From: Polaribacter glomeratus
GTDB taxonomy: Bacteria > Bacteroidota > Bacteroidia > Flavobacteriales > Flavobacteriaceae
Direction of reading: 5' to 3'
DNA: 64,000 bases
Assembly (NCBI RefSeq): GCF_002954665.1
Contig: NZ_MSCM01000001.1
Coordinates: 1,376,836 to 1,440,835 of the forward strand
This document shows positions 1 through 64,000 of the stretch, piece by piece. The notes under the pieces are model-generated. The model searched no databases, was not told the DNA's origin, and saw only the letters and a program-made list of their open reading frames with translations. Every line of letters begins with the position of its first letter. The stretch's first letter is position 1. Made by a program: the position numbers and the translations under genes.

Positions 1-1605
1 TCTTCTCAAGTTTTACTAGAAAGTTACCCTGTTTTTAAAGGTTTAATAGGATTTTTGGTTCTTGGTTTTTTAATTTTCAAGATGTGTATATTTCTCTATT
101 ACAAATTTAAAAACGATGAAAGTATTATTTCTAAAAAGAGAAAAGCAATTTATTTTATAACAACATTTTTACTATTAGCCTTTAGTATTTATAATAGTTT
201 TAACCATTACCCATTGCGCTGGAGTGAAGCTTTTTTCTCAAAAAACAACAAGGTAAATCAGTTTGCTTTAAACCCAGTTTTATACTTTTTTGACAGTTTT
301 GCTTTTAGAAGTGAAGCTGTAAATATGGATGAATTTAAAAAATATTATCCTGTAATTGCCAAAAGATTAAACCTATCTCTAGATACTATTTCGTTTGAAA
401 GAAAAGTGGTTTTTACAGACTCTTTAACTACAAAACCTAATGTAGTTTTTGTAATGTTAGAATCTGTTGGTGTTAAGCCTTTAAGTTACTATGGTAATGC
501 AATAAATAGTTCTCCTATCATCGATTCTTTAATTACAAAGAGTTTAAGTTTTTCTAACTTTTACGTTCATAAATCAGGAACAGCAGCAAGCGTTTTTGCA
601 AGTGTTACTGGCTTACCAGATATTGATGATGTAAATACAGCTTCCAGAAATCCAATGATTATTGATCAAAGAATTTTATTTGATCAATTTAATGGCTATG
701 AAAAACTTTATTTTTTAGGAGGAAGCGCAAATTGGGCAAACATTAGGGGAATTTTTCAATCAAATATTAAAGGGTTAAGAATCTTTGAAGAAGGCAGTTA
801 TGATACTGAAAACAGAGCAGATGTTTGGGGAATTGATGATTATGAGTTATTTAATGAATCTGACAAAGAACTTAAAAAATTACACGATCAAAATAAACCA
901 TTTGTTGCTTATATTCAAACGGCTTCTAACCACATGCCTTTTACAGTACCAGACAAAAAAGAAAGCTACACTCCTATTTCTGAAGCTTCTATTTCTGAAG
1001 CATTATTAGAAAAATCTGGTTTTAAATCTGTAGCTCAATTAAATGCTTTGCGTTATTTGGATTTTAACATTGGCAAATTTTTAGAACGAGCAAAAAAATC
1101 TGGTTATTATGATAATACTATTTTTGTGTTTTTTGGTGATCATAATACAGCTATGAACAGAACCGATAAATACACCAACGAATATGATTTAAATATTCAA
1201 TTGCAACATGTCCCTTTTATTATTCATGCGCCACAATTTGTAAAACCAAGAGAAATTTCTAAAAACGGAAAATTAATTGATATGTTTCCTACGGTAATCA
1301 GTTTACTAAAAATGAATCACACAAATTATACTTTAGGTAATAACCTTTTAGATAACAAACAAACAGCCTCTTTTGTCTATTTGCAAATTAATGGAGAACC
1401 CGCTGTTGGTTTGCTGCAAGATAGTTTATATTATTCTAGCACAATTGTTACTAAAACCAAAGGTTTATACAATTTGAATAGTGAAATTTTAATTGATTTG
1501 AAGGATCAATATCCTAAGAAAGCAGCAGAAATGGATAGTTTATTATCTGCTTATTACAATGCTACAAAGTATTTGTATTTTAATAATAAAAAGCTAGACA
1601 AATAG
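1..1605 (+). CDS. LTA synthase family / sulfatase-fold phosphoglycerol transferase-like protein (5' end outside window)
   Basis: The reading frame is open from base 1, so the start codon lies before the window; 534 residues are visible. The first visible ~60 residues include membrane-type hydrophobic segments, followed by an extracytoplasmic alkaline-phosphatase/sulfatase-like domain. Recognisable elements are PNVVFVMLESVG (first metal ligand Glu), HKSGTAASVFASVTGLP (place of the nucleophile Thr/Ser), FFGDHN (Asp-His metal pair) and HVPFIIHAP. This is the pattern of LtaS/MdoB-type enzymes, which move phosphoglycerol or phosphoethanolamine groups onto envelope glycans or lipids. In a Gram-negative flavobacterium the substrate is probably not lipoteichoic acid; a membrane glycan or lipid is inferred. 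The 3' end overlaps the convergent PAP2 gene by 12 bp. Confidence 0.85.
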   Translation, partial: SSQVLLESYPVFKGLIGFLVLGFLIFKMCIFLYYKFKNDESIISKKRKAIYFITTFLLLAFSIYNSFNHYPLRWSEAFFSKNNKVNQFALNPVLYFFDSFAFRSEAVNMDEFKKYYPVIAKRLNLSLDTISFERKVVFTDSLTTKPNVVFVMLESVGVKPLSYYGNAINSSPIIDSLITKSLSFSNFYVHKSGTAASVFASVTGLPDIDDVNTASRNPMIIDQRILFDQFNGYEKLYFLGGSANWANIRGIFQSNIKGLRIFEEGSYDTENRADVWGIDDYELFNESDKELKKLHDQNKPFVAYIQTASNHMPFTVPDKKESYTPISEASISEALLEKSGFKSVAQLNALRYLDFNIGKFLERAKKSGYYDNTIFVFFGDHNTAMNRTDKYTNEYDLNIQLQHVPFIIHAPQFVKPREISKNGKLIDMFPTVISLLKMNHTNYTLGNNLLDNKQTASFVYLQINGEPAVGLLQDSLYYSSTIVTKTKGLYNLNSEILIDLKDQYPKKAAEMDSLLSAYYNATKYLYFNNKKLDK

Positions 1606-2154
1606 TTTGTTACAAACTTTTTGAAAGAGAAAATAATATCCGTTTGCGAGTAAAACGCCCATTAAAATACCCAATGAAATATCTATTGGATAATGAACTC
1701 CTAAATACAATCTACTGTAAGCAAATACGAAAGGAAATAGTAAAATAAGATAAATATATTTATACTTTTCTCTTAATAAAAGAATCATAAATACAGAGAA
1801 AAAAGTAGATGTTGTAGCGTGACCAGAAATAAAACTAAAACTTTGAGGATTATTTAAATGTCTTAATAAATGCTGAATCTCTGGATCATTATTAGGCCTT
1901 AACCTTTCTACCGAGTCTTTAATAAGGTTTACAAACTGATCTGAAAATGTAACTAAAACAATGAGTGATACAATTACAAAACCTCCTTTTTTTAATCCGA
2001 AGGTCTTAAAAATTAAATAAAAAATAAAAAGGAACAATGGAGTCCAAGAAAATTGGTTGGTAATTAACAACCAAAATGAATCCCATTGTTCACTTCCTAA
2101 ATTATTTAAGAAAATTAGTAATTCTTTGTCTTTTTGTATAATTGAGTCGAACAA
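1594..2154 (-). CDS. PAP2 superfamily membrane phosphatase
   Basis: 186-residue polytopic membrane protein with the three signatures of PAP2-type acid phosphatases in order: KDSVERLRP (KxxxxxxRP), SFISGHATTS (the SGH active-site motif) and SRLYLGVHYPID (SRxxxxxHxxxD). Members dephosphorylate lipid phosphates such as undecaprenyl diphosphate or phosphatidic acid at the outer face of the inner membrane; the substrate cannot be told from the sequence. It starts one base after the end of the upstream cyclophilin-FKBP gene, so it is probably the last gene of the nrnA-gldI-PPIase transcript. Its 3' end overlaps the convergent LTA-synthase-like gene by 12 bp. Confidence 0.88.
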   Translation of the reverse strand: MFDSIIQKDKELLIFLNNLGSEQWDSFWLLITNQFSWTPLFLFIFYLIFKTFGLKKGGFVIVSLIVLVTFSDQFVNLIKDSVERLRPNNDPEIQHLLRHLNNPQSFSFISGHATTSTFFSVFMILLLREKYKYIYLILLFPFVFAYSRLYLGVHYPIDISLGILMGVLLANGYYFLFQKVCNKLFV

Positions 2155-2155
2155 A

Positions 2156-3313
2156 TTATTTATTTATTTCTAAAATTTCTACTTCAAAAACTAAATCTGA
2201 TTTTGCAGGAAATGGTCCATATTTAGCTTCTCCATAACCTATGTAATAAGGTATAAAAAGCCTTGCTTTTTCTCCTACTTTTAAAGTTGAAACCCCCTCT
2301 TCAAAACCTGTAATCATTGGTTTTGAGGCATCGTTTAATTGAAACACAAATGGCTCTCCACTATCTTCTGTAGATTGTATTTTTTTACCATCCGCAGTAT
2401 AAATTGTAAAATGAGTTTTTATTGGTTTATAATCAACCACTTTTTCTCCTTTTGGGTTTCTCTTTAACATTAAAATACCTAAACCAGAATCTGTTTTTAC
2501 AGCCTTTGATTCATTCATTTCTGATGAAAACATAGCTTTATTTTCTAGGTATTTAGCATATCTTGCAATATCTGCTTCTATCTCTTTTTGCGCTCGATCT
2601 TTTTTACTTTTTGTATATTTAATTAGCTCATTTTCAAAAATTGTAGGCGCATCAAAAGATGCAGCTTTATCACCTAATCTAATTATTTTTATAGAAAGTA
2701 TTGTGTCTGCTTGCTGTATACTGTTTACAACAACCATCCTAATAGAATCAATAGCATTTTTAAGCTTTTTAGAATCTTTTGCTTGCTTTTTAACGGAATT
2801 TAATTGTGCGTTGTCTAGTATTACTTTTCCAAAAACAGTGTGCTTGCCATTTAAATGAGGTATTGCTCTATGTGTTATAAAAAACTGACTACTATTTCTT
2901 TCAGGGCCACTATTTGCCATAGATAACATACCTGCATCATTATGAGAATGCAATAATTTACCATTTTCATCTTTTATAAATTCGTCTCCAAATCTATAAC
3001 CAGCAGTTCCTGTACCTAATGCTGTTGGGTCTCCTCCTTGAATAATAAAGTTTGGTACAACTCTATGAAAAGTTAATCCATCATAATATTTTTTTCCTTT
3101 AAAAGAATCTAACACTTTTGTATTAGTTCCTTCTGCTAAAGAAATAAAGTTAGCAACTGTCATTGGTGCATCAGTTGCATACAACTCTAAAAAAATATTG
3201 CCTTTGTTGGTTTGTATTTCTGCATACAAACCATCATTTAAATTCTTATATTTTTCTGAGGTACAACTCGATGCAACAACTAAAGCAAAGAAAATGTAAA
3301 TACCGTTTTTCAT
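2156..3313 (-). CDS. Lipoprotein peptidyl-prolyl isomerase, cyclophilin-FKBP fusion
   Basis: 385 residues. A signal with lipobox VASSC gives a lipid-anchored periplasmic protein. The N-terminal half (about residues 30-215) is a cyclophilin: MTVANFISLAEG, FHRVVPNFIIQGGDP, NSSQFFITHRAIPHLNGKHT and VFGKV are diagnostic. The C-terminal ~110 residues are an FKBP domain (FEEGVSTLKVGEKARLFIPY, GYGEAKYGPFPAKSDLVFEVE). So two unrelated PPIase folds sit in one polypeptide, cyclophilin first. Dual immunophilins of this kind have been described from a few protists and bacteria including flavobacteria. The linker is long and charged. It lies directly against an FKBP gene and gldI, pointing to folding of exported envelope proteins (inference). 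Confidence 0.9.
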   Translation of the reverse strand: MKNGIYIFFALVVASSCTSEKYKNLNDGLYAEIQTNKGNIFLELYATDAPMTVANFISLAEGTNTKVLDSFKGKKYYDGLTFHRVVPNFIIQGGDPTALGTGTAGYRFGDEFIKDENGKLLHSHNDAGMLSMANSGPERNSSQFFITHRAIPHLNGKHTVFGKVILDNAQLNSVKKQAKDSKKLKNAIDSIRMVVVNSIQQADTILSIKIIRLGDKAASFDAPTIFENELIKYTKSKKDRAQKEIEADIARYAKYLENKAMFSSEMNESKAVKTDSGLGILMLKRNPKGEKVVDYKPIKTHFTIYTADGKKIQSTEDSGEPFVFQLNDASKPMITGFEEGVSTLKVGEKARLFIPYYIGYGEAKYGPFPAKSDLVFEVEILEINK

Positions 3314-4042
3314 TTACTCTTTTATAATCTCTAATAATTCTACTTCAAAAATTAATGCTGAAAACGGCTTAATTAATTCGCCTCTTTGTTGAACACCGTA
3401 AGCTAAATCTTGAGGAATAAAGAATCTATATTTTGCTCCAGAATTCATTAAAGCTAAACCTTCGTTAAAACCTGGTATAAACTGATTTGCAACAGACTCC
3501 ATTGGTTCTTTTCTATCTACAGAACTATCAAAAACTTGACCATCAATCGTTGTACCATGATAGTGAATTTTAATTTTTGAAGTTGGCATAGTTTTCTCTC
3601 CAGCTCCTGCTTTTAAAATAATGTATTGCAATCCACTTGCAGTAGTAACAACACCTTCTTTTGTTTTATTAACAGCTAAAAAATCTTCACCTGCTTTTTT
3701 TACATCAGCAAACTTTGCTTCTGCATCTTTGGCCGCTTTTTCTTGCGCTTCTTTTTGCTTAACTACTTGTTGTTTTTGAAAGAAATCTCTTAAAAAAGTA
3801 TTTAAATCTTTTTCTGAGATTAATAGGTTTGTAGAATCCATTCCATTTCTATACCCTTGTAAAAATAAATCTGTACTAGCTTCATCAAAATTTGCTTTTA
3901 CTTTAATTGCCATATCCATTCCTAGAGCATAACTCGCAGAATCAATTTCTGTCTCTAAAGATTTTACATCTGCTTTTTGTCCTTTACAAGAAGTCAAAGA
4001 TGCCACTGCTACCATAATTACTAAACCTTTTAGTATTTTCAT
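3314..4042 (-). CDS. FkpA-like FKBP-type peptidyl-prolyl isomerase, lipoprotein
   Basis: 242 residues with a signal peptide ending in a lipobox (SLTSC). Residues ~30-130 match the helical dimerisation arm of FkpA/Mip-type isomerases (ETEIDSASYALGMDMA and a charged KQKEAQEKAAKDAEAKF stretch). The last ~110 residues are a canonical FKBP domain (GLQYIILKAGAG, VFDSSVDRKEPM, FIPGFNEGLALM, DLAYGVQQRG, PFSALIFEVELLEI). Family role: periplasmic proline isomerisation and chaperone activity. It lies between gldI (8-bp gap) and the cyclophilin-FKBP gene (no gap), so the three isomerases are probably co-transcribed. Confidence 0.9.
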   Translation of the reverse strand: MKILKGLVIMVAVASLTSCKGQKADVKSLETEIDSASYALGMDMAIKVKANFDEASTDLFLQGYRNGMDSTNLLISEKDLNTFLRDFFQKQQVVKQKEAQEKAAKDAEAKFADVKKAGEDFLAVNKTKEGVVTTASGLQYIILKAGAGEKTMPTSKIKIHYHGTTIDGQVFDSSVDRKEPMESVANQFIPGFNEGLALMNSGAKYRFFIPQDLAYGVQQRGELIKPFSALIFEVELLEIIKE

Positions 4043-4050
4043 TTTTCTAT

Positions 4051-4581
4051 TTATTTAATGTTTGTTAATGTTACTGTACTAATTATCGATTGATTTATTC
4101 CTATTTTGTTTCCGTCTCCAGTAATGCCAAAAGCGCTGTAAGAAGGAAGTACAAATGTAATGGTTTCTCCTATTTTCATCAACTTTATTCCTTTTTGTAA
4201 TCCAGAAATAAAATCCTCTTTATCAATTACATAGCTTTTAATACCTAAATTTTCTTTGCTATATATTAAAGAATCGTTCAAATTTCTGATCTCATATTCA
4301 AAAATTACTTCGTTTCCGTTTACAGGAGTTGGCAAATTTTCTTCAATTTTATTGATGTAAGTGTACCAAAATCCTTGCGAAGATTGCAAATATATTTTGG
4401 TAGAATCATTTTTTATTAATTGAAGAATTTTAGCGTCTTCAATCTTGTTTAAAGAAATTGCTTCTTTAATCGTTTCTTTATATAATGTTGTGGATGGTTT
4501 TGGGTTTATAGGTTTTCTAGGTTCATTTTTTGAACAAGAATAACAAAAAAGCATCAAAAAAAACAAATACCTAATCTTCAT
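4051..4581 (-). CDS. gldI: Gliding motility-associated peptidyl-prolyl isomerase GldI
   Basis: 176-residue lipoprotein: short hydrophobic leader ending FCYSC, then a spacer and one divergent FKBP-like domain (YEIRNLNDSLIYSKENLG, FISGLQKGIKLMKIGETI, FVLPSYSAFGITGDGNKIG). In Flavobacterium johnsoniae GldI is an FKBP-like lipoprotein needed for gliding, presumably by helping gliding/T9SS components to fold. I chose GldI over a generic FKBP from size, lipoprotein signal, domain divergence and position directly downstream of an nrnA-like gene, as I recall it in other flavobacteria. Its start lies inside the nrnA-like gene (11-bp overlap), which suggests translational coupling. Confidence 0.78.
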   Translation of the reverse strand: MKIRYLFFLMLFCYSCSKNEPRKPINPKPSTTLYKETIKEAISLNKIEDAKILQLIKNDSTKIYLQSSQGFWYTYINKIEENLPTPVNGNEVIFEYEIRNLNDSLIYSKENLGIKSYVIDKEDFISGLQKGIKLMKIGETITFVLPSYSAFGITGDGNKIGINQSIISTVTLTNIK

Positions 4582-5599
4582 AAGAGGTTTCTAATTCAGT
4601 TTTATAAGTTGCTACTAATGTTTTAAATTTAGTGACGGTTTCTGCTAGTGATAAATTAGATTTTCCTCCTGCTGCGTTATCATGACCTCCACCTTCAAAA
4701 TGATTTCTAGAAAATTGATTTACAGAAAAGTTTCCTTTCGATCTAAAGGATATTTTTATAATTCGTTGTTCTTCGTCTTCAATAAAAATAGCCGCAAAAA
4801 TAATTCCTTTTAAAGACAATGCATAATTTACAATGCCTTCTGTATCTCCTTTTTGAAAATCGAACCGTTTTTTATCTTCATCCGTTAAAGTAATATATGC
4901 TGTTTTATAAGTTGGTAAAATTTGCAAATTACTTAAAGCCTTCCCTAGTAATAACAATCTGTTGTATGAATTTGCATCATATACATTATTATGAATTCGG
5001 TCGTTTTTAGCACCTTTATCAATTAAATCGGCAATAATTCTGTGCGTTGTGCTGGTTGTAGATCTAAATCTAAAAGAGCCAGTATCTGTCATAATACCTG
5101 TGTAGATACAGGTTGCAATATCAGCATCTATTAAATCTAAGTCATTATTCATTTCAATAAATTGATAAATCATTTGACTTGTAGAACAAATTTCAACATC
5201 AGAAAACATATATTTTACGTCATCTGGTTGCTGATGATGATCAATCATTGCAAAATTATTTGGGTATTTTTCTAAAGTATGCTGCATATCAGAACCTACT
5301 CTGTGCAACGCATTAAAATCTAAAAGAAAAATTATATCTGATGCATTTATTGCTTTTTGAGACTGATTGTTTTGCCAATCAAAACGATATGTGTCGTTAG
5401 AACCTGGCAGCCAATGCAAAAATTCTGGATACTCATTGGGCACAACTACTGTTGCAATATGACCTTTTTTAACAAAGTAATGCTTTAAAGCTAATGTAGA
5501 ACCCATCGCATCACCGTCAGGATTTCTATGTCCAACGATTACAATATTTCTTGGTTTTTCAAGAAAGGTTTTTAACTCTTCAATTCCTTTTAAAATCAT
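4571..5599 (-). CDS. nrnA: DHH-family phosphoesterase, NrnA-type oligoribonuclease/pAp phosphatase
   Basis: 342 residues with the DHH core in order: VGHRNPDGDAMGS (motif I), FLLDFN (motif II), MIDHHQQPD (DHH motif III), GIMTDTGSFRFRSTT (motif IV), then a DHHA1 domain containing FEGGGHDNAAGG, which contacts the nucleotide. NrnA-type enzymes degrade nanoRNA (2-5 nt) and hydrolyse 3'-phosphoadenosine-5'-phosphate; pGpG or c-di-nucleotide turnover is an alternative role in this family. First gene of the minus-strand run that continues into gldI and the PPIases. An upstream minus-strand TATCTTCG resembles the Bacteroidota -7 box with one mismatch. Confidence 0.88.
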   Translation of the reverse strand: MILKGIEELKTFLEKPRNIVIVGHRNPDGDAMGSTLALKHYFVKKGHIATVVVPNEYPEFLHWLPGSNDTYRFDWQNNQSQKAINASDIIFLLDFNALHRVGSDMQHTLEKYPNNFAMIDHHQQPDDVKYMFSDVEICSTSQMIYQFIEMNNDLDLIDADIATCIYTGIMTDTGSFRFRSTTSTTHRIIADLIDKGAKNDRIHNNVYDANSYNRLLLLGKALSNLQILPTYKTAYITLTDEDKKRFDFQKGDTEGIVNYALSLKGIIFAAIFIEDEEQRIIKISFRSKGNFSVNQFSRNHFEGGGHDNAAGGKSNLSLAETVTKFKTLVATYKTELETSYED

Positions 5600-5648
5600 A
5601 CGCAGCGAAGATACAATTTATTAATAGTGTTCAAAATAAATTTTATGA

Positions 5649-5656
5649 TACCTTTG
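5649..5656 (+). promoter_or_regulatory. Bacteroidota -7 box before the PhoD-like gene
   Basis: TACCTTTG matches TAnnTTTG exactly and ends 22 bases before the ATG at 5679. No clear TTG is seen at the -33 distance, so this is a partial promoter match. Confidence 0.5.
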
Positions 5657-5678
5657 TTTCCAATACTTATTCTAATTA

Positions 5679-6722
5679 ATGAAAAATACGACACTTACAG
5701 TATGTGCTCTTTTACTTCTCAGCTTCTTTTCTTGCAAAACAATATCTAAAAAAGATATAGCAATTTCTAATGATCTAGTTGATTTTGCAATTGCGTTTGG
5801 CTCTTGTAATAAACAATACAAACCAAATATTTTATGGCAAGAAATTAAAAAAAATAAACCAGATTTATGGATTTGGGGCGGAGATAATATTTATTCGGAT
5901 ACAGATGATATGTCTAAAATGCAAAAAGACTATGACCTTTTAAATAAACAAAAAGGGTATTTAGAACTTGTAGCAAATTTACCTGTAATGGCTACTTGGG
6001 ATGATCACGATTACGGATTTAACGATAGCGGAGTCGAATTTTATAAAAAAAAGGAAGCTCAAAAATTATTTTTAGATTTTTTTAAGGTGGATGAAAATAG
6101 TCCACTTAGAAAACAAGAAGGAATTTATACAAGCAAAGATTTTAAAACAGCAAAAGGAACTATTAAGGTGATTATTTTAGATACTCGCTATTTTAGAACT
6201 GAACTTTTAAAAGCATCCGAAGGATCAAAAAAGAGATACATTCCAAATACAGATCCAGACAGTTCGGTTTTAGGAGCTGCGCAATGGAATTGGCTTAAAA
6301 ATGAACTAGATACCTCTACAGCAGATTTTAATATTATTGTAAGTAGTATTCAAATTTTATCTTCGGAACACGGCTTTGAAACTTGGGGAAATTTCCCAAA
6401 TGATGTTGAAAGACTAAAAAATAGTATCGTTAAAAGTAAGGCAAAAGGAGTTTTTATGTTATCGGGAGATCGACATATTTCTGAGTTTTCAAAAACAACT
6501 GTAAACAACCTAGAATATCCTTTAATCGATTTTACGTCTAGCGGATTAACACATGCTTATGCTACTTTTGTTTCAGAACCCAATCAATATAGAGTGCAAA
6601 ATGTAGTTTCAGAAATTAGTTTTGGGTTGTTGCAATTTAATTTTCAATCGAAATCTGTTCGTATGCAAATGAGAGGAAAAAACAACAAAATACTGCAAGA
6701 AATTAATCAAGTTTATCCATAA
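5679..6722 (+). CDS. PhoD-like alkaline phosphatase family lipoprotein
   Basis: 347 residues. The leader ends LLSFFSCKT, a plausible lipobox. The metallophosphatase core follows the PhoD type: AFGSCNKQYKPNILW near the N-terminus, WIWGGDNIYSD (GDN metal motif), MATWDDHDYGFND (WDDHD), LDTRYFR, GAAQWNWLKNEL and SGDRHISE (GDRH). PhoD-like enzymes are secreted phosphomonoesterases or phosphodiesterases that use Ca/Fe or other metals to free phosphate from organic compounds. Single gene with its own -7 box, divergent from the nrnA run. Substrate unknown; many homologues act on compounds other than simple monoesters. Confidence 0.85.
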   Translation: MKNTTLTVCALLLLSFFSCKTISKKDIAISNDLVDFAIAFGSCNKQYKPNILWQEIKKNKPDLWIWGGDNIYSDTDDMSKMQKDYDLLNKQKGYLELVANLPVMATWDDHDYGFNDSGVEFYKKKEAQKLFLDFFKVDENSPLRKQEGIYTSKDFKTAKGTIKVIILDTRYFRTELLKASEGSKKRYIPNTDPDSSVLGAAQWNWLKNELDTSTADFNIIVSSIQILSSEHGFETWGNFPNDVERLKNSIVKSKAKGVFMLSGDRHISEFSKTTVNNLEYPLIDFTSSGLTHAYATFVSEPNQYRVQNVVSEISFGLLQFNFQSKSVRMQMRGKNNKILQEINQVYP

Positions 6723-6723
6723 T

Positions 6724-6753
6724 TTGTCATTTATAATAAAAGACCTACTTTTG
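6724..6753 (+). promoter_or_regulatory. Consensus Bacteroidota promoter of ndk
   Basis: TTG at 6724-6726, a 19-base spacer and TACTTTTG at 6746-6753 reproduce TTG-N19-TAnnTTTG exactly. The ATG of ndk follows 20 bases later, so the 5' leader is very short. Confidence 0.8.
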
Positions 6754-6772
6754 CAAAAAATTAAAAAACAGA

Positions 6773-7192
6773 ATGGCAACAAATAGAACATTTACAATGC
6801 TTAAACCAGATGCTGTAGAAAACGGACATACTGGCGCAATATTAGAAAAAATAAATGCTGCAGGATTTAGAATTGTAGCTTTAAAGAAAACACAAATGAC
6901 AAAAGCTGATGCTGAAACTTTTTATGCTGTGCATAATGAGCGTCCGTTTTTTGGAGAATTAGTTGAATTTATGACACGTGGACCAGTAGTTGCTGCAATC
7001 TTAGAAAAAGAAAATGCAGTAGAAGATTTTAGAACCTTAATTGGTGCTACAAATCCTGCGGATGCTGCAGAAGGAACAATTAGAAAATTATACGCTACTT
7101 CTATGGGAGAAAATGCTGTACATGGTTCTGATTCTGATGAAAATGCTCAAATTGAAGGAAACTTTCACTTTTCTGGAAGAGAGCAATTTTAA
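6773..7192 (+). CDS. ndk: Nucleoside-diphosphate kinase
   Basis: 139 residues, the normal length of NDK. It begins [18 protein letters not shown] (the TxxKPDAV start of the family) and carries the active-site segment [13 protein letters not shown] with the phospho-accepting His at residue 117. It balances cytoplasmic NTP and dNTP pools by moving the gamma-phosphate between nucleotides through a phosphohistidine. Monocistronic: consensus promoter upstream and a strong hairpin terminator downstream. Confidence 0.97.
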
Positions 7193-7223
7193 GGATTTTT
7201 AATTCTTAGTTTACAACATATTT

Positions 7224-7258
7224 AAAAAACTCACAACGTAATTGTTGTGAGTTTTTTT
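7224..7258 (+). terminator. Rho-independent terminator of ndk
   Basis: An inverted repeat ACTCACAAC / GTTGTGAGT with flanking A and T tracts, then seven T. A worn near-copy of this element (7229-7261) is at 17103-17136. Confidence 0.88.
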
Positions 7259-7400
7259 GTGCTAAAAAGTAAAATTTACAAATTCTATTTAGCATTCCTT
7301 TTTATTACTTTATTACTATTTCATCTTTTAAAAAGATAATTTGTCTTTTAGAATTATAAAAAGTTATCCAATTTTTAAGGCATATAAAGAATATTCGCCT

Positions 7401-7408
7401 TAGGTTTG
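7401..7408 (+). promoter_or_regulatory. Possible -7 box for the BspA-AraC regulator
   Basis: TAGGTTTG fits TAnnTTTG and lies 39 bases before the ATG at 7448. No TTG is visible at the expected -33 distance. Confidence 0.4.
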
Positions 7409-7447
7409 TTTCAAGAAATTCAATAATTATTTTTCCTATTAAAATTT

Positions 7448-9349
7448 ATGCCCCTAAGAAACTTAATATTTATAGTCGTCTATAGTTTCTCCCTTTTTTT
7501 TACCAATGCACAAAATAACAACTTTACTTCTTCATGGAAAATACCAAATGGCACTTTTGAGCTACCTCTAAAAGAGTACGCAAACATTACAGTTTATTGG
7601 GGAGACGGCAGCGCTACAACCCATAAAAACGGTATATTTCCAACACACACTTACAATGTATCTGGCAGCTATAACATCGAAATTGATGTAAATGATGCAG
7701 CCAAAAATATTGGAAGCATGTTTCTGAACGGGAATCATCCTTCTAGAACGATGCTTTTAGATATTTCTAATTGGGGCGAAGGAATATGGAGTTCTTTTTT
7801 TGGCGCTTTTTTTGGAGCCAACTACTTAACAGTATCCGCAACAGATGAACCAAACCTTTCTAAAACCACTTCGATGTTTAGAGCATTCCAAAATTGTTCT
7901 TCTTTAGTAGGAACAACTTTTAAGAATTGGGACGTAAGCACCATAACAAACATGAGGTATCTATTTGCAGGTGGCAGTAAATACAAGAATATTAATAATT
8001 TTATGATTTTTAACGGAGATGTTTCTGGCTGGAACACCGCCAATGTTGCCAATATGCGCGGAATGTTTGGTAACTGCATCGCCTTTGATGTTGGTGGAAC
8101 TCAAAGTTTAAATAATTGGAATACTGCTGCGGTTACTGATATGCAATTTATGTTTTCAGTTGATGTTATAGATGTTTTATTTAAAGTAAATGTTTCAAGC
8201 TGGAATACAGCTAACGTTACTAATATGATGGCTATGTTTCAGGGTAGAGCGGCATTTAATTGTGACATCAGTAATTGGAGTACTCAGAAAGTAACGGATA
8301 TGTCATACATGTTTTTTGAGGCGTCGGCATTCAATAAAAATATTAATAGAAACGGTAATTCCTGGAATACAGCTGCGGTAACTAATATGTATAGAATGTT
8401 TTATAGCGCCCACTCATTTAATGGAGATATAACAAATTGGAATACGACTTCTTTACTTAATACAGAGTCCATGTTTGAAAATGCCTTTACTTTTAACCAA
8501 AATATCCGAAGAGATGGAGATATTTGGAATACGGCCGAAGTAACTAATATGAAATGGATGTTTTATTATGCGGAAGCTTTTAATGGAGATATAACAAACT
8601 GGAATACCGCTAAAGTTACCGACATGGAACTGATGTTTTATGGAGCCAAAGCCTTTAAAGAAAAACTTGAGATAGTTTCTAAAAGTTGGGACATGAAAAG
8701 GGTTAGAAATAAGGAAGTAAATAACAATCTTTTTCCATACAAAGGAGAAAATTTAAATAAAGGAAGTACCAAGCTAATTTTTAAAGAATATCTCAACTAT
8801 ATTTTAATATATGTCTTCATCCTTATAATTAGTATTCTTTATCTATTTCGAAAAAACATATTATCAAAATATAAAAAAAATAGCCGGTATGTTTTTAGTG
8901 ATTTAATTTTAACAGATACATGGTCTATTAAACCTTTGAATACTGATTTATCAGAAATTGAAGCAAAAATATCCGAGCGTTACAATAAAAATGAAATAAT
9001 TAAAGTGTTTCATCTATTTGAGCAAAACATATTTAAAGATAATATATTTGAAAAAAAAGGAGTTAACGTTAAAGAGTTTTCAAGGATAACAGGTGTTCCA
9101 CTAACGCATTGTTTTTATTTGTTAAAGTTTCATATTACTAGTACTAGTTTTACAAAATTTAAAAATTATTCAAGAATTGAAGTTGCCGTTAGATTAATTG
9201 AGAATAGTTATTTGGTCAAAGGAACTTTTGAATCTTTATCTGTAGAAGTAGGGTTTGAGTCTTATAGCACTTTTTTCAATTCCTTTAAAGTACACACATC
9301 ATTAACTCCAAGCGAATATGCACGTTTAAACAAAATAGAGCTTATATAA
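7448..9349 (+). CDS. Transmembrane regulator: secreted BspA/DUF285 repeat ectodomain plus cytoplasmic AraC-type HTH
   Basis: 633 residues in an unusual order. A signal peptide (hydrophobic to about FFTNAQ, residue 22) is followed by a PKD-like strand region with ITVYWGDGS (about 25-90). Residues ~125-420 are about ten BspA/DUF285 repeats of the form WNTAxVTNMxxMF. A single hydrophobic segment (about 446-468, ILIYVFILIISILYLF) is followed by RKN. The cytoplasmic ~165 residues end in an AraC-type helix-turn-helix: LSVEVGFESYSTFFNSFK then LTPSEYARL. Inference: a one-component transmembrane transcription factor that senses outside the inner membrane. The next gene has the same PKD-like plus DUF285 ectodomain, so the regulator probably controls it or binds the same partner. 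AraC proteins behind sensor domains are common in Bacteroidota; a BspA sensor I do not recall. Confidence 0.82.
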   Translation: MPLRNLIFIVVYSFSLFFTNAQNNNFTSSWKIPNGTFELPLKEYANITVYWGDGSATTHKNGIFPTHTYNVSGSYNIEIDVNDAAKNIGSMFLNGNHPSRTMLLDISNWGEGIWSSFFGAFFGANYLTVSATDEPNLSKTTSMFRAFQNCSSLVGTTFKNWDVSTITNMRYLFAGGSKYKNINNFMIFNGDVSGWNTANVANMRGMFGNCIAFDVGGTQSLNNWNTAAVTDMQFMFSVDVIDVLFKVNVSSWNTANVTNMMAMFQGRAAFNCDISNWSTQKVTDMSYMFFEASAFNKNINRNGNSWNTAAVTNMYRMFYSAHSFNGDITNWNTTSLLNTESMFENAFTFNQNIRRDGDIWNTAEVTNMKWMFYYAEAFNGDITNWNTAKVTDMELMFYGAKAFKEKLEIVSKSWDMKRVRNKEVNNNLFPYKGENLNKGSTKLIFKEYLNYILIYVFILIISILYLFRKNILSKYKKNSRYVFSDLILTDTWSIKPLNTDLSEIEAKISERYNKNEIIKVFHLFEQNIFKDNIFEKKGVNVKEFSRITGVPLTHCFYLLKFHITSTSFTKFKNYSRIEVAVRLIENSYLVKGTFESLSVEVGFESYSTFFNSFKVHTSLTPSEYARLNKIELI

Positions 9350-9577
9350 AAATTCAAATTAAGTCAATTAATTCGTTTGCTTTTTCTGCTATCAAATAAT
9401 TATATACTTGTTATCGAAGCAATTTTTAACTTTAATAGATAGAATAAAACAAAACCACTTAATATTTAGCAGCATTTTTTCTATATTCATTTCTATAACA
9501 CAAGAATTTCAAAATTTTTTAGCAGTATAAAATAAGTGAATGCTATCCATTTCTTTTTTTATCTCTTTTTATACTTG

Positions 9578-9611
9578 TTGAAAACTCAATATATCTTTTG
9601 AAAACCCAATA
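9578..9611 (+). promoter_or_regulatory. Direct repeat pair, candidate operator for the upstream AraC-type regulator
   Basis: TTGAAAACTCAATA at 9578-9591 and TTGAAAACCCAATA at 9598-9611: 13 of 14 bases equal, start-to-start 20 bases, i.e. two helical turns on one DNA face. AraC-family proteins commonly bind such half-sites. Position, between the regulator gene and its likely target, supports the call; binding is inferred. Confidence 0.5.
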
Positions 9612-9633
9612 GTGCACATAAAGTATTTTTTTT

Positions 9634-9668
9634 AGGGCTTAAATCCCGCTAGTTTAGCAAAAAGCCCT
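9634..9668 (+). promoter_or_regulatory. Leader hairpin immediately before the BspA gene start
   Basis: AGGGCTT pairs with AAGCCCT; an inner GCTA/TAGC stem lies between. The structure ends four bases before the ATG at 9673 and has no T-run, so it would act on translation or mRNA stability rather than terminate. Confidence 0.4.
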
Positions 9669-9672
9669 CATC

Positions 9673-12600
9673 ATGAAAAGAATACTTCAACTACTATTTC
9701 TAGTTGCTATTTTAATTAATTCAACCTTAAATGCAAAAACAACAGTTTCAAAAACTTTAAGTTTTACCAAAGAAAACAAGTTTTACCATCTAGAAAGTGA
9801 GTCTATTAAAATTGATGAAGCAAAAGAAACTTCTATTTTAATAGCATTGCCATTTATTACAAATTGGGAAACAACTTCCCCAAACGAAGTGGTAAAAATA
9901 CCCTTATCTGGTTCTTATACTATAGACTGGGGAGACGGAACAACTGAATCTTTAACTAATACAGCAGAACACACCTATACAGCAGTAGGAAGCTACGATG
10001 TTTCTATTAATGGCGCCGCCACTAAAATAGATTTTAAAAGTGTACCACATTCCAAAGATAAAATAAAAGACATTAAACAATGGGGAGGTACTGTTTGGGA
10101 AGCAAACTTAAGTTTTGCTTTCCAGGCATGTACCAAATTAAATAGTACAGCAACAGACGCGCCTAATTTAAATAATGTTACAAATATGGAAGGTATGTTT
10201 AACGCTGCTTCCGCATTTAATGGAGATCTATCGTCTTGGGATGTAAGTAATGTTACCAATATGAATGGTATGTTTTACGATGCCTTTCTATTTAATTCAG
10301 ATATTTCTTCTTGGAATGTAGGCAGCGTTACCAGCATGTCTGCTATGTTTTATGGAGCTTCAACCTTCAATTCCGATATTTTTTCTTGGGATGTTAGTAG
10401 CGTTACCAATATGCCATTTATGTTTTTTAAAGCCACCGTATTCAATCAAGATATATCTTCTTGGGATTTTAGTGCTGTTACCAATCTCTTCCTTTTCCTT
10501 GAAGACGCAACAAGCGTATCAACAAGAAATTATGATAAACTTTTAAGAGCCTGGGATGCGATTGCTCTTTCTTTACCTTCGGATGTAAATATAGGAAATG
10601 TCTCAACTTTAAAGCATTGTACAGGTGCAAAGGCGAAAGCAACACTAGAAGGTAAAAAAAACTGGACGATTAATGATGCTGGGTTAGATTGCACTACTTC
10701 TTCCGCATTCATTACAACTTGGGAAACTACCACTGCAAACGAAACTATAAATATACCTATGTCTGGTACTTACTCTATAGACTGGGGAGATGGCACAATA
10801 GAATCCATTACAGGCACTGCAACACATAGTTACGCAAGTGCAGCAACCTATACAGTTAGTATTGGTGTTGGTGCTACAAGAATAAATTTCAGTAGCATCA
10901 CTGACTCAAAAGATAAGATAAAAACAGTTACACAATGGGGAGATATTACTTGGGGAACTGATTTAAGTAATGCTTTTAAATATTGTACGCAATTAAATAT
11001 AACTGCCTCAGATGCACCTGACTTATCCAATACCACTAATTTATCTTTTATGTTTATGGGTGCTTCAACATTAAATGCAAATCTTAATTCTTGGGATGTG
11101 AGTAATGTTAATACAATGCATTACATGTTTCATACAGCTTCAATGTTTAATGGTGATATTTCTGAATGGAATGTTAGTAACGTAACAAATATGACATCCA
11201 TGTTTGGCAACGCTTTCGTATTTAATCAAGATATTTCTTTTTGGAATGTGAGCAGTGTTACCAGTATGCAAGCGATGTTTCGGGGTGCATCCGTATTTGA
11301 TGCAGATGTTTCTGCTTGGAATGTAAGCAATGTTACCAATATGCAAAATATGTTTAGACATGCTGGCGCATTTAATGCAAATCTTAATTCTTGGGTTGTG
11401 AGTAATGTTACCGATATGGGGTATATGTTTAGATATGCTAACGCATTTAATGGAGATGTTTCTTCTTGGAATGTAAGTAATGTTACAAACATGAAACATA
11501 TGTTTATCAGAGCTATAGTATTTAATCAAGATATTTCTTCTTGGAATGTGAGCAGTGTTAACAATATGAACAATATGTTTCGGGATGCATACGCATTTGA
11601 TGCAGATGTTTCTGCTTGGAATGTAAGCAATGTTACCAATATGCAAAGTGTGTTTAGAAATGCTAGAGCATTTAATGCAAATCTTTCTGATTGGGATTTT
11701 AGCACTGCTGTTACAAGTCTAGATTTTTTTCTTGATGGGACAACAAGTTTATCAACAATAAATTATGACAACCTTTTAATCGCATGGGCTGCTTCAGCTG
11801 CTTCTTTGCCTGCAAATCAAAATCTAGGTGATCTATCTTCCTTAAAACATTGTGCTGGAGCTGATGCTAAAATAGCATTAGAGGCAAAAGGTTGGACTAT
11901 TGGTGATGGAGGTTTGTCTACAAACTGTAATACTTGGTCAGGCGCAACAGATACAAATTGGGCAACAACGACAAACTGGAGTTCGGGCGCAACCCCTTCA
12001 GCTGCAAACGCTGTTGTAATTCCTAATACGACAAAAAAACCTGTAATCGATGCAAATACTATTGCGTTATCCAAAGATCTAACCATCCTAAAAGAGGCAA
12101 CATTAACAGTTAATTCTCCTGGCGGCCTTACTATAAGTGGTAACCTTAATCAAAACGGAACTTTTACTATAAATTCTGGTGGTTCTCTTAAAGTAAACGG
12201 AACTTCTACAGGAACTGTAATTTATAATAGAAATTTATCAACTACAAATTGGTACTTAGTGGCTTCCCCTTTTGCGGGCGAAACTATAGAAAAATTAAGA
12301 ACGAATAATAGTCTTGCTCCTGGTAGTGATACTAATATTGGTTTAGCAAGTTATAATAATACATTAAACTCTAATAGATGGATATATCAAAATACGTCTT
12401 CTACAGGTAACATAAATGTTGGGCAAGGATATTCTGTAAAATTAGCAACCGCGGGTAATCTTTCTTTTTCAGGAACTCTAAATACGGTTAGCAAAATAAG
12501 TACAATAACGCAAGCATCAAGTAATTTTAATTTAGTTGGAAATCCGTTTACTGCCTATTTAAATCTTGGTGATTTCTTTGCCGATAATGTTACTGATGGT

Positions 12601-13494
12601 ATTTTATCCGAAGCTTCTGCCTGGTTTTGGGATCAAAGTTCTCGTGAATACGAGACAAAAACTTCAGGAGTAGATGGCAATTTTGAAATTGCACCAGCAC
12701 AAGCATTCTTTTTAAATGCGGGTAGTGCATCTACAAATACAACTTTTGATATTGCAGACATCACACATCAAAAAACAGATAACTTTCAAAAACAAGCGGA
12801 TACAAGACCTCAAATTAAATTATTTGTAAAAGAAGGCAAGAACACCAAATACACACGTGTTTTCTATATAGAAGGAACTACTACTAGTTTTGACAATGGG
12901 TATGATGGAACTATTTTTGGCAATAGCAATAATTCTTTTCAACTATACACCCAATTAGTAGCAAATAATAGCGGCCAAAAGTTAGGTGTACAAGTGTTGC
13001 CAAACTCAGATTATGAAAACATGCTTATTCCTTTAGGCTTAAAAGCCGATGCTGGAAAAAAAGTTACCTTTTCTTCGAAATCTTTGAACCTTCCTAATGG
13101 TATTAAATTATTCTTAGAAGACAAAGAAATGAACACATTTACACGTTTAGATCAAGTTGGTACTAACTATTCTTTTACTCCAAAAATCACTTTAAACGGA
13201 ACTGGTAGATTTTATCTGCACACTTCAAATGGTGCTTTAAGTGTTAACGAAACGAGTGTCTTAAAAAATATTACAGTTTATAATTTGAATCCTGATACTT
13301 TAAGAATAACTGGGTTGCCAATAGGTAAATCTTCTATAAAACTATTTAACCTTCTTGGTAAACACGTTTTAAATACTTCTTTTATGTCCAACGGATCTTA
13401 CAATGCGACTTTACCTAAAAGAACTGCTGGAGTTTATATCATTCAAATTGAAAATGAAGCAAGTAAACTGATTAAAAAGATAATCTTAGAATAA
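9673..13494 (+). CDS. BspA/DUF285-repeat surface protein with T9SS C-terminal sorting domain
   Basis: 1273 residues. Signal peptide to about ILINSTLNA. Two copies of a unit follow: a PKD-like segment ([18 protein letters not shown] near 75; [18 protein letters not shown] near 360) followed by DUF285 repeats ([13 protein letters not shown], 25-residue period; about four in the first unit and nine in the second). Next comes a beta-rich region ([18 protein letters not shown], about 755-) and a ~400-residue part shared with the VCBS protein downstream ([30 protein letters not shown]). The last ~70 residues are a T9SS type A tail ending in [20 protein letters not shown]. Inference: exported through the outer membrane and attached to the cell surface, with a leucine-rich-like repeat face for adhesion. 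Likely regulated by the gene upstream. Confidence 0.88.
11060..11700 (+). repeat. Higher-order tandem repeat in the BspA gene: 75-bp units in a 300-bp period
   Basis: The 25-residue DUF285 unit appears as 75 bp of DNA, and blocks of four units repeat at an offset of exactly 300 bp. The stretch from 11221 and the stretch from 11521 share long identical runs (TTTAATCAAGATATTTCTT, TGCAGATGTTTCTGCTTGGA) over about 180 bp, and 11041-11220 resembles 11341-11520 at the same offset. This points to recent recombination within the gene and possible length variation. Confidence 0.75.
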
Positions 13495-13520
13495 AACCCA
13501 AGACTTACATACAAACCATC

Positions 13521-13700
13521 ATGAAGAAAAAAATAAGACAGTCAGAAAATAATGTGGAAGAAATTACACGTAAACACGCCATTAAAAAAATAGGTAATTA
13601 TGGCAAATATGCTGCATTAACTGCTTTGGGTACTTATCTAATTCTTAATCCACAAAAAGCACAAGCTACAAGCCCCGAAGCTCCTGGAAAAGACTTTTAA
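13521..13700 (+). CDS. Small exported or membrane-anchored peptide of 59 residues, unknown function
   Basis: ATG at 13521, stop at 13698-13700; 26 bases after the BspA gene. The peptide starts with a charged segment (MKKKIRQSENNVEEITRKHA), has a moderately hydrophobic middle (KYAALTALGTYLILN) and ends PQKAQATSPEAPGKDF. AQA just before the acidic tail looks like a signal peptidase site, and ITRKHAIKK weakly resembles a twin-arginine start. Small proteins of this layout exist in other Bacteroidota, but I know no function. A homologous reading frame follows the VCBS gene at 16894-17076, so the peptide travels with this type of T9SS cargo gene. Conservation of the frame between the two copies is the main reason to call it a gene. 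Confidence 0.65.
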   Translation: MKKKIRQSENNVEEITRKHAIKKIGNYGKYAALTALGTYLILNPQKAQATSPEAPGKDF

Positions 13701-13775
13701 ATTTGATTGCATCCTAAATTCTTGAAATTTTTATTTTTTTGAGATGTACACATAATAAAGAAAAACTATAAATTT

Positions 13776-16700
13776 ATGTTTAAACACACCCTTATTCTAA
13801 CCTTTTTGTGCACACTATCTTTACAAGCACAATTTACATTCGACTCCAGCTCACCTGCAGCAGTAGCAAATAGTATCGCTTTAGATGCGAACATTACCTT
13901 AAATTTTAGTGACAATACGAAGACTGCTAGCATTACCGCTGCAAACATTGTGATTACTGGAAGATATACCGGTAGTATTGCGGGCGACTTTTCTGGTGGT
14001 GGCACCAAAACTGTTGTCTTTAACCCTACAACTAACTTTAAACCCGGCGAAGTAATTACCCTAACACTTACTGCTGCTGTACTAAACACGGCAGATGAAG
14101 TTTTAACAAACCCAACAAGTTTTAGTTTTACCTCCAAAAGCGCGCTGAATGCTTTTACACCTTCTTGGACCGATAACTATGTTGCAGATGTTCCTAAATA
14201 TAGTTCACGTCAGGAAGCTACAACTTTCAGTATACCAGCTGATATAGACGGAGATGGAGATATTGACATTATATCTTGTAACTTTTGGCTCTATACGATC
14301 ACTTTACATAGAAATGATGGCAATGCAAACCCTAGCTTTACCTCTACAAATATAGGAACTACTTCTGTGGCAACTAAACCATATGCGCTTTTTGCAGCCG
14401 ATATCGATGGAGATGGCGATTTAGATATTATTGAAGGAGATAGTGGTGATGGATCAGACTCTAAGGCCACTATAAGAATTTATATCAATGATAATGGGGA
14501 TGGTTCTACTTGGTCTACAAGGGGTTTTACTCACAGACGAAAGAGTGTGCTTTTAGAAGGTAAACCTTCTGTTTTTGTAGCTGATATGGACAACGATGGA
14601 GATATGGATATTATTGGGTCAGGTTGGGGTAATAGCAGAATCGCTTGGTACGAAAGTACAGACGGTGCTGGTTCTTTTTCAAATGGGGAAATCATTACAA
14701 ACAGTGCAAGTGCGGTAAGATCTATTTTTGCCGCCGATATGGATAACGACGGTGATATGGATATTATTTCAGCATCATCAGGTGATAGTAAAATTGCGTG
14801 GTATGAAAATGATGGCAGTGCAAATCCAACTTTTACTGAAATAGGCATAGCAGGTGCAACTGCTGCGCAAGCTATTTTTGCTGCAGATATGGATAATGAC
14901 GGTGATATAGACATTATTGCAGTTAAACAAAATGGTATTAAGTGGTTTGAGAATGATGGTAGTGCAGACCCAACCTTTACAGCTGAAAATGTTGCTACAT
15001 CGGGCCCAGGTCCAAATCAAACTGGTATTTTTGGAGGGCTTGGTCCAATAGCTATTTCTGCAGCAGATATTAATAATGATGGTTATATGGACATTCTTTC
15101 AGCTAAATCTTGGTATCTAAATGATGGGAATACAAATCCGTCTTGGACCGCTGCTACATTTAGAAATGGTACAGACGACATAAGGTCTATTTCTGCCGCT
15201 GACATGGATGGTGATGGCGATATGGATATTCTTGCTACGTCGTTTGATGATAGCGAGATATCTTGGTATAAAAATAGCACAGCCACCACTTGGGATGGAA
15301 GCGAAAGTAATGCTTGGGCTACTGCGGATAATTGGTCTAATGGCGTACCTAATACAAATTCTGATGTAACAATAGAAAATGTAGGTTCGGCGCCAGTGCT
15401 TACAACGGCTGCAAGTGTAAAAAGTATCACTGTAAATTCAGATGCCTCTTTTACCGAATCAGGCAACAGTGCAGGATTATCAATTGCAACAAATTTTACA
15501 AATACTGGTACTACAACACTTAATTCTGGGAGTTCTATTATTGTAGCAGGCAATGCGACTGGAGAAATCAACTATAAAAGAAATATAGAAAGTACCAATT
15601 GGCAATTCATTTCTTCACCTGTTAGCGGGCAAGATATTGACGCTTTTATAGGAGCGCAAAGTATGGCTGTTGGTACTGATGACAATAGAGGTTTATCAGA
15701 TTATAACAATACTACAGAAGCTTTTACTTTTTGGCAAGCAGGAACTACCAATTCTGGAAATTTTGTTTTAGGCGATGGGCGCGCAATTAAACTATCAGAA
15801 ACCGAAGACATTACTTTTACAGGCACTCTTTCTACTGAAAAAGTAGACATTGCAATAACATCAAACACAAACGGCTTTAACTTAATTGGCAACCCGTATC
15901 CTTCTTATATTGCTGCAAATACAGGTGCAGATGCAGTTAACAATCTTTTAACGATAAATGATGTAGACAATGATTTTTTAACTGAAGCTACATTGTGGTT
16001 TTGGGACCAATCTAACGAATCTTACACAACCAAAAACTTAGCTTCTGCAGCTTTCTTTATTGCGCCTGGGCAAGGTTTTTTTGTAAGTGCGAATGGCGAT
16101 AAAACGTTTAGTTTTACAGAAGCAATGCAAAGCCATCAAGGCACAGATACCTTCCTAAAAACAAACAACAACAGACCAGAAATAAAAATATCACTCACAA
16201 ACGGCACCGTTTTTAAACATTCAGAAATCTATTATATAGCAGGAACCACAACCAGTTTTGATAACGGATATGACAGTTCTATTTTTGGGGGAGCCAATCA
16301 AAACTTTAGCCTATACACGCATGCTGTTGCAAATAGTACGGGTAGAAAACTAGGAATTCAATCGTTGCCAAACTCAGATTATGAAAGCATGGTAATTCCC
16401 ATTGGTATAAAAACTGCCGCCGATATAGAAATTACTTTCTCTATAGAAACTTTAAACTTACCAGAAGGTCTTAAAGTGTATTTAGAAGATAGAGAGAACA
16501 ATACATTTACGCAATTAGACCAAGTAAATACCACCTACAAAATTACTTTAGCAGAAGCTATTAGTGATATTGGAAGATTCTATTTACATACGTCACAAAA
16601 TGTTTTAAATGTGCTAGAAAATGCTACATTAAACACTATTAGCATTTATAAAACAGCGAATACTACCTTAAGATTTGATGGTTTACCACAAGGAAATACA

Positions 16701-16862
16701 ACAATTAAGGGATACAATGCAGCTGGCCAACAAGTGCTGCTTACTACTTTCGTAACTAACGGAACAAAAGATCTTGCGTTACCCAAACTAGCAAAGGGTG
16801 TTTATATCATTCAGATAGAAACCGAAGCGGGTACATTGAGCAAGAAAATAATCTTAGAATAA
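13776..16862 (+). CDS. VCBS/FG-GAP repeat protein with Big_5-like domain and T9SS sorting tail
   Basis: 1028 residues. Signal peptide to about LCTLSLQAQ. Residues ~20-125 look like a bacterial Ig-like (Big_5/SbsA) domain (SITAANIVITGRY, FKPGEVITLTLTAAVLN). Residues ~140-500 are about eight VCBS/FG-GAP repeats, each with a calcium-loop motif such as ADIDGDGDIDI or ADMDNDGDMDI. They are followed by TTWDGSESNAWATADNWSNG and a ~400-residue region homologous to the BspA protein upstream ([31 protein letters not shown]). The C-terminus VYIIQIETEAGTLSKKIILE is a T9SS type A signal. Predicted cell-surface, Ca-binding propeller-type protein; adhesion or ligand binding is inferred. Its 3' half and the following peptide copy form a duplicate of the preceding gene pair. 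Confidence 0.87.
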   Translation: MFKHTLILTFLCTLSLQAQFTFDSSSPAAVANSIALDANITLNFSDNTKTASITAANIVITGRYTGSIAGDFSGGGTKTVVFNPTTNFKPGEVITLTLTAAVLNTADEVLTNPTSFSFTSKSALNAFTPSWTDNYVADVPKYSSRQEATTFSIPADIDGDGDIDIISCNFWLYTITLHRNDGNANPSFTSTNIGTTSVATKPYALFAADIDGDGDLDIIEGDSGDGSDSKATIRIYINDNGDGSTWSTRGFTHRRKSVLLEGKPSVFVADMDNDGDMDIIGSGWGNSRIAWYESTDGAGSFSNGEIITNSASAVRSIFAADMDNDGDMDIISASSGDSKIAWYENDGSANPTFTEIGIAGATAAQAIFAADMDNDGDIDIIAVKQNGIKWFENDGSADPTFTAENVATSGPGPNQTGIFGGLGPIAISAADINNDGYMDILSAKSWYLNDGNTNPSWTAATFRNGTDDIRSISAADMDGDGDMDILATSFDDSEISWYKNSTATTWDGSESNAWATADNWSNGVPNTNSDVTIENVGSAPVLTTAASVKSITVNSDASFTESGNSAGLSIATNFTNTGTTTLNSGSSIIVAGNATGEINYKRNIESTNWQFISSPVSGQDIDAFIGAQSMAVGTDDNRGLSDYNNTTEAFTFWQAGTTNSGNFVLGDGRAIKLSETEDITFTGTLSTEKVDIAITSNTNGFNLIGNPYPSYIAANTGADAVNNLLTINDVDNDFLTEATLWFWDQSNESYTTKNLASAAFFIAPGQGFFVSANGDKTFSFTEAMQSHQGTDTFLKTNNNRPEIKISLTNGTVFKHSEIYYIAGTTTSFDNGYDSSIFGGANQNFSLYTHAVANSTGRKLGIQSLPNSDYESMVIPIGIKTAADIEITFSIETLNLPEGLKVYLEDRENNTFTQLDQVNTTYKITLAEAISDIGRFYLHTSQNVLNVLENATLNTISIYKTANTTLRFDGLPQGNTTIKGYNAAGQQVLLTTFVTNGTKDLALPKLAKGVYIIQIETEAGTLSKKIILE

Positions 16863-16893
16863 ACAACCTCCATTTAGAAAGGCGAAGCTTCAT

Positions 16894-17076
16894 AAAAAAC
16901 AAATAAAAACACCAAAGTCTAAAGAAAAAATTACACGTAAAGATGCCATTAAAAAGATAGGAAATTATGGTAAACATGCTGCATTAAAAGCTTTGGGCAC
17001 CTATCTAATTCTTAATCTACAAAAAGCACAAGCTACAAGTCCCGAAGTTCTTGCTGGACTTTTTAAAAAATTTTAA
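16894..17076 (+). pseudogene. Second copy of the 59-residue peptide gene, without a visible start codon
   Basis: From 16921 the frame reads KEKITRKDAIKKIGNYGKHA, continues ALGTYLILNLQKAQATSPE, and stops at 17074-17076. It is closely similar to the peptide at 13521-13700 and in the same position behind a T9SS cargo gene. The N-terminal part has drifted: no ATG, GTG or TTG is present in frame after the in-frame stop at about 16894. Either it is a decayed copy or it uses an unusual start; decay is more likely because the next gene is also a pseudogene. Confidence 0.6.
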
Positions 17077-17102
17077 GTAATCCATACGTTAATATATTTA
17101 AA

Positions 17103-17136
17103 ACTCAAAACGTAATTATTGTGAATTTTTTTTGTG
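17103..17136 (+). repeat. Worn near-copy of the ndk terminator
   Basis: ACTCAAAACGTAATTATTG plus TGAATTTTTTTTGTG matches 7229-7261 with three substitutions and one extra T. Each substitution breaks a stem pair of the original hairpin without compensation, so this copy is no longer a good terminator. With the ndk copy it brackets the regulator, both cargo genes and both peptide copies. Confidence 0.65.
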
Positions 17137-17186
17137 ATAACAAGAGAAATTATACGTTTTATTATAAATTGTGAAATTAACTAGAA

Positions 17187-18483
17187 GTAAAAAAAACTGT
17201 CACACTTCTATTGAAAACTTTCCTATTTTTCAACTGTAACCAAAAATAACACAAGAAATTATAAATACAGATGTACTTAATTTTTGGGATGCTTTTGATA
17301 AAGTTACCACTACAAAAAATACAATTCTTCAATTAAAATAGATCAATGAACTTTTTATTGACAAAGCCCCTATTGGTTAAAAGCGGATGTTTGAAGCTCG
17401 GAATTATACACCAAAAGAATGTGTTAATGCTATTAATACGTATCCTAAGTTTTGGAATTCTATTAAAAAAAAAACCTTAGAAAGCAAGAAGTACAATCTA
17501 AAAATTAGAGAAGGAATTGCAAATTTTAAAGAATTATATTCAAATTTAAAACCTGCTACTCTTTACTATACCATAGTTGTTTTTAAATCTGCAGGAACTG
17601 GTTTTGACAATTTAGCTAATAAGATGTGAATTTGTTATAGGTGATAAAAATACGGTTACAGATGAATTTGACGAGAATCTAAGTCCCCATTAAAAACTAC
17701 TTTAAAATAAATCCGACAAAATATATAGATTTTTTAAATATTCATGAATATTTACACACGTAACAAAAACCTACTTTAAATAATACGCTATCTCAAAGTT
17801 TATTTGAAGGCATTGCAGATTTTATAGCAAGTAAGGTAACCAACAAAAATGCACCTTTTAAATATTTCGAATTCGGCTTACAAAACGAAGTAGCGCTTAA
17901 AAAAGCATACGGAAATGAAATGTTTAATATTAGAAAAATGGGCGATTGGATGTGGAATGAAAACAACCAATTCAACACTAGAGATTTAATCTATTTTATT
18001 GGATACCGAATTGCAAAAAAAAATTACAACATGTCTTTGGATAAAAAAGCAGCAATAAAAGAAATGATTGAATTGGATTATAACAATGAATCTCAAATTG
18101 AAAAATTCGTTAATAATGCTGGTTATTTTTCGGATACTTTAGAAAATCTTTATCAAAAATTTGAAGCAAAAAGACCGATGGTAACTGCTATAAAACAGTT
18201 TAAAAATGACAGTCAAACTGTTTCCTCAAAAACAACTGAAATTACGTTAGTTTTCTCTAAAAAAATGGATATCAGAATAAAATCAAGCGGATTTGGAGAA
18301 TTAGGTAAGGAACATTTTCCTACATTAATAGGAGTTAATTTTTCAAAAGACGGACTTTCTATACCTTATAAAATAACATTAAAACCGAATAAAAGATATC
18401 AAATTTTACTAGAAAACGGGTGTAGAACTGAAGATGAAATTCCGTTAAACCCTTTTTTGATTGATTTTAAAACAGCAGAATAA
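17187..18483 (+). pseudogene. Decayed zinc metalloprotease-like lipoprotein gene (DUF2268-like)
   Basis: Pieces of one protein lie in successive frames. Near 17220 there is a lipobox-like FLFFNC; from 17252 a segment reads QEIINTDVLNFWDAFDKV; a long piece is at 17387-17629; EFVIGDKNTVTDEF follows in another frame from 17628; then IDFLNIHEYLHT from about 17720; and a long open stretch runs 17764-18483. In-frame stops include TAG at 17339, TAA at 17378 and TAA at 17761, the last directly after the zinc-site motif HEYLHT where homologues have Gln (CAA to TAA). At least three frameshifts are needed. The HExxH motif and overall form recall flavobacterial DUF2268-like predicted Zn-proteases. The intact C-terminal 187-residue piece from the ATG at 17920 is unlikely to be functional because it lacks the zinc site. 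Confidence 0.8.
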
Positions 18484-18516
18484 AGAACACTTTTCTTAAT
18501 AACTTAAAACTATTAG

Positions 18517-18813
18517 TTAAACCAGCATCAACTTAGTAACCAACTCATCCCCCAATTCTTCATTCATCATTTTTATAATTTTATCTTTTCCGTAACTTAA
18601 TTCTTCTCTTAGAACGGATGAATTTAATTGAATAATCAATGTTTTATTTTGCAGTTTTACAGAAGTTGTATGTGTTGCAATTCCTGGCCCCATCATTTTA
18701 GTCCAAGTTTCTTCTACTTTAATTTTATGCATTCCTTTAGTCAAGTTATTTTCCTTGATAAAACTTTGCATTAAATCCTGAATTGAAAATGAATCGTTTT
18801 CTCTTTTTGCCAT
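18517..18813 (-). CDS. DUF721 (DciA-like) domain protein
   Basis: 98 residues matching the DUF721 family: VEETWTKMMGPGIATHTTSV, then LQNKTLIIQLNSSVLREELS and a charged helix. The family includes DciA, a replicative helicase loader/operator in many bacteria; small Bacteroidota members are poorly studied, so this role is only inferred. It lies 119 bp downstream of recF on the same strand, a pairing typical of this phylum and consistent with a role in replication or repair. Confidence 0.8.
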   Translation of the reverse strand: MAKRENDSFSIQDLMQSFIKENNLTKGMHKIKVEETWTKMMGPGIATHTTSVKLQNKTLIIQLNSSVLREELSYGKDKIIKMMNEELGDELVTKLMLV

Positions 18814-18932
18814 TTGTGTTATTTGTTATTGCGAATCAAGCTTTTTTTGTTTGATGTGGCAATCTCATTATTAATGTTAAGAACGCTTTATTATTCTTAC
18901 TGAAACAAGTTCATCTAAAGTAATAATAAAAA

Positions 18933-20012
18933 TTATAGTTTAAATATCTTATACGGTTTGTTACTCTGTTTTACAATATTTTCTGTTCTTTCTTGATGTG
19001 TGTCTGTAATAAATATCTGTCCGAATTCATCATTATTAACCAATTCTATAAGCTGTAAAACTCTGTTTTCATCCAATTTATCAAAAATATCATCAAACAA
19101 TAAAATAGGAATTATGTTCGATTGTTGCTTAATAAACTCAAACTGCGCCAATTTTAACGCAATTAAATACGATTTTTGTTGTCCCTGAGAACCAAACTTT
19201 TTAATAGGATACTCTTCAATCTCAAAACTTAAATCATCTTTATGTATACCTGATGTTGTATATTGTAAAATTTTATCTTTTTCTAATGATTTTTTTAAAA
19301 CCTCTAGCATCGAATACTCTTGCAACTGACTTTTATAAAGAAGGTTTACACTTTCTTTATCACCAGAAATTATTTGATATTTTTCATTAAAAATAGGAAT
19401 AAATTTTTCTAAAAAGTCTTTTCTAACCTCATAAATTTTAGTTCCATAAGCTGCTAATTGTTCATTATAAACACTTAAATTTAAGGCATCAAACGTTCTA
19501 TTTGCTGCAAAATATTTTAACAATGCATTTCGCTGACTTAACACTTTATTGTAGGCAATTAAATCTTGTAAATACGTTTTATTTTGTTGAGAAATAACTC
19601 CGTCAATAAATTTTCTTCTGGTATCACTGCCTTCAGTTACTAAATCTCTATCCGCTGGCGAAATTATTACCAACGGAATCTGCCCAATATGCTCAGAAAA
19701 CTTATCGTAATTTTTACCATTTCTTTTTAACACTTTTTTTTGTCCGCGTTTTAAACTACAAACAATTTGCTCTGTTCTGTTGTTTAAACTGTACTCGCCT
19801 TCGATCATAAAAAAAGGCTCATTGTGTTTTATATTCTGAATTGCAACAGAATTAAAGTAACTTTTTGCAAAAGACAAATAATAAATAGCGTCTAAAACAT
19901 TGGTTTTACCAACACCATTATCACCTACAAAGCAATTTATTTTCTGCTGAAAATCAAAAGTTTGCGATTCGATATTCTTAAAATTGACTAGAGAAATTTT
20001 CTGTAAATACAT
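18933..20012 (-). CDS. recF: DNA replication/repair protein RecF
   Basis: 359 residues, normal for RecF. SMC/ABC-type ATPase elements are present: Walker [20 protein letters not shown] near residue 30, signature [18 protein letters not shown] near 270, and Walker [18 protein letters not shown] near 300, followed by ITDTHQER. It begins [15 protein letters not shown], as the family does. RecF binds ssDNA-dsDNA junctions and with RecOR loads RecA at gaps and stalled forks. Transcribed divergently from the TPR gene and upstream of DUF721. Confidence 0.95.
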
Positions 20013-20095
20013 GAATTAGAAACAAGTTTGAAAATGAATTGCAAATTATTGAAAATTTAGCGAAATAACCTCTTTTAAAATCCAATTAAAAAAAC

Positions 20096-20103
20096 TATTT
20101 TTG
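20096..20103 (+). promoter_or_regulatory. -7 box before the TPR-ribH pair
   Basis: TATTTTTG fits TAnnTTTG and lies 23 bases before the ATG at 20127; a TTT rather than TTG sits at the -33 distance. Confidence 0.5.
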
Positions 20104-20126
20104 TCGCCACTAATTTTTAAGGAAAT

Positions 20127-20894
20127 ATGTCAACTTACAAGAAAAAAGGATTTAAAGCAAAAGATAAAAACGAACAAAATCAGTTAGATGATTCAAAGTT
20201 TGAAACTGCTGAAGTATTTCATACTTTAGAAGAAACTGCTACAAGATCTGAAAAATGGATTGAAAAAAACAGCAAACCTTTATTCTATTCTTTAATAGGA
20301 ATCGTGGTTATTTTCTTAGCTTTTTTAGGATATCATAAATATATCGTTCAGCCAAATGAAATAGAAGCTTCTAATGAATTAGCTTTTCCAAGAAAACATT
20401 TTGATGAAGCTGCACTTGCGGGTTCAGGAATTGATTCTTTGCTAAATTTAGGTTTAGAAGGCGCAGATGGTAAATATGGTTTTTTAGATATTGCAGAATC
20501 TTTTAGCGGAACGGATGCTGGTAATTTAGCAAATTATTATGCAGGTGTTTCTTACTTGCAGATGAAACAATATCAAAAAGGAATCGAATTTTTAAGTAAA
20601 TTTAATTCTGATGACGAAATGTTAGGTCCAGTTTCTTTAGGAGCAATTGGCGATGCCTTTTCTGATATCAATCAACCAGAAGATGCTTTAGAATATTATG
20701 AAAAAGCAGCAAATAAAAAATCGAATGAGTTTACAACTCCACTATTTTTATACAAAGCTGGTCAAACTGCAATGTCTTTAAAAGAATACGATAAAGCAGC
20801 AAAATTATTTACGCAAATAAAAGAAAAGTATTCAAAATCTGACCAAGGTTTAGATATTGATAAATTTATAAATGCAGCTAAATACGCTCAATAG
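20127..20894 (+). CDS. Membrane-anchored tetratricopeptide repeat protein
   Basis: 255 residues. A basic, charged N-terminus (MSTYKKKGFKAKDKNEQ) is followed by one transmembrane helix at about 52-70 (PLFYSLIGIVVIFLAFLGY) and, outside, TPR-like helix pairs (GNLANYYAGVSYLQMKQYQK, EDALEYYEKAANKKS, YDKAAKLFTQIKEKY). The layout (short cytoplasmic N-terminus, single TM, TPR) is like YfgM-type proteins, which work with the Sec translocon and periplasmic chaperones; this is an analogy. It is 72 bp upstream of ribH, probably in the same transcript. Confidence 0.82.
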   Translation: MSTYKKKGFKAKDKNEQNQLDDSKFETAEVFHTLEETATRSEKWIEKNSKPLFYSLIGIVVIFLAFLGYHKYIVQPNEIEASNELAFPRKHFDEAALAGSGIDSLLNLGLEGADGKYGFLDIAESFSGTDAGNLANYYAGVSYLQMKQYQKGIEFLSKFNSDDEMLGPVSLGAIGDAFSDINQPEDALEYYEKAANKKSNEFTTPLFLYKAGQTAMSLKEYDKAAKLFTQIKEKYSKSDQGLDIDKFINAAKYAQ

Positions 20895-20966
20895 TTTTTA
20901 GTAAACAGTCGCAGTTAGCAGTTAATTGCAACTAAAAACTAAAGACTAATCACTTAAAACTAAAAA

Positions 20967-21473
20967 ATGGCTACAACAAATTTATCAGTTTACGATAAAG
21001 CAACAATCCCAAATGCGAAGAATTTTCGATTTGGGATTGTTGTTTCTGAATGGAATCCAGAAATTACACAAAACCTTAAAAAAGGTGCAATTGAAGCTTT
21101 ATTAGATTGTGGCGCAACAAAAGAAAACATTATTTCTTGGGATGTTCCTGGAAGTTTTGAACTTGTTTATGGTTGCAAAAAAATGATTCAATCTCAAAAA
21201 GTAGATGCAATTATTGCTATTGGAAACGTAATTCAAGGAGAAACAAAACATTTCGATTTTGTTTGTGAAGGAGTTACACAAGGTATTGTAGACTTAAATG
21301 TAAAACATGATGTTCCTGTAATTTTCTGTGTGTTAACAGACAATACTAAACAACAATCTTTAGACAGATCTGGTGGTAAATTAGGTAATAAAGGCACAGA
21401 ATGTGCTGTTGCTGCTATTAAAATGGCGGCTCTAAAAAACTTAAATGCAAAGTCTGAAAGTATCGGTTTTTAG
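20967..21473 (+). CDS. ribH: 6,7-dimethyl-8-ribityllumazine synthase
   Basis: 168 residues. Motifs of lumazine synthase occur in order: VVSEWNPEITQNL (substrate pocket), VPGSFELVYG, IAIGNVIQGETKHFDFVC (GxxIxGxTxHxD with the catalytic His), PVIFCVLTDNT and GTECAVAAIKMA. The enzyme joins 5-amino-6-ribitylaminouracil and 3,4-dihydroxy-2-butanone 4-phosphate in riboflavin synthesis and assembles into pentamers or 60-mers. The other rib genes are not in the window, as is usual in flavobacteria. Confidence 0.95.
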   Translation: MATTNLSVYDKATIPNAKNFRFGIVVSEWNPEITQNLKKGAIEALLDCGATKENIISWDVPGSFELVYGCKKMIQSQKVDAIIAIGNVIQGETKHFDFVCEGVTQGIVDLNVKHDVPVIFCVLTDNTKQQSLDRSGGKLGNKGTECAVAAIKMAALKNLNAKSESIGF

Positions 21474-21669
21474 ACATTTTTAATAAAGCATAACCACATA
21501 TTGTTTTAAATAAAGTTAATAGTTTTTTCATACTAAAAATAGTCCTAACCAACTTTGCGGCAAAGCATACATTTTATTTGATTAAAATAGCATCTAGAAT
21601 TTTAAAATATTTATAACATCAATTCTTGATATAATTATTTAAATTAGGGAAACATATACCGTAATTGCT

Positions 21670-22278
21670 ATGAACAAAAATGTAATTTGTCTTTCTCTAC
21701 TATTTATTTTTCAGTTTTTAGTAACATCTTGCGACTTTTGTGGCTGCGGATCTGTTAATACGTATGAAAGAATAAACAAAATACTGAATATAAAAGCTTG
21801 GGATACTTCTGGTTTTAAAAATGAAGAAATAACAGCACCAGTTAATAAAAATTCCTTCGGATTATCCATTTTTATTGAATCTGAACTGAAACAAATTTCT
21901 TTAAACAGGTCTAAAATAAATTTAAGCTCTATGGGTTTTTCTGCAGCGTATGCTTGTAGCTGCCTGCCTGACAAATACATTAACAATAATCCTATTTCTT
22001 CTATCCAAATTTTAGCAACCAATTCTGTTACCGCAGAAATTTTAGATGTTACAGATAATTTTACCACCTATCAAAATATTGGTACTCAAATTACAATAAA
22101 AGAGTATTTAGAAAATAGAGAACTTGACATAAATTATGAGTATTACGCTGATGATTATTTTCAAATTGACATGAGTAGTGCTGATAATATTCCAAAAACT
22201 ACCTTTTTTACAGTTAAGATTTTTCTAAAATCTGGGATGGAATTAATTGAAAAAACGCATGAAATAAATTTTATATAG
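21670..22278 (+). CDS. Putative lipoprotein of unknown function (possibly DUF5034-like)
   Basis: 202 residues. The leader ends FLVTSCDFCGCGS, a good lipobox followed by an unusual run of cysteines; a second Cys pair occurs in AYACSCLPDKYINNN. The remainder is beta-rich. The spacing and layout recall the Bacteroidota DUF5034-type lipoproteins, but I hold this loosely. It lies alone between ribH and the mutL run. Its upstream region shares a 17-base element with the upstream region of the next gene. The function cannot be told from the sequence. Confidence 0.6.
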   Translation: MNKNVICLSLLFIFQFLVTSCDFCGCGSVNTYERINKILNIKAWDTSGFKNEEITAPVNKNSFGLSIFIESELKQISLNRSKINLSSMGFSAAYACSCLPDKYINNNPISSIQILATNSVTAEILDVTDNFTTYQNIGTQITIKEYLENRELDINYEYYADDYFQIDMSSADNIPKTTFFTVKIFLKSGMELIEKTHEINFI

Positions 22279-22348
22279 AATTATAAAAATGGTCATAAAT
22301 TTTGCAAAAATCAGTAAAAACATTTAAGAATACTTTTAACATCATTTC

Positions 22349-22379
22349 TTGATGTATTCCTTTTAATTCTTTAAATTTG
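22349..22379 (+). promoter_or_regulatory. Promoter of the mutL operon
   Basis: TTG at 22349-22351, a 20-base spacer and TAAATTTG at 22372-22379 match the Bacteroidota sigma consensus. Downstream, 22404-22422 forms a small TTGCTCT/AGAGCAA hairpin in the leader. Confidence 0.65.
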
Positions 22380-22446
22380 GAACACTTAAAATTGGTATAG
22401 TAATTGCTCTTTTATAGAGCAATAAGAACCAATTACTTTTAGCATT

Positions 22447-22722
22447 ATGGGATTTTTAAAAAGAACAAACAAAAAATTTGATTACCAACCTCGCTACTAC
22501 AAAGGCGAAGGAAGTCCTTATAAAATAGAACACAAATTAGATAAGTTTAGAAACACCACAGGAAAAAATAAAGGTTTAAAGACTAAATTCACCAGTGCAA
22601 TTAATGAACTTAAAAACGCAGAAAAAGGATCAAACAAAACGGTTGTCTATATCATTTTAGTATTAGTTCTTATTTTCTTGTACATCATAGATTTTGATTT
22701 GTCTATATTTTTTACAAAATAA
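22447..22722 (+). CDS. Small conserved membrane protein upstream of mutL
   Basis: 91 residues: a basic soluble N-terminal part (MGFLKRTNKKFDYQPRYY, KGEGSPYKIEHKL) and one C-terminal transmembrane helix (TVVYIILVLVLIFLYIIDF). It contains no riboflavin synthase motif, although I recall homologues of this size in flavobacteria carrying a riboflavin synthase beta label. Its stop codon overlaps the ATG of mutL by one base (TAATG), so the two are translationally coupled. The link with mutL may be only positional. Confidence 0.75.
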   Translation: MGFLKRTNKKFDYQPRYYKGEGSPYKIEHKLDKFRNTTGKNKGLKTKFTSAINELKNAEKGSNKTVVYIILVLVLIFLYIIDFDLSIFFTK

Positions 22723-24536
22723 TGTCAGATATTATTCAACTTTTACCAGATCATGTGGCTAATCAAATTGCTGCAGGAGAAGTAGTTCAAAGACCCGCTT
22801 CTGTGGTAAAAGAATTATTAGAAAATGCTATTGATGCTGGTGCAACAAATATAACGCTACTTTTAAAAGATGCTGGCAAAACACTTATTCAGGTTATCGA
22901 CGATGGTAAAGGAATGAGCGCTACAGATGCTAGAATGTGTTTTGAAAGGCACGCAACTTCTAAAATTAAAAAAGCAGAAGACCTATTTAATTTGTGCACA
23001 AAAGGTTTTAGAGGCGAAGCTTTAGCATCTATTGCTGCTATTGCACATGTTGAGCTAAAAACAAAACAAGAAAGTGAAGAATTAGGAACTTCTATTAAAA
23101 TTGAAGGAAGTAAGATTGTTTCTCAAGATTTTATTTCTACTTCTAAAGGTACAAGCATTGCTGTAAAAAACTTATTTTACAACATCCCGGCTAGAAGAAA
23201 TTTTCTGAAATCGGATACGGTAGAAACCAGACATTCTATTGATGAATTTCAAAGAGTTGCATTAGCACATCCTACCATTTCATTTTTAATGCACCACAAT
23301 AACAATGAAGTGTATCATTTAAAAGGTGGTAATTTAAGAAAGCGAATTGTAGCTGTTTTTGGTTCTAAAATGAACGAAAAGTTAGTACCAATTAGCGAAC
23401 ATACAGATATTCTTACTATTGAAGGTTTTGTTGCAAAACCTGAGTTTTCTAAGAGAAAACGTGGCGAACAATTCTTTTTTGTGAACGATCGTTTTATAAA
23501 AAGTTCGTATTTAAATCATGCCGTTGTTAATGCTTTTGATGGTTTGTTAGAATATGGCGCACATCCCTCCTATTTTCTATATTTAACGGTGCCTGCAAGT
23601 AGTATTGACATCAACATTCATCCTACAAAAACAGAAATAAAGTTTGACAATGAAAAGGCATTGTATGCGATGTTAAGAGCAACTGTAAAACACAGTTTAG
23701 GCCAATATAATGTAGCACCAGTCTTGGATTTTAACCGAGATTCTAATTTAGATACTTCGTATCATTTAAACAAAAACGCAGTAAACGGCTCTGTACCCAA
23801 AATAACTGTTGATCCAGATTTTAATCCTTTTAGGGAAGCCAAACAAAAAGAAATTAATTTTCCGTACAAAAGAGAACAAAGTACACAAAGTTGGGAGTCT
23901 TTATATACGTCTACCGCTTTTTCTGATGAAGGAAGTCAATCTGATTTATTTGAACATCAGCAAGAATCAAAAACCCAAAAAACATTTCAAATTCAGCGTA
24001 AATATGTCATGAGTTTGATAAAATCAGGGGTGGTTTTAATTCATCAATCTTTGGCACATCAAAGAATTTTATATGAAGAATTTTTAGAAAGCATAACAGT
24101 AAAAGAGGCAAATAGTCAGCAATTATTATTTCCTGTAAAAATATCTTTTTCATCACAAGAAATAGAAATGATTTACACAATAAAAACCGAATTAGAAAAT
24201 GCTGGTTTTTCTTTTGATGAATTTACTAAAGACAGTGTAACAATTAAAGGGATCCCAGTTTCTGTTATAGAAAGTAAAATTACCATCATTTTAGAAGCGC
24301 TTTTAAACGACATGAATCTAGAAGTACCAGATGCAAGTTTTAGTCATTTTGATGTAATGGCAAAATCATTTGCAAAAACATTATGCATAAAAACAGGTAC
24401 GCAACTATCAGAAAAAGAACGAGAAAGCTTGGTAAATAATTTATTTTCTTGCAAAGAACCTTCTATCTCTCCTTTCGGAAAAGCTACCTTTAAAACACTT
24501 ACTTTAAACGAGATAGACAATTTATTTAATAGTTAA
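22722..24536 (+). CDS. mutL: DNA mismatch repair protein MutL
   Basis: 604 residues. The N-terminal GHKL ATPase is intact: VVKELLENAIDAGA, VIDDGKGM, FRGEALASIA and GTSIAVKNLFYNIPARRNF. A linker (about 350-425) leads to the C-terminal dimerisation domain. There the usual endonuclease motif DQHAxxERxxYE reads HQSLAHQRILYEE (441-453), losing Asp, His and Glu, and the usual CPHGRP near the end reads SPFGKA. This MutL therefore appears to lack the metal-dependent nicking site known in most MutH-less bacteria. First of a tight run with two rhomboids and an EEP protein. Confidence 0.95.
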   Translation: MSDIIQLLPDHVANQIAAGEVVQRPASVVKELLENAIDAGATNITLLLKDAGKTLIQVIDDGKGMSATDARMCFERHATSKIKKAEDLFNLCTKGFRGEALASIAAIAHVELKTKQESEELGTSIKIEGSKIVSQDFISTSKGTSIAVKNLFYNIPARRNFLKSDTVETRHSIDEFQRVALAHPTISFLMHHNNNEVYHLKGGNLRKRIVAVFGSKMNEKLVPISEHTDILTIEGFVAKPEFSKRKRGEQFFFVNDRFIKSSYLNHAVVNAFDGLLEYGAHPSYFLYLTVPASSIDINIHPTKTEIKFDNEKALYAMLRATVKHSLGQYNVAPVLDFNRDSNLDTSYHLNKNAVNGSVPKITVDPDFNPFREAKQKEINFPYKREQSTQSWESLYTSTAFSDEGSQSDLFEHQQESKTQKTFQIQRKYVMSLIKSGVVLIHQSLAHQRILYEEFLESITVKEANSQQLLFPVKISFSSQEIEMIYTIKTELENAGFSFDEFTKDSVTIKGIPVSVIESKITIILEALLNDMNLEVPDASFSHFDVMAKSFAKTLCIKTGTQLSEKERESLVNNLFSCKEPSISPFGKATFKTLTLNEIDNLFNS

Positions 24537-24538
24537 AA

Positions 24539-25270
24539 ATGAACAATCTAACAGACGCTATAAAACACCTAATTATTATAAATGTAATTGTATTTGTTGC
24601 ACCGCAATTGTTACAATTAGATTTTACTAACATGCTTGCGCTCCATTTTCCAATGAACGAAAATTTTGGACTTTGGCAGTATGTTACGCACATGTTTATG
24701 CACGGCAGTTTTGCACACATTTTATTTAATATGTACGGTTTATGGGCTTTTGGAACGCCTTTAGAACAAATGTGGGGGAAAAAGAAATTTATTTTCTTCT
24801 ATTTTTCTGCAGGTATCGGAGCAGGTTTAATTTATACTTTAGTAAATTATTACCAGTTTAATAACCTTTATGAACTCTTTATAAATGCAGGTTTAAATAA
24901 CTCTGAGGTAGTATCCATTTTAAAAAGTGGTAGCACAAATGATGCAAGAGTTGTAGGCGCTATTAGTCAAGAACAATTTAACGAAATAACATCTTTATAT
25001 AATACGCCAGCAGTTGGTGCTTCTGGTGCAATTTATGGAGTTTTAGTTGCATTTGGTCTGTTCTTTAAAGATGCAAAATTAGCTTTGATATTTTTCCCAG
25101 TTCCTATTGCAGCAAAATATTTTATTCCCGTAATGATCTTGGGAGATTTATTTTTTGGAATGACAAAATATTCTGTTGGTAATGTTGCACATTTTGCACA
25201 CATTGGTGGTGCTTTAATAGGGTTTATAATTGCTTGGTATTGGAAAAAAAATGAATTTAAAGCAAACTAA
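24539..25270 (+). CDS. Rhomboid family intramembrane serine protease
   Basis: 243 residues, six or more transmembrane segments. Rhomboid features: HGSFAHILFNMYGLWAFG (Asn of the oxyanion site, TM2), GASGAIYGVLVAFG with catalytic Ser162, and VAHFAHIGGALIGF with His221 of the Ser-His dyad. A loop of ~40 residues (NNLYELFINAGLNN onwards) separates TM segments and is longer than in GlpG. Such proteases cut transmembrane helices of client proteins in the inner membrane; clients are unknown. It follows mutL by two bases and shares one base with the next rhomboid (TAATG). Confidence 0.9.
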   Translation: MNNLTDAIKHLIIINVIVFVAPQLLQLDFTNMLALHFPMNENFGLWQYVTHMFMHGSFAHILFNMYGLWAFGTPLEQMWGKKKFIFFYFSAGIGAGLIYTLVNYYQFNNLYELFINAGLNNSEVVSILKSGSTNDARVVGAISQEQFNEITSLYNTPAVGASGAIYGVLVAFGLFFKDAKLALIFFPVPIAAKYFIPVMILGDLFFGMTKYSVGNVAHFAHIGGALIGFIIAWYWKKNEFKAN

Positions 25271-26124
25271 TGAGCTTCATAGACAATCTTAAAAAACGCT
25301 ATTTTAACGGAAACATTGTAGATAAATTAATCTATATAAATATTGCTGTGTTTGTTATAACGCTTTTAATTAGTGTTTTACAAGGATTGTATAAAGGAGA
25401 AATAAATTGGTTAGTAGCATGGTTTTCTTTGGATGACGATTACAGTTCTTTATTTAAAAAACCGTGGTCTATTATTACTTACGGATTTTTACATGCAGAC
25501 TTTTTACACATTTTAATGAATGTTTTAGTTTTACATTTTATTGGTAATTTATTCATCGCTTTTTTTACAGAGAAACAACTACTTAGCTTCTATATTTTAG
25601 GAACTTTTTTTGGCGGATTGTTGTTTATTTTTAGTCAGAATTATTTTCCATTATTTGAAGGTAAATCATCTTTATTGGTTGGAGCCTCTGCAGGAATTTC
25701 AGCAATATTTATTGGTATTGCCACTTACATGCCAAATTATCAATTAAAATTACGATTTATTGGCTTTGTAAAACTTTGGTATTTAGCTGCATTTTGGCTT
25801 GCTTTAGATGTTATTGCTTTAGATGGTAACAATGCTGGCGGGCATTTTGCGCATTTAGGAGGAAGTCTTTTTGGCTTTTTATATGTTACAAAAGCGAACA
25901 ATAAAGAAATTAATATCTTTAACGGAATATTATCGCTGTTTAAGACAAAAAGAAAGCCTTTAAAAACAGTTTATAAATCGGCTAAAAAAACAACAAATTC
26001 AGAAAAAAATACAGATCTTACGCAACAACAGATTGATGCTATTTTAGACAAAATAAGTAAATCTGGCTATGATACATTAACAAAAAATGAAAAAGAATTC
26101 TTGTTTAGACAAGGAAAAAAATAA
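25270..26124 (+). CDS. Rhomboid family intramembrane serine protease, second copy
   Basis: 284 residues. Same protease core: HADFLHILMNVLVLHFIGN, GASAGISAIFIG with Ser140, and GGHFAHLGGSLFGF with His195. It differs by a C-terminal cytoplasmic extension rich in Lys and Thr ending LTKNEKEFLFRQGKK, which in Bacteroidota rhomboids commonly follows the core. Sequence identity to the preceding rhomboid outside the motifs is low, so this is an old pair rather than a recent duplication. Translationally coupled to the first rhomboid; clients unknown. Confidence 0.9.
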   Translation: MSFIDNLKKRYFNGNIVDKLIYINIAVFVITLLISVLQGLYKGEINWLVAWFSLDDDYSSLFKKPWSIITYGFLHADFLHILMNVLVLHFIGNLFIAFFTEKQLLSFYILGTFFGGLLFIFSQNYFPLFEGKSSLLVGASAGISAIFIGIATYMPNYQLKLRFIGFVKLWYLAAFWLALDVIALDGNNAGGHFAHLGGSLFGFLYVTKANNKEINIFNGILSLFKTKRKPLKTVYKSAKKTTNSEKNTDLTQQQIDAILDKISKSGYDTLTKNEKEFLFRQGKK

Positions 26125-26130
26125 AAATAC

Positions 26131-27141
26131 TTGAAAAATTTATCCATCTTTAATAAGTTAGTTTACATGCTAAACTCGCTTATTGCAACTATACTTTTGC
26201 TGTCATTTTTACTGCCATATATTTCGCCAAAAACGATACCAGTATTTGCTATTTTAAGTTTATTTGTTCCTTTTTTAATCATTATTAACATGGTTTTTGC
26301 GCTTTATTGGCTGCTACAATTTAAGAAACAATTTATGCTATCTGCTATTATTTTAGGTATTGGCTGGGTTTTTTCTACGCCATTTTATAAAATAACAGAA
26401 AGCAACTCTTCTTTAAATGATGATATAAAAGTAATGAGTTATAATGTAAGAATGTTTAACCATTGGAAATGGATAGATGATGATAAAATCTCTAAAAACA
26501 TTAAAACTTTTATAACCGAACAATCGCCAGACATTATACTTTTTCAAGAATATTATAATTTAGAAAAGCCGCTATTTAATTATCCGTATAAATATATTAA
26601 AACAAAAAATAAACAAGATAAGATTGGCTTGGCTATTTATTCTAAATTCCCTATTCTAAATACTGGTTCATTAAATTTAGAACATACTTCTAACAACATC
26701 ATTTTTGCAGACATTTTAAGAAAAAAAGATACGATTAGAGTTTATAATTTGCATTTACAATCTTTACAATTAAATACAAGTAAAGAAAATTTTGGTCAAG
26801 CAAACTCAGAAAAATTAGTAGCACGTTTAAAAGAGCGATTTAAAAAACAAGCCGACCAAACCGAAATTTTTCTAGCACACGAAAAAGAATTTAAAGGTAA
26901 AAAAATTGTAGCTGGCGATTTTAACAACACTTGTTATTCTTGGGTTTATAATCAAATTTCAAAAAACAAAAAAGATGCTTTTGTAGAAGCAGGAAAAGGT
27001 TTTGGAAAAACATTTAATTATTGGTTTCCTATGAGAATTGATTTTATATTTACAGATGAAACTGCTATTATTAACCAGTTTAGTTCATTTTCAGAAAAAA
27101 ATTCTGACCACTTCCCTATTGTTACTAAAATTAATTGGTAA
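26131..27141 (+). CDS. Membrane-anchored endonuclease/exonuclease/phosphatase (EEP) family protein
   Basis: 336 residues from a TTG start six bases after the second rhomboid; the first ATG (26167) would cut into the first transmembrane helix. Three N-terminal membrane segments (about 10-90) precede an EEP domain: VMSYNVRMFNHWKW, DIILFQEYYN (metal-binding Glu), YNLHLQS, VAGDFNNTCYSW (GDFN) and FIFTDE...NSDHFPIV (SDHxP). The catalytic set is complete. The family includes nucleases, phosphodiesterases and sphingomyelinase-type enzymes; the membrane anchor and outward domain suggest an envelope substrate, but that is inferred. Ends three bases from convergent pepE. Confidence 0.85.
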   Translation: MKNLSIFNKLVYMLNSLIATILLLSFLLPYISPKTIPVFAILSLFVPFLIIINMVFALYWLLQFKKQFMLSAIILGIGWVFSTPFYKITESNSSLNDDIKVMSYNVRMFNHWKWIDDDKISKNIKTFITEQSPDIILFQEYYNLEKPLFNYPYKYIKTKNKQDKIGLAIYSKFPILNTGSLNLEHTSNNIIFADILRKKDTIRVYNLHLQSLQLNTSKENFGQANSEKLVARLKERFKKQADQTEIFLAHEKEFKGKKIVAGDFNNTCYSWVYNQISKNKKDAFVEAGKGFGKTFNYWFPMRIDFIFTDETAIINQFSSFSEKNSDHFPIVTKINW

Positions 27142-27144
27142 ACT

Positions 27145-27846
27145 CTATTTTATAATCAAAAGACCCAACTCTAACTCTTTTGCAATTTTATCTTTTTCAA
27201 ATAATCGACCAGTTTCAGTGCCTTTTAAAGTAATAGAATCCCCTAAAACTTCTAACCAACTTCCTTCACGCAAACCTAAAACGGCCGTTTCATTAAAAAC
27301 ATGAAACTCTTTAATTCTAGTTTCTCTAGTTTCACCCATGTGTTTTGAGTTTTTTAAAGGATCTAAATAATGTGCATTAATGTTAAAAGGAAGCAATCCT
27401 AAAGTGGTAAAACTTGGTGGATACACAATTGGCATATCGTTTGTATTCTTCATAGAAACACCACAAATATTGCTCCCGGCACTTGTACCTAAATACTTAG
27501 TTCCGTTTTCTAAAACTTGCTTTAAAGTAGCAAGAACATCGTTTTTATACAATTGATATACCAACTCAAAAGTATTTCCGCCACCTGTAAAAATTGCCTC
27601 AGCATTTAAAACTGCTTCTTTCGGATTATCAAATTCGTGAATTCCTACAACTTCAATATGTATTTTAGCAAATGCTTTTTGTGCAATTTTAGTATAAGCA
27701 TCGTAAGAAATACCGCTTGGTCTGGCATACGGAATAAAGAGTAGTTTTTTTACATCCGCAAAAAAAACAGTTAACGTTGGTAACAAATATTCTAAATATC
27801 CAGTTCCGTGGATGGTTGATGTACTTGCAATCAGTAATTTTTTCAT
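27145..27846 (-). CDS. pepE: Dipeptidase E (peptidase S51)
   Basis: 233 residues, the length of PepE. Family features: LLFIPYARPSGISYDAYT, IFTGGGNTFELVYQLY, and the nucleophile elbow YLGTSAGSNICGVS with Ser122. PepE hydrolyses dipeptides with N-terminal aspartate in the cytoplasm. Stands alone on the minus strand between the EEP gene and a divergent lipoprotein gene. Confidence 0.92.
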   Translation of the reverse strand: MKKLLIASTSTIHGTGYLEYLLPTLTVFFADVKKLLFIPYARPSGISYDAYTKIAQKAFAKIHIEVVGIHEFDNPKEAVLNAEAIFTGGGNTFELVYQLYKNDVLATLKQVLENGTKYLGTSAGSNICGVSMKNTNDMPIVYPPSFTTLGLLPFNINAHYLDPLKNSKHMGETRETRIKEFHVFNETAVLGLREGSWLEVLGDSITLKGTETGRLFEKDKIAKELELGLLIIK

Positions 27847-27908
27847 CCTTCAAAAATAACAAAAAGAAATAATTAATTTTCGTATATTTAAAAATCTAAA
27901 AAAAACTC

Positions 27909-28445
27909 ATGAAAATGAAGCTATTATTCCTTTTTATTGCAATTCCTCTTTTATTTGCTTGTGAAGTAAATACAAGTTCCAAACCAGATATTACAAGTGG
28001 TGACCTAGTTGGCACGTGGAGTTTAACAAATTTAAGAATTGATTCAGCAATATTAAATATAACTTCTCCAGATCCACTAACTATTACCGCAAGCGGATTT
28101 GGTAAAAATTACAATGCCTCTATTACTTTTGATGAAAACCCAAACCAAGTTTCTGTAGATGGAAACTTTAATTTTGAACTTACCTATACAAACGGTCAAA
28201 CCTATACAAAAAACTTTTACCTAGATGCTATTCTTTTAAACAACACTTTTGGTTCTTCATCTAGTTCTTGGCAAATTGACAATAATATCCTTAGTTTAAT
28301 TAAATCTGGAGAAATTATAAATATTGAAATTATGGAGTATACGGGTTCTAAAATAGTTGTAGAAACTAAAATTAATCAAACTATTACAATCAATAACGTG
28401 AATGCAGAAATAGTTGGAAAAGCATTTATAACTTTAGAAAAATAA
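27909..28445 (+). CDS. Lipocalin-like lipoprotein
   Basis: 178 residues. The leader ends PLLFACEVN (lipobox FAC), and the mature protein starts with a short polar linker then LVGTWSLTNLRI, the opening strand typical of small lipocalin-like domains in Bacteroidota, followed by a run of beta strands. An in-frame ATG two codons later is an equally good start. Function unknown; such proteins are thought to bind small ligands in the periplasm or at the outer membrane. Monocistronic with a clear downstream terminator. Confidence 0.68.
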   Translation: MKMKLLFLFIAIPLLFACEVNTSSKPDITSGDLVGTWSLTNLRIDSAILNITSPDPLTITASGFGKNYNASITFDENPNQVSVDGNFNFELTYTNGQTYTKNFYLDAILLNNTFGSSSSSWQIDNNILSLIKSGEIINIEIMEYTGSKIVVETKINQTITINNVNAEIVGKAFITLEK

Positions 28446-28466
28446 TAATTTGAAGCTAAAATCTTA

Positions 28467-28498
28467 AAAGCATCCTAATAACTAGGATGCTTTTTTTG
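28467..28498 (+). terminator. Rho-independent terminator after the lipocalin-like gene
   Basis: AAAGCATCCTA and TAGGATGCTTT form an 11-bp stem with a 5-base loop followed by T residues. Confidence 0.88.
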
Positions 28499-28562
28499 TT
28501 TAACAAAAGTTTACAATTTTATTAGTAGATTTTTAAGAGAAACAGGGCTGTTCTTTGTGAAC

Positions 28563-29336
28563 ATGAAAAAACATCTAATTTGCTGCTTACTCTTTTTTTC
28601 AATTTTAGGCTTTAGTCAAGAAAACAGAAAACTTATAATTGGCAAAATCTTTTTTGGTAAAGCTGTTGTTTCTGATGTTCATATTATCAATAAAAATACT
28701 AAACAAGGAACAATTACAAATGACGAAGGTTGGTTTGAAATACCTGTTTACATTGGTGATAGTTTACAATTTACACATGTTAATTTACAGGAAAAACAGT
28801 TACTAATTACAAAAGAAATCTTAACTACAAAAAAAATAGAACTTACATTAGAAGAAAAAACATATTCTTTAAATGAAATTACTCTTAAAAAACCTAGAAG
28901 TATTTTTTATGTAGACCCGCAAATGATGCCGCCACCAATAGTAAATGCTAACACACTTAATTTACCGTATGCAAATACCATTGCAAAAAAAGACCTTTCT
29001 GTTTTAAAATTTAGATCTGGTGGCGTTGTAAGTTTAGATAATTTATTTAATACTTTAAACGGGAATAACAAACGTAAAAAAGAACTACAAAAAATTTTGT
29101 TAGAAGATAACGGACTTTCAAAAATTAGAAAACATTTTACTGATGACTTTTTTATAACAGATTTGCATATTAAAAGAGAGCAAATCAATCCGTTTTTAAA
29201 TTACTGTTTCAAAAGTAATATTGTTGCTTACTTTAATAGAAACGAAAATATAAAGGTTACTAAAATTTTAATGGATCAAAGCAAAACTTTTCCTCAGATT
29301 GTAAATACAGACACATTAATAGTTTTTAAAAAATAA
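28563..29336 (+). CDS. Exported protein with carboxypeptidase-regulatory-like domain
   Basis: 257 residues from the ATG at 28563, chosen over an in-frame GTG two codons earlier because it opens a standard signal peptide (MKKHLICCLLFFSILGFSQ). Residues ~25-110 form a CarboxypepD_reg-like beta sandwich (IGKIFFGKAVVSDVHIINK, TNDEGWFEIPVYIGDSLQ, ITLKKP). The rest is mostly helical and of no recognised family. Homologues in Bacteroidota carry this domain before outer-membrane receptors or alone; here no barrel follows. The next gene has the same architecture, so the two are paralogues. Confidence 0.72.
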   Translation: MKKHLICCLLFFSILGFSQENRKLIIGKIFFGKAVVSDVHIINKNTKQGTITNDEGWFEIPVYIGDSLQFTHVNLQEKQLLITKEILTTKKIELTLEEKTYSLNEITLKKPRSIFYVDPQMMPPPIVNANTLNLPYANTIAKKDLSVLKFRSGGVVSLDNLFNTLNGNNKRKKELQKILLEDNGLSKIRKHFTDDFFITDLHIKREQINPFLNYCFKSNIVAYFNRNENIKVTKILMDQSKTFPQIVNTDTLIVFKK

Positions 29337-29380
29337 GAATTTAACAGAAGTTTAGAATTAAATTTATTAAAAATAAGAAT

Positions 29381-29388
29381 TAAATTTG
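29381..29388 (+). promoter_or_regulatory. Possible -7 box before the second regulatory-like-domain gene
   Basis: TAAATTTG fits TAnnTTTG and lies 29 bases before the ATG at 29418; the -33 TTG is not clear. Confidence 0.4.
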
Positions 29389-29417
29389 CTTAATTTGTAA
29401 AAAGCTAAAACTTACTT

Positions 29418-30224
29418 ATGATAAAAAAATTACTTTTTGCATCTTTCTTTTTTATCTATTGTATCAACTCCTTTTCTCAAGAAAAAAACAAGATTATTAG
29501 CGGTCAAGTTTCAGATTCTCTTGGTATTATTAAAAACGCAAATATTATCAACCTAAAAACAAAACAAGGTACTTTTTCTAGTGATGAAGGCTTGTTTCGA
29601 ATTTTTGTTTCCGAAGGTGATTCTTTAAGAGTATCGTCTGTGCAGCATATTCCTAGATTATTTCTTATCACAAGAAAAATTATCAAAGAAAAAAATATGC
29701 AAATTTTATTAAAATCGAATATTTATACATTAGATACATTTGAGCTAAAAAGACATCATTTAAGCGGACGATTGGGTATTGACACAAAAGCAGTTCCTAA
29801 TAATAAAAAAGATTCTTTGTTAGCGAAAGTATTAGATTTTTCAAACGTTAATTTTAAGCAAAAAGATCAAACAATTGATGCAAATATTAGAGCAAAACCG
29901 CCTGTAAACAATACAGATCCAAATAGTAGATTTGTTGGTGCGGGTGCATCTGCTACTATACCTTTTAAAGATTCTGAGCGTTTGTGGGCTTTAAGAAGAG
30001 AGCTGGCTTTAAAGAAAGCTTTTCCTTTTAAAATACTTTCAGAATTAGGCGAAAAATTCTTTTTTGATGAACTTAAAATTCCTGTTGAAAAATACTTTCA
30101 TTTCTTAGAGTATTGCAATCCGTTAGGTATAGAAAAAATGCATAAAGACGGCAAATTATTAGAAATCATTAAAATATTAAGAACAGAAAGTATCTCGTAC
30201 CATGAAATCATAAAAAATGATTAA
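29418..30224 (+). CDS. Exported protein with carboxypeptidase-regulatory-like domain, paralogue of the preceding gene
   Basis: 268 residues. Signal peptide to about FFIYCINSFSQ, then a CarboxypepD_reg-like domain (SGQVSDSLGIIKNANIINL, SSDEGLFRIFVSEGDSLR) and a C-terminal helical part (DSERLWALRRELALKKAFPF, LGEKFFFDELKIPVEKYFHF) that parallels the last part of the gene upstream (KHFTDDFFITDLHI). The pair probably arose by duplication. Function unknown. It is 29 bp upstream of the DUF6702-like gene and may be co-transcribed with it and the M1 peptidase. Confidence 0.72.
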   Translation: MIKKLLFASFFFIYCINSFSQEKNKIISGQVSDSLGIIKNANIINLKTKQGTFSSDEGLFRIFVSEGDSLRVSSVQHIPRLFLITRKIIKEKNMQILLKSNIYTLDTFELKRHHLSGRLGIDTKAVPNNKKDSLLAKVLDFSNVNFKQKDQTIDANIRAKPPVNNTDPNSRFVGAGASATIPFKDSERLWALRRELALKKAFPFKILSELGEKFFFDELKIPVEKYFHFLEYCNPLGIEKMHKDGKLLEIIKILRTESISYHEIIKND

Positions 30225-30253
30225 ATTGGCCTACTATTTGATTCTTACAGTGT

Positions 30254-30751
30254 ATGAAATTAAACAAAACTTTTTTACTACTCTTTATTATTCCCTTACT
30301 CTCTTTTTCTGCACACAAATACTATTTGAGTTTAACTCAAATTAAATATAAGTCAGAAGCAAAATCCGTTCAAATTATTATCAATGTTTTTATGGATGAT
30401 ATAGAAACTGCTTTAAATAAAGATTATAATATCGATTTAAAACTAAGCACAAAAAAAGAATTAAAAGACAACACTATTTACTTTAAAAAGTATTTAAAAG
30501 AAAAGTTACATTTTAAAATAGACGGAATTGCCAAAGAATTCACTTTTGTAGGCAAAGAATATGAAGGTGATTTAGTTTATTTTTATTTAGAAATACCAAA
30601 CATCAATCAATTTAAAACTATTGAAGTTGAGAATAATATACTAATTGAACATTTTCCGCAACAACAAAATTTAACAAAATGTAAACTTGGCGAAAAGCAT
30701 AAAAGTTTGCTTTTAACAAAAGAAGAGAATTCAGCAAAATTTACTTATTAA
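30254..30751 (+). CDS. DUF6702-like exported protein
   Basis: 165 residues with a signal peptide (LLLFIIPLLSFSAHKYYL). After cleavage it begins HKYYLSLTQIKYKSEAKS and contains VFMDDIETAL and FVGKEYEGDLVYFYLEI, segments I associate with DUF6702 proteins, which in flavobacteria stand just before M1-family peptidase genes as here (28-bp gap). All-beta, probably periplasmic; no enzyme motif. A role together with the peptidase is suggested only by the constant neighbourhood. Confidence 0.7.
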   Translation: MKLNKTFLLLFIIPLLSFSAHKYYLSLTQIKYKSEAKSVQIIINVFMDDIETALNKDYNIDLKLSTKKELKDNTIYFKKYLKEKLHFKIDGIAKEFTFVGKEYEGDLVYFYLEIPNINQFKTIEVENNILIEHFPQQQNLTKCKLGEKHKSLLLTKEENSAKFTY

Positions 30752-30779
30752 TATTTATTCAAATCAAAATCAATCACTT

Positions 30780-32894
30780 ATGAAAAAACTTGGAATCCTC
30801 CTTTTATCTCTTTTTTTTATAGCAAATACGTTTGCACAGAAAAAAGAAGTACAACAAGGACACACAAATCAAAACAAATTTAAACAGTTAAAAGATGAGT
30901 TTGCAACACCAAATGACCAAAGAACTGCTTCTGGTGCTCCTGGAAAAAATTACACCCAACAGAAAGTAGATTATGTAATGGATATTGTTTTAGATGACGA
31001 AAAACAAAAAATTACAGGTGCAGAAACAATTACATATCATAATAATTCTAGAGATGAATTAACGTATTTATGGTTGCAATTAGATCAAAACATGAGAGCT
31101 GCAGATTCTAAATCACCAGATATTGAAACAGCTGCAATTCCAGAAAAATTAAGCCAAGCTAAATTTAATCAATCGTATCCTGATGTAGTTTTTGATGGTG
31201 GATTTAAAATTATGAGCGTAACAAATATTGATGGTAGTTCTTTATCATACACCATTAATCAAACCATGATGCGTATTAATTTGCCAAAACCATTAGCATC
31301 TGGCGCTACTTTTAAATTTAATGTTAAATGGTGGTATTACATCAACAATCATATAACGCAAGGAGGAAGATCTGGTTTTGAACATTTTGAAGACGGAAAT
31401 AATAACTATGTAATTGCCCAATTTTACCCAAGATTGTGTGTATATGATAATGTAGAAGGTTGGCAAAATGACCAATTTTGGGGAAGAAGTGAATTTGCGT
31501 TAGAGTTTGGAGATTTTACCGTAAATATTACCGTTCCAGAAGATCATATGTTAGGCGCAACTGGAGTTTTAAAAAATGAAACTATTGTTTTATCAAAAAA
31601 AGAGCAAGAAAGGTTAGCAATTGCTAAAAAAACCTTCGACAAGCCTGTTCTTATTAGAAGTCAAGAAGAAGCAGAACAAATTGAAAAAGGAAATTCTAAG
31701 AAAACAAAAACTTGGAAATTCTTCGCAGAAAATGTTAGAGATTATGCTTTTGCAACTTCAAGAAAATTTATTTGGGATGCAATGGCGGTAGATATTAATG
31801 GCAAAACGGTTATGGCATATTCTTTATATTCTAAAGAAGCAAACCCTTTGTACGGCGACCATTCTACAAGAGCAGTTGCACAAACTTTAAAAACATATTC
31901 TAAATTCACGTTCGAGTATCCGTATCACAAAGCAATTTCTGTAGACGGACAAATGGGTATGGAATATCCGCAAATTTGTTTTAATCCAGGAAGACCAGAT
32001 CTTGCTGATGGTGGTTATTCTGATAAAGTAAAATACAGAATGATTAAAGTTACAATACACGAAGTAGGACATAACTTTTTTCCGATGATTGTAAACTCTG
32101 ATGAAAGACAATGGACTTGGATGGATGAAGGATTAAACTCATACATGGAAATGCAAGCCGAATTAGATTATGACAAAGATTTCCCTATAACAAGAGGCTA
32201 TCCTAAAAACATAGTTGGGTATATGAATGGCGATCAATCTTTAATTGCACCAATTATGACCAAAGGAGACAATGTATATGAATTTGGTAATAATGCATAT
32301 GGCAAACCTGCAACTGCGCTGTGGATTTTGCGTGAAACCATTATGGGTAAAGAATTATTTGACCATGCTTTTAAAACCTATTCTCAAAGATGGATGTTTA
32401 AACATCCGTCACCTGAAGATTTTTTTAGAACAATGGAAGACGCTTCAGGCGTTGATTTAGATTGGTTTTGGAGAGGTTGGTTTTATACTACGGATGTAAC
32501 AGATATCGGTGTAAAAGGTGTAAAAAAATTCTATACCACACAAGGTGACGATGAAGTAGTATTTACAGAAGATGCATCCGAAGGATTAGGGTTTTCTAAA
32601 AAACATAAAAAATACCATTACGAAATTACATACAACAAACCAGGCGGTTTAGTAATGCCAATTATTGTAGAATTTACATATAAAGATGGCACTAAAGAAC
32701 GAAAAACATATCCTGCACAAATTTGGAGATTAAATGACAAAGAAGTTACTAAAGTATTTTCTTCATCAAAAGAAATAGAAAATATTACTATTGATCCAGA
32801 TTTAGAAACGGCAGATGTTGACACAACAAATAACAATTGGCCGCAAGATAAAACAGATAAATTTGATCAATTTAAAAACAAAATTAAGGGTTAA
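30780..32894 (+). CDS. M1 family metallopeptidase, first of two tandem paralogues
   Basis: 704 residues with a signal peptide (LLLSLFFIANTFAQ). The gluzincin zinc site is HEVGH at 427-431 with the third ligand Glu450 in QWTWMDEGLNS, eighteen residues on, as in M1. The substrate-binding GxMEN motif is replaced by GMEYPQI, as in many Bacteroidota M1 proteins. N-terminal beta domain before, helical region after, then a beta domain ending in DLETADVDTTNNNWP. Probably a periplasmic or surface aminopeptidase-like enzyme working on peptides; specificity unknown. The mature protein opens with a polar QQGHTNQNKF segment shared with its paralogue. Confidence 0.9.
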   Translation: MKKLGILLLSLFFIANTFAQKKEVQQGHTNQNKFKQLKDEFATPNDQRTASGAPGKNYTQQKVDYVMDIVLDDEKQKITGAETITYHNNSRDELTYLWLQLDQNMRAADSKSPDIETAAIPEKLSQAKFNQSYPDVVFDGGFKIMSVTNIDGSSLSYTINQTMMRINLPKPLASGATFKFNVKWWYYINNHITQGGRSGFEHFEDGNNNYVIAQFYPRLCVYDNVEGWQNDQFWGRSEFALEFGDFTVNITVPEDHMLGATGVLKNETIVLSKKEQERLAIAKKTFDKPVLIRSQEEAEQIEKGNSKKTKTWKFFAENVRDYAFATSRKFIWDAMAVDINGKTVMAYSLYSKEANPLYGDHSTRAVAQTLKTYSKFTFEYPYHKAISVDGQMGMEYPQICFNPGRPDLADGGYSDKVKYRMIKVTIHEVGHNFFPMIVNSDERQWTWMDEGLNSYMEMQAELDYDKDFPITRGYPKNIVGYMNGDQSLIAPIMTKGDNVYEFGNNAYGKPATALWILRETIMGKELFDHAFKTYSQRWMFKHPSPEDFFRTMEDASGVDLDWFWRGWFYTTDVTDIGVKGVKKFYTTQGDDEVVFTEDASEGLGFSKKHKKYHYEITYNKPGGLVMPIIVEFTYKDGTKERKTYPAQIWRLNDKEVTKVFSSSKEIENITIDPDLETADVDTTNNNWPQDKTDKFDQFKNKIKG

Positions 32895-32915
32895 AATTTA
32901 GCAGAAGAATACATA

Positions 32916-32948
32916 AAAAGGCAATCTTTATACAGATTGCCTTTTTTT
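32916..32948 (+). terminator. Terminator between the two M1 peptidase genes
   Basis: AAAAGGCAATCT and AGATTGCCTTTT form a 12-bp stem with a 6-base loop, then T residues. The two paralogues therefore have separate transcripts. Confidence 0.88.
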
Positions 32949-33041
32949 ATGATAAAGGTTTGTTAAAATTTTAACATTCTTTAACTTATTTACTGAGATA
33001 TTGCTAATTTAGTGGACAATTAAAAATTCAAATCAAATCAA

Positions 33042-35243
33042 ATGAAAAAAATCTATTTAGTAGTATTTTCTTTATTCTTTGTAGTTGCATCAAATATTGC
33101 GCAAGAAAAACAAGAAGCAAAGAAAACGCAACAAGGACACACGGATCAAAACAAATTTCGACAAATGAAAGATGTTTTGGCAACAGCTAATGATCAACAC
33201 ACTGCTTCTGGAGCTCCTGGTCATCAATATACACAACAAAAGGTGGATTATGTGATGAACATTCGTTTAGAAGAAAGTACTAACAAAATTTATGGTGACG
33301 AAAACATTACCTATCACAATAATTCTAAAGATAATTTAGATTATTTATGGTTGCAATTAGACCAAAACATGAGAGCAGATGATTCTAAAACTCCGTTAGC
33401 ATCTTCTAATGCTGCTGCTGCTTTTTTAACCCCAGACAACTTTAAAACTTCTTTTATGAAAGAAGGTAAAGGTTTTGGTTTTAAAATAGAAAAAGTAGAA
33501 AGTGATGGTAAACCATTATCACATACTATTAATAGTACCATGATGCGTATTAATTTGCCAAAAGCATTAGCGCCTGGTGAAACATTTAAATTTAGTATTA
33601 AATGGAATTATAAAATAAATGACATCAATATTGATGGTGGTCGTTCTGGTTTAGAAACTTTTCCCGATGGAAACAATAACTATACAATTGCACAGTTTTT
33701 TCCAAGATTATGTGTGTATGACAATGTACAAGGATGGCAAAATATGCAATTCTGGGGCAGAAGTGAATTTGCTCTAGAATTTGGAGATTATGAAGTAAAC
33801 TTAACGGTACCCGCAGATCATATTGTTGATGCAACTGGGGTTTTACAAAATGAAAAAGATGTTTTAACCAAAGAACAACGTAATCGTTGGGAAAAAGCTA
33901 GAAAATCTTTTAAAGATCCTGTTTTAATTGTAACACAACAAGAAGCTGAAATTGCAGAAAAGGGGCGAGTTACAACTTCTAAAACTTGGAAATTTAAAGC
34001 AGAGCAAGTTAGAGATTTTGCTTTTGCAACGTCTAGAAAATATATTTGGGATGCAATGGCCACCAATGTAAACGGTAAAACGGTAATGGCTGTTTCTTTG
34101 TATCCAAAAGAAGGAAACCCTTTATGGGAAGAGCATTCTACAAAAGCAGTTGCGCATACATTAATTGAATATTCTAAATTAACATTCGATTATCCGTATC
34201 CAAAAGCGATTTCTGTACACTCTGAAAGACAAGGAATGGAGTACCCAATGATATGTTTCAACTTTGGTAGACCAGATGCTGATGGAACGTATTCTGACAG
34301 AACCAAAAAAGGAATGTTAGGTGTAATTATTCATGAAGTTGGTCACAACTTTTTCCCTATGATTGTAAATTCTGATGAAAGACAATGGACTTGGATGGAT
34401 GAAGGCTTAAATTCTTTTGTAGAAATTTTAGCTGAATTAACCTACGATCCAGAATTATTTGCAACAAACCCTACAAATGAAATTACAAGATATATGGGCG
34501 GAGATCAAAGTAACATCTCTCCTATTATGTCTCAAGGAGATTACGTAAAACAATTTGGCCCAAATGCATATTCTAAGCCAGCAGCTGGTTTGTATATGTT
34601 GCGCCAAACAATTATGGGTCCAGAATTATTTGACCATGCTTTTAGAACCTATGCAAAAAGATGGATGTTTAAACACCCAACACCAGAAGATTTCTTTAGA
34701 ACTATGGAAGATGCATCTAGTATGGATTTAGATTGGTTTTTTAGAGGATGGTTTTATACTACGGATGTAACAGATATAGGTATTAAGGAAGTAAAACCTT
34801 TATATTTAACGGATAAGCCAAGTGAAAGAGTTACTAAGTTAAAAGAGCAATACAAACAATATTTTGATGGTTTAGGAGACTTAGTGTACATTACAGATAA
34901 CAAAGAAGAAGCAAATTCGAAAGCGATGGATATGTATGCAGCCGGTAAAGAAGTACCTTCTTTTATTTATTCGGTTGAGTTTGAAAAACCAGGAGGTTTA
35001 GTAATGCCAATTATTGTTGAATTAACCTATGCAGACGGTTCTAAAGTAAAACAAACGTTCCCTGCTCAAATTTGGATGCAAGATGATACTTCTGTAAAAA
35101 GAGTTTTTGCTTCTACACAAGAAATTACAAATATTACCGTAGATCCAGATTTAGAAACGGCAGATGTTGATACATCGAATAACAGCTGGCCTAAAAAAGA
35201 TGCTGATAAATTTGATCAATTTAAAGAAAAAATTAAAGATTAA
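33042..35243 (+). CDS. M1 family metallopeptidase, second of two tandem paralogues
   Basis: 733 residues, similar to its upstream neighbour along the whole length. Signal peptide to about VVASNIAQ. Zinc site HEVGH at 431-435 with Glu454 in QWTWMDEGLNS; GMEYPMI replaces GxMEN. Compared with the first copy it has an additional ~35 residues near 600-640 (ERVTKLKEQYKQYFDGLGDL) and another near residue 120. Both catalytic sites are intact, so both copies are presumably active, perhaps with different substrates or conditions of expression. Own terminator downstream. Confidence 0.9.
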   Translation: MKKIYLVVFSLFFVVASNIAQEKQEAKKTQQGHTDQNKFRQMKDVLATANDQHTASGAPGHQYTQQKVDYVMNIRLEESTNKIYGDENITYHNNSKDNLDYLWLQLDQNMRADDSKTPLASSNAAAAFLTPDNFKTSFMKEGKGFGFKIEKVESDGKPLSHTINSTMMRINLPKALAPGETFKFSIKWNYKINDINIDGGRSGLETFPDGNNNYTIAQFFPRLCVYDNVQGWQNMQFWGRSEFALEFGDYEVNLTVPADHIVDATGVLQNEKDVLTKEQRNRWEKARKSFKDPVLIVTQQEAEIAEKGRVTTSKTWKFKAEQVRDFAFATSRKYIWDAMATNVNGKTVMAVSLYPKEGNPLWEEHSTKAVAHTLIEYSKLTFDYPYPKAISVHSERQGMEYPMICFNFGRPDADGTYSDRTKKGMLGVIIHEVGHNFFPMIVNSDERQWTWMDEGLNSFVEILAELTYDPELFATNPTNEITRYMGGDQSNISPIMSQGDYVKQFGPNAYSKPAAGLYMLRQTIMGPELFDHAFRTYAKRWMFKHPTPEDFFRTMEDASSMDLDWFFRGWFYTTDVTDIGIKEVKPLYLTDKPSERVTKLKEQYKQYFDGLGDLVYITDNKEEANSKAMDMYAAGKEVPSFIYSVEFEKPGGLVMPIIVELTYADGSKVKQTFPAQIWMQDDTSVKRVFASTQEITNITVDPDLETADVDTSNNSWPKKDADKFDQFKEKIKD

Positions 35244-35272
35244 CTATTTTTAACAAATTCTATTATTATAAG

Positions 35273-35300
35273 AAACCTCACAAATCTGTGAGGTTTTTTT
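35273..35300 (+). terminator. Terminator after the second M1 peptidase gene
   Basis: AAACCTCACA and TGTGAGGTTT form a 10-bp stem with a short loop, followed by T residues. Confidence 0.88.
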
Positions 35301-35424
35301 ATTTTAAAAAAATAGCTTTTACACGTTGATTAAAAAAAGCCTAACTTAGCTAAGTAAAAGCACTACACTTTAAATACTATACTGTAATCATATCAGTATT
35401 AATTTATCATTAAAGCCCTACAAA

Positions 35425-38250
35425 ATGAAATCAACTAAAAAACCAACATACGAAGAGTTGGAAAAACTAATTGATAAATTAGAATTAAATGATAGACTAA
35501 AAAGAAGTGAAGATCGCTTTAAAACGCTATTAAAAGCACCCGAAGATATGATTAGCATCCATAATCTAAACGGCAAATATCTTTATTATAGTGGCCCAAC
35601 CTATTATGTTAAAAGCCCAGAAGATATTGTGGGTAAAACACCTAGTGAACTTTTTAAAAAAGACGTTTCCGATACTCTTCTTGCTACGTTTAAAAAAGTT
35701 ACCAAAACAGGTGAAGGTGAAACCGTAGAAATACTTTTAGATTGGTTAGGCAAAGAAAGATGGGTTTCTCAATACATATACCCTATTAAAAACACGGCTG
35801 GTGAGGTTACCGAAATGGTTAAAATATGCAAGAATATTCATACACGTAAACTTGCAGAACAAGAAATAGAAATTCAAAATAAAGCATTATTAGAAAGCGA
35901 GAAAGCTTATAGAGGCGTGGTAGAAGCCAGCAACGATCTTATAACTGTTGTTGACGGAACTGGAAAAATAGTATTTGTAAATCATGCTTCAAAAAAATTC
36001 TACGGTTTACCGCCAAATGAATGTCTTGGTAAATTAATTATTGACTTTACACATCCTGAGGATAAGGAATACACGCAAACTAAATTTATAGAATGGGAAA
36101 CTTCAGAGAATAATAATTTTGATTTTGAAAATAAACAAATAAGTGTTCTTGGCATTGTACTTGAAACAGAATGGTCTGTAAATGTTCATCGAAAAGATAA
36201 AAAAATAATAAAAATAACTTCTATAATTAGGGATATAACAAAACAAAATAGTACGCGCCAAAAATTAATAAGTGCAAATAAAGAAATAATTGTAAAGGAA
36301 AATTTTGAAGAAAAGCAAGCCACAAGAATAATTGTTGCTGAAGAACAAACGGAAGAAATAGAAGAAAGGTTTAGTCTTTTAATGCGTAATATGGAAGCAG
36401 GTATTGTTGTGCATGCACCCGATACATCTATTATAATAAATAATATTAGAGCTTCAAAGATATTAAAACTATCCAACGACCAGTTGAGAGGGAAAAAAGC
36501 CATCGACCCTAGTTGGAAATTTCTAAAATCAGATAAAACGCTGCTACCTTTAAAAGAGTATCCTGTTAACAAAATTGTAACCTGTAAGAAATCAATAAAA
36601 AATGAAATTTTAGGTATCTCCTCATCGGATAAAGAAGATATTGTTTGGGTATCTGTTAATGGATATCCAGCACTTAACGACAACAACGAACTAACAGAAA
36701 TTGTAATTAGTTTTATAGATATTACTGAACAAGTAGAAGTTGAAGAAGAAAAATTGTTGGCTATTTTACAATTAAAAGACAGTGATACTAAATTAAAAGA
36801 GGCTCAGAAACTAGCACAAGTTGGAAGCTGGTTCTTAGACCTTTCAAATGATAAGCGAGTATGGTCTGAAGAAACATTTCGTATTTGGGGTTTTGATTCA
36901 AAGAAAGATGCTCCTGAATATGATGCGCTATATAAACGAGTTCACATAGATGACCAAGAGTTATTTAGTAGCTCTTTTATTAAAATTATTAAAGCCGGAA
37001 CTCCATACGATATTGAATGTAGAATTTGTCTTCCCAACGGTGAAGAAAAATCAATAAAAGCAATTTGTACACCAGAATTAGATGATTACGGTAAAGTTAT
37101 TAGTCTAACTGGAACTATTCAAGACATTACTTTACAAAAACAATTAGAAAAAGCGCAAGTAAAACATGAAAGATTAAAAGCAATGGGACAAATGTCTTCT
37201 TCTATTGCGCATGATTTTAATAATTCGTTGCAACAAATGACAGGAAATTTAGAAATCATAAAGTTTCAAAAAGGATTTTCAAATACTACTATTGAACGTT
37301 TAAATAATATTGAAGACATTATAGATGATGTTGCAGATCGAGTAAGTGCACTTCAAAAACTTGGTGATACAGAAAATGAAAACAAAAATGTACAATTAAT
37401 CGACTTTAATACATTGATTGAAGAAGGCTTGAATCAATCTCGCCCTTTATGGAAAGATGATATGGAAAAAAAAGGGTTAAGCGTAACTATTACAACTGAT
37501 TTCGAAAATATTCCAAGGTTTCTAGGTAATAGAGGAGAGTTAAAATCAGTTTTCTTTAATTTAATTAAAAATAGTATTGAAGCCATGCCAAAAGGTGGAG
37601 CTATTGTGATTAAAACGTTTACAAAAGAGAAACGTGTTTATGCTACTTTTACCGACACAGGTATTGGAATGGATGAAGAAACAAAAATAAAAGTATTTGA
37701 GCCCTTTTTTACTACAAAAGGTTTCGAATTAGGGCGTGGTTTGGGAATGAGTGGCGTTTACAATACCATAAAAAAATACAACGGAGATATTACTATTACA
37801 TCCTCTGGCATATCCAAAGGAACTACTTTTGAAATTGTTTTTCCAGTAAGTAATGAAAAAGAAGCAACAGAATTAGAAACTACTAAACAAAAAGATAAAA
37901 CTTCATTTAATGTTTTATGGGTAGATGATGATACATCAATTACAGAAGATGTTAGTGATTTAATGGAATTGATGGGGCATAATTGTGATATTGCAAATAA
38001 TGGAAAAAATGCCTTAGCATATCTTGACAAAAACGACTGTGATATTGTATTTACTGATATTGGAATGGTTGGCATGAATGGATGGGAATTAATAGCCGCA
38101 ATTAGAAAAGATTTTGGAAACGAAATAAAAATTGTAACAGTATCTGGATGGAGCATTGATGCCAAAACAAAAGAAGAACATACTATTGATTTTGTGCTAC
38201 AAAAACCTTATACAGTTGAGAAACTTGAAAAATTATTGCTTACTTTATAA
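35425..38250 (+). CDS. Hybrid sensor histidine kinase/response regulator with four PAS domains
   Basis: 941 residues, no signal peptide or transmembrane segment, so cytoplasmic. PAS-type sensor domains lie at about 25-145, 160-275, 315-430 and 455-570 (landmarks: APEDMISIHNLNGKYLYYSG, SNDLITVVDGTGKIVFVNHA, KIVTVSGW later in REC). The kinase has His596 in SSIAHDFNNSLQQ, N-box NLIKNSIEAMPKGG, DTGIGMD, and GRGLGMSGVYN. A C-terminal receiver domain (about 825-941) has acidic residues VDDDTS, phospho-acceptor Asp878 in FTDIGM, and Lys in QKPY. No output protein is adjacent, so its partner and signal are unknown. The HDFNN H-box belongs to the subfamily common in PAS hybrid kinases. ACTTAGCTAAGT, a 12-bp palindrome, lies upstream at 35344-35355. 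Confidence 0.9.
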   Translation: MKSTKKPTYEELEKLIDKLELNDRLKRSEDRFKTLLKAPEDMISIHNLNGKYLYYSGPTYYVKSPEDIVGKTPSELFKKDVSDTLLATFKKVTKTGEGETVEILLDWLGKERWVSQYIYPIKNTAGEVTEMVKICKNIHTRKLAEQEIEIQNKALLESEKAYRGVVEASNDLITVVDGTGKIVFVNHASKKFYGLPPNECLGKLIIDFTHPEDKEYTQTKFIEWETSENNNFDFENKQISVLGIVLETEWSVNVHRKDKKIIKITSIIRDITKQNSTRQKLISANKEIIVKENFEEKQATRIIVAEEQTEEIEERFSLLMRNMEAGIVVHAPDTSIIINNIRASKILKLSNDQLRGKKAIDPSWKFLKSDKTLLPLKEYPVNKIVTCKKSIKNEILGISSSDKEDIVWVSVNGYPALNDNNELTEIVISFIDITEQVEVEEEKLLAILQLKDSDTKLKEAQKLAQVGSWFLDLSNDKRVWSEETFRIWGFDSKKDAPEYDALYKRVHIDDQELFSSSFIKIIKAGTPYDIECRICLPNGEEKSIKAICTPELDDYGKVISLTGTIQDITLQKQLEKAQVKHERLKAMGQMSSSIAHDFNNSLQQMTGNLEIIKFQKGFSNTTIERLNNIEDIIDDVADRVSALQKLGDTENENKNVQLIDFNTLIEEGLNQSRPLWKDDMEKKGLSVTITTDFENIPRFLGNRGELKSVFFNLIKNSIEAMPKGGAIVIKTFTKEKRVYATFTDTGIGMDEETKIKVFEPFFTTKGFELGRGLGMSGVYNTIKKYNGDITITSSGISKGTTFEIVFPVSNEKEATELETTKQKDKTSFNVLWVDDDTSITEDVSDLMELMGHNCDIANNGKNALAYLDKNDCDIVFTDIGMVGMNGWELIAAIRKDFGNEIKIVTVSGWSIDAKTKEEHTIDFVLQKPYTVEKLEKLLLTL

Positions 38251-38528
38251 ACCCAACCTATCAGTAATTATAACACTTAACAACTAAAGTAAAAACTACT
38301 TCTATTTTAATAATTTATTGGCAGATACACAATCAAAAAACAATAGCTTCACAAAAAAAGTTACACAGTTTACTGTAAATCAATATTTTTTTTATTCTTT
38401 AAAAAAAGACTTCCACATACAATCTATTTAATTGAAAAAGAGTAAATTAGCTAATAATATTGTATTTAATAAAAAATTAAAGCGCTATAGTATTAGTTTA
38501 AAATTTTATATAATTAAAAAACATCGAT

Positions 38529-39965
38529 ATGAAAAAAATCTATTTCATTATTTTCTCTTTAAGTTTAATCAGTAATTGTTATGCCCAAGATGAAGACCAA
38601 CTCTTACTAGAAATAAATACTATTGAAAATAGTTTAAGTAAAATGGTTCAAATAAAAGGAGATTCCATTAAAAAATATACTATTTTAGAAAGGATGGATT
38701 TTTATAAAGTTCCGGGAGTTAGCATTGCAATTGTACAAAACAGAAAGATAAAATGGGCAAAAGGATACGGGTACGCAAATACTGAAACTGGAACTAAAAT
38801 AGATACGGAAACCCTTTTTCAAGCTGGTTCGATAAGTAAACCTCTTGCTGCTTTATCTGCGTTAAAACTATTTGAAAATGATAGTTTAGAGTTAGATAAG
38901 AATGTAAATTATTATTTAAAAAATTGGCAGATTCCTGATAACAAGTTTACTAAAACTGAAAAAGTAACAATTGAAAGACTATTAACACACACTGCAGGAA
39001 TAACCGTTCATGGTTTTCCTGGTTATCAACAGTCTGATAATTTCCCTGATATTATTGATGTTTTAAATGGTAATGGAAATACCGCAAAAATAGTGGTTAA
39101 TATGATACCAGGTAGTATTTGGCGATATTCTGGAGGTGGTTATACTATTATGGAAAAAGTGGTAGAGGATATTAGTGGTTTAACTCTAGAGGACTATATG
39201 CATAAAAATATTCTGCAGCCAATGGGCATGAAAAATAGTACTTATCAACAACCTATAGCTAAAAAATTTCAAAAAAATATTAGTTCGGCTTACGATGAAA
39301 ATGGAAAACTAATTAAAGGCTTATGGAACAATTATCCTGAACAAGCTGCGGCGGGTTTATGGACAACTCCTTCAGATTTAGCAAAGTATTGTATAGAAAT
39401 GCAAGAAATCTTAAATAGTAAAAAAGTAGGTATTTTAACAAAAGCGACGGTTGAAAAAATGCTAACAAAACATAAAAATGATTGGGGACTAGGACCTTCT
39501 TTACAAAACGAAAAAGATTCTTTAATTTTTGGTCACGGTGGTAAAAATGCAGGATTTACAAATGATATGAAAGCATATGCATATCAAGGAAATGCTATTA
39601 TAGTGATGACTAATGCTGATAATGGCAGTAAATTAATATCAGAAATAGAAAACTCAGTATCAAAATATTATAATTGGTCAATAAGCAAAACGAAAATTAT
39701 TGAAGTTATCAAATTATCAGAGACTGATTTAAAAAAATACTTAGGAAAATACGAACTTAAGGAAGAAAATTTAATTCTTGAAGTTCAATTAAAAGAAAGC
39801 CAACTTTTAATAACAAACACACCTCTTGGTGACTTAAATATGATTCCTATATCAGCAACCAAATTCATAGAACCAGAAAATGGTACTGTTATTGAATTTT
39901 TATTTGATAAAAAAGTAAATGGCTTTATAGTAAACAATACATTTAAGTTACTAAAAGTAAATTAA
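38529..39965 (+). CDS. Serine hydrolase of the class C beta-lactamase / esterase family
   Basis: 478 residues with a signal peptide (FIIFSLSLISNCYAQ). Catalytic motifs: Ser101-Ile-Ser-Lys104 in QAGSISKPLAALSAL (SxxK), Tyr200 in WRYSGGGYTIMEK (the YxN position, here YSG, as in many esterase-type members), and FGHGGKNAGF in the KTG position (HGG). A C-terminal ~100-residue beta domain (KYLGKYELKEEN) is like that of family members with lipocalin-like tails. Periplasmic or surface esterase, D-peptidase or transpeptidase-like hydrolase; true beta-lactamase activity is not implied. 278 bp of plain AT-rich DNA precede it. Confidence 0.87.
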   Translation: MKKIYFIIFSLSLISNCYAQDEDQLLLEINTIENSLSKMVQIKGDSIKKYTILERMDFYKVPGVSIAIVQNRKIKWAKGYGYANTETGTKIDTETLFQAGSISKPLAALSALKLFENDSLELDKNVNYYLKNWQIPDNKFTKTEKVTIERLLTHTAGITVHGFPGYQQSDNFPDIIDVLNGNGNTAKIVVNMIPGSIWRYSGGGYTIMEKVVEDISGLTLEDYMHKNILQPMGMKNSTYQQPIAKKFQKNISSAYDENGKLIKGLWNNYPEQAAAGLWTTPSDLAKYCIEMQEILNSKKVGILTKATVEKMLTKHKNDWGLGPSLQNEKDSLIFGHGGKNAGFTNDMKAYAYQGNAIIVMTNADNGSKLISEIENSVSKYYNWSISKTKIIEVIKLSETDLKKYLGKYELKEENLILEVQLKESQLLITNTPLGDLNMIPISATKFIEPENGTVIEFLFDKKVNGFIVNNTFKLLKVN

Positions 39966-40307
39966 AAAACTCCAAAAAAATGGGTTTTAAAGCAGTGTTA
40001 CTTCTAAATTGTTAACGATTACTAAATATTTTTAAATATCAAAAAACGATCTATTTAGAGGAAAAATACATCCATAATTTAAAGTAACCTTACCTACTTG
40101 TGAAATTCTTTTATCAAAAAAGTAGATTTGTACTATTGTTTTTTTTGTAAAAATATCACCTAAACAACTTCTCGTACAAATAATTAAGAACAATACTAAA
40201 TCTTAGTTAAGTTAACTAACAAAAAAAGCATCCATATCTATAAAAAATGGATGCTTTATAATTATATGATTTTAACTTACGTACTTTACAATTTAGAATC
40301 TTAAAAG
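39966..40307. other. Intergenic region between convergent genes
   Basis: 342 bases without a supportable gene. The only clear element is a minus-strand terminator at 40225-40257; the rest is AT-rich DNA with no promoter that I can argue for. Confidence 0.6.
40225..40257 (-). terminator. Terminator of the minus-strand acyltransferase gene
   Basis: AAAGCATCCAT and ATGGATGCTTT form an 11-bp stem. The A-run on the left side becomes a T-run on the minus strand, which places the stop of transcription after 40308. Confidence 0.8.
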
Positions 40308-41126
40308 TTAAGACCTCCAAAATTTACGTTGTTCGTTTAGTTCGTCTTCTTCTTTTTGGATTTCTTCTAATTCTTTTACAGATAAAACTTTTAAAAATGA
40401 AGGATGTTGCTCAATTGCATATTCAATCTTTGTGATAATATCAGAAACGTCTTCATTTTCATAATCAATATCTAAAGGTTCTTTAATAACCATAGATTGT
40501 AACACATTTTTTCGTTTAATACGTAAACCTTTTTTATCAAAAGAACGTCTAAAACCATCAATTACTATAGGTACAACTATAGGTTTAAACGTTTTAATAA
40601 TATGCGCTGTTCCTCTTCTAATTGGTTTAAAAGGTGTTGTGGTTCCTTGCGGAAAGGTAACAACCCAACCATCATCTATAGCTTTACCAATATTAGAAAT
40701 ATCAGAATTTTTTACTTGTCTGTTTACATCTTTGCCTTCGCTTCTCCAAGTTCTGTCTATAGAAATAGAACCAGCATACGCAAATATTTTTGGCAGTAAT
40801 CCTGCTCTCATGGTTTCACCAGCAGCAACAAAATAAAAATTTAATTTAGGTTGCCATATGTAACCAATATTTTTAATAGAATCATCTCTACCTTTTAGAG
40901 CGGCATTAAAAACATGAAACATTGCTGCTACGTCTGCAAAATAAGTTTGATGATTAGAGATAAACAAAACTCCGCTGTCTGGTAAATCTCTTAATATTTG
41001 AGAGCCTTCTATTTGAAGGCTATTAAATTTACGGTATCTACTATGAGAAATAACGCCAAAAAAGCGAATAATCCACTTTTTTATAAATAAATAATGTCCA
41101 AAAGGATTCCTTTTAAATAGGGGCAT
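40308..41126 (-). CDS. Lysophospholipid acyltransferase (PlsC-like)
   Basis: 272 residues. Acyltransferase motif I is ISNHQTYFADV, with five rather than four residues between His and Asp. Motif III reads VVTFPQGTTTPFKP, with Gln where the family usually has Glu (FPEGT). Motif IV, VVPIVIDGF, is present. These enzymes add an acyl chain from acyl-ACP or acyl-CoA to lysophosphatidic or other lysolipids at the inner membrane. The two motif changes may mark a Bacteroidota subfamily, possibly for amino-acid lipids; that is a guess. A charged C-terminal tail (EEIQKEEDELNEQRKFWRS) follows. Confidence 0.82.
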   Translation of the reverse strand: MPLFKRNPFGHYLFIKKWIIRFFGVISHSRYRKFNSLQIEGSQILRDLPDSGVLFISNHQTYFADVAAMFHVFNAALKGRDDSIKNIGYIWQPKLNFYFVAAGETMRAGLLPKIFAYAGSISIDRTWRSEGKDVNRQVKNSDISNIGKAIDDGWVVTFPQGTTTPFKPIRRGTAHIIKTFKPIVVPIVIDGFRRSFDKKGLRIKRKNVLQSMVIKEPLDIDYENEDVSDIITKIEYAIEQHPSFLKVLSVKELEEIQKEEDELNEQRKFWRS

Positions 41127-41182
41127 TTGTACTTTTTTTTATTGGTTACTCCACAAAATTACAAAAACAATTTAATAACTTC

Positions 41183-41809
41183 CTATTTTAAGAGTTCTTT
41201 AATTTCAGAAAGCATCATTCCTGTTGCTCCCCAAACGATATGATTGTTAATTTTAAAACAAGGAACTGCTATTTTTTTCATATATGAAGTATCTAAAGTA
41301 ACGGTAGTCATTGTTTTATCATCTAATAAATCGCTCACTAATACTTCAATTTCTAAGGCAACTTCATGATTTAACACAAAATTAGGCCGCTCATCAACAA
41401 AACCTAAAAATGGCGTTGCTAAAAAATTACTAGGCGGAATGTACACATCCGTTAATTCTCTTATAATTTTTACAGTTGAAGGTAAAACCCCAACTTCTTC
41501 TAATGTTTCTCTTAAAGCAGTTTGTTCTAAATTTTTATCAGCCTTTTCTGTTTTTCCGCCAGGGAAACTAATTTGAGCAGAATGTGTGCCTTTATAACTT
41601 GCTCTTTGCGTTAATAAAAAACAAGTTTCATTTTCTTTATTTGGATAAAATAATACTAAAACGGCCGCTTTTCTGGGCTTATTAGCTGCTATTTTATCTT
41701 GATCGTATTGTAAACGGAGTTTGGGAGCCATTTTAAATTGAGCTTGTAAACCTCCTAATTCCTTACTTTTTAGTTCTTCAATTTTTTGGGTGAAGTCTTT
41801 AAAATTCAT
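41183..41809 (-). CDS. NUDIX hydrolase, CoA pyrophosphatase (NudL-like)
   Basis: 208 residues. The CoA-pyrophosphatase signature precedes and overlaps the Nudix box: LLTQRASYKGTHSAQISFPG then GGKTEKADKNLEQTALRETL and EEVG. The upstream Arg/His/Gln pattern and the spacing of the Nudix box are those of the NudL/PCD1 group, which cleaves CoA and its derivatives to phosphopantetheine and 3',5'-ADP. Cytoplasmic. It precedes the acyltransferase gene by 56 bp on the same strand and may be co-transcribed with it. Confidence 0.87.
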   Translation of the reverse strand: MNFKDFTQKIEELKSKELGGLQAQFKMAPKLRLQYDQDKIAANKPRKAAVLVLFYPNKENETCFLLTQRASYKGTHSAQISFPGGKTEKADKNLEQTALRETLEEVGVLPSTVKIIRELTDVYIPPSNFLATPFLGFVDERPNFVLNHEVALEIEVLVSDLLDDKTMTTVTLDTSYMKKIAVPCFKINNHIVWGATGMMLSEIKELLK

Positions 41810-41898
41810 TCTGAATAGTTACTTTTAACAAACTTATAATTTTCTGCAGCAAAACAATATTTTTTGGCAAGAATTTTGATTTACAGTAAGCAAATAAA

Positions 41899-42177
41899 AT
41901 GATGAATAAAAAATATCAAAAATTAATTTTAAGTATTGTGTTAGATATCATTGGCTTTTTTACAATAATTCCTTTTGATGTAGTTTGGGCGCCAATTTCT
42001 GGTTATTTAATGACAAAAATGTACAAAGGAAATAAAGGAAAAATAGCTGGTGTTATCAGTTTTTTAGAGGAAATAATTCCTTTTTTAGATGTAATTCCAA
42101 CTTTTACAATTATGTGGATTTATACTTATTTAATTAATAAAGAGGATAAAAAAGAAATAACTATTATTGAGGTTTAG
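41899..42177 (+). CDS. Small membrane protein of unknown function
   Basis: 92 residues, starting MM; the second ATG is equally possible. Three hydrophobic segments: LILSIVLDIIGFFTIIPF, VVWAPISGYLMTKMY and VIPTFTIMWIYTYLI, with a short charged tail. It seems to be a small integral membrane protein; such short proteins are seen in flavobacteria but I know no function. Its 3' end overlaps the convergent DUF6787-like gene by 14 bp. Confidence 0.68.
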   Translation: MMNKKYQKLILSIVLDIIGFFTIIPFDVVWAPISGYLMTKMYKGNKGKIAGVISFLEEIIPFLDVIPTFTIMWIYTYLINKEDKKEITIIEV

Positions 42178-42487
42178 AAGATTCTTTAAACAAAAAACCC
42201 AAACCTAATCTTGTTAAAAACTTTTTTTCGAAAGCCCAAAAGAATTTAAACTGCCCAAAAAACCAACCCACAATTGGCAATGTCAATTGATAAATAGGAA
42301 ATATTAGCAATATTCTTAATGGCCAAAAAATAAAAGGCGAAACTGTTTCTAATGTCAATCCGAAGAAAATAGTAATTGGTTTTGCAACCCAAGTAGCAAA
42401 AGAACCATTAATTGAAAAAACCAATATAATGGCAATTATAGACCAATTATTATCAATATTCCAACGTTGTTTTAATTTTTCCATCAA
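42164..42487 (-). CDS. DUF6787-like small membrane protein
   Basis: 107 residues with three to four hydrophobic stretches: NWSIIAIILVFSINGSFA, IFWPLRILLIFPIYQLTL and VGWFFGQFKFFWAFEKKF. The GQFKFFWAFEKKFLxR ending is what I recall for DUF6787, usually adjacent to lgt in flavobacteria as here (2-bp gap). No catalytic motif. Probably co-transcribed with lgt; function unknown. Confidence 0.75.
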   Translation of the reverse strand: MMEKLKQRWNIDNNWSIIAIILVFSINGSFATWVAKPITIFFGLTLETVSPFIFWPLRILLIFPIYQLTLPIVGWFFGQFKFFWAFEKKFLTRLGLGFLFKESSKPQ

Positions 42488-42489
42488 AA

Positions 42490-43320
42490 TTATAGTGCTT
42501 TTTTAGTTTTTTTAAACATTAACCAAAGACCAATTAAAATTAAAGGAATACTTAATACTTGACCTGTATTTAATAAATTAAAGAAACCATCTTCTCTACC
42601 TTCTGCTTGTTCTACTTTTAAAAATTCTATTATAAAACGTAAAGACCATAAAACAACCATAAACAGACCAAATAAGAAACCAAGTTGTTTTTTCTTATCT
42701 GTTTTCCAGTATAAAAACCAAAGTACAAAAAACAGTGCTAAATAGCTAAATGCTTCATACAATTGCGTTGGATGTCTTGCAAAATCCTCTCCGTTTGCTT
42801 TAAAAATAACTCCAAAATTAGAACCTGTTTCTTTTCCGTAAATTTCTGAATTGAAAAAATTACCCATTCTTATAAAAAATCCTGCTAAAGCAACCATAAT
42901 TGCCAATCTATCCAAAATAAACAGCCAAGGTTTGTTTAAATGTTTTTTAGCATAAAAATACATCGTTATAATAATAGAAATTGCGGCTCCGTGACTTGCA
43001 AAACCAGTAAAACCTGTAAACTTCCAAGTACCGTTAATTTGTTTAAACGGTATAATTATTTCTAATAAATGGTTTTGATAGTAATCCCAACTGTAAAAGA
43101 AAACATCACCCAAACGCATACCAACTAGCATTGATATAAAAACATACATAAATAAAGTGTCTAACTTTTCTTCAGGAATTTCGTCATTTATATATACCTT
43201 TTTCATTAGGTGCAAACCCAATAAAAATGCGGCAACAAACATTAAACTGTACCAACGTATCACAAAAAATCCTAAATCAATTCCTAATGATGGATTCCAT
43301 TCTATTGCTAAAAAATTCAT
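42490..43320 (-). CDS. lgt: Prolipoprotein diacylglyceryl transferase
   Basis: 276 residues with seven membrane segments. The Lgt signature region is RMGNFFNSEIYGKETGSNFG; other family landmarks are FFVIRWYSLMFV, GFASHGAAISI with the essential His, and RHPTQLYEAFSYL. It moves a diacylglyceryl group from phosphatidylglycerol to the lipobox cysteine of prolipoproteins, the first step in maturing the many lipoproteins in this window. Lies in the cysS-yidD-lgt order. Confidence 0.95.
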   Translation of the reverse strand: MNFLAIEWNPSLGIDLGFFVIRWYSLMFVAAFLLGLHLMKKVYINDEIPEEKLDTLFMYVFISMLVGMRLGDVFFYSWDYYQNHLLEIIIPFKQINGTWKFTGFTGFASHGAAISIIITMYFYAKKHLNKPWLFILDRLAIMVALAGFFIRMGNFFNSEIYGKETGSNFGVIFKANGEDFARHPTQLYEAFSYLALFFVLWFLYWKTDKKKQLGFLFGLFMVVLWSLRFIIEFLKVEQAEGREDGFFNLLNTGQVLSIPLILIGLWLMFKKTKKAL

Positions 43321-43402
43321 ATTCTTTTATTCAAAATTTATATTTCAAAGTTAAAATCGTACGTCTTTCTTAATAAAGTCGTACTTCTTTTTTCTAACTT
43401 CG

Positions 43403-43636
43403 TTACTCTTTTTTCTCTGGCACAGGATCGTAACCACTTCCTCCCCAAGGATGACAACTAAATATTCTTCTCAAAGCCAACCATCCGCCAGAAAACAAAC
43501 CGTGCTTTTGCAGCGCCTCTATGGTGTAATGTGAACACGTAGGACTGTATCTACAAGTTGACGGCGTGTAAGGCGATATTGCTGTTTGATAAAAACGAAC
43601 CAGCAAAATAAATGGATATGAAAGTATTTTTTTCAA
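43403..43636 (-). CDS. yidD: Membrane protein insertion efficiency factor YidD
   Basis: 77 residues and the complete family signature: [20 protein letters not shown], then [27 protein letters not shown] and YDPVP. A small amphipathic membrane-associated protein that helps YidC-dependent insertion. Here it lies between cysS and lgt rather than in the rnpA-yidC cluster, as is common in Bacteroidota. Confidence 0.95.
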
Positions 43637-43745
43637 AAATTAAACTTTTTATTTTTAAAGAGTTCTCGTTACAATTTCGATGAAAAACCAAAATAACACG
43701 AACTTGCGTATTTTTTATTCATCTTTAAGGAATCCAAATTAACCC

Positions 43746-45224
43746 TTAATTTATTGAAAACGTTGTGCCTTCTTTCCCATCTTTTAACTGAATTCCCAAT
43801 TCAATTAATTCGTCTCTTATTTGATCAGACAATGCCCAATCTTTATTTTCTCTTGCTTCTTTTCTTAATTTGATAAGCAGCTCCACTACTCCATTTATTT
43901 TTTCTGAATTGTCTTGAGAATTTTCATTCATCAAACCTAATACATCAAAAACGAATGCATGTATCATTTGTTTTAATTCTGATAAATCAGCAGCAGTTAA
44001 ACTCGCTTTTTGTTCTTTAACTTGATTAATTACCTTTACAGCTTCAAACAAATGCGCAATTAAAATGGGTGTATTAAAATCGTCGTTCATTGCTGTATAA
44101 CAACCTTTCTTCCATTTCTGAACATCAAAAGTAGATGTTTTACTTGTCTCTATTTTATCAAGAAAATTAACGGCTTCCATTAATTTAGAATGTCCTTTTT
44201 CTGATGCTTCTAAAGCTTCACCAGAGAAATCTAAAATGCTTCTATAATTGGCTTGCATATTAAAAAAGCGCACTACACTTGCTGAAAATGCTTTTGGTAG
44301 AATATTATTTTTCCCAGATAAAATTTCATTTGGTAAAATAAAATTCCCTGTAGATTTTGCCATTTTTTGACTGTTTAACAACAGCATATTTGTGTGCATC
44401 CAATAACTTACAGGCGTTTTGCCGCTACAAGTTTGAGACTGCGCAATTTCACATTCGTGATGTGGGAATTTTAAATCCATTCCGCCTCCATGAATATCAA
44501 ACTGTTCTCCTAAATATTTGGTACTCATTACAGAACATTCTAAATGCCAACCAGGAAAACCATCGCTCCAAGGCGAAGGCCAACGCATAATATGTCTTTC
44601 ATCCGCTTTTTTCCAAAGCGCAAAATCTTGCGGGTTTTTCTTATCCGATTGCCCGTCTAAAGAACGCGTATTATGAATTAAATCTTCTACTTTTCTGCCA
44701 GATAAAATTCCGTAATGACTATTTTTATTATATTCCAAAACATCAAAATAAACAGAACCATTTACCTCATAGGCAAACCCTTTTTCTATGATTTCTTTAA
44801 TCATTTCAATCTGCTCTACAATATGACCGGTTGCCGTAGGCTCGATACTTGGCGGTAAAAAATTGTAATTTTTTAACACATCATGAAAGTCAACCGTATA
44901 ACGCTGAACAACTTCCATTGGTTCTATTTGCTCTAAACGTGCTTTTTTAGAAATTCTGTCTTCACCTTCATCCGCATCGTTTTCTAAATGACCAGCATCT
45001 GTAATATTACGCACATAACGTACTTTATACCCCAAATGCAACAAATATCTATACACCACATCAAAGAACATAAAGGTTCTTACATTACCCAAATGCGCAT
45101 TGCTATATACGGTTGGTCCACAAACGTACATACCTACATATCCGTCTGTTAAGGTTTTAAAATCCTCTTTTTGTTTGCTAAGAGAGTTGTATACTTTAAG
45201 TTTATTTTCTTTGTAGAGTTCCAT
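43746..45224 (-). CDS. cysS: Cysteine-tRNA ligase
   Basis: 492 residues. Class I synthetase motifs: [20 protein letters not shown] (HIGH-like motif with the first zinc Cys), WHLECSVMS and HHECEIAQS (zinc ligands), and KMAKSTGNF (KMSKS). The anticodon-binding part at the C-terminus ([20 protein letters not shown]) is present. It charges tRNA-Cys in the cytoplasm. Last gene of the minus-strand region; 336 bp separate it from the divergent meaB. Confidence 0.96.
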
Positions 45225-45560
45225 TAAAAAAGTTACTATTTACAGTCGATAAAGATAGGAACTTTAAAAAGAATATCGAAATGGAATTTATTAGAAATTT
45301 AGTGAAAACTGAAGCTGCTGTAAGTACTTGATTTTATGATGTTACACGTTTATGTTACTTATTTAAATTAGCTGTAAAACACATGAAAAAAGTTTTACAG
45401 AAATTCACAGAGCATTTTAGAACTGATTTGCAAAGACTCGTTTTGTGGTAGTTTTTTAATTAATAAACCTATTTATCAGATTAAATTTATAGAAATCTAT
45501 TAGATTGATAAACTAAAAAATCTCAATATTTATATCTAAATTTACATTTAAGTTTTTACC
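45225..45560. other. Intergenic region between divergent cysS and meaB
   Basis: 336 bases. A 22-codon frame (MKKVLQKFTEHF...) from about 45383 has no support. No perfect TTG-N19-TAnnTTTG promoter was found; TATCTAAATTTAC near 45532-45544 is the closest -7-like sequence for meaB. Confidence 0.5.
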
Positions 45561-46628
45561 ATGGATAAAAAAAAATCTGCTATACATGAAAATGAAGGTG
45601 TTTCTCAACCAGAAACAACGAGTAAATCGAGTGCAGAAAAAATAAAAATCAGCAGAGCAAAACAGAATTCTGTTGATGATTTTGTGTCCAATATTTTAGC
45701 AGGAAACATTACTTTTTTAAGCAGAGCAATTACTTTGGTAGAAAGCACAAATGCAAAACATCAGCAAAAAGCAAATGAAATTTTAGATCGTTGTTTGCCA
45801 CACGCAAATAAATCTGTGAGAATAGGAATTACGGGTGTGCCAGGTGTCGGAAAAAGTACTTTTATTGAATCTTTTGGAAAACACTTAACGGCGCAAGGAA
45901 AAAAAGTTGCTGTTTTAGCTGTTGACCCAAGTAGCTCTGTAAACAAGGGTTCTATTTTAGGTGATAAAACGCGAATGGAAGAATTGGTTACAGATCCAAA
46001 TGCTTTTATTAGACCTTCACCTTCCGGAACTTCTTTAGGCGGCGTTGCACAAAAAACACGCGAAAGTATTATTCTTTGCGAAGCTGCTGGTTTTGATACG
46101 ATAATTATTGAAACTGTTGGAGTTGGACAATCGGAAACTGTGGTGCATTCTATGGTTGACTTCTTTTTGTTGCTAAAATTGGCTGGCGCAGGCGATGAAT
46201 TACAAGGAATTAAACGCGGAATTATAGAAATGGCAGATGCAATTGTCATTAACAAAGCCGATGGCGATAATCAAAAAAACGCAACTATTGCCAAAATTGA
46301 ATTTAACAGAGCTTTGCATTTGTACCCAATAAAAGAAAGTACTTGGCAGCCAAAAGTTTTAACAGCAAGTGCTTTGCAGAATTTGGGAATTGCAAAAATT
46401 GATAAAATGATTACTGATTATATTTCTTTAACGAAAAAAAACAAGTATTTCGATATCAAAAGAAATGAGCAAAATGAGTATTGGTTACTTTCTACAATCA
46501 ATCAACAATTAAAAGATCGATTTTATCAAAATCCGAAAATTAAAAATGCGTTACATCAAGAAATTAAAGATTTAAAAAACGGAAAAACGACTCCTTTTAA
46601 TGCTGCTAAGAGATTGTTAGAATTGTAG
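45561..46628 (+). CDS. meaB: Methylmalonyl-CoA mutase-associated GTPase MeaB
   Basis: 355 residues. G3E-type GTPase motifs: [20 protein letters not shown] (Walker A), [30 protein letters not shown] (switch region), and VINKADGDN (base-specific NKxD). MeaB/ArgK proteins act as chaperones of adenosylcobalamin-dependent methylmalonyl-CoA mutase, gating cofactor loading and protecting it from inactivation. The mutase genes are not in the window. A polar N-terminal extension of ~40 residues ([19 protein letters not shown]) precedes the conserved part. Confidence 0.92.
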
Positions 46629-46695
46629 TTCTATTTATTTTTGTTCTTGAAAGATATAAATTTAATTGCTAAAAGTTTTCTTTAAAATTAAACAA

Positions 46696-47430
46696 ATGAA
46701 AAAATCCATTCTTTTTAAACTTTTTTTACTCTTGTTAATTCCCTTGCTTTCATGCAAAGCACAGGTACAAAAAACATCCGAAGAAACTTATATCTTTAAA
46801 GAAGGAGATAAAAACGGAATTGGAAAATGGTATTTAGACCGTGAAATTGCATACGTTATGGGTTATGAAGGTATTAATTGGCTAGAACGTTCTTCTAGAG
46901 AAAAAGAAGAAAACACTTCGAAACTTATCGAAAACATGCACATACAACCTACAGATATTATTGCCGATATTGGGGCAGGTTCTGGATATCATGTATTTAA
47001 AATGGCGCCAATTGCTTATAAAGGAGCTGTGTATGCTGTTGACATTCAACCAGAAATGTTGCAAGCTATTTTAGAAAATAATCAATATAAAAAGTATACA
47101 AATATAGAACTTATACAAGGTGATGAAAAAAGTGTAAAGCTGCCAGAAAACACCTTTGATAAAGTGTTGATGGTGGATGTATATCACGAATTTAATTTCC
47201 CCAAAGAAATGATGCTGTCTATCAAAAAATCGTTAAAAGAAAACGGAAAAATATATTTAATTGAATACAAAAGTGAAGACATTTCTGTGCCTATAAAAAT
47301 GATTCATAAAATGAGCGAAAAACAAGCCGTCAAAGAAATGAAAGCGGTTGGTTTTAAACTTGAGAAAAATAGCACGAATTTACCTTGGCAACACTGTATG
47401 GTATTTGTTAAAAACAACTTGTTGAAATAG
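46696..47430 (+). CDS. Class I SAM-dependent methyltransferase with lipoprotein signal
   Basis: 244 residues from the ATG at 46696; an upstream TTG at 46666 would bury the signal peptide. The N-terminus MKKSILFKLFLLLLIPLLSC is a lipoprotein signal with lipobox LLSC. After ~65 residues comes a Rossmann methyltransferase domain: motif I IIADIGAGSGYHVFKMA, acidic residue in AVYAVDIQPEML, VKLPENTFDKVLMVDVYHEF, and LKENGKIYLIEY. SAM is not known to be abundant outside the cytoplasm, so a lipid-anchored exported methyltransferase is odd. Either it is exported and has another ligand, or the leader is only a membrane anchor. Substrate unknown. Confidence 0.8.
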   Translation: MKKSILFKLFLLLLIPLLSCKAQVQKTSEETYIFKEGDKNGIGKWYLDREIAYVMGYEGINWLERSSREKEENTSKLIENMHIQPTDIIADIGAGSGYHVFKMAPIAYKGAVYAVDIQPEMLQAILENNQYKKYTNIELIQGDEKSVKLPENTFDKVLMVDVYHEFNFPKEMMLSIKKSLKENGKIYLIEYKSEDISVPIKMIHKMSEKQAVKEMKAVGFKLEKNSTNLPWQHCMVFVKNNLLK

Positions 47431-47778
47431 TTTGATTTAAATTTTAAACCTCTAACCTGTAAAACCTCATCATTAAGAAAAGATGAAAAATTTTAAATGG
47501 TGCTTATTACTTTCTCTTTTTGATAGAACGAAAGCAAAATTTTATCTAAAAAATTAAAATCCGTTAAAACAGAAATAAAATATTTTTAATAAATTAACGT
47601 TTTTACTGATAAAACTATTAATTTTAAATTAAAAACTCCTAAAATTTTACGGATTTAACATTTTGAAAATACTAAATTCACGTTTTTCATAAAAATTTAA
47701 TAGTTACATTATTTAATATGAAATTTATTTTGTGAAATTATTTGTTTGCTATAATTTTGCGCTCAAATAAATAAAAAA
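47431..47778. other. Intergenic region with the efflux operon promoter
   Basis: 348 bases. A 24-codon frame beginning MKNFKWCLLLSLF near 47483 looks like a stray signal-peptide piece without a protein. The clear element is the promoter at 47730-47759. Confidence 0.6.
47730..47759 (+). promoter_or_regulatory. Consensus Bacteroidota promoter of the RND efflux operon
   Basis: TTG at 47730-47732, a spacer of exactly 19 bases, TAATTTTG at 47752-47759. The first operon gene starts 19 bases later with TTG at 47779. Confidence 0.8.
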
Positions 47779-48198
47779 TTGAATAAAAGAGTACATTTAT
47801 TTTTATTTCTACTTTTATCGCTTGTGCTTGTTTGCTTTACTAATTTAAATGTAAATTCTAAAAGCAACTTAAAGAACGCAACTAAGCAGTCTTATCTTGT
47901 TAAGCTTAGTAATAACATGCAGCATTTAAAAACTGCTAGTGTAAAATCTACAACAGAATCGAATAGTTCGCTTTTATTTCTTCAAGAAATAAAGATTGAA
48001 GAAGTTGAAGAGTTTGAGGAAAACCTTTTAAGTAACAAAAGCAAGTATTTTTTTGTAAAAAATAAGACTTCCTTTTTTTATAAAAACTTAGTAGAAAACA
48101 ACTTACTTAGTATTAAAGAAGAAGTACTTTTTAAAAACTTCATAACAACATCTTCATTTATTCGCCTTTATAAGCGGTTTCAGGTTTACAAAATTTGA
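47779..48198 (+). CDS. Small exported protein of unknown function, first gene of the efflux operon
   Basis: 139 residues from a TTG start placed by the promoter just upstream and by the signal peptide it opens (KRVHLFLFLLLSLVLVCF). The mature part has a Ser/Lys-rich stretch, an acidic segment (KIEEVEEFEENLL) and a basic hydrophobic end (FIRLYKRFQVYKI). No recognised domain. I have the impression that a short protein of this kind often comes before RND systems in flavobacteria, but no function is known. 128 bp separate it from the adaptor start. Confidence 0.6.
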   Translation: MNKRVHLFLFLLLSLVLVCFTNLNVNSKSNLKNATKQSYLVKLSNNMQHLKTASVKSTTESNSSLLFLQEIKIEEVEEFEENLLSNKSKYFFVKNKTSFFYKNLVENNLLSIKEEVLFKNFITTSSFIRLYKRFQVYKI

Positions 48199-48326
48199 TA
48201 ATAATTTAAAACAGTTTGCTTAAGCTGTTTAATATTTCTCAAGATACTTTTAAAAAACAATTAATTTTTAAGGGTAAACTGGTTGTTTACCTATTTATAC
48301 CAAACAAATTTAAGAATAACATTTCC

Positions 48327-49403
48327 ATGAAGAAAATTTTAATTGGTGCGCTTGTGGTATTATTTTACACAAGTTGTCAAACTAAAAAAGAAGAAACAAA
48401 AGAGCTACCAGCTTTTCTTGTTACAAATCCAATAAAAAAAGACACTGCTATTACAAAAGATTATGTGAGTCAAATTCATTCTTTTAGACATATAGAAATC
48501 AGAGCTTTAGAAAAAGGATATTTAAAACAGATATCTGTTGATGAAGGTCAGCATGTTAAAATGGGACAAGCGATGTTCCAAATTATGCCAAATATTTATC
48601 AAGCTGAATTACAAAAAGCAAAAGCTGAGGCAAATGCTGCATCCATAGAACTAAAAAACACAAAACTTTTAGCTGATGGAAATGTGGTTTCGCCAAATGA
48701 ACTAGCATTAGCAAAAGCGAAATTAGACAAAGCAAATGCAGAAGTTATGCTTGCAGAAACTCATTTAAGTTTTACAAAAATTAAAGCTCCTTTTGATGGT
48801 ATTATGGATCATCTTGAGGCTAGAGAAGGTAGTTTTTTAGAAGAAGGTGAGTTACTAACCAAACTATCCGACAATAGTAAAATGTGGGTGTACTTTAATG
48901 TTCCAGAGGCAGAATATCTTGATTACATTATGAGTTCAGACAAAAACTCTAAAAAAGAAGTAGCGCTTTTAATGGCGAACAACAAAGTTTTTAACCAAAA
49001 AGGAATTGTTGAAACCATTGAAGGAGAGTTCAATAGCGAAACAGGGAATATTGCTTTTAGAGCAACTTTTCAAAACCCTGATGCTATTTTAAGACATGGA
49101 GAAACCGGAAGTATCTTAATGACAGTTCCTTTTAAAAATGTAGTTATAATTCCTCAAAAAGCAACTTTCGAAATCTTAGATAAAACCTATGTGTTTGTAA
49201 TTACCAAAGATAATATTGTAAAACAAAGAGAAATAAAGATTGGCGCAGAATTGCCAAACTTGTTTGTGGTATCTAAAGGATTGAATGAAAAAGAAACCAT
49301 TTTATTAGAAGGTATTCGAATGGTAAAAAACAATCAAAAAATAAATACCAAGTTTTTGGATGCCAACAAAGTGATGTCTTCATTAGACTTATATGCTGAA
49401 TAA
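48327..49403 (+). CDS. RND efflux periplasmic adaptor subunit (membrane fusion protein)
   Basis: 358 residues from the ATG at 48327. This start opens a lipoprotein signal (MKKILIGALVVLFYTSC); a longer in-frame start at 48216 would hide it. AcrA/MexA layout: lipoyl half-motif EIRALEKGYLKQISVDEGQH near residue 55, alpha-hairpin (AELQKAKAEANAASIELKNT, LALAKAKLDKANAEV), second lipoyl half FTKIKAPFDGIMDHLEAREG, then beta-barrel and membrane-proximal domains (MLNLRHGETGS-like region at ILRHGETGSILM). It links inner-membrane pump and outer-membrane channel. Confidence 0.93.
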   Translation: MKKILIGALVVLFYTSCQTKKEETKELPAFLVTNPIKKDTAITKDYVSQIHSFRHIEIRALEKGYLKQISVDEGQHVKMGQAMFQIMPNIYQAELQKAKAEANAASIELKNTKLLADGNVVSPNELALAKAKLDKANAEVMLAETHLSFTKIKAPFDGIMDHLEAREGSFLEEGELLTKLSDNSKMWVYFNVPEAEYLDYIMSSDKNSKKEVALLMANNKVFNQKGIVETIEGEFNSETGNIAFRATFQNPDAILRHGETGSILMTVPFKNVVIIPQKATFEILDKTYVFVITKDNIVKQREIKIGAELPNLFVVSKGLNEKETILLEGIRMVKNNQKINTKFLDANKVMSSLDLYAE

Positions 49404-49427
49404 TTTTCATAAATAATCTAAAAAGAC

Positions 49428-52400
49428 ATGTTTAAAAAATTTATAAAAAGACCCGTATTGGCAATCGTCATATCGGTCATCATCATTTTTATTGGTACAC
49501 TTGCTATCAAACAATTGCCTATTTCACAGTTTCCTGAAATAGCACCAACCACAGTAAACATATTTATTGCGTATCCAGGTTCTAGTGCAGAAGTTTTAGT
49601 AAATTCTACTTTAATCCCTATAGAAACGGCTATTAATGGTGTACAAGGAATGCGTTACATCGCTTCGGATGCTACAAGTGCTGGTGAAGCTACGATTCGA
49701 ATTATTTTTGAACCTGGCACAGATCCAGATCAAGCGGTAGTTCGGGTTAAAACGCGTGTAGACCAAGTAATGCCTTTATTACCAGAATTGGTGCAGCGTG
49801 AAGGTGTTATTATTACGCCGGTTCAACCAAGTATGTTAATGTATGTAAACCTTTCTAGTTCTGATAAAAACAACGACGAAAAGTTTTTGTACAATTACGC
49901 TTACACGAAAGTTATTCCAGAAATTCAGCGTATTAACGGAATTGCAAATGCTCAAATATTAGGAAGTAGAAAATACGCAATGAGAGTTTGGTTAAAACCA
50001 GACCGTATGCGTGCTTATAACATTTCTGCAGAAGAAGTTTTAGAATCCATGTTAGACCAAAGTGTTTTGGCAAGACCAGGACGTTTAGGCAGTAGCTCGG
50101 GTATAAAATCGCAATCTTTAGAATATGTATTAACGTATCAAGATCGCTATAATGAGCCAGAACAATACAAAGAGATAATTATTCGTGCTAATAAAGAAGG
50201 CGAAATTATTAAGTTATCTGATATTGCTGATGTACAATTAGGAAGTGAGTTTTATGATATTTACTCTAATTTAGATGGTAAACCTTCTGCTTCTATTGTA
50301 CTAAAACAAACTTTTGGAAGTAATGGTAGCGATGTAATAAAAGCTGTAAAAGAAAAATTAAAAGAACTAGAAGTTGATTTACCTCCAAATGTAGATTTTC
50401 AAATAAGTTATGATGTTTCTAACTTTTTAGATGCTTCTATTGAGCAAGTATTACACACACTTAGAGATGCATTTATTCTGGTTGCGATTGTAGTATTCTT
50501 ATTTTTAGGAGATTGGCGTTCTACTTTAATTCCGATTATTGCGGTTCCTGTTTCCTTAATAGGTGCCTTTTTTGTAATGCAGTTATTCGGTTTATCCATC
50601 AACTTAATTACCCTTTTTGCTTTGGTACTTGCTATTGGTATTGTGGTAGATAATGCAATTGTTGTTGTAGAGGCCGTCCATGTTAAAATGGAAGAACAAA
50701 ATTTATCGCCTTATAAAGCTTCAACAGAAGTATTAGGCGAAATTGGAGGCGCAATTATAGCAATTACATTAGTTATGGTTTCGGTGTTTATTCCTATTTC
50801 GTTTATGACTGGTCCTATTGGGGTTTTCTACCGTCAGTTTTCGATTACAATGGCGGGTGCAATAGTTATTTCTGCAATTGTAGCTTTAACGTTAACACCT
50901 GTATTATGTGCAATGTTGCTTAAAAATAATCACGGAAAAATTAAAAAATCAACAGTAGATAAATTTATCAATTGGTTTAATAAAGGTTTTGAGAGATTAA
51001 CAGGAACGTATGTAGCAATCTTAAATAAAATTGTAGCGAGACGTATTGTAACATTCGGAATATTGATAGCATTCTGTGCGGGAATTTACTTTACAAATAA
51101 AGTGTTACCAGCTGGTTTTATTCCAAACGAAGACCAAGGAATGATTTACGCTATTATTCAAACTCCACCTGGTGCTACTTTAGAGCGCACAAATGATGTT
51201 GCTAAAAAACTTCAAGAAATTTGTGAAAAAACAGCAGGTGTAGAATCTGTTTCTTCTTTAGCGGGTTACGAAATTATGACAGAAGGTCGAGGATCTAATG
51301 CGGGTACGTGTTTAATCAACCTAAAAACATGGTCAGAAAGAGAACATTCTGTTCATGAAATAATGGAAGAGTTAGAAGAAAAAACAAAAAACCTTGGTGC
51401 TATTATTGAATATTTTGAACCACCTGCTGTTCCTGGTTTTGGTTCTTCTGGAGGATTTGCATTGCGTTTATTAGATAAAACAAACTCAACGGATTATCAT
51501 GAATTTGAAAAAATTAATAATAATTTTATGGAGGCGATGTCAAAACGTAAAGAACTTACAGGTTTATTTACCTTCTTTTCGGCAAATTATCCTCAATATG
51601 AGTTAAAAATCAACAATAAAATTGCCATGCAAAAAGGTGTGACAATTGGTAAAGCCATGGAAAATTTAAATATTTTAATTGGTAGTACTTATGAACAAGG
51701 GTTTATTCGTTTTGGTAGATTCTTTAAAGTGTATACACAAGCAGCTCCAGAATATCGAAGATTGCCATCAGATCTTGAGAAACTTTTCGTTAAAAATGAA
51801 TCAGGAGAAATGGTACCATATTCGGCATTTATGTCTGTTGAAAAAAAATTGGGTCCTAATGAAATTACACGATATAACCTTTACAATTCGGCATCCATAA
51901 GAGGTTTACCAGGTTCAGGTTTTACGAGTGGTGAAGCAATTAATGCTATTAAAGAAGTAGCTGCTAAAGAATTACCAAGAGGTTACGATATCGCTTGGGA
52001 AGGTTTGTCTTATGATGAAGCTAGTAGAGGAAATGAATCCATTTACGTTTTTATTATTGTATTAATCTTCGTTTACTTCGTTCTTGCCGCACAATACGAG
52101 AGCTTTTTATTACCGTTTGTGGTAATTTTATCGTTACCTGTTGGTGTCTTCGGATCTTTCATCCTCTTAAAGGCGATGGGATTAGCAAACGATGTGTATG
52201 CACAAATCGGCATTATAATGCTTGTTGGGTTACTGGGTAAAAATGCGGTGTTAATCGTAGAATTTGCAGTTCAAAAACAAAACAAAGGCGCTACAATTTT
52301 AGAAGCAGCAATTGAAGGAGCAAGAGCAAGATTTAGACCAATTTTAATGACTTCGTTTGCTTTTATAGCTGGTTTAATTCCGTTAGTGATGGCAACAGGT

Positions 52401-52676
52401 GCCGGTGCAATTGGTAACAGAACTATTGGTGGTTCTTCTTTAGGAGGAATGTTGATAGGTACACTATTCGGAGTTATAATTATTCCCGGATTATTCTACA
52501 TTTTTGCGAAGCTAGAAGAAGGAAGAAGTCTTATTAAAGATGAAACGCACGAACCTCTTTCGGAAGAAGTTATTAGAAATAGTGAATCAGAAAGTCAAGC
52601 AAAAGTAAATGCTGATAAAATTAGCAAACTAAAAAGACTATTAAAAAAACTTAGTAAAAGCGATAAAAATGAATAA
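49428..52676 (+). CDS. RND efflux permease subunit (AcrB/HAE-1 type)
   Basis: 1082 residues, twelve-TM AcrB-type pump. It starts MFKKFIKRPVLAIVISVIII and has the porter-domain landmarks LPISQFPEIAPTTV, QGMRYIASDATSAG and RVKTRVDQVMPLLP. In TM4 the proton-relay pair reads IGIVVDNAIVVVE, i.e. Asp408 is kept but the next position (AcrB Asp408) is Asn409. TM10 Lys938 (LLGKNAVLIVEFA) is present. Most drug pumps of this family have DD there, so the proton pathway differs. Substrate unknown; antibiotics, bile-like compounds or self metabolites are possible. Its 3' end overlaps the channel gene by 8 bp. Confidence 0.95.
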   Translation: MFKKFIKRPVLAIVISVIIIFIGTLAIKQLPISQFPEIAPTTVNIFIAYPGSSAEVLVNSTLIPIETAINGVQGMRYIASDATSAGEATIRIIFEPGTDPDQAVVRVKTRVDQVMPLLPELVQREGVIITPVQPSMLMYVNLSSSDKNNDEKFLYNYAYTKVIPEIQRINGIANAQILGSRKYAMRVWLKPDRMRAYNISAEEVLESMLDQSVLARPGRLGSSSGIKSQSLEYVLTYQDRYNEPEQYKEIIIRANKEGEIIKLSDIADVQLGSEFYDIYSNLDGKPSASIVLKQTFGSNGSDVIKAVKEKLKELEVDLPPNVDFQISYDVSNFLDASIEQVLHTLRDAFILVAIVVFLFLGDWRSTLIPIIAVPVSLIGAFFVMQLFGLSINLITLFALVLAIGIVVDNAIVVVEAVHVKMEEQNLSPYKASTEVLGEIGGAIIAITLVMVSVFIPISFMTGPIGVFYRQFSITMAGAIVISAIVALTLTPVLCAMLLKNNHGKIKKSTVDKFINWFNKGFERLTGTYVAILNKIVARRIVTFGILIAFCAGIYFTNKVLPAGFIPNEDQGMIYAIIQTPPGATLERTNDVAKKLQEICEKTAGVESVSSLAGYEIMTEGRGSNAGTCLINLKTWSEREHSVHEIMEELEEKTKNLGAIIEYFEPPAVPGFGSSGGFALRLLDKTNSTDYHEFEKINNNFMEAMSKRKELTGLFTFFSANYPQYELKINNKIAMQKGVTIGKAMENLNILIGSTYEQGFIRFGRFFKVYTQAAPEYRRLPSDLEKLFVKNESGEMVPYSAFMSVEKKLGPNEITRYNLYNSASIRGLPGSGFTSGEAINAIKEVAAKELPRGYDIAWEGLSYDEASRGNESIYVFIIVLIFVYFVLAAQYESFLLPFVVILSLPVGVFGSFILLKAMGLANDVYAQIGIIMLVGLLGKNAVLIVEFAVQKQNKGATILEAAIEGARARFRPILMTSFAFIAGLIPLVMATGAGAIGNRTIGGSSLGGMLIGTLFGVIIIPGLFYIFAKLEEGRSLIKDETHEPLSEEVIRNSESESQAKVNADKISKLKRLLKKLSKSDKNE

Positions 52677-54108
52677 TATAAAAATAGTAAAACGTACACT
52701 TATCGTTTTTTTAACAACGCTTATTCTTTTCTCTTGTGTGCCAACAAAAACAGCAATAAGAGAAGCTGATAAAACGCTACCTGATGCGTATAAAAATCAA
52801 GTAGAAGACAGTATTAATTCTGCAAACGTAAAATGGAAAGACTTTTTTTCTGACACTAATTTAGTTACACTAATTGATATTGCCATTGCTAACAATCAAG
52901 AATTAAAAATTATGTTGCAAAGGGTAGAAATGTCTAAAAATGAAATTAAAGCAAGAACAGGAGAATATTTACCTTTTGTAAGTATTAATGCAGGTGCTGA
53001 AATTGAAAAAGTAGGCGAATTTACACGCAATGGTGCTGTAGAAAAAAACCTTAGTATTCGTGAAGATGAAAAATTCCCAGAACCATTATCAAACTTTTCT
53101 GCAGGTCTTTCTGCTTCTTGGGAGTTAGATATTTGGAAAAAACTAAGAAACGGAAAAAAAATAGCTGTGTTAGAATATTTAGCTTCCGTAGAAGGTAAGA
53201 ATTTTATGGTTACGCAGTTAGTTTCTGAAATTGCGAGCACATATTATGAGTTGATGGCTTTGGATAATCAATTGTTAATTATTGAGCAGAATTTAGAACT
53301 TCAAACAAACGCATTAAGAATGGTGAAGCTTCAAAAAGAAGCTGCTAGAGTTACGCAATTAGCCGTTAGAAGATTTGAAGCAGAACTACTTAAAAATCAA
53401 AGTAATAAATTTATCGTTTCGCAGCAGATCGTTGAAACCGAAAATTTATTAAATTTTTTAGTAGGTAGATATCCGCAACAAATAATCAGAAGTTCAGACA
53501 CTTTTATTAGCAAATCTATGGATGTAATAAAATCCGGAATTCCTTCGGATTTACTAGCAAACAGAACAGATATTAAAAAAGCGGAACTTGAATTAGCAGC
53601 GGCTAAATTAAATGTAAGTGTTGCCAAAGCTAATTTTTATCCATCAATTGGAGTTCGAGCTGGTCTTGGTTTAGAAGCTTTTAAACCAAAATTTTTAATA
53701 AACACGCCAGAATCTTTAACTTATAATTTAATTGGAGATGTAGTTGCTCCTTTAATTAACAGAAATGCTATTAAAGCTGAATATAGCACTGCAAATAATA
53801 GACAGTTAGCTGCAATTTTTGAATATGAGAAAACGATTTTAAACGCGTATATTGAAGTGCAAAATCAGCTTTCTAATGCACAAAACCTTAAAGAAAGCTA
53901 CCGATTAAAAGAAGGGCAAGTTGAAGCGCTTACAGAATCTATTGGTCTTTCTATTCAGCTTTTTAAATCAGCGAGAGCAGAATATACAGAAGTTCTACTA
54001 ACCCAAAGAGAGGCTTTAGATTCTAAAATTGAAATCATAGAAACAAAAAGAAATCAACTATTAGCGAACGTAAAATTATACCAGGCTTTAGGTGGTGGTT
54101 GGGATTAA
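52669..54108 (+). CDS. RND efflux outer-membrane channel lipoprotein (TolC/OprM family)
   Basis: 479 residues. Leader with lipobox ILFSCVPTK. The two OMF repeats are visible: IAIANNQELKIMLQRVEMSK, LSASWELDIWKKLRNGKK, then LLANRTDIKKAELELAAAKL, VAKANFYPSIGVRAGLG, and YTEVLLTQREALDSK near the end. The lipid anchor and PSDLLANRTDIK motif place it with OprM/NodT. It provides the exit duct for the pump encoded upstream; the 8-bp overlap indicates coupled translation. Confidence 0.94.
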   Translation: MNNIKIVKRTLIVFLTTLILFSCVPTKTAIREADKTLPDAYKNQVEDSINSANVKWKDFFSDTNLVTLIDIAIANNQELKIMLQRVEMSKNEIKARTGEYLPFVSINAGAEIEKVGEFTRNGAVEKNLSIREDEKFPEPLSNFSAGLSASWELDIWKKLRNGKKIAVLEYLASVEGKNFMVTQLVSEIASTYYELMALDNQLLIIEQNLELQTNALRMVKLQKEAARVTQLAVRRFEAELLKNQSNKFIVSQQIVETENLLNFLVGRYPQQIIRSSDTFISKSMDVIKSGIPSDLLANRTDIKKAELELAAAKLNVSVAKANFYPSIGVRAGLGLEAFKPKFLINTPESLTYNLIGDVVAPLINRNAIKAEYSTANNRQLAAIFEYEKTILNAYIEVQNQLSNAQNLKESYRLKEGQVEALTESIGLSIQLFKSARAEYTEVLLTQREALDSKIEIIETKRNQLLANVKLYQALGGGWD

Positions 54109-54149
54109 AACAACATTTTATTAAATAATCCTTTTAGATTATTGTTCTC

Positions 54150-54190
54150 AAAACACTTGCATTTTAAAATGCAAGTGTTTTGTTTTTTAA
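54150..54190. terminator. Bidirectional-type terminator between the efflux operon and recG
   Basis: AAAACACTTGCATTTT followed at once by its exact complement AAAATGCAAGTGTTTT, a 32-base perfect palindrome at 54150-54181, then a T-rich run. It lies between two converging genes and can serve both. Confidence 0.85.
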
Positions 54191-54212
54191 CTCATTTTGT
54201 TTGGTTAAAATA

Positions 54213-56747
54213 TCAACTAATATTAGACCAAATCTTAGAAGTTTTAGACACTTCTAAATAGGTTTTTCTAATATTTGCATTTTCTGGTTTTGATAAATTA
54301 GAATCCTCTTGTAATACTGAAATTGCCGTATTTCTGGCATTCACTAAAATTTTAGTATCCTTTACAATATCAGCAATTTTAAGATTTAAGACACCACTTT
54401 GTTGCGTTCCCATTAAGTTTCCTGGTCCACGTAATTTTAAATCAACCTCAGCAATTTTAAATCCGTCGGAAGTTTCAACCATGGTTTTTAAACGTGTTTT
54501 ACCTTCTTCGGATAATTTATAACTCGACAATAAAATACAATAACTTTGATCTGCACCTCTACCAACTCTACCTCTTAATTGATGTAATTGACTTAAACCA
54601 AATCGTTCTGAACTTTCAATAATCATAACACTCGCATTTGGCACATTTACACCAACTTCAATAACCGTTGTTGCTACCATAATTTGAGTTTCGCCTTTTA
54701 CAAAACGCTGCATTTCAAATTCTTTATCCGCAGGTTTCATTTGTCCATGAACAATACTTATTTGATATTTTGGGTTTGGAAATTCGCGCGAAACACTTTC
54801 ATAACCATCCATTAAATCTTTATAATCCATCGTTTCAGATTCCTGAATCAATGGATACACAATATATACTTGTCTACCTTTTGCTATTTCATCCTTCATA
54901 AATTTAAAAACCGACAATCGATTGCTATCAAATCGATGCACCGTTTTTACTTCTTTTCTTCCAGGAGGCAATTCATCAATAACAGAAATATCTAAATCGC
55001 CATACACAGACATTGCCAACGTTCTAGGAATTGGCGTTGCCGTCATTACTAAAATATGTGGCGGAGACGTAACTTCAGCTTTTTTAAAGGGAATATTTTT
55101 TAATTCTTGCGCAAGTTTTTCGATTACATTGTCTATATTTTCGAGAACTTCTTCGCTTGTAAATCTGATAACTTTATACCCAAATTCTTCAAGAATTTTA
55201 ATTCTTATCGCGTCTGCTTCTTGCTGTTCTGCGGTACTGTCATATTCTACATCAATTTCAACTAGTAACGGTTTTGAAATACAAGCAAAATCAACCGTAA
55301 ATTCGTCAATAATATGCTGTCGTCTAAATTTAAATTCTAATTTATTTGTTTTTAATTGCTCCCAAAGATTTTTTTCTGCTTCTGCGGATTGTTTTTTTCT
55401 TTCTTTTTGCAATTCTTTCATCAACTTATATACTGATGGATGCGCAGTTTCGTAACGATTGCGTACTTCAATTCCCGTTCCTTTGGCAATGGTTAAAACG
55501 GATCCTCCACCTTTAGACCATAATTTAGATCTTTGTGCAACTCCAAAGCGATGTTGCTCATCAATAATTGCAACACCTAAATTTTGGAATTGTACTTTAT
55601 CTTCTAGCAAAGCGTGTGTGCCAATTAAAATATGTAACGTTCCGTTTTCTAAATTTTTATGAATTTCTCTTCGTTTTTTTATTTTTACAGAACCTGTTAA
55701 TACATCTACTTTTAGCTTCGTGTTTTTTAAATATTCAGAAATTGCTTTATAATGTTGTGATGCTAAGATTTCTGTAGGCGCCATTATGGTGGCTTGAAAG
55801 CCATTATCAATTGCTAAAAGCATGGTTAATAAGGCCACAATTGTTTTTCCTGAGCCAACATCACCTTGCAAAAGGCGGTTCATATGCGCACCAGAACCTA
55901 CATCTTTTCTTATTTCTTTAAGTACTCTTTTTTGAGCATTTGTTAAATCGAAAGGCAAATGATTGTTATAAAAATCATTAAAATTATCGCTTACATTTTC
56001 AAAGATAAATCCTTTTATTTTGGTTTTGTTGATGAGTTTTTTACGCAATAATTGCAACTGAATAAAAAATAATTCTTCAAACTTTAAACGGTATTCTGCT
56101 TTGGCTAAATTTTCTTGACTTTTAGGAAAGTGCACATTTAAAAAAGCATCTCTTTTATGCATCAACTTAAAATCATCAATAATTTCTTGTGATAAACTTT
56201 CTTGAATTCCGTCGAAAAACTGTTTTAGTAAATTCTGAATGTACGTTCGCATCAATTTATTAGAAACGCCAGAATTCGTTAATTTTTCTGTGGATGGATA
56301 TACAGGTTGCATCTTAGATTGCAGCTTTTGTTTATATTCTGTAACCAATTCTATTTCTGGATGCGGAATGCTAAAGCTACCATTATAATGATTCAGTTTT
56401 CCATAAACTACATACGATTCATTTGGCTTCAAGGATTCTTTAATCCATTTATGGCCTTTAAACCAGACCAATTCCATGGTTCCTGTAGCATCTTGAAAAG
56501 TTGCCACTAACCTACTGCCTCTTTTTTGTGCAACAGATTTAATACTCGTTATTTTACCAACAATTTGTACTTCGGATGTGTTTGGCTGTAACTCTTTTAT
56601 GGCGTAAAAAGCGGTTTTATCAATATATCGAAAAGGGAAAAAATTGAGCAAATCATTACAAGATTTAATGCCCAATTCTGTGTACAAAAGCGTTGCTCTT
56701 TGTACACTAATTCCGTTTATATATGTTATAGGATAACTTAAATTCAA
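54213..56747 (-). CDS. recG: ATP-dependent DNA helicase RecG with inserted DUF559-like domain
   Basis: 844 residues from the TTG at 56747, which gives MNLSYPITYINGIS as in family N-termini; an upstream TTG at 56777 would add ten hydrophobic residues. Wedge/OB domain (about 50-150), Walker A LLQGDVGSGKTIVALL (~295), motif Ia MAPTEILASQH, motif II IIDEQHRFGVAQRSKLW (DEQH 396-399), motif III VMTATPIPRTLAMS (TATP 569-572), motif V MVATTVIEVGVNVP, motif VI QLHQLRGRVGRG. RecG remodels stalled forks and D-loops. Motifs II and III are normally about 25 residues apart; here an extra ~148 residues lie between them, bringing the length from ~700 to 844. The helicase motifs themselves are intact. Single gene, divergent from the rRNA methylase. 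Confidence 0.95.
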   Translation of the reverse strand: MNLSYPITYINGISVQRATLLYTELGIKSCNDLLNFFPFRYIDKTAFYAIKELQPNTSEVQIVGKITSIKSVAQKRGSRLVATFQDATGTMELVWFKGHKWIKESLKPNESYVVYGKLNHYNGSFSIPHPEIELVTEYKQKLQSKMQPVYPSTEKLTNSGVSNKLMRTYIQNLLKQFFDGIQESLSQEIIDDFKLMHKRDAFLNVHFPKSQENLAKAEYRLKFEELFFIQLQLLRKKLINKTKIKGFIFENVSDNFNDFYNNHLPFDLTNAQKRVLKEIRKDVGSGAHMNRLLQGDVGSGKTIVALLTMLLAIDNGFQATIMAPTEILASQHYKAISEYLKNTKLKVDVLTGSVKIKKRREIHKNLENGTLHILIGTHALLEDKVQFQNLGVAIIDEQHRFGVAQRSKLWSKGGGSVLTIAKGTGIEVRNRYETAHPSVYKLMKELQKERKKQSAEAEKNLWEQLKTNKLEFKFRRQHIIDEFTVDFACISKPLLVEIDVEYDSTAEQQEADAIRIKILEEFGYKVIRFTSEEVLENIDNVIEKLAQELKNIPFKKAEVTSPPHILVMTATPIPRTLAMSVYGDLDISVIDELPPGRKEVKTVHRFDSNRLSVFKFMKDEIAKGRQVYIVYPLIQESETMDYKDLMDGYESVSREFPNPKYQISIVHGQMKPADKEFEMQRFVKGETQIMVATTVIEVGVNVPNASVMIIESSERFGLSQLHQLRGRVGRGADQSYCILLSSYKLSEEGKTRLKTMVETSDGFKIAEVDLKLRGPGNLMGTQQSGVLNLKIADIVKDTKILVNARNTAISVLQEDSNLSKPENANIRKTYLEVSKTSKIWSNIS
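55074..55517 (-). other. DUF559 (Vsr-like endonuclease) domain inserted in frame in recG
   Basis: Residues ~411-558 of RecG. After a glycine-rich linker (WSKGGGSVLTIAKGTG) comes SAEAEKNLWEQLKTNKLEFK, then FRRQHIIDEFTVDFACISKP, LLVEIDVEYD, ILEEFGYKVIRFTSEEVLEN, which is the DUF559/PD-(D/E)XK Vsr-like pattern. Asp in VDF and Glu in VEID are kept, but the usual VDGxxH reads IDVEYD, so Gly and His of the site are changed and activity may be lost. RecG sequence resumes at TSPPHILVMTATP. Confidence 0.85.
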
Positions 56748-56795
56748 TTTAAAAAGATATAAAAAACGAAAATACAAAATACCTTTTATTTAACG

Positions 56796-56803
56796 TACCT
56801 TTG
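56796..56803 (+). promoter_or_regulatory. -7 box of the RsmB/F-like methyltransferase gene
   Basis: TACCTTTG, a perfect TAnnTTTG, 20 bases before the ATG at 56824. No clear TTG at -33. Confidence 0.6.
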
Positions 56804-56823
56804 CACACTATTATAATGAAAAA

Positions 56824-58035
56824 ATGAGATTACACAGAAACTTAACTTTTGCCGTTATAGACAGCATTCGAGATATATTTAATGAAGGTGTTTACGCAGA
56901 TAAAGCGGTAGAAAAAGCCTTAAAGAGAGATAAACGTTGGGGCGCAAGAGACCGTAAATTTGTTGCTGAAACGATTTATGATATTGTTCGCTGGAACCGA
57001 CTATATGCAGAAATTGCAGAAGTAAAAGTACCATATGACAGAGATAATATTTGGAGATTATTTTCTGTTTGGTGTATTTTAAGAGGAATCGCTTTACCAG
57101 ATTGGAACCAAGTTGGTGATGTGCCAGAACGAAGAATTAAAGGTCGTTTTGCAGAATTATCAAGAACAAGAAAATATAGAGAATCTATTCCTGATTGGAT
57201 GGATGAGCTTTGTGTTTCTGAATTGGGAGAAGAAGTTTGGACCAAAGAAATTGCGGCTTTAAACGAGCAAGCAAAAGTAATTTTAAGAACAAATACCTTA
57301 AACATTTCTAAAGAAATTCTTCAAAAGAAATTAAAGGCAGAAGATATTATTACTGAATTTGTTCCAAATCATCCAGATGCATTGCTATTGCCAGAAAGAG
57401 CAAATGTATTTAAAAGTGAAGCTTTTCATAAAGGTTTTTTTGAAGTTCAAGATGCTTCATCGCAATTAGTTGCAGCATATTTAGACGTAAAACCAGGAAT
57501 GAAAGTGATTGATACTTGTGCTGGTGCAGGAGGAAAAACATTGCATTTATCTGCTTTAATGGAAAATAAAGGGCAAATAATTGCCATGGATATTTACGAA
57601 AGTAAACTTAGAAAACTAAAAGTTAGAGCTCGCAGAAATGGTGCACATAACATAGACATGCGTGTAATTGATTCTACAAAAGTGATTAAAAAATTACATG
57701 AAAAAGCCGACAGAGTTTTAATTGACGCTCCTTGTTCTGGTTTAGGTGTTATCCGAAGAAACCCAGATTCTAAATGGAAACTACAGCCTGAGTTTATAGA
57801 AAATATTAAAAAAGTACAACAAGAAGTTTTACAACAATATTCTAAAATGGTTAAACCAGGCGGAAAAATGGTATATGCAACGTGTTCTATTTTACCATCA
57901 GAAAATCAAGAACAAGTTAAGACTTTCTTAACATCAGAATCAGGAAAAGATTTTACATTTGTATCCGATAAAAAAGTGTTAGCGCATATTTCTGGTTTCG
58001 ACGGATTTTACATGGCGCTTTTAGAAAGAAAATAA
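56824..58035 (+). CDS. RsmB/F (NOL1/NOP2/Sun)-type RNA cytosine-C5 methyltransferase
   Basis: 403 residues. An N-terminal NusB-like helical part (residues 1-130) precedes a Rossmann methyltransferase: motif I VIDTCAGAGGKTLHLSALM, VLIDAPCSGLGVIRRNPDSK with PCSG, and MVYATCSILPSENQEQV with TCS; the two cysteines are the RNA m5C catalytic pair. Such enzymes methylate cytosines in 16S rRNA (RsmB/RsmF) or tRNA. The N-terminal NusB-like portion favours RsmB-like over RsmF, but the exact target is not determined. Cytoplasmic; single gene. Confidence 0.9.
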   Translation: MRLHRNLTFAVIDSIRDIFNEGVYADKAVEKALKRDKRWGARDRKFVAETIYDIVRWNRLYAEIAEVKVPYDRDNIWRLFSVWCILRGIALPDWNQVGDVPERRIKGRFAELSRTRKYRESIPDWMDELCVSELGEEVWTKEIAALNEQAKVILRTNTLNISKEILQKKLKAEDIITEFVPNHPDALLLPERANVFKSEAFHKGFFEVQDASSQLVAAYLDVKPGMKVIDTCAGAGGKTLHLSALMENKGQIIAMDIYESKLRKLKVRARRNGAHNIDMRVIDSTKVIKKLHEKADRVLIDAPCSGLGVIRRNPDSKWKLQPEFIENIKKVQQEVLQQYSKMVKPGGKMVYATCSILPSENQEQVKTFLTSESGKDFTFVSDKKVLAHISGFDGFYMALLERK

Positions 58036-58114
58036 AACCCTATATTTATTGCTGATATAGTGTAATAATTGCAGAAAAAGAAAGTAAAATTTTGTTTCAT
58101 TTTAAATAAAAAAC

Positions 58115-60349
58115 ATGATAAAAAAACTACTATTTTTAATTGCAATAACTACTTGCACATTTACTTTTTCACAAGCAGAATCTTATTATAGTGATGTAAA
58201 CCTGAACTTAACAGGTGCAGATTTAAAAAACGCTTTAGCTACTAAAATTATTACAACACATACAAAGTTGTTAACGTATACTCCTGGCGTTTGGGAAGCA
58301 TCTAAAATAACGGATGCTAACGTATCAAATACGTCAGAAGTTGTTTTAATTTATGGTTGGGAAGATGGTACTGATCAAGACATTACAAACGACAGAACTA
58401 GAAATAACACTTTACAAGATAGTGGAAATGGTGAATCTTTTAGATGGAATAGAGAACATGTTTTTTCTAAATCTTTAGCTATACCTAGTTTAGAAACGAA
58501 TGACCCAGGGTCTGGAACTGATGCTCATAATTTAAGACCTGCTGATAGAAGTAGAAACTCTGAAAGAAATAATTTTAAATTCGCGCCTGGCACTGGTAAT
58601 TCCGGTCGTTCTTCCGTTACCTATAATGGTCCAGATGGTCCAAATACAAGAGGTTGGTATCCTGGAGATGAATGGAAAGGAGATGTAGCAAGGATTATAA
58701 TGTATATGTATTTACACTATAATGGAGATGGAACTTCCGTTAGTAAAACACAATGTACACCTAACAATGTTGGTGTTGGTAGCAGTGAATTTACATCTGA
58801 TGAGATGATTGATTTATTTTTACAATGGAATGCAGAAGACCCAGTTTCAGCTATTGAAATAGCGAGAAATACCTACCATGAAAACACCTCTAACACCTAT
58901 GCCCAAGGAAATAGAAATCCGTTTATAGACAATCCATATTTAGCAACGAGAATTTGGGGAGGAACCTCTGCAGAAGATAGATGGGGAATTTACACAACTA
59001 GCGATACTGAAGCTCCTACGAGTCCAACTAACGTAACATTAACTAACATAGGTTTAACTTCAATGGATGTTTCTTGGGATACTTCTAGCGATAATTTTGG
59101 TGTAACTGGCTATAACGTTTATGTTAATGATGTTTTAACAGCACAAACTTCGAATACAAATACAACAATTTCTAATCTTAATACAAACACAACCTACAGG
59201 TTTACTGTAATCGCTAAAGATCTTATAAACAATTTTTCTGCTGCAAGTACTGCTGTAAATGCAAAAACGTTACAGGATACTACGCCACCATCGGTACCGT
59301 TAAATGTAACTATATCGACTATTACAGATAGTTCGTTTAACATAAATTGGTCTGCTTCTTCAGACAATAACGAAGTTGCAGGTTACGATGTTTTTGTTGA
59401 TGGCCTTTTAGTAGCTTCTACTACATCAACTTCTTATACGGTAATAGGTCTAACTTCATCTACAACTTTTACTGCGGCTGTTTTAGCAAAAGATAAAGAT
59501 GATAACAAATCTGCAAAAAGCAGCAATGTAAGCGTTACAACCAATGGTTCGACAGCTGGAGCTGCTTCAGAATTATTTTTCTCTGAATATGTTGAAGGTA
59601 ATGGCGGTACAAATAAAGCATTAGAAATTTATAATTTAACAGGCGCTACAGTAAGTCTTGTTGGTTACGTGGTAAAATTAGAAAGGAATGGTGCAGGAGT
59701 TTGGACTACACCACTAGCATTAAACAGCGGAACTGTTAAAAACATTGTACCTGGTGATGTATTTGTAATTGGTAATGGAGATAATTCAGATCCTATATTA
59801 CAACCTTATTCAAATAATAATACGGTTGGGCAGGTAGATTTAGTTCAACCTAATATTGAGGCCACTAGTTATGGTCAACCTGTAAATTTTAATGGAGACG
59901 ATGCCGTTGGTTTGTTTAAAGACGACGTATTAATTGATATTATTGGTGTTTTTGGTAACGGAGCAGTTTTTGCTGCAAACGTAACATTAAGACGAAACGG
60001 AAATATTAGTAGCCCAAATACTACTTTTGATAAACAAGGTGAATGGACTTCTTTTTCTGAAAACACTTTTGATGGCATTGGTAGCCATACATCCACTTTA
60101 AGTACAAAAAATAATGCTTTTGAAGCTTTTAAAATGTTTCCGAATCCTACAAATGGAGATCAAATTTATTTTAGTGTTACAGAAGATGCTACTATTCAAA
60201 TCTACACGGTATTAGGAAAATTAGTACAAACATCTAAGGTTACAAAAAGTAAGAACAGTGTTGATATTTCAAAATTCGCAACTGGTATGTATCTTTTAAA
60301 AATAAACTCTGGTAAGCAATTTATTACCAAAAAATTAATTAAAAATTAA
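58115..60349 (+). CDS. Secreted endonuclease I with fibronectin III, lamin-tail-like and T9SS domains, copy 1
   Basis: 744 residues. Signal peptide to about CTFTFSQ. Endonuclease I family domain (about 20-290): RWNREHVFSKSLAIPS with catalytic His, GTDAHNLRPADRSRNSERNN, FKFAPG, WYPGDEWKGDVARIIMYMYL. Two fibronectin type III domains (PTSPTNVTLTNIGLTSMDVS; PSVPLNVTISTITDSSFNIN), then a lamin-tail-like domain (LFFSEYVEGNGGTNKALEIY, LRRNGNISSPNTTF) and a T9SS type A tail (FKMFPNPTNGDQIYFSV to the end). Predicted extracellular or surface DNase for using DNA as phosphorus and carbon source. A hairpin terminator follows. Confidence 0.92.
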   Translation: MIKKLLFLIAITTCTFTFSQAESYYSDVNLNLTGADLKNALATKIITTHTKLLTYTPGVWEASKITDANVSNTSEVVLIYGWEDGTDQDITNDRTRNNTLQDSGNGESFRWNREHVFSKSLAIPSLETNDPGSGTDAHNLRPADRSRNSERNNFKFAPGTGNSGRSSVTYNGPDGPNTRGWYPGDEWKGDVARIIMYMYLHYNGDGTSVSKTQCTPNNVGVGSSEFTSDEMIDLFLQWNAEDPVSAIEIARNTYHENTSNTYAQGNRNPFIDNPYLATRIWGGTSAEDRWGIYTTSDTEAPTSPTNVTLTNIGLTSMDVSWDTSSDNFGVTGYNVYVNDVLTAQTSNTNTTISNLNTNTTYRFTVIAKDLINNFSAASTAVNAKTLQDTTPPSVPLNVTISTITDSSFNINWSASSDNNEVAGYDVFVDGLLVASTTSTSYTVIGLTSSTTFTAAVLAKDKDDNKSAKSSNVSVTTNGSTAGAASELFFSEYVEGNGGTNKALEIYNLTGATVSLVGYVVKLERNGAGVWTTPLALNSGTVKNIVPGDVFVIGNGDNSDPILQPYSNNNTVGQVDLVQPNIEATSYGQPVNFNGDDAVGLFKDDVLIDIIGVFGNGAVFAANVTLRRNGNISSPNTTFDKQGEWTSFSENTFDGIGSHTSTLSTKNNAFEAFKMFPNPTNGDQIYFSVTEDATIQIYTVLGKLVQTSKVTKSKNSVDISKFATGMYLLKINSGKQFITKKLIKN

Positions 60350-60370
60350 TACTAAAATTATACTTTAACA

Positions 60371-60403
60371 AGAAACGATTCAAAATTTTGAATCGTTTCT
60401 TTA
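60371..60403 (+). terminator. Terminator between the two endonuclease genes
   Basis: AGAAACGATTCAAAA followed directly by its complement TTTTGAATCGTTTCT, a 30-base perfect palindrome at 60371-60400, then T residues. It covers the earlier in-frame ATG at 60388, which is therefore not the start of the next gene. Confidence 0.88.
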
Positions 60404-60414
60404 ATCCTAAAAAA

Positions 60415-62496
60415 ATGAAAAAAAAATTACTCTTATTATCTTTATTTTTAACATTTGTAGTTTCAGCTCAAGAATCCTACTACAATGGTGTAGACTTAAC
60501 TGCGGAAGGTTTAGAATTAAAAAATAATTTATCAGCAAAAACAATCAGTGCGCACACTAATTTTCTTAGTTATACACCTGGTGTTTGGGACGCTTTAAAA
60601 GTAACAGATTTAAACCCAGAAAATAGTTCTGAGGTTTTATTGGTATATGGTTATGCTGCGTCTGGCGCAACTGCTAGATCAAGAAACAAGGACCTAAATG
60701 GTGGTGGTCAAGGAGATTGGAATAGAGAACATACCTACGCAAGATCTCTAGGAAGCCCTAATTTAGGAGATACAGGTCCTGGAGCAGATGCACATCATTT
60801 AAGACCTTCGGATGTAAGCTATAACAGTCAAAGAGGAAATTTAAAATTTGCGAATGGTTCTGGAAATTCTGGTAGCGTTTCTGGCGGATGGTATCCTGGT
60901 GATGAATGGAAAGGTGATGTTGCAAGAATGATGATGTATATGTATATACGTTATGGCGACCAATGTAAACCAAATGGTGTTGGTTTAGGAAGCACCGCTT
61001 CTACTCCTGATGATATGATTGATTTATTTCTAGAATGGAATGTAGAAGATCCTGTTTCAGATTTTGAAAGACAAAGAAATACGTATCACGAATCAAATCA
61101 AAGTTCTTCACAAGGTAATAGAAATCCATTTATTGATAATGCTTATTTAGCAACAAGAATTTGGGGTGGAAATCCTGCGGCAGATTCTTGGGGAATTTAT
61201 ACTTCTAATGACAATGAAGCGCCAACTGTGCCAACAAATGTTACAGTTAGTAATATTACAACTTCTACTATGAGCGTTTCTTGGAATGTTTCCACAGATA
61301 ATATTGCAGTTACAAAATATGAAGTATATGCAAATGGAGCTTTAAACGGAGAAACTGAAAACACAAATTACACAATAACTGGCTTAAACTCAAATGCAGC
61401 TTATGCTATAACAGTTTTAGCAAAAGATATTGCAAACAACAAATCTGCACAATCTGCAGCCGCAAACGGAACAACTTTAGCAGATAATAGCGCTCCATCG
61501 GTTCCTACGGATGTTACAGTTTCTAGCATAACAGGAACAAGCTTTAAAGTAACTTGGACAGCCTCTTCAGATAATACAGGCGTAACTGCTTATGACGTTT
61601 TTATTGATGGTTCTCTTAATGGATCATCCGCAAATACAACGTACAGTGTTACTGGTTTAACGGCTTCTACATCTTATAGTATTCGAGTTTCAGCAAAAGA
61701 TAAAGTAAATAATACTTCATCACAATCTACAGCAGTTACTGCAACTACAACAGATGGTAGTAATAATATTATTGAATTATTTTTCTCTGAATACGTTGAA
61801 GGTAGTAGCTATAATAAAGCTTTAGAAATTGCAAATATTACAGAAAATGCTATTGACTTATCTGCATATTCTATTCAAAGACAATCTAGAGGTAACTGGG
61901 AAACTCCACTAGTTTTAAGTGGTATAATTGCTGCTGGTGATGTTTATGTAATCATAAACAGCGGTGTAGGAGATGCAATAGAACCAACATTACTTGCAGA
62001 AGCAGATTTACAAATTGCTAATTCAACTCCGATGACTTTTAATGGTGATGACAGAATTGGCTTGTTTAAAAATGATGTTTTAATCGATATTATTGGTGAT
62101 TTAAATGGAACAACAACATTTGCTGAAAATGTTACGTTAAGAAGAAAAAATAGCATTACAAAACCTAATACGACCTATACAGCTAGTGAATGGGATGAAT
62201 TTTCCCAAAACACATTTGATGGTATTGGTTTTCATAGAAACACAGCAAGTGTTTCCGCTTATTTAATGGATACGATTACATTTTATCCAAATCCAACAAA
62301 TGGAAATATTATTTACTTTAAAACGAATGAAAACACTACTGTAACAATATACAATGTGCTAGGTCAATTGGTGAAATCAGCAAAAATTACCGAAAGTAAG
62401 AACAGTATTGACATCTCTGATTTATCAAAAGGAGTTTTTATTATAAAAATGAATATTGATAAATCTTATATTTCTAAAAAACTACTAAGAAACTAA
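60415..62496 (+). CDS. Secreted endonuclease I with fibronectin III, lamin-tail-like and T9SS domains, copy 2
   Basis: 693 residues from the ATG at 60415, which opens a clean signal peptide (MKKKLLLLSLFLTFVVSAQ). Same architecture as copy 1: nuclease domain with DWNREHTYARSLGSP, ADAHHLRPSDVSYNSQRGN, WYPGDEWKGDVARMMMYMYI; two fibronectin III domains (PTVPTNVTVSNITTSTMSVS; PSVPTDVTVSSITGTSFKVT); lamin-tail-like domain with LFFSEYVEGSSYNKALEI; T9SS tail with ITFYPNPTNGNIIYFKTNEN. The nuclease part is shorter by ~25 residues. A tandem duplication with catalytic residues retained in both copies. Confidence 0.92.
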   Translation: MKKKLLLLSLFLTFVVSAQESYYNGVDLTAEGLELKNNLSAKTISAHTNFLSYTPGVWDALKVTDLNPENSSEVLLVYGYAASGATARSRNKDLNGGGQGDWNREHTYARSLGSPNLGDTGPGADAHHLRPSDVSYNSQRGNLKFANGSGNSGSVSGGWYPGDEWKGDVARMMMYMYIRYGDQCKPNGVGLGSTASTPDDMIDLFLEWNVEDPVSDFERQRNTYHESNQSSSQGNRNPFIDNAYLATRIWGGNPAADSWGIYTSNDNEAPTVPTNVTVSNITTSTMSVSWNVSTDNIAVTKYEVYANGALNGETENTNYTITGLNSNAAYAITVLAKDIANNKSAQSAAANGTTLADNSAPSVPTDVTVSSITGTSFKVTWTASSDNTGVTAYDVFIDGSLNGSSANTTYSVTGLTASTSYSIRVSAKDKVNNTSSQSTAVTATTTDGSNNIIELFFSEYVEGSSYNKALEIANITENAIDLSAYSIQRQSRGNWETPLVLSGIIAAGDVYVIINSGVGDAIEPTLLAEADLQIANSTPMTFNGDDRIGLFKNDVLIDIIGDLNGTTTFAENVTLRRKNSITKPNTTYTASEWDEFSQNTFDGIGFHRNTASVSAYLMDTITFYPNPTNGNIIYFKTNENTTVTIYNVLGQLVKSAKITESKNSIDISDLSKGVFIIKMNIDKSYISKKLLRN

Positions 62497-62519
62497 GCAT
62501 ATTTATAAATAATTATATT

Positions 62520-62549
62520 AAAGACTGTCTCTCAAAGGCAGTCTTTTTT
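62520..62549 (+). terminator. Terminator after the second endonuclease gene
   Basis: AAAGACTG and CAGTCTTT form an 8-bp stem around an 11-base loop, followed by T residues. Confidence 0.82.
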
Positions 62550-62620
62550 ATGATTCAGAATACCTGGAAGAATAGCTTTATTTCTATAAAAATAATTCAT
62601 CAGAATTAAGATGAAAAAAG

Positions 62621-62628
62621 TAAATTTG
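62621..62628 (+). promoter_or_regulatory. -7 box of purL
   Basis: TAAATTTG fits TAnnTTTG exactly and lies 33 bases before the ATG at 62662. The -33 position reads TTC rather than TTG. Confidence 0.5.
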
Positions 62629-62661
62629 CATTTTTAAATCAATACCCAAATAAACACTATA

Positions 62662-64000
62662 ATGATTCATTTCTTTGGAAATATAGACAGTAAAGTATAC
62701 GCTGTTCAAACCACAAAAAAATTAACTGTCACAACCATATCTAAATTGACTTGGCTTTTTGCCAATCAACCAAAAATAGAAGAAGCATCATTAGATACTT
62801 TTTTTGTTGGCCCAAGAGCAGCGATGATTACGCCTTGGAGCACAAATGCAGTTGAAATCACTCAGAATATGGGCATCAAAGACATCATCAGAATTGAAGA
62901 GTTTACAGCTGTTACAGAAGATTTTTCTGATTTTGATCCAATGATTTCTGAGAAGTTTAAGGGTTTACATCAAGATAGCTTTACAATTGAAATTAAGCCA
63001 GAAGCTATTTTAAATATTGAAGACATTGCTGCGTATAATACACAAGAAGGTTTGTCTTTAAGTGATGAAGAAGTTGCGTATTTAGAAAGTGTTGCTACTA
63101 AAATTGGAAGAAAATTAACAGATTCAGAAGTTTTTGGATTTAGCCAAGTAAACTCAGAACACTGTAGACATAAAATATTTAACGGAACTTTTGTGATTGA
63201 TGAGGAAGAAATGCCAACTTCCTTATTTAAGTTGATAAAAGAAACGGCGAAGCAATTCCCAAATGATATCGTATCCGCATATAAAGACAATGTTGCTTTT
63301 GTAAAAGGACCAAAAGTGGAGCAGTTTGCACCAAAAACGGCAGACAAACCAGACTTTTATCAAACATCAGATTTTGAATCTGTGATTTCTTTAAAAGCAG
63401 AAACACATAATTTTCCTACAACTGTTGAGCCTTTTAACGGAGCAGCAACAGGTTCTGGAGGAGAAATTAGAGATAGACTTGCAGGCGGAAAAGGTTCTTT
63501 ACCTTTAGCAGGAACAGCGGTTTATATGACTTCATATTCTCGTTTAGAAGCTTCTATAGATTCAGTTAAAAACACAAGGTATTGGGAAAATAAATTTGAA
63601 GCAAGAGATTGGTTGTATCAAACACCGATGGATATTTTGATTAAAGCATCAAATGGCGCATCTGATTTTGGAAACAAATTTGGACAACCTTTAATTACTG
63701 GTTCTGTATTAACTTTTGAACACGAAGAAAATTCGGCTGTAAGTACTGCTAAAGCCAGAAAACTTGGGTATGACAAAGTGATTATGCAAGCTGGCGGAAT
63801 TGGATACGGAAAAGCAGATCAAGCGTTAAAAGACACACCAAAAGAAGGTGATAAAATTGTGATTTTGGGTGGTGAGAACTACAGAATAGGAATGGGTGGC
63901 GCTGCTGTTTCATCTTCGGATACTGGAGAATTTGCATCCGGGATTGAATTAAACGCGGTGCAACGTTCGAATCCAGAAATGCAAAAACGTGCTGCAAATG
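62662..64000 (+). CDS. purL: Phosphoribosylformylglycinamidine synthase, large type (3' end outside window)
   Basis: 446 codons from ATG at 62662 to the window end, no stop. The N-terminus MIHFFGNIDSKVYAV and the sequences FGFSQVNSEHCRHKIFNGTF, SLKAETHNFPTTVEPFNGAA, TGSGGEIRDRLAGGKGS, and GKADQALKDTPKEGDKIVIL are those of the large single-chain FGAM synthase (PurL of about 1200-1300 residues, with C-terminal glutaminase). It makes formylglycinamidine ribonucleotide from FGAR, glutamine and ATP in purine synthesis. Only the N-terminal part and the first half of the synthetase domain are visible, so the glutaminase part is expected rather than seen. Confidence 0.95.
   Translation, partial: MIHFFGNIDSKVYAVQTTKKLTVTTISKLTWLFANQPKIEEASLDTFFVGPRAAMITPWSTNAVEITQNMGIKDIIRIEEFTAVTEDFSDFDPMISEKFKGLHQDSFTIEIKPEAILNIEDIAAYNTQEGLSLSDEEVAYLESVATKIGRKLTDSEVFGFSQVNSEHCRHKIFNGTFVIDEEEMPTSLFKLIKETAKQFPNDIVSAYKDNVAFVKGPKVEQFAPKTADKPDFYQTSDFESVISLKAETHNFPTTVEPFNGAATGSGGEIRDRLAGGKGSLPLAGTAVYMTSYSRLEASIDSVKNTRYWENKFEARDWLYQTPMDILIKASNGASDFGNKFGQPLITGSVLTFEHEENSAVSTAKARKLGYDKVIMQAGGIGYGKADQALKDTPKEGDKIVILGGENYRIGMGGAAVSSSDTGEFASGIELNAVQRSNPEMQKRAAN

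Follow-up and report, generated by a model that had tools for sequence, protein, structure and literature searches.

An in-frame DUF559 nuclease insert in RecG of Polaribacter glomeratus, a probable decayed copy of a mobile element that resides in conserved genes of Bacteroidia

INTRODUCTION

The recG gene within the 64,000-nucleotide stretch of Polaribacter glomeratus DNA analysed here (the window) encodes an otherwise normal helicase that is interrupted, between two of its core motifs, by a domain resembling a nuclease. How such a domain came to lie inside a conserved repair helicase, and whether it serves that helicase, is the question that this locus raises. The first-pass annotation, made from the sequence alone, offered two answers: a selfish coding element that a surface loop tolerates, comparable to a non-splicing intein, or the gain of a fork-cleaving function. 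The common view is that a homing element within a conserved gene depends either on splicing or, as in the WHO elements of yeasts, on a separate gene next to a duplicated end. We compared the insert with congeneric RecGs, with other host genes in the class Bacteroidia, to which the source genome (4.06 Mb) belongs, and with known nucleases and mobile elements.

RESULTS

A DUF559 domain interrupts the helicase core of RecG

A Pfam scan of the window RecG found the wedge, DEAD, Helicase_C and RecG C-terminal domains all present, and matched PF04480 (DUF559) with an E-value of 3.6e-26 and 91.6 bits against a gathering cut-off of 20.6. The position of this domain between helicase motif II (DEQH) and motif III (TATP), as first annotated, was thus borne out, and neither intein nor Hint families were detected in the protein at E-values up to 1. 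Comparison with uninterrupted congeneric RecGs showed that the insert is flanked by LWSK and PPHILVMTATP (Table 1), the site reading [LM]WxKNxLPPH or a near variant in 27 uninterrupted proteins. The earlier coordinates, 55074-55517, lie within 9 bases of these comparison-based bounds; the glycine-rich entry and the exit just before PPH both hold, as do the retention of the PD-(D/E)XK Asp and Glu (D496 and E507) and the alteration of the VDGxxH motif, the usual ExDG..H being E-x-D-V..D in the window copy. Because the domain scores far above the Pfam cut-off and recurs at this one position in 17 of the 54 congeneric RecGs, as well as in RecGs of other genera, a chance match is excluded. The solved RecGs 1gm5 and 9wm0 align on both sides of the insert and have only a few residues at the site, suggesting that the insert entered a naturally variable connection. 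A structure model of the whole RecG (pTM 0.31) was too poor to place the DUF559 domain on the helicase and was left unused.

Table 1. Features of the interrupted recG gene, in positions of the window
Feature	Position	Strand	Remarks
recG host gene	54213..56777	minus	single frame including the insert; 854 codons, putative TTG start
In-frame insert, probable copy of a mobile element	55065..55511	minus	149 codons, residues 423-571; bounds from uninterrupted congeneric RecGs
DUF559 (PF04480) nuclease domain	55101..55409	minus	residues 457-559
Decayed 5' end of insert	55473..55511	minus	palindromic repeat, about AGCCCACCCCAACCCTCCCAAAGGGAGG in fresher RecG copies
Decayed 3' end of insert	55065..55097	minus	about GCCTCCCCTTTGGGGAGGTTGGAGGGGCT in fresher RecG copies
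Catalytic Asp, kept (D496, in VDF)	55290..55292	minus	invariant column in alignments
Second catalytic motif	55239..55259	minus	E-x-D-G-x-x-H in the family; here E507-I-D509-V-E-Y-D, Gly and His lost
Helicase motif II (DEQH) of host RecG	55551..55562	minus	from translation
Helicase motif III (TAT) of host RecG	55035..55043	minus	from translation

The insert has a Vsr-like predicted fold and a decayed catalytic motif

An AlphaFold2 model built from 81 aligned inserts gave a usable core (pLDDT 78.5, pTM 0.68). The best solved Foldseek matches of this model were 3hrl (E 3.6e-6) and the homing endonuclease I-Bth0305I (3r3p; E 3.5e-4), which aligned with it over 93 residues at 1.8 A (Z 14.0) and 95 residues at 2.4 A (Z 12.0), respectively, and Vsr (1cw0; Z 9.4, 101 residues, 2.7 A) came next among the named families. 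A profile-sequence search agreed with the fold (3hrl, E 1.5e-24; 3r3p, E 1.6e-5). The modelled DUF559 insert matches the Vsr/I-Bth0305I nuclease fold and resembles nucleases of the PD-(D/E)XK superfamily, as the first-pass annotation had supposed.

In a comparison of 84 RecG inserts, which leaves out L220, the cut-short RecGs L195 and L238 and eight duplicate genomes, the ExDG motif was kept in 75, broken in seven and unparsed in two. The Gly and His of ExDG..H are lost both in the window copy and in that of Polaribacter filamentus (L193), its nearest named match, with 87% identity across the insert. Five of the seven inserts with a broken motif were without end-repeat signal and two (L218 and L255) had it, and the association gave a rank test p of 0.003 over rows that are not independent. 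Between the window and P. filamentus, dN and dS were 0.055 and 0.280 in the insert, and 0.021 and 0.014 (dN) and 0.269 and 0.306 (dS) in the two RecG host parts, suggesting that the window insert is still constrained by purifying selection, less so than the helicase. The domain is taken as one that must fold but need not cut, and the window copy is probably a fossil, no longer a nuclease or mobile, yet constrained.

The insert is present, scarred or absent among congeneric RecGs

RecG was detected in 57 of the 58 genomes of the genus (G031 had no match), and 54 of these proteins were scored at the site, G007, G030 and G039 not having been fetched. The insert was present in 17, a short extra peptide, or scar, in 10, and 27 were uninterrupted. 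Since 37 of the 54 congeneric RecGs are free of the insert, it is not a fixture of RecG in all Flavobacteriaceae, the case that had been set against a mobile element when the locus was first annotated. The scar of G006 retains the 3' repeat and that of G028 the apparent outermost bases of both element ends; in the remaining scars little is recognisable beyond a few end-like bases. Such short extra peptides could have arisen through in-frame deletions of the element. At least 12 changes of insertion state are required on the tree of host RecGs, 59 rows of which five are from other genera picked for carrying the insert, and eight of the changes are forced by strongly supported branches.

No recent horizontal transfer was found within RecG or LeuS, the leucyl-tRNA synthetase described below. 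The RecG insert conflicted with the host tree by a dlnL of 287, and six partly overlapping host control segments gave 155-230; because these controls were rejected too, the tree conflict was dropped as a sign of horizontal spread. The divergence of RecG inserts at fourfold sites, which was below that of the host in 130 of 187 pairs overall, may be compositional and was likewise dropped as a sign of transfer. In LeuS, fourfold-site divergence of the inserts, newer ones included, was not below that of the host. Near the RecG site there was no signal of co-conversion, with a permutation p of 0.24 or more in all eight bins. The flanks of insertion sites were modestly above average in conservation (75th, 71st and 77th percentiles, with MetH from 5 rows). 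The RecG and LeuS copies thus look old, since no signal of transfer or co-conversion was found there, and the RecG insert may have been largely inherited vertically.

The same domain lies in many unrelated genes

A search of the source genome for the domain in other conserved genes, a check proposed in the first-pass annotation, found one further DUF559 domain, inside the only LeuS. In all 20 searched genomes whose LeuS carries the insert, LeuS is single-copy. The fused protein must therefore work, unless it is processed, and we infer from single-copy LeuS that interrupted hosts are functional.

A search of the genus gave 57 DUF559 matches at E < 1e-16, a count that omits four weaker rows; 54 lie in frames of at least 598 aa and three in short frames. 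Among the long frames, 35 were identified as 17 RecG, 14 LeuS, two MetH and two HsdR, and the other 19 are of 598-1132 aa and mostly of LeuS length. PF04480 was found in 143 of 299 genomes in a search of the family, and matches to the profile of the insert (E of 1e-20 or less) in 134 of 395 genomes in a search of the class. Hosts confirmed by models at one locus or more comprise RecG, MutS, TsaD, RecJ, MetH, LeuS, IleS and ValS, together with HsdR (two sites), HisD (C-terminal), HemD (N-terminal), a SpoIIE phosphatase and an M23 peptidase domain protein; acetyl-CoA-synthetase-like, TsaB-like and RluD-like hosts were recognised from reading translations, without model confirmation. The family and class searches also yielded further insertion sites in RecG, LeuS and MetH. 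The best 80 named loci comprise 73 RecG, four IleS and three ValS, with ValS model-checked in L261 only. The DUF559 insert, on this comparison of sequences, is not a RecG-specific domain. In the wider family, short, free-standing frames are the majority among the matches listed, and a location inside another gene is therefore not universal. Collections of phages and plasmids contained one phage and 33 plasmid records with DUF559, at less than 60% identity, with nothing specific among the matches listed.

Translated palindromic repeats bound the fresher copies

Inverted repeats, each with a short hairpin, flank the coding unit of the fresher copies. The two MetH copies of L105 end in AGCCCCCCxxCCCCCAAAGGGGGAGC and its near complement, and the ends of fresher RecG copies are given in Table 1. 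The repeats are translated into peptides such as SPPQPSQREG and SLPSGEVGGA, and the palindromes are read in frame in the host genes of relatives, though not in the eroded window copy. An inverted repeat above the best of 30 flank shuffles was present in 28 of 79 elements, free-standing genes among them; none beyond own-flank shuffles was present in the other 51, and the signal was lacking in 45 of 75 RecG inserts with an intact motif. In the window copy, no terminal inverted-repeat signal is left (z -0.4).

Palindromes also occur without the nuclease. One strict form was found as a solo copy six times in 630 kb from 80 loci, against none in one shuffle; all six lie in LeuS, and 13 more palindromes in these loci lie near DUF559. 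Palindromes of other types occupy the same loops as the element. Within the 64-kb window, no solo repeats of two types were found. When the best-preserved RecG junctions were compared by eye with empty alleles, no duplicated target of at least 3 bp was apparent; the other loops are too variable for such a comparison.

Copies in paralogous genes point to mobility

A tree of 79 DUF559 domains labelled by host required 13 changes of host, against a least possible number of eight and a shuffled mean of 49.8, and none of 200 shuffles reached as few as 13; three labels of "free" in this tree, kept as run, are really LeuS (L067), MetH (L109) and HemD (L124). This clustering by host indicates that lineages keep to their hosts but have switched among them. 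At site 1 of LeuS there are at least two lineages, perhaps more, one old and degenerate and one newer. The two copies in MetH of L105 are sisters at two sites, with 345 of 418 nt identical.

The genome G361, represented by one assembly of 70 contigs and 91% completeness, gave 47 SpoIIE matches, some of which are pieces of one gene. Two of its SpoIIE paralogues, L311 and L312, carry elements that are identical at 387 of 405 nt (95.6%), at the homologous place before DCTGHGVPGA; the upstream flank of L312 is unseen, as its contig starts inside the element. Beyond the first 20 codons after the elements, which code for a conserved motif, the host domains share 20-63% nt identity per 10 codons. There was no signal of co-conversion in the 15 codons after the elements, 17% of comparable paralogue pairs being as alike. 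Twenty further SpoIIE paralogues were fetched from this genome and 18 were readable at the site, nine of them with a plain 25-residue spacing. Three (L327, L328 and L335) carry miniatures that have both repeats and no nuclease, the ends in L335 being nearly identical to those of L311; four (L324, L331, L332 and L340) have palindrome-bearing peptides, and two more have other extra residues. Genomes from two other families (L296 and L319) likewise have this SpoIIE site occupied. The paralogue pair of G361 is the strongest evidence of mobility and indicates one recent copying to a homologous site, and from such comparisons we infer that the element is mobile.

DISCUSSION

The occurrence of one unit in many unrelated hosts, its inverted-repeat ends, the empty alleles, the footprints and the paralogue copy favour the earlier suggestion of a selfish coding element, like an intein without splicing. 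The insert in the window RecG is, in our judgement, probably the decayed remnant of a mobile nuclease element, present in many genomes of the class Bacteroidia, that inserts in frame, does not splice and has a homing-like preference for sites. We propose the following scenario. The intact element is, as the comparisons show, a stop-free frame that codes for a DUF559 nuclease and is bounded by translated, palindromic terminal inverted repeats; it would enter loops of conserved proteins in frame and stay there, unspliced, as an extra domain. The nuclease may cut an uninterrupted copy of the target, with the break repaired from the element-bearing copy, and the terminal repeats may have a part in the less frequent moves to new sites. 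The repeats and the catalytic residues would later decay, after which the domain would persist as a folded passenger or be lost through in-frame deletion that leaves a scar peptide. We would place the window copy at a late stage of this decay. The absence of splicing is presumed, given the missing Hint domain and the persistence of decayed copies in frame, and cleavage and choice of target are likewise presumed.

The element may instead move as transposons do, a reading that we regard as possible but clearly less probable. The repeats would then be recognised by the nuclease or another enzyme in a cut- or copy-and-paste reaction, in-frame survivors would remain in tolerant loops, and the recurrence of sites would reflect survivorship and vertical descent, not homing. 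Terminal inverted repeats on in-gene and free-standing copies alike, several sites per host gene (three in MetH and two each in LeuS, RecG and HsdR), two-repeat miniatures without nuclease, two copies within one MetH gene and the many free-standing copies of the wider family would all suit such movement. However, the lineages cluster by host, the same site recurs across families and no duplicated target of at least 3 bp was seen at the best-preserved RecG junctions. Furthermore, if insertion were random and harmful events were purged, copies between genes would be expected more often than they were found in the genus, where 54 of the 57 strong matches lie in long genes.

It is improbable that RecG has long had the insert as one of its ordinary domains, passed on vertically, often lost and perhaps fork-cleaving or fork-binding. 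Its recurrence at one RecG site across genera, the purifying selection between the window and P. filamentus copies and the lack of a transfer signal in RecG are in line with such a history, but the domain is missing from most congeneric RecGs, its state changes repeatedly on the host tree, partly along strongly supported branches, the catalytic Gly and His are lost in the window copy, and the same unit resides in many proteins unrelated to DNA. The gain of a fork-cleaving function, the second suggestion of the first-pass annotation, is disfavoured because the element also lies in LeuS, MetH, TsaD and similar genes and because the window copy has lost catalytic residues.

We give similarly little credence to the nuclease as a passenger, whereby REP-like palindromes moved by another enzyme at times trap a DUF559 gene between two of their copies. 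Solo palindromes do occur in frame, and other palindrome types share the same loops; however, in the 80 loci the solo copies were confined to LeuS, with further palindromes near DUF559, and the intact ExDG motif in 75 of 82 parsed RecG inserts would be unexpected for a passenger. The element might also spread among alleles and paralogues by ordinary homologous recombination or gene conversion alone, the nuclease playing no part. Scarless empty RecG alleles within insert-bearing clades suggest such allele exchange, but this is an equally doubtful explanation, as it cannot create new sites in unrelated genes and the alike tract in G361 ends within about 20 codons of the element, amid strongly diverged flanks.

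The mobile in-frame nuclease element proposed here shares features with several known systems. I-Bth0305I (3r3p), whose PDB name is "mobile intron protein", has the same fold and weak sequence similarity, and its coding element, too, sits within a conserved gene; its carrier, however, is an RNA element that splices out, whereas the DUF559 insert lies in the frame of the host itself and has no known removal. An account of the EDxHD or Vsr-type homing endonuclease family, to which this enzyme belongs, describes extra DNA-binding regions (PMC3943268). Inteins with homing endonucleases also lie in frame in conserved proteins at recurrent sites, but the window RecG has no Hint or intein domain and the ends of the fresher elements code for palindromic-repeat peptides. 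The WHO elements of yeasts, as described in PMC7282813, also home into a conserved gene without splicing, but each WHO gene has its own transcription and takes the place of the 3' end of FBA1. The Rickettsia palindromic elements and REP-like repeats place palindromic DNA in frame, where it is kept in the protein, according to PMC3733652. Unlike these, two palindromes bound a nuclease frame here, with nuclease-less miniatures beside it. The Rickettsia palindromic elements are not known to encode a nuclease. Free-standing DUF559 or Vsr-like proteins such as Caulobacter VsrA and 3hrl belong to the same domain family but are separate genes, not inserts. VsrA, a Vsr-like DUF559 protein, was reported to cause the SOS response seen in a methylase mutant (PMC12907096). 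No description of DUF559 inserts in such an arrangement was found in titles and abstract openings, a search with subscription papers and preprints mostly outside its range.

Whether these inserts represent a new structural class is, in our estimate, evenly poised. Such a class would be an autonomous homing nuclease element in conserved, even essential, genes that uses neither RNA nor protein splicing and stays as a tolerated domain, with translated palindromic repeats serving both as DNA ends and as protein linkers, nuclease-less miniatures alongside, and proteins remodelled across the class Bacteroidia. An element that stays in the mature protein would, if this is true, be a different solution for homing in conserved genes. 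It would also account for synthetases and repair enzymes with a fused "endonuclease domain", which annotation may read as functional architectures, and would provide natural examples of where conserved proteins tolerate a domain of about 150 residues. RecG is one gene that shows the cycle of gain, decay, footprint and loss, open to direct study.

Results and discussion

At site 1 of LeuS, an older DUF559 lineage without the catalytic ExDG motif, which is replaced by EFSGKED or a similar sequence, was found in the genome containing the window (locus L003) and in congeners (loci L058, L060, and L062–L068). This lineage is still in frame genus-wide, and a fresher insert occupies the site in some species alongside those carrying the older one. 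In addition to the DUF559 insert, LeuS of L003 has two repeat-like peptides, NPVLSNVEGQ close to the N-terminus and NVIASETKQS past the insert, which look like palindromic repeats of other types in translation.

Features of the Polaribacter glomeratus genome
Feature	Sequence	Coordinates
LeuS, also carrying a DUF559 insert	L003	4561-8031
Large secreted endonuclease-like protein (by-eye reading only)	Window	58115-60349

By eye only, the secreted protein was read as having repeated fibronectin-like segments and a sorting-type tail at the C-terminus, with recG and an RsmB-like methyltransferase gene in its neighbourhood.

In other genera, nine fetched hemD loci (L123–L131; host identity by model check for L123 only) have an in-frame DUF559 fusion upstream of a uroporphyrinogen-III-synthase-like protein, and in several of them DUF559 is flanked on both sides by palindromic sequence. 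Genome G130 has two free-standing DUF559 genes of 144 amino acids each (L141), both on the minus strand and about 1.4 kb apart, with identical translations.

Loops that hold DUF559 elements also hold other repeat peptides. Four SpoIIE genes of the Bacteroidia genome G361 (L324, L331, L332, and L340) carry in-frame palindrome-bearing peptides in the loop of the DUF559 elements, and the repeats in them differ somewhat in type. The MetH loop occupied by the second element copy in L105 has other repeat-like peptides in L040 and L134 (HFERSREV; CCFERCQEVS). This MetH loop thus behaves as if it were a general landing place.
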